The notes beneath the pieces are model-generated. The model was given only the letters and a program-made list of their open reading frames with translations, had not been told where the DNA came from and ran no database searches. Positions 1 through 10,149 of a stretch of 10,149 nucleotides of DNA are shown here, piece by piece (the stretch's first letter is position 1; each line of letters opens with the position of its first letter). Where the stretch lies: positions 1 through 10,149 of the forward strand of contig JAEXFF010000255.1 in assembly GCA_023400335.1 (NCBI GenBank), given 5' to 3'. The translations under genes and the position numbers were made by a program. Source of the DNA: Bacteroidota bacterium (GTDB lineage Bacteria > Bacteroidota > Bacteroidia > Bacteroidales > Marinifilaceae).

Positions 1-988
1 ATTTTTCTCGAAGTATACAAGCTTCTTTGTAATTATTCTTACCTTCTTCTATTTGAAAGAGAAATCGATAACAATTTACTAAATTGATTAAATTATTTTC
101 TTTTTCAGCTGCGTCTTTCATTTTTAAACAATAAAGTTTACAGCTATCAAGAGCGTTTATTTGTTTAAAAATATTTATAATTGTCAAATAGTAAGGAGAT
201 TTTTTAGAAATATCTCTTGTTTCTAAAATAGAAATACATTGTTTACTTAAAATCAATGCACTATCAATGTTATTCATTTTTTGAAATAAAAAACTTTGTG
301 CATTTAAAATACTAGTATATAATTGTGTAATTTGTTGATTTTGTTCATTATCTATGTTAGAAACAATTTTTAATGCTTGAGCCAAAGTTGATTTAGCTTC
401 ATCATATTTTTTTTGATTACTGAAGATTCTTCCTAGTTGTTTTAAAACATATCCCATATAAAGATAATCCTTAGAATTTGAATATATGTCTAAAGATTTT
501 TTATAATAAAATTCTGCTTCCTTTAAATTGAACTGTTGATATTGAATTTGACCTAATTGATAAAATATCATTCCTAAAATATAATAGTTTTCTTTAGAAC
601 TTTTCTCAAAATTACTTTCTGCTAATTTCAATTGTTTATATATATTTTGAGGTTCTTCTTGATATTTTGATAAATAATATTGAGTTCGAGCTAGAGCATA
701 ATAATCCTTTCTGTTCTTATAATATTTTTCAGCAACAAGTAATGTAGAATCATTCTCCAAGAGTTCTAGTTTTTTATTTGCCACTACGGCTTCCAGCAGA
801 TAATAATAAGCTTTTTCGGCTTTACTAAGTTTTTCGACATCTAATGTTGTTAAACTATCCGCTATAGCTTGTGGATTGTCTTCCAATATTTTATCCCATT
901 GGGTTAATTTTACCATATAAGGAGTAAGTTGAGTATCACAGGCGAATACTCCTAAAACTATTAAAATCGAAAAGCAGTATCTATTCAT
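1..988 (-). CDS. TPR-repeat lipoprotein, 3' end cut by window edge
   Basis: An open frame reads from ATG at 988 to the left edge: 329 codons and no stop, so the C-terminus is missing. The N-terminus is a lipoprotein signal with lipobox V14-F15-A16-C17. The rest is helical with tetratricopeptide-like units; the clearest are about residues 135-170 (YYILGMIFYQLGQ..., ...AEFYYKKSLDIY) and 175-210 (...LKQLGRIFSNQKKYDEAKSTLAQAL). TPR units are protein-protein interaction scaffolds. Many Bacteroidales lipoproteins of this layout continue into a membrane segment, coiled coil and a LuxR-type HTH, but that part would lie outside the window, so a regulatory role is only a possibility. The gene has its own promoter at 1008-1039 and is separated from the upstream genes by a terminator. 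It is visibly more AT-rich than its neighbours (16 G+C in bases 1-60 against 28 in 8641-8700). The specific function is not recognised. Confidence 0.88.
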   Translation of the reverse strand, partial: MNRYCFSILIVLGVFACDTQLTPYMVKLTQWDKILEDNPQAIADSLTTLDVEKLSKAEKAYYYLLEAVVANKKLELLENDSTLLVAEKYYKNRKDYYALARTQYYLSKYQEEPQNIYKQLKLAESNFEKSSKENYYILGMIFYQLGQIQYQQFNLKEAEFYYKKSLDIYSNSKDYLYMGYVLKQLGRIFSNQKKYDEAKSTLAQALKIVSNIDNEQNQQITQLYTSILNAQSFLFQKMNNIDSALILSKQCISILETRDISKKSPYYLTIINIFKQINALDSCKLYCLKMKDAAEKENNLINLVNCYRFLFQIEEGKNNYKEACILREK

Positions 989-1007
989 CACACACCGATA
1001 TTTGATA

Positions 1008-1039
1008 CAAAAATATACTAACTTTGATAATATAGCAAT
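1008..1039 (-). promoter_or_regulatory. Bacteroidota-type promoter of the TPR lipoprotein gene
   Basis: On the minus strand a -7 box TATTTTTG (1008-1015, fits TAnnTTTG) is preceded, after 20 nt, by ATTG (1036-1039), a three-of-four match to the -33 TTTG. Transcription would start near 1001, giving a leader of only about a dozen bases before the ATG at 988. Motif and spacing fit the known Bacteroides sigma-ABfr consensus. Confidence 0.6.
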
Positions 1040-1086
1040 GTTTTGATTAATCTCTTTAAAATAAGATGATTTTTTTTATTGAATTT

Positions 1087-1124
1087 AAAAAAAGCACCTA
1101 CTTTCCACTGTGGAAAGCAGGTGC
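1087..1124 (-). terminator. Intrinsic terminator of the DUF2807 gene pair
   Basis: Bases 1094-1124 form an almost perfect palindrome: GCACCT(A)CTTTCCAC on one side and its complement on the other, with one G-T position in a 15-bp stem. Read on the minus strand it is followed directly by seven T (1087-1093). This is a textbook rho-independent terminator, about 33 bases after the stop of the upstream gene. No T-run follows on the plus strand, so it is directional. Confidence 0.9.
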
Positions 1125-1130
1125 CCGCCT

Positions 1131-1158
1131 AATAAGATACGTCTAACTTTATCTTATT
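1131..1158. repeat. Short inverted repeat at the 3' end of the second DUF2807 gene
   Basis: AATAAGATA (1131-1139) is the exact reverse complement of TATCTTATT (1150-1158), with a 10-nt loop. It overlaps the stop codon at 1157-1159 and lies just before the main terminator hairpin. It may help protect the mRNA 3' end, or be chance in AT-rich DNA. Confidence 0.4.
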
Positions 1159-1873
1159 ATTTTCGTGTCGCTTGTCCTCCTGAGGTGAGTTTCTGGCTTT
1201 TTATTGTCGGATTCCCTCTATAAATTAGGTCAGAACCGGTACTCATATAATATTCCAATAATTCAGAAACTTCTATTGTGGCCTTAGCGCCTGTCGTTCC
1301 TTTTATGTTTGCAAATTTTACAGGGAAGTCTGCAGCATTTAAGTTTCCGCTTGTACTCATTTGTACATCAATTTTTTCCGCTTTCCCTTTTAAATAAATA
1401 TCCCCGGAAGTTGTGATGGAAGTTTTTACAGTTACTGCTTCCAAATCTAAGGTCATTACCCCCGACGTTGTGGCTTTAAGGTCTATGTTTGTACATTTTA
1501 ATAGCTGAGTGCTTTTTAACATAGCTCCCGTAGTGACCGATAATTTTTTGACTTGGGGTAAAGTTACCTGTACTTCAAGTGACTGTGCATTTTTGATTTG
1601 AACATTTTCAGGAAAATGTACTCTTAATGTATTCTCCTCTACCTCGGTTTTTAAATAAGGCAGAATGTTATCGTCAGTTTTTACCGTTATGCTGTAGTTT
1701 TCACCAGGAGTTACATAAAGATTTATACCTTGTGAAACTGCAATACCAGAAAAGGCTGTGACAGATCTTTGTTCCGTAATGACGCGTCCCGACGCTTTGA
1801 TCGTTTTTTGTTCTTTCCCATTCCAGGAGGTCAGGGAAATAAATATAAGAGATAATAGAATAAGTAATTTCAT
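1157..1873 (-). CDS. Exported GIN-domain (DUF2807) beta-helix protein, second of a pair
   Basis: This is a 238-residue protein when started at ATG 1871-1873. That start is preferred because it begins a normal signal peptide (MKLLILLSLIFISLTS), has an AGGAAA-like ribosome site upstream and leaves 19 bases after the previous stop. The longer frame from 1918 would overlap the previous gene and put 15 charged residues before the signal. The mature part matches the GIN-domain family PF10988 (FSGIAVSQGINLYVTPG at about 41-57, which contains the GIN triplet) and ends in YRGNP...TSGG. A ladder of TTG/TTSG/STSG motifs recurs about every 20 residues (114, 135, 154, 173, 193, 211), as expected for a right-handed beta-helix. 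The family is secreted or envelope-attached with no firmly known role; the name 'adhesin head' is only putative. It is probably co-transcribed with the paralogue just upstream. Confidence 0.9.
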   Translation of the reverse strand: MKLLILLSLIFISLTSWNGKEQKTIKASGRVITEQRSVTAFSGIAVSQGINLYVTPGENYSITVKTDDNILPYLKTEVEENTLRVHFPENVQIKNAQSLEVQVTLPQVKKLSVTTGAMLKSTQLLKCTNIDLKATTSGVMTLDLEAVTVKTSITTSGDIYLKGKAEKIDVQMSTSGNLNAADFPVKFANIKGTTGAKATIEVSELLEYYMSTGSDLIYRGNPTIKSQKLTSGGQATRK

Positions 1874-1892
1874 TGGTCTTTCCTTGTTTATT

Positions 1893-2615
1893 TTAGTCTT
1901 TACTTCTATGTCTCGCACCTGAATTTGATTCTGCTTTCAATATACGGGGATTTCCGTAATAATCTAATTTTCCCATGCTACTTATCTCGTATTCGAGTTC
2001 ATCGGCTACATATATAGTTGCTTTACCTGCAGAACTTACCTCTATGTCTGCTTTGCTAACAATAAATTTTTCAGCATCCAGATAAGCTGCCGAGTTGACC
2101 TCTGCATCTAATAAATTCCCCTTCCCTGCTAATTGGGCCTTTGCTGCCGAAGTCACTTCCAGATCCAGACGATTTACCTCTAAATTCATATCTAATTGTG
2201 CTGCTGAGGAAATTTCGATTTCCAGATCTGTCGCCTTCCACTCATTGGTCCCATAGATGTGAGAGGCAGAAGAGGCCTCAATTTTTTCTAAGTTAGGGAC
2301 ACTTACATATACGTTCATCGGTTTATTTGTCGATAAGTTTTTGTGTTTTCTGTTTCCATTGAGGGAGATGATCAGACAGTTTTTTACTACTTTTGTTTCA
2401 ATATAAGGAATTATGTTTTCTTCGGCTTCTACCTGAAGCGACTCAGCTTTTCCCTGGGTTAAATAAACGTGAATCGCAGAGGATGTTTTTATTTCCGTAA
2501 AATGTCCAATTTCCCGCTGTTCTTTTACTACATTTTCAGATTTGTTGTTCCGGTAGCCCCAAGAACAAAGTGTCAGGGAAAAACAAGTTAGAAAAATAAG
2601 AGATAATGTTTTCAT
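1893..2615 (-). CDS. Exported GIN-domain (DUF2807) beta-helix protein, first of a pair
   Basis: The protein has 240 residues. It has a hydrophobic signal (residues 1-18, MKTLSLIFLTCFSLTLCS). The LTLC sequence resembles a lipobox poorly, with Leu at -1, so a plain signal peptide is likelier than a lipoprotein. The DUF2807 fold is indicated by FTEIKTSSAIHVYLTQG (39-55), ENIIPYIETKV (66-76) and the terminal YYGNPRILKAESNSGA. A ladder of SSA/TSA/NSA/SSM motifs recurs every 18-21 residues (115, 136, 155, 175, 194, 212), giving one rung per turn of a beta-helix. It is clearly paralogous to the next gene, 19 bases downstream with its preferred start. No convincing Shine-Dalgarno or TAnnTTTG promoter was found upstream, so how the pair is transcribed is open; read-through from the efflux operon is one option. 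Confidence 0.9.
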   Translation of the reverse strand: MKTLSLIFLTCFSLTLCSWGYRNNKSENVVKEQREIGHFTEIKTSSAIHVYLTQGKAESLQVEAEENIIPYIETKVVKNCLIISLNGNRKHKNLSTNKPMNVYVSVPNLEKIEASSASHIYGTNEWKATDLEIEISSAAQLDMNLEVNRLDLEVTSAAKAQLAGKGNLLDAEVNSAAYLDAEKFIVSKADIEVSSAGKATIYVADELEYEISSMGKLDYYGNPRILKAESNSGARHRSKD

Positions 2616-2812
2616 AGTTGTATATTTTAATGTTGAATTGTTGTTACGAAATATCTTGCTTTCCGTGTCGGAATTTGTGTTTTATTATATGACGGATATA
2701 TATGTATTTTGTTACACTTTTTATAAAAAATGTTTATAACCGAATCATTTATATTTCATTTAAGCAGGTTAGAGTTTTAGTGTAACGTTTTCAGTAAAAA
2801 TAACTAAGACAA

Positions 2813-2881
2813 CACTGATTAATGAAGCTTACGTTCCCCGAATAAGTAGTGGAATCAGAACCAAAGGTTCATTAATCAGTG
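2813..2881. repeat. 14-bp perfect inverted repeat with structured 41-base interior
   Basis: CACTGATTAATGAA (2813-2826) is the exact reverse complement of TTCATTAATCAGTG (2868-2881). The stem continues inward through one G-G mismatch to CTT/AAG, and the interior contains a further short GTTC/GAAC pairing. The whole can fold into one long hairpin on either strand. No clean T-run follows on either side, so it is not a classic terminator. It could be a structured RNA, a protein-binding site or the remains of a small mobile element. Confidence 0.75.
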
Positions 2882-2900
2882 AGGGGGTCAGGCGAATAAA

Positions 2901-2927
2901 ATAAAGATATAAACTACTCTTTATCTT
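2901..2927 (-). terminator. Weak AT-rich terminator candidate for the efflux operon
   Basis: On the minus strand AAGATAAAGA pairs with TCTTTATTTT around an approximately 7-10 nt loop (one G-T pair), running into TTTATT. It lies about 60 bases after the stop of the membrane-fusion gene. The stem is nearly all A-T pairs, so function is uncertain. Confidence 0.35.
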
Positions 2928-2989
2928 TTATACATTTGCATCTGTTTAAAGAGAGCGGATTTTTATTCTTACCCTGTTTTACGGTTTTT

Positions 2990-4240
2990 CTACTTTAAGA
3001 CCAGGCGTTCGTTGTCTCCGTACATTTCGTAACCGGAAGTGATTACTTTTTCTCCGGGTTCCAATCCTTCTATTACCTGATAGTATTGCGGATTTTGTTT
3101 CCCGATTTTAATTGTCCTCCGGTACGCTTCACTACCATCGGGTGAAAGTACGAAAATCCATTGTCCTCCTGTACTTTGATAGAAAGCTCCTCTTGGAATT
3201 AATACAGATTCGTCGGATTGTCCCAGTTGAAGATTGATATGGTAGGTTTGCCCCGTACGTATATTTTCCGGCATATCGCCTACAAAGCAGAGATCTGTTT
3301 TAAATTGCCCGCCTTTTACATCGGGGTATACTTTCATGACGGTCATATTAAAATTGGTACCCTGACGTTCTAAAGAGGCGTCCAGATCCTTTCTTACACG
3401 GTCGATATAGTGCTCGTCGATCTGAGCTGCTACTTTGTAGTTATCCAAAACATTGATTTTCCCCAGCTCTGTACCACTGTTTACAGATTGGCCGATTTCT
3501 ACAGAAAGTGTACCCAATTGTCCGCTGATAGGAGCCTTTACATTCAGGTTTTCATACCTTTCCCGGACCAATTTGAGGTTTCTCTGCATACTTTTCAAGC
3601 TTTCCGCCATGTTTTCAATCTGGATTTCACGATACATGGAATCCTGTTTCTGACGCTCAATCAACATATCGTTATTTTGTATGGATGTTTCGTAATCCTC
3701 TTTTGCAGTCAGGTAGTCTTCTTTTGCGATCAGATCTTCTTCGTATAATTTTTTATTCTGTTCGTACTTCCGTCTGTTCCGGGTAACATTCAGTTCACTT
3801 TGCAAACGGTCCTGGCGAATGCTGATTTTTTCTTTTTCCATGGAAAGCAAAGTGTTTCTCAATTCGTTTTCCTGATAAGCCAAATCGGCTTCACTTTTCA
3901 GGATCTCCATCGATAAATTGGGATTCTCGAGTTTAACGATAATGTCTCCGGCTTTTACCATAGCTCCTTCTTCGACCACTTTTTCAATAACCCGTCCACC
4001 TTCCATAGCACTCAACTGGATAAAAGTGATCGGCTCTACATTTCCCATAATGCGGATATAATCGTTGAAAGTTCCTTTTTTGATTTCTTCAATGGTAATT
4101 TTATCCTTTTCTACCCTTAAAGTTGAACTGTGGTTTCCAAAAACCAGCCATCCGATAAAGAGCAATACAAAAGCTCCCCCTAAAATATAAGGAATATGTT
4201 TTTTCTTCAATCCTTTTTTCTGTTCGATAATCTTATCCAT
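2990..4240 (-). CDS. HlyD/MacA-type periplasmic membrane-fusion protein of an efflux system
   Basis: The 416-residue protein has a basic cytoplasmic N-tail (KKGLKKKH) and one membrane segment (about 16-35). The first half of the lipoyl/barrel-sandwich domain follows (about 67-107, including VEEGAMVKAGDIIVKLENP), then a long coiled-coil hairpin (about 108-230), the second lipoyl half (232-262, VKAPISGQLGTL...IGQSVNSGTELG), a beta-barrel region, and a C-terminal membrane-proximal domain with IPRGAFY and GLEPGEKVITSG (392-403). Such proteins bridge an inner-membrane transporter to a TolC channel. The gene starts 42 bases after the TolC-like gene and is almost certainly in the same transcript. 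This subtype usually works with a MacB/FtsX ABC permease, but no transporter follows here. It may share a pump encoded elsewhere. The substrate cannot be told from sequence. Confidence 0.93.
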   Translation of the reverse strand: MDKIIEQKKGLKKKHIPYILGGAFVLLFIGWLVFGNHSSTLRVEKDKITIEEIKKGTFNDYIRIMGNVEPITFIQLSAMEGGRVIEKVVEEGAMVKAGDIIVKLENPNLSMEILKSEADLAYQENELRNTLLSMEKEKISIRQDRLQSELNVTRNRRKYEQNKKLYEEDLIAKEDYLTAKEDYETSIQNNDMLIERQKQDSMYREIQIENMAESLKSMQRNLKLVRERYENLNVKAPISGQLGTLSVEIGQSVNSGTELGKINVLDNYKVAAQIDEHYIDRVRKDLDASLERQGTNFNMTVMKVYPDVKGGQFKTDLCFVGDMPENIRTGQTYHINLQLGQSDESVLIPRGAFYQSTGGQWIFVLSPDGSEAYRRTIKIGKQNPQYYQVIEGLEPGEKVITSGYEMYGDNERLVLK

Positions 4241-4282
4241 GATATATATTTTAATTGTTATTCAATAAGGTTTTTCTTATTT

Positions 4283-5608
4283 TTAATATTTGATCTTAGC
4301 CTGCAAAGGAGCACCTCTGTAAAAATCTACCATTCTTTTTTTGATTCCATAAGTCAGTTGGGCTTTCAATACATCGAGTTTTGCCTGCCTCAGATTATTG
4401 TCACTGGTGTTTAAGTCGATAATTGTCACTAATCCCTGTTCATATTTTTTTTGGTTTGCTTCATAAGACAATTGACTGAAGTTCTGTTTTTTTATGGCCA
4501 TGTCGTATTCCCGGGAAGCAGCTTTTAGGTCCAATACGGCAAGTTCAATTTCTTTATATACAGACTGTAACATTTCCTGATAAGCAAATTCTGTATCCTG
4601 CATCTGGTATTTGCTGCGGGAAACAGTAGAGTGGCGCGAAAGGCCTCCGAAAATGGGAATGCTTACGCTGAATCCGAAACTTTTTCCGAGATTATTCTTT
4701 ATTTGGGAATGAAAGGAATTGTCCTGGGAATCATAGTAGTAGGTGTTCAGCGTTCCGGAAGCATTAAAACTTGGGAACAACTGACCTTTTGTAATATACC
4801 AGTTCAGCTGGGCAGCCCGGAAGGCATATTCTGCTGCACTTACTTCGGGTAAATCTTCTTTTGCTTTTCCGTATATTTCTGTAATATTCAATTCATGATT
4901 TTCCGGAATACGGCTACTCAGAGAAGAAACTTCTATATCCAGTTCTTCGTCAGGGTTATAATTCATTGTTTGTTTAAGGGTTACTAAAGCAGTTGCTTTT
5001 TTATTCTGATTTGCAATCAGATTATATTCGCTTTCAGCCACCTGGGCTTGTATGTCAAACAGATCACTTTTGGGTTTGATACCCAGCTCATGCTGACGTT
5101 CCATTCTTTTTAGTTGTAAACGGGCGTTTTCCAGCTGCTCCTGAGAAATTTCGATTAATCCTTCTGCATAAGCCAGATCGTAGAAGGCCTGCATGATGTT
5201 TACAGCGATATCGTTGGCTGTCTTCTCGGAGTCTTGCAATCCCTTTAGCTGGGATACTTTCCGGTAACGCAAAGTGTTGATGGCCGTAAAACCGGAAAAA
5301 AGATTGAGATTGGCCCCAACCCGGTAGTTATTGGCAAGTATACGGGAATCAACATAAGTATTGTCGGCCCCAATCGAACGTCCGAAACTATATTCTAAGC
5401 TGGAAGAACCGCTCAGGCTGGGAAGTAGATCCAAACGGGCGTCCCTTAAATTTACATTGTTAACTTTATTATTGAGTAGTTGACGCTCCATTGTCAGACT
5501 TTGCTCCACACCATAATCAATGCATTCCTGTAGTGTCCATTTCTTTTCCTGACCAAAACTTTGAAAGGTAATCAGGACAGCCAGTAAAGTGATACCGATT
5601 TTTACCAT
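4283..5608 (-). CDS. TolC-family outer-membrane efflux channel protein
   Basis: The 441-residue precursor has a signal peptide of about 19 residues (cleavage likely after QSFG). Residues from about 24 (WTLQECIDYGVEQSL) begin the first of two outer-membrane-efflux-protein repeats. The helical segments around LENARLQLKRMERQHELGIKPKSDLF (first half) and NQKKYEQGLVTIIDLNTSDNNLRQAKLDVLKAQLTYG (second half) are typical of the family. Three such subunits form an outer-membrane barrel with a periplasmic alpha-tunnel that exports small molecules. It is the first gene of the operon with the membrane-fusion protein. A near-consensus sigma-54 promoter lies 51-66 bases before its ATG, with two dyad sites further upstream, so expression is probably controlled by the NtrC-family regulator encoded at 8303-9664. 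Confidence 0.94.
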   Translation of the reverse strand: MVKIGITLLAVLITFQSFGQEKKWTLQECIDYGVEQSLTMERQLLNNKVNNVNLRDARLDLLPSLSGSSSLEYSFGRSIGADNTYVDSRILANNYRVGANLNLFSGFTAINTLRYRKVSQLKGLQDSEKTANDIAVNIMQAFYDLAYAEGLIEISQEQLENARLQLKRMERQHELGIKPKSDLFDIQAQVAESEYNLIANQNKKATALVTLKQTMNYNPDEELDIEVSSLSSRIPENHELNITEIYGKAKEDLPEVSAAEYAFRAAQLNWYITKGQLFPSFNASGTLNTYYYDSQDNSFHSQIKNNLGKSFGFSVSIPIFGGLSRHSTVSRSKYQMQDTEFAYQEMLQSVYKEIELAVLDLKAASREYDMAIKKQNFSQLSYEANQKKYEQGLVTIIDLNTSDNNLRQAKLDVLKAQLTYGIKKRMVDFYRGAPLQAKIKY

Positions 5609-5658
5609 TTTATTTAGTTTTTTCGTGATTTCTATTTTTCTGTATTTGTAAGGAATTC

Positions 5659-5674
5659 TGCTAAAAACGTGCCA
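5659..5674 (-). promoter_or_regulatory. Sigma-54 (-24/-12) promoter of the TolC/membrane-fusion operon
   Basis: The minus strand reads TGGCACG-TTTT-TAGCA. The consensus is TGGCACG-N4-TTGC(A/T): the -24 element is perfect, the spacing is exact, the invariant GG and GC are both present, and only one base differs (A for the second T of the -12 element). Transcription would start near 5648, leaving a leader of about 40 bases to the ATG at 5608. Sigma-54 promoters need an activator of the kind encoded at 8303-9664. Confidence 0.85.
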
Positions 5675-5727
5675 GAATTGTAAAATATTAATTATTAGTA
5701 TTTTGTTACTTATTAATTTTATTATGG

Positions 5728-5765
5728 TGTCAAAAAAATAGACAACAGTGTGAAATTATTTGACA
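5728..5765. promoter_or_regulatory. Tandem activator-binding dyads (UAS) upstream of the sigma-54 promoter
   Basis: Site 1 is TGTC-N9-GACA (5728-5744) and site 2 is TGTG-N9-GACA (5749-5765). Their centres are 21 bp apart, two turns of the helix, so both would face the same side. They lie about 80-117 bases upstream of the predicted sigma-54 start, the normal place for enhancer sites of NtrC-family activators. Site 1, with one flanking G, is identical over 18 bases to the site upstream of the regulator gene. Binding by that regulator is inferred, not shown. Confidence 0.75.
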
Positions 5766-5853
5766 AGAAGAAAAGACAAAAATAATTTAATTTTAAACAT
5801 TTATTTAATAGATCAGAAGGAAAGAAACAAAGCAGATTCAATGTCTTTTTACT

Positions 5854-5885
5854 TTTGTAGTCAGCGAATACTTTTTATATATTTG
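5854..5885 (+). promoter_or_regulatory. Bacteroidota-type promoter of udk
   Basis: TTTG (5854-5857), a spacer of exactly 20 bases, then TATATTTG (5878-5885), a full match to the Bacteroides -33/-7 consensus. Transcription would start near 5892, giving a leader of about 108 bases that is purine-rich but shows no obvious riboswitch fold. Its presence argues against the short plus-strand frame overlapping it being a gene. Confidence 0.8.
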
Positions 5886-5999
5886 TCCGATAGAAGGAAA
5901 TTCCAGGTAAAGGCCGGAGAGGAGGAGAAATTTTTTAAAAGAGGGAGGGAAGGCGGTATAGAGATTTGCCTGTAAACAGAAATCCGTAAGTATCTGCAT

Positions 6000-6614
6000 A
6001 TGAATACAACAGTTATAGGAGTTGCCGGAGGTACCGGTTCCGGTAAAAGTACGTTGGTACGGAAATTGAGGGAAGCTTTTGCGGAAGAGGAAGTGATCAC
6101 CTTGAGTCACGATTATTATTATAAGGCAAATAATGATCTCAGTATGGAGGAAAGAAGGAAATTGAACTATGACCATCCTCAATCCTTTGATACGGAAATG
6201 ATGATCGGACATGTGCGGACGCTGAAGGACGGCGTTCCTATCCAGCGGCCTGTATATTCTTTTGTCGAGCACAATCGGTTGAGGGAAACGGTAAAAATGA
6301 TCCCTGCCAAGGTATTGATTGTAGAAGGAATTCTGATTTTTGAAAATAAAGCCTTACGGGATCTGATGGATATTAAAGTATATGTAGATACAGATGCGGA
6401 TATCCGTTTAGCTCGTCGGATTTTACGGGATGTACAGGAAAGGGGCAGAAGTATGACCTCTGTAATCAATCAGTACATTTCCACGGTAAAACCAATGCAT
6501 GAAGAATTTGTAGAACCCTCTAAAAAATATGCTGATGTAATCATACCGGAAGGTGGATTCAATTCTGTTGCCCTATCTCTTTTAATCGAAAATATCAAAT
6601 CTGTCATTCGGTGA
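6000..6614 (+). CDS. udk: Uridine kinase (uridine/cytidine kinase)
   Basis: The 204-residue protein matches the uridine kinase family along its whole length. It phosphorylates uridine and cytidine to UMP and CMP with ATP or GTP in the cytoplasm, the pyrimidine salvage step. Visible motifs: P-loop GGTGSGKST (10-18), the DYYYK segment (38-42), NYDHPQSFD (56-64) for nucleoside binding, VEGIL (108-112), an arginine-rich lid (139-150, RRILRDVQERGR) and a C-terminal KYADVIIPEGG (177-186). The ATG at 6000 fits the family N-terminus; there is no strong Shine-Dalgarno. The stop TGA is bases 2-4 of a 27-nt repeat hairpin, yet the length is normal. It is divergent from the efflux operon and convergent with the kinase gene, so it is transcribed alone. 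There is no evident functional link to the neighbours. Confidence 0.96.
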   Translation: MNTTVIGVAGGTGSGKSTLVRKLREAFAEEEVITLSHDYYYKANNDLSMEERRKLNYDHPQSFDTEMMIGHVRTLKDGVPIQRPVYSFVEHNRLRETVKMIPAKVLIVEGILIFENKALRDLMDIKVYVDTDADIRLARRILRDVQERGRSMTSVINQYISTVKPMHEEFVEPSKKYADVIIPEGGFNSVALSLLIENIKSVIR

Positions 6615-6637
6615 CAAGGGGACGGTTCTTTTGTCAC
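6611..6637 (+). repeat. REP-like hairpin repeat, copy 1 (overlaps udk stop; likely terminator)
   Basis: This 27-base palindrome has arms GTGACAAGGGGA and TTCTTTTGTCAC around a CGG triloop. All 12 pairs form on this strand, counting G-T wobbles. It differs from copy 2 at one base (A to G at position 8), which keeps the pair as a wobble. It contains the udk stop codon and is followed by a T-rich stretch (ATTTTCTTTTTC from about 6641), so it probably also ends the udk transcript. Confidence 0.8.
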
Positions 6638-6917
6638 CCAATTTTCTTTTTCTCATCTTTAAAATGCTGTTGTCCTTTTAAAAGGATTTTTAATTTTCTT
6701 AACTAAAATAATAAATGGCATTTTATTCCGGGTTAATATTTCTCTGCCGTTTCAGTGATCTAATTCTGAAGCGAACGGAAGCATTAAGCGGCCTTTAAAG
6801 GTCTCTATCCAAAGATAAAATACTCAGTCATGAAACTTCAGGTGATGCAGAGGCTCTACTGTTTTACGTTATAGTTTTCAAACAGGATAACTTATGGCTT
6901 TTTGTTGGAATTTTAAT
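6638..6917. other. Convergent intergenic region without a recognised gene
   Basis: About 280 bases lie between udk and the kinase gene. There is a perfect 14-base palindrome TCCTTTTAAAAGGA at 6673-6686 followed by TTTTTAATTTTC, a possible second plus-strand terminator. The more GC-rich stretch 6720-6870 contains a possible stem (CCGTT TCAG ... CTGA agcg AACGG, about 6747-6779) and a palindrome CCTTTAAAGG (6792-6801). A 27-codon frame (6715-6798) and a 14-codon frame (6830-6874) exist but lack ribosome sites or family features. No RNA family is recognised. No terminator was found for the kinase gene ending at 6918. Confidence 0.5.
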
Positions 6918-8246
6918 TTATAATTCAATTGTAAATTGTGTTTCTTTATTGGGGACAGAATGAACGCGGATGGAACCTCCGTGTGCTCGCATAATTTGAC
7001 GGGCTATACTCAAACCGATTCCGGAACCTAATTCTTTTGTTGTAAAGAAAGGTACAAAAATCTGTTTTATCAATTCTTCCGGTATACCGGGTCCATTGTC
7101 TTTAATAGTGAAAATTGTCCGGTCGTTTTCTGTCTTCCAGGCTTTGATTACAATGGCAGCGTTTTGACGTCCGGATAAAGCCTGAATCGCATTTTTTACA
7201 ATATTGATGAGTACCTGTCCTAATAAATTAGAGTCGGCATATAATTTTAAATCTTCCGGAACGCCGGACATATCTATTTTTACGGAGTTAAAATTGTCTT
7301 CAGCACTACAAAGAATGACGATGCGTTGAATGAATTCACTTACGTTGAACAATTCCCGTGCGGGGGTTGGAATACGAGTGAACTTACGGTAGGATTCAAC
7401 AAATGACACCAGGCCTTTACTGGTTTCACTGATGACATGAAGTCCACTGATAGCATTCGAACGGATGTCGTTGTCGGGGACATTTTTATCTTCGTATAGG
7501 GTTAATAATGTGTCACTAAGAGAAGTAATGGGAGCAATAGAATTCATAATCTCGTGCGATAATACACGTATAAGCTTGATCCAGGACTCAATTTCCTTCT
7601 CATCCATTTCATTATTGATATCGTGGATGACGATCAGGCGTACGAATTCGTTTTCCATTGTCATTCCTGAAGCTTTTATACTCAATTGTACGCTTCCTCT
7701 TTCCATTGTCAGGGAAGAGGTCTTATTATCTCCGGGCCGGATCGTTTCAAATAAACCCGTCAATGCCGGATCTACTCTGTCCAGTTGCCGGATATGAGTA
7801 AAGACATCCAGTCCCAGAAGTTTTAAAGCAGCTGTATTTGCTTGTAATACAAAACCTTTTGAATTTAATATCACAATACCGGAATGAATACTACCTAAAA
7901 TCAGTTCATAGAATTTTTCTTTTTGTTGAGCCTCGATACGGATTTTCTGAAGAACATTTTTCATTTTATTCAGGATGTAACTCAGAAACATTTCCGAACT
8001 GGTTCCTTTTTTCTCGATAAAATTAATGGAATAATCGTCATTTTCGATGGCTTCGAAAAAATAAGCCAGCTTACGGTTTACCGAATTATAGAGAGTAAGG
8101 GTTTTGGATATATAGATAATAGCTCCTAGAGCACATATAATTCCCCAGCCTTTATAAGAAAAATAGAAAAGAGCGGCTGAAGCGACAGAACAGCCGATAA
8201 TGATCAGGATAAAAAATAAAAGGTGTAGTGAAATCCTCCGGAACAT
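6918..8246 (-). CDS. NtrY-like membrane sensor histidine kinase
   Basis: The 442-residue protein has two adjacent N-terminal membrane segments (about 7-28 and 33-50) with almost no periplasmic loop. A linker, perhaps HAMP-like (about 51-105), and a PAS-like domain (about 110-210, SGIVILNSKGFVLQANTAALKLLG) follow. The dimerisation domain carries the phospho-acceptor His231 in VLSHEIMNSIAPITSL; this short H-box form is typical of NtrY-type kinases. The ATPase domain has the N-box (N348/N352 in NIVKNAIQAL), G1 DNGPGIP (383-389), F-box (FVPFFTT, 397-403) and G2 GSGIGL (407-412). All catalytic motifs are intact. The lack of a periplasmic sensor suggests it detects a membrane or cytoplasmic signal. 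It is 56 bases downstream of the sigma-54 response regulator gene, the likely partner. A GGAGG follows rather than precedes the chosen ATG, so the exact start is slightly uncertain. Confidence 0.94.
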   Translation of the reverse strand: MFRRISLHLLFFILIIIGCSVASAALFYFSYKGWGIICALGAIIYISKTLTLYNSVNRKLAYFFEAIENDDYSINFIEKKGTSSEMFLSYILNKMKNVLQKIRIEAQQKEKFYELILGSIHSGIVILNSKGFVLQANTAALKLLGLDVFTHIRQLDRVDPALTGLFETIRPGDNKTSSLTMERGSVQLSIKASGMTMENEFVRLIVIHDINNEMDEKEIESWIKLIRVLSHEIMNSIAPITSLSDTLLTLYEDKNVPDNDIRSNAISGLHVISETSKGLVSFVESYRKFTRIPTPARELFNVSEFIQRIVILCSAEDNFNSVKIDMSGVPEDLKLYADSNLLGQVLINIVKNAIQALSGRQNAAIVIKAWKTENDRTIFTIKDNGPGIPEELIKQIFVPFFTTKELGSGIGLSIARQIMRAHGGSIRVHSVPNKETQFTIEL

Positions 8247-8302
8247 ATTCTATAATTTACATTTTGCAGACTCATTTTTACGAAAGGGATGAACCCCGGA
8301 TT

Positions 8303-9664
8303 TTATAAACTGTATTTTTTCATTTTATTATAAAGGGTTTGGCGGGTAATTCCCAGCTGGGTGGCTACGGCCGATAAATTTCCGTTACTGCGGTCCAAAG
8401 CGTGTTGGATCATTTGTTTTTCCATATCTTCCAGCGTTTCATTTTTATCGATAAAAGTAGTTGTTACCGTTTTAAAGAAAAAATCTGAGGGCTTGATTAT
8501 ATTTCCTTCGCACATGATCACGGCTTTTTCGATAGCATGTTGTAATTCCCGTATATTCCCGGGCCATTTATATTCCTGTAATTTTTCCTGGGTGGTTGAT
8601 AACATATTGCAGTTTTTCCCATATTTAGAAGAATATTTTTTCAGGAAATATTCGGCTAAAGGTACGATGTCCTCTTTCCTTTCCCGGAGCGGAGGAATTT
8701 CAATGTGAATAGTATTAATCCGGTAGAGTAAATCTTCCCGGAAATGATTTTGTTGTACCATTTCCTGAATATTCCGGTTCGTGGCACATATCAGGCGGAT
8801 ATCGGTATTTATGGGTTTATTGGAACCGACCCGGGTAATTTTACGGTTTTGAAGGGCTGTCAGTAATTTGGCCTGCAGAGCATAGGATAAATTTCCAATT
8901 TCATCCAAAAAAAGGGTGCCTTTATTAGCTGCTTCGAATTTTCCTGCGCGGTCTTCCCGGGCATCGGTAAAGGCTCCTTTCACATGCCCGAACAATTCAC
9001 TTTCAAAGAGTGTTTCCGTTACGGCTCCCATATCGACGGAAATCATTACTTCGTTGGAACGGTTGGATAAACGGTGAATTTCCCGGGCAATCATTTCTTT
9101 CCCGGTGCCATTTTCGCCGGTAAGCAAAATATTGGCGTCCGTTTTGGCTACTTTGCATACCAGGTTATATACCTGCATGATTTCCGGGGAACTTCCCCAC
9201 AACATGGAAGGTTCGCTGTTCAACTGGTTTTTCAGTACATTCTTTTCTTCTTTCAGTTGCTTGACCTCATTTTGGGATTCTCTCAACCGGTAGGCCGAGA
9301 GTAAAGTTGCTACTAGTTTTGCGTTGTCCCAGGGCTTTACCACAAAATCCGTTGCCCCTTCTTTTACTGCTTTGACGGCCAGTTCGATATCTGCGTAGGC
9401 AGTAAATAAAACGACAGGGAGTTCCGGAATTTGTTCCTTGATTTTCGAAAGCCAGTACAATCCTTCGTTACCGGTATTGATGGCAGCTGAAAAATTCATG
9501 TCCAGTAAAACGACGTCTACCCGTTCTGCCGATAATACTGCAGGAATACGTTCGGGAGTCGATAAAGTGATTACCTTTTCAAAATAACTTCCCAATAATA
9601 ATCCTACTGCTGTCAATACGGATTTATTATCATCTACTACTAATATTATTCCTTTTTTTGCCAT
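8303..9664 (-). CDS. NtrC-family sigma-54-dependent response regulator
   Basis: The 453-residue protein has three parts. The receiver (about 5-125) has acidic pocket D11/D12, phospho-acceptor D55, T88 and K110. The AAA+ domain (about 155-390) has Walker A GENGTGKE (183-190), the sigma-54 contact loop GAFTDA (230-235), Walker B LFLDEI (251-256), candidate arginine fingers in FREDLLYR (308-315) and sensor II GNIREL (369-374). A Fis-type HTH ends the protein (about 424-450, NLSAVATQLGITRQTLYNKMKK). On phosphorylation such proteins form rings that remodel sigma-54 holoenzyme at promoters. The contact loop has Asp where the classic motif GAFTGA has Gly. It is the first gene of an operon with the kinase. 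A TGTC-N9-GACA dyad identical to one before the efflux operon sits 58-74 bases upstream of the ATG, so the efflux operon and its own gene are the likely targets. Confidence 0.96.
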   Translation of the reverse strand: MAKKGIILVVDDNKSVLTAVGLLLGSYFEKVITLSTPERIPAVLSAERVDVVLLDMNFSAAINTGNEGLYWLSKIKEQIPELPVVLFTAYADIELAVKAVKEGATDFVVKPWDNAKLVATLLSAYRLRESQNEVKQLKEEKNVLKNQLNSEPSMLWGSSPEIMQVYNLVCKVAKTDANILLTGENGTGKEMIAREIHRLSNRSNEVMISVDMGAVTETLFESELFGHVKGAFTDAREDRAGKFEAANKGTLFLDEIGNLSYALQAKLLTALQNRKITRVGSNKPINTDIRLICATNRNIQEMVQQNHFREDLLYRINTIHIEIPPLRERKEDIVPLAEYFLKKYSSKYGKNCNMLSTTQEKLQEYKWPGNIRELQHAIEKAVIMCEGNIIKPSDFFFKTVTTTFIDKNETLEDMEKQMIQHALDRSNGNLSAVATQLGITRQTLYNKMKKYSL

Positions 9665-9685
9665 TTTGTCTCAGAATTTATCATT

Positions 9686-9693
9686 CAAAACTA
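9686..9693 (-). promoter_or_regulatory. Possible -7 box of the regulator-kinase operon
   Basis: The minus strand reads TAGTTTTG, matching TAnnTTTG, 22 bases before the ATG at 9664. No TTTG is found 19-21 bases upstream, so the -33 element is missing. An activator bound at 9722-9738, about 51 bases before the start site, could compensate. No sigma-54 -24/-12 pair is present here. Confidence 0.4.
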
Positions 9694-9721
9694 TAAATCC
9701 TCCCGGATAAATCCATAAAAG

Positions 9722-9738
9722 TGTCAAAAAAATAGACA
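9722..9738. promoter_or_regulatory. Regulator-binding dyad TGTC-N9-GACA upstream of its own gene
   Basis: With one flanking G this site (9721-9738) is base-for-base the same as 5727-5744 (GTGTCAAAAAAATAGACA). Only one copy is seen here, with no second dyad 21 bp away on either side. It suggests autoregulation of the regulator-kinase operon. Confidence 0.7.
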
Positions 9739-9762
9739 TTTTTCAGATTTTTTTTATCAAAA

Positions 9763-9789
9763 GTGACAAAGGGACGGTTCTTTTGTCAC
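9763..9789 (+). repeat. REP-like hairpin repeat, copy 2 (hairpin plus T-run)
   Basis: This 27-base palindrome has arms GTGACAAAGGGA and TTCTTTTGTCAC and a CGG triloop: 12 pairs with two G-T wobbles on the plus strand. It is followed by CC and six T (9792-9797), so it has the form of a plus-strand intrinsic terminator, although no plus-strand gene precedes it. It could block antisense transcription into the region or simply be a repeat insertion. Confidence 0.8.
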
Positions 9790-9985
9790 CTTTTTTATTC
9801 TAGCTTTCTTCTTTCTCTTTACACTCGGATTTTGTGCAGAATTGTTATTTTAAAAAATCAGAAAAATACAGAAGTGTTATTTGTATTTATGGGATTGTAT
9901 AAAATAAATAGGACCAGATAGTTAGGTGTCTATAGGCGGATCATCCATAAATCCGAAAAAATGTATTTAGAATTAAGGAGGAGTT
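9790..9985. other. Intergenic stretch between repeat copies
   Basis: This stretch continues the gene-free region that starts at 9665. It is AT-rich with no credible gene. A small inverted pair CGGAT/ATCCG lies at about 9937-9955, shortly before the strong Shine-Dalgarno at 9975-9983. No full -33/-7 promoter was found for the small ORF that follows. Confidence 0.4.
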
Positions 9986-10048
9986 ATGATTAAAATAAAA
10001 ATATTTTCTTATATTAAGATGGGCCATTATTATATATTTGGGCGGTGA
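9986..10048 (+). CDS. Candidate 20-residue small protein or leader peptide
   Basis: ATG at 9986 is preceded by AAGGAGGAG with a 2-base gap, by far the strongest Shine-Dalgarno in the window, in a phylum that rarely uses them. The frame gives 20 residues beginning MIKIKIFSYIKMGHYY, basic and hydrophobic with no known motif, and stops at TGA 10046-10048, which is bases 2-4 of repeat copy 3. It lies between two inverted copies of the repeat and about 50 bases before the next gene. It could be a leader peptide, a small membrane-active peptide, the shortened start of a lost gene, or chance. Real translation is uncertain. Confidence 0.4.
   Translation: MIKIKIFSYIKMGHYYIFGR
10033..10040 (+). promoter_or_regulatory. 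Possible -7 box for the gene starting at 10097
   Basis: TATATTTG matches TAnnTTTG and would start transcription near 10047, at the start of repeat copy 3. No TTTG lies 19-21 bases upstream, so support is weak. Confidence 0.3.
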
Positions 10049-10069
10049 CAAAAGAACCGTCCCTTTGTC
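10045..10069 (-). repeat. REP-like hairpin repeat, copy 3 (inverted, incomplete end)
   Basis: On the minus strand this reads GACAAAGGGACGG then TTCTTTTGTCAC: the same element as copies 1 and 2, with the two outermost 5' bases changed (GT to AA), so the last two pairs are lost. With copy 2 it forms an inverted pair enclosing about 255 bases that include the small ORF. Confidence 0.8.
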
Positions 10070-10096
10070 TTATAAAACAATAAAATATGATTGGTT

Positions 10097-10149
10097 ATGA
10101 AACAAGTAAAAATTGACGTAGGTAATGTATTTTGTGCTAACATTAAGGG
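10097..10149 (+). CDS. Unidentified gene, first 17 codons only
   Basis: ATG at 10097 opens a frame that runs off the window (begins MKQVKIDVGNVFCANI). No Shine-Dalgarno is present, as is usual in this phylum. There is no signal peptide or recognisable motif in the part seen, so no function can be offered. A competing ATG at 10087 in another frame stops after nine codons. Confidence 0.45.
   Translation, partial: MKQVKIDVGNVFCANIK

Follow-up and report, generated by a model that had tools for sequence, protein, structure and literature searches.

A predicted sigma-54 regulon of ABC exporter genes in Odoribacter and its relatives, marked by paired dyads upstream of -24/-12 promoters

Introduction

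Control of genes from paired enhancer dyads upstream of the promoter is well known from two-component activators such as NtrC of E. coli at glnA and ZraSR. A second kind of two-component system also bears on what follows: intramembrane-sensing kinases of the BceS-like kind have two membrane helices joined by a very short loop, with no periplasmic domain, and they receive their signal via a partner ABC transporter. Here, we describe a window, meaning the whole stretch of 10,149 nucleotides that was analyzed, in which a promoter and a pair of dyads precede genes for part of an exporter. The window resembles the NtrC and ZraSR systems in its receiver-AAA-Fis HTH protein, its 17-bp upstream dyads and its -24/-12 promoter. 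It differs from them in the dyad itself, which is TGTC...GACA with an A/T core, in the 21-22 bp register, in the GAFTDA loop of the regulator, and in having exporter genes as targets.

Sigma-54 control of ABC permeases in the Bacteroidia is already a published prediction. A study based on position weight matrices (PMC12316311; PLoS One 2025) placed sigma-54 promoters at COG0577 FtsX-type permeases in this class, and the accessible part of the paper presents this as the first evidence of sigma-54 control for the COG0577 family. The permease class, the promoter type and the bacterial class are the same as in the regulon described below. A major difference is that the accessible part names no operator, cognate activator, or TolC or adaptor partner; moreover, the activator list given there kept only proteins with an exact GAFTGA, so that a GAFTDA protein would drop from it. 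The change from GAFTGA to GAFTDA is itself described for the NorR mutation G266D, which confers signal-independent activity and still allows open-complex formation, according to the available part of the report (PMC2941729), and another report (PMC4641369), in its available part, gives GAFTDA among natural variants of the motif in Desulfovibrio. A survey of the open-access literature, a scope that makes absence weak evidence, found no work naming the dyad operator or its regulator, and the accessible parts of PMC3162934, PMC10197588 and PMC10197871 were not relevant to either. We argue that the promoter in the window is very probably one predicted target of a multi-operon exporter regulon under the regulator-kinase pair encoded in the same window.

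The window and its promoter

The source of the window is, on sequence grounds, Odoribacter-like and a close relative of Odoribacter laneus: the TolC protein shares 94% identity with its counterpart in O. laneus YIT 12061, and the regulator shares 97% with the O. laneus regulator. The features of the window, including the eight predicted genes scanned with Pfam, are collected in Table 1.

Table 1. Predicted genes and control elements of the window
Feature	Position	Strand	Basis or remark
TPR protein, runs off window	2-991	minus	Pfam
Second DUF2807 protein	1157..1918	minus	Pfam
DUF2807 (Toastrack-type) protein, possibly same transcript as adaptor	1893..2615	minus	Pfam; 374-base gap behind adaptor gene
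HlyD/MacA-type periplasmic adaptor	2990..4240	minus	Pfam; NCBIfam best match DarC (below cut-off); passes TIGR01730
TolC-family outer-membrane channel, first gene behind promoter	4283..5608	minus	OEP domain E 2e-46
Sigma-54-type -24/-12 promoter TGGCACG-TTTT-TAGCA, predicted start ~5648	5659..5674	minus	One mismatch to consensus, best in window
A/T-rich stretch, matches third fixed-phase element between dyad and -24	5682..5699	minus	T nine bases upstream of TGG
Dyad A, proximal predicted enhancer site TGTCAAAAAAATAGACA	5728..5744	.	53 bp from -24; identical in O. laneus
Dyad B, distal predicted enhancer site TGTGAAATTATTTGACA, one arm mismatch	5749..5765	.	21 bp register with dyad A; identical in O. 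laneus
Uridine-kinase-family protein	6000-6614	plus	Pfam
Histidine kinase, two adjacent membrane segments, PAS and HATPase	6918..8246	minus	Pfam, hydropathy
NtrC-type response regulator, predicted activator: receiver, AAA+ with GAFTDA, Fis-type HTH with RQTLYNK	8303..9664	minus	Pfam, alignment
TAGTTTTG, fits TAnnTTTG	9686..9693	minus	Downstream of dyad C
Dyad C, exact copy of dyad A, before regulator gene	9722..9738	.	Copy present in O. laneus too

The promoter reads TGGCACGTTTTTAGCA on the minus strand, which is one mismatch from TGGCACG-N4-TTGCW, and it is the sole match in the window with fewer than three mismatches; GG at -24, GC at -12 and the right spacing are all present (the O. laneus tolC promoter has GT at -12 in place of the GC). 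A preliminary description of this DNA had placed the element 51-66 bases ahead of the TolC-like gene and had predicted a start near 5648, with two 17-bp dyads 21 bp apart some 80-117 bases upstream of that start. All of this was borne out, with the tolC ATG at 5608 and the start as a prediction that follows when the C of the -12 element is taken as position -12; the dyad centres then lie about 88 and 109 bases upstream of it. Chance was gauged with 2000 dinucleotide-preserving shuffles of the window. These contained 55 promoters with at most one mismatch in total, or about 0.03 per window, but not one dyad pair at 21 bp with at most one mismatch and not one copy of the dyad 17-mer in either orientation.

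Two features had escaped the preliminary description, the lack of an inner-membrane pump in the window (see below) and dyad C. The latter lies 58-74 bases ahead of the regulator ATG, with no -24/-12 element behind it. Instead, TAG(T/C)TTTG is found downstream of the dyad in all four Odoribacter-type regulator promoters compared. The consensus of the housekeeping -7 element in Bacteroidota is TAnnTTTG, and we take the copy in the window to be a match to it. With a dyad and a housekeeping-type -7 element both upstream of its gene, the regulator may well control itself.

Some further features of the window may be mentioned briefly. The DUF2807 pair behind the adaptor gene (1157-2615) is also present in O. 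laneus and in the third Odoribacter genome studied (G003), and there is no DUF2807 match behind the adaptor gene in O. lunatus; the family lies in the Toastrack domain of envelope-stress systems, as stated in the accessible part of PMC11237479. An inverted repeat, GTGACAARGGGACGGTTCTTTTGTCAC, occurs in three copies (6611-6637, 9763-9789 and 10045-10069), one of them reversed and slightly shorter. It is missing from the syntenic O. laneus locus and from the 14 other Odoribacter loci scanned, and its identity could be that of a mobile REP-type element; terminator-like scores are also obtained for the first copy. An Rfam search of the window returned no family at gathering score, and a plasmid search with the promoter region gave no match.

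A composite signal in related genomes

The regulon was read in O. laneus, O. lunatus and G003. It had been proposed that TGTC-N9-GACA would be usable for finding the regulon, but in whole genomes the bare motif is hardly more frequent than its reversed control (55 versus 53 in O. laneus, 37 versus 33 in O. lunatus), and it was discarded as a probe. A regulon search needs three things together: the A/T core, the pairing at 21-22 bp, and the 53-56 bp distance to the -24 element. When the A/T core is included and one mismatch is allowed, the dyad TGTCWAWWWWWTWGACA has 20 sites in O. laneus, 8 in O. lunatus and 15 in G003, against 1, 2 and 2 for the reversed control. The layout that recurs at these sites is a dyad, 4-5 bases, a second dyad, 53-56 bases, TGGYAY-N5-TTG, and then a gene; tandem dyad matches number 22 versus 3 in the control. 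In O. laneus, 15 of the 20 sites fall within dyads before tolC, the regulator, permeases or an ATPase. The remaining five (L130, L131, L133, L134 and L135), together with two O. lunatus sites in L116, were read as chance, because all seven lack a suitably spaced -24/-12 element and six are located within predicted genes. Several of the tandem matches in O. lunatus and G003 are likewise chance-like, with G/C-rich cores, and two A/T-core sites (G002 C20:28280 and G003 C11:326514) were left out of the flank reading.

How fixed is the spacing? A scan in which the gap between dyad and -24 was left free over 46-64 bp found 46 rows. Two of these were duplicates and one, from G142 with a gap of 51, was poor and was dropped; the others are 43 distinct sites, 42 in 11 genomes plus the window's own. 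The gap is 53 bp at 10 of them, 54 at 8, 55 at 21 and 56 at 4, a concentration that is informative even though the sample is not blind, since the loci from outside the genus (and one further G003 locus) were chosen by composite match, with the gap free in the same range. When offsets of 18-25 were tried, the second dyad fitted best at 21 bp in 33 of the 43 sites, at 22 bp in 9 and at 23 bp in 1, and it has at most two mismatches at 40 of them.

The same alignment contains a third element between dyad and promoter, marked by a T nine bases before the TGG at 42 of the 43 sites and a T at -24 at 37 of them (the window has C there). By eye, this element is IHF-like (TTGAT) in several Odoribacter sites and reads TTGTA in genome G110. 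Most Odoribacter permease promoters (L112-L117, L122, L127 and L132) have T, A or G where the -12 GC has its C, while the GC is intact before tolC in the window, O. lunatus and G003. The loss of this C at many permease promoters and at O. laneus tolC weighs against the model given below.

Which protein reads the dyads?

One alternative is that the promoters depend on sigma-54 but that an enhancer-binding protein other than the neighboring regulator reads the dyads. Each Odoribacter genome encodes several such proteins (6, 3 and 7 strong PF00158 proteins in O. laneus, O. lunatus and G003, the window-type regulator included), and one paralogue (L224) ends, like the window regulator, in TLYNKMK. 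We nevertheless regard a different reader as unlikely, considering that the closest homologues of the regulator track the sites over 395 genomes of the class, and the evidence supports the dyads as the probable operator of the neighboring NtrC-type regulator. This link draws on co-distribution over genomes, on position near the regulator gene, and on enrichment upstream of the closer homologues.

The composite signal has 44 matches in 25 of the 395 genomes, versus 21 control matches in 18. Four genomes (G001, G110, G321 and G342) have at least three matches (3-8), a level that one control genome (G121) also reached with three; the single-hit genomes are mostly background, and G265 looks real. 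The regulator was then sought in 395 genomes of the class, to judge by their handles the same set, with the best four first-look candidates per genome scored. A match at E <= 1e-165 was found in eight genomes, and the four with a homologue at 64-97% identity are exactly the four with at least three composite matches. The other four have homologues at 58-62%; G142 among them has two composite matches, and G035, G213 and G395 have none. At the other extreme, G403, whose best homologue is at about 41%, has only one composite match with a different core, which recurs with small changes in G404, G405 and G407. A scan of the family gave composite matches at 23 places in 11 of 56 genomes, versus 4 in the control.

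The sites also lie close to the regulator gene. A composite site stands directly between the regulator and a divergent TolC or adaptor gene in G321, G342 and G265. In G110 and G437 its distance from the regulator is about 2-4 kb, and in G443 it adjoins a fragment of the regulator. The two transcription directions diverge about the dyads, with the kinase and NtrC-type regulator genes on one side and TolC-adaptor-permease (G321 and G342) or adaptor-ATPase-permease (G265) on the other. Moreover, the 1.4 kb upstream contains a dyad pair for 24 of 35 regulator homologues at 56.5% identity or more but for only 1 of 15 below that value, a cut-off chosen after earlier rows were known; shuffled upstreams of the 35 closer homologues had a pair in 0 of 700. 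This count covers 54 loci minus four, two in which the alignment starts beyond residue 20 (L210 and L217) and two with fewer than 300 bases upstream (L216 and L273).

The link to the regulator is strong, but the layout is not universal, as several genomes with a close homologue have no composite site. The strict A/T-core composite was found in none of G405 and G407 (both 69%), G411 (70%), G414 and G449 (both 64%), G450 (63%) and G441 (62%). Under looser criteria, dyad pairs were seen in G411, G449 and G450, and G441 showed one dyad accompanied by a promoter-like element; even so, no dyad was seen within 1.4 kb in G405, G407 and G414. The recognition helix (RQTLYNK versus R-x-x-LYR) fits the proposed assignment and is not decisive, because RKTLYNK occurs in one remote paralogue; L214 and L254, which are closer homologues and have RPTLY-, lack a dyad pair. 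The sigma factor itself is represented by one strong Sigma54_DBD (rpoN) match in each of six related genomes, with one extra match below cut-off in G110.

Exporter genes behind the sites

What do the sites head? An exporter-gene homologue lies behind 39 of the 43: a permease at 25, TolC at 8, an ATPase at 5 and the adaptor at 1. The four sites with no matchable exporter gene behind them are divided between G110 and G342. The two in G110 precede a serine-hydrolase-like protein (L228) and a 134-residue ORF (L230), so the regulon may reach beyond pumps in that genome; of the two in G342, one is at a contig end and the other has no gene behind it. Dyads and promoter are well formed at both L228 and L230. 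In G443 (L238), a dyad and promoter precede a permease piece of about 113 residues, and the same site adjoins a regulator fragment of about 140-150 residues.

The permeases are about 780 residues long, and all eight O. laneus permeases scanned have MacB_PCD and FtsX domains. The two short proteins scanned (one from O. laneus, one from G003) both have ABC_tran and are ABC ATPases. A profile built from nine O. laneus permeases found 15 full-length permeases in O. laneus, 6 in O. lunatus and 18 in G003, and 36 of these 39 (14, 5 and 17, respectively) belong, to judge by their location and strand, to runs headed by the signal. The census may be biased, since the permeases in the profile come nearly all from signal-headed runs and distant unlinked permeases may be missed. 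The sole permease outside such runs is, in each genome, a plus-strand, more divergent copy. Each run would presumably form one transcript. In one O. lunatus run the first gene encodes an ATPase and has a site of its own (C13:18807), the proximal dyad of one G003 run (L123) has two mismatches, and two longer permease runs hold a weaker internal site as well. A permease copy broken by stops lies between two intact operator-headed permease genes at G001:C1:2810056-2812358 (L114).

The partner proteins are fewer. The ATPases found under the signal number one in O. laneus, two in O. lunatus and two in G003. Each of the three genomes has a single close homologue of the window adaptor (96, 88 and 89% identity, respectively), the next matches being weak (E 1.6e-7 or worse, at most 31% identity).

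These counts bear directly on the scope of the regulator. The preliminary description had proposed a complete and dedicated sigma-54 efflux circuit with all of its parts encoded nearby. Its core stands, in that co-distribution, position and upstream enrichment tie the promoter and its dyad pair to the nearby NtrC-type regulator, but neither "dedicated" nor "complete" can be kept. If the regulator and kinase controlled only the neighboring TolC-adaptor operon, one would understand why regulator, kinase and target adjoin in the window and in several relatives; yet the same dyad pair and promoter head eight permease runs elsewhere in the O. laneus genome and nine in that of G003, and dispersed sites occur in G110 and G321 too, so that a circuit confined to one operon is very improbable. 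As to completeness, the eight Pfam-scanned genes of the window include no ABC ATPase, ABC permease or RND pump, and the inner-membrane part of the machine is therefore missing from it.

The pump and its regulators

The window contributes the TolC channel and the adaptor of a predicted tripartite exporter; in Odoribacter the ATPase and permease lie not beside the adaptor operon but at other loci under the same signal. In other genomes the parts are closer together, with a permease directly behind the adaptor in G321 and G342 and both ATPase and permease there in G265.

The likely machine is an exporter of the MacAB-TolC type, considering the family matches of adaptor, ATPase and permease and the duplicated halves of the last. 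Among NCBIfam models, the adaptor is closest to DarC (183 of 450 bits) and the ATPase to DarD (262 of 375), and the permease matches the ADOP duplicated permease TIGR03434 (230 of 622) better than DarB, to which its likeness is weak (68 of 700); all four scores are below cut-off. The adaptor passes the general adaptor model TIGR01730 (143.8 bits, cut-off 94.9) and matches RND and MacA adaptors in the PDB, where the best match of the permease profile is the putative ABC permease protein 3is6, followed by MacB chains. Duplicated MacB_PCD/FtsX halves and about eight hydrophobic segments suggest that the permease is a fused MacB-like dimer. A major difference from MacAB-TolC and from the darobactin exporter DarBCD is that the Odoribacter permeases are many and dispersed, with a single adaptor.

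The regulator consists of a receiver (PF00072), a sigma-54 interaction AAA+ domain (PF00158) and a Fis-type HTH (PF02954), and matches the NtrC-family structure 4l4u over nearly its full length (E 1e-90). In place of the exact GAFTGA loop it has GAFTDA at residue 230, a departure that weighs against its predicted role; the same variant is present in 23 of the 24 regulator homologues of about 47% identity or more (L195-L224; one was missed by the regular expression). Relatives that lack the dyads have GAFTDA too, so the variant is not tied to the dyad operator. The residue change in this sigma-54 contact loop is the same as in NorR G266D, which, in the available part of that report (PMC2941729), is a mutation made in the laboratory and releases NorR from control by its GAF domain; the window regulator and its relatives, in contrast, have GAFTDA naturally.

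The hydrophobic segments of the kinase (residues 1-31 and 34-53) have few residues between them, and a similar N-terminal pair is present in six of seven other kinase homologues, the O. lunatus protein having one merged stretch (1-53). Since the two segments nearly adjoin, the signal is likely to be perceived in or at the membrane. Two membrane helices, a very short loop and the lack of a periplasmic domain are as in BceS-like kinases, from which the PAS domain sets this kinase apart.

A model for the regulon

The explanation that we favor is that the kinase would activate the NtrC-type regulator, presumably by phosphorylation, and that the regulator would bind both dyads and drive sigma-54 RNA polymerase at the -24/-12 promoter of the TolC-adaptor operon. 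In related genomes the same regulator would drive nearly all of the duplicated ABC permeases, along with the ATPases. The products would assemble into a pump of the MacAB-TolC or DarBCD type, with a TolC channel, one adaptor, a separate ATPase and a fused MacB-like permease. We infer binding, sigma-54 dependence, operon membership and pump assembly from comparative evidence of the kinds given above, and the same holds for phosphorylation and for any exported substrate. That the dyads are instead repressor or anti-activator sites, with the genes driven mainly by the housekeeping sigma factor and the -24/-12 likeness incidental, is the least credible reading of all: the window promoter, which taken alone has a chance expectation of about 0.03 per window, the sigma-70-like matches in the region, which are at chance level, and the regulator-gene dyad with no -24/-12 element behind it would each agree with it, but a fixed distance from dyad to TGGYAY-N5-TTG at 43 sites is hard to obtain unless the two function jointly.

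Returning to activation by the regulator, a more specific arrangement can be put forward only tentatively. In Odoribacter, one TolC-adaptor duct and one or two ATPases might serve 6 to 18 interchangeable fused MacB-like permeases, all switched on together by the GAFTDA-type NtrC regulator, with the membrane-embedded kinase sensing envelope attack, perhaps via the permeases. The predicted regulon is new, and the sharing of one duct by many permeases would be a new variant if it were shown.

Little was found in the open-access literature on the role of sigma-54 in Bacteroidota, and the present analysis offers an operator code (paired TGTC-N9-GACA with an A/T core, 53-56 bp from the -24 element), together with a candidate activator, a kinase and a list of targets for immediate testing. 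It would be worthwhile to compare the natural GAFTDA loop with the bypass mutation of NorR. More broadly, the regulon would account for how duplicated ABC permeases could act jointly although their genes are scattered over Odoribacter chromosomes, and the presence of many permeases for one adaptor leads to the testable idea of one export duct for many substrates. If this combinatorial reading is true, a whole panel of export specificities would be raised at once against membrane-active peptides.
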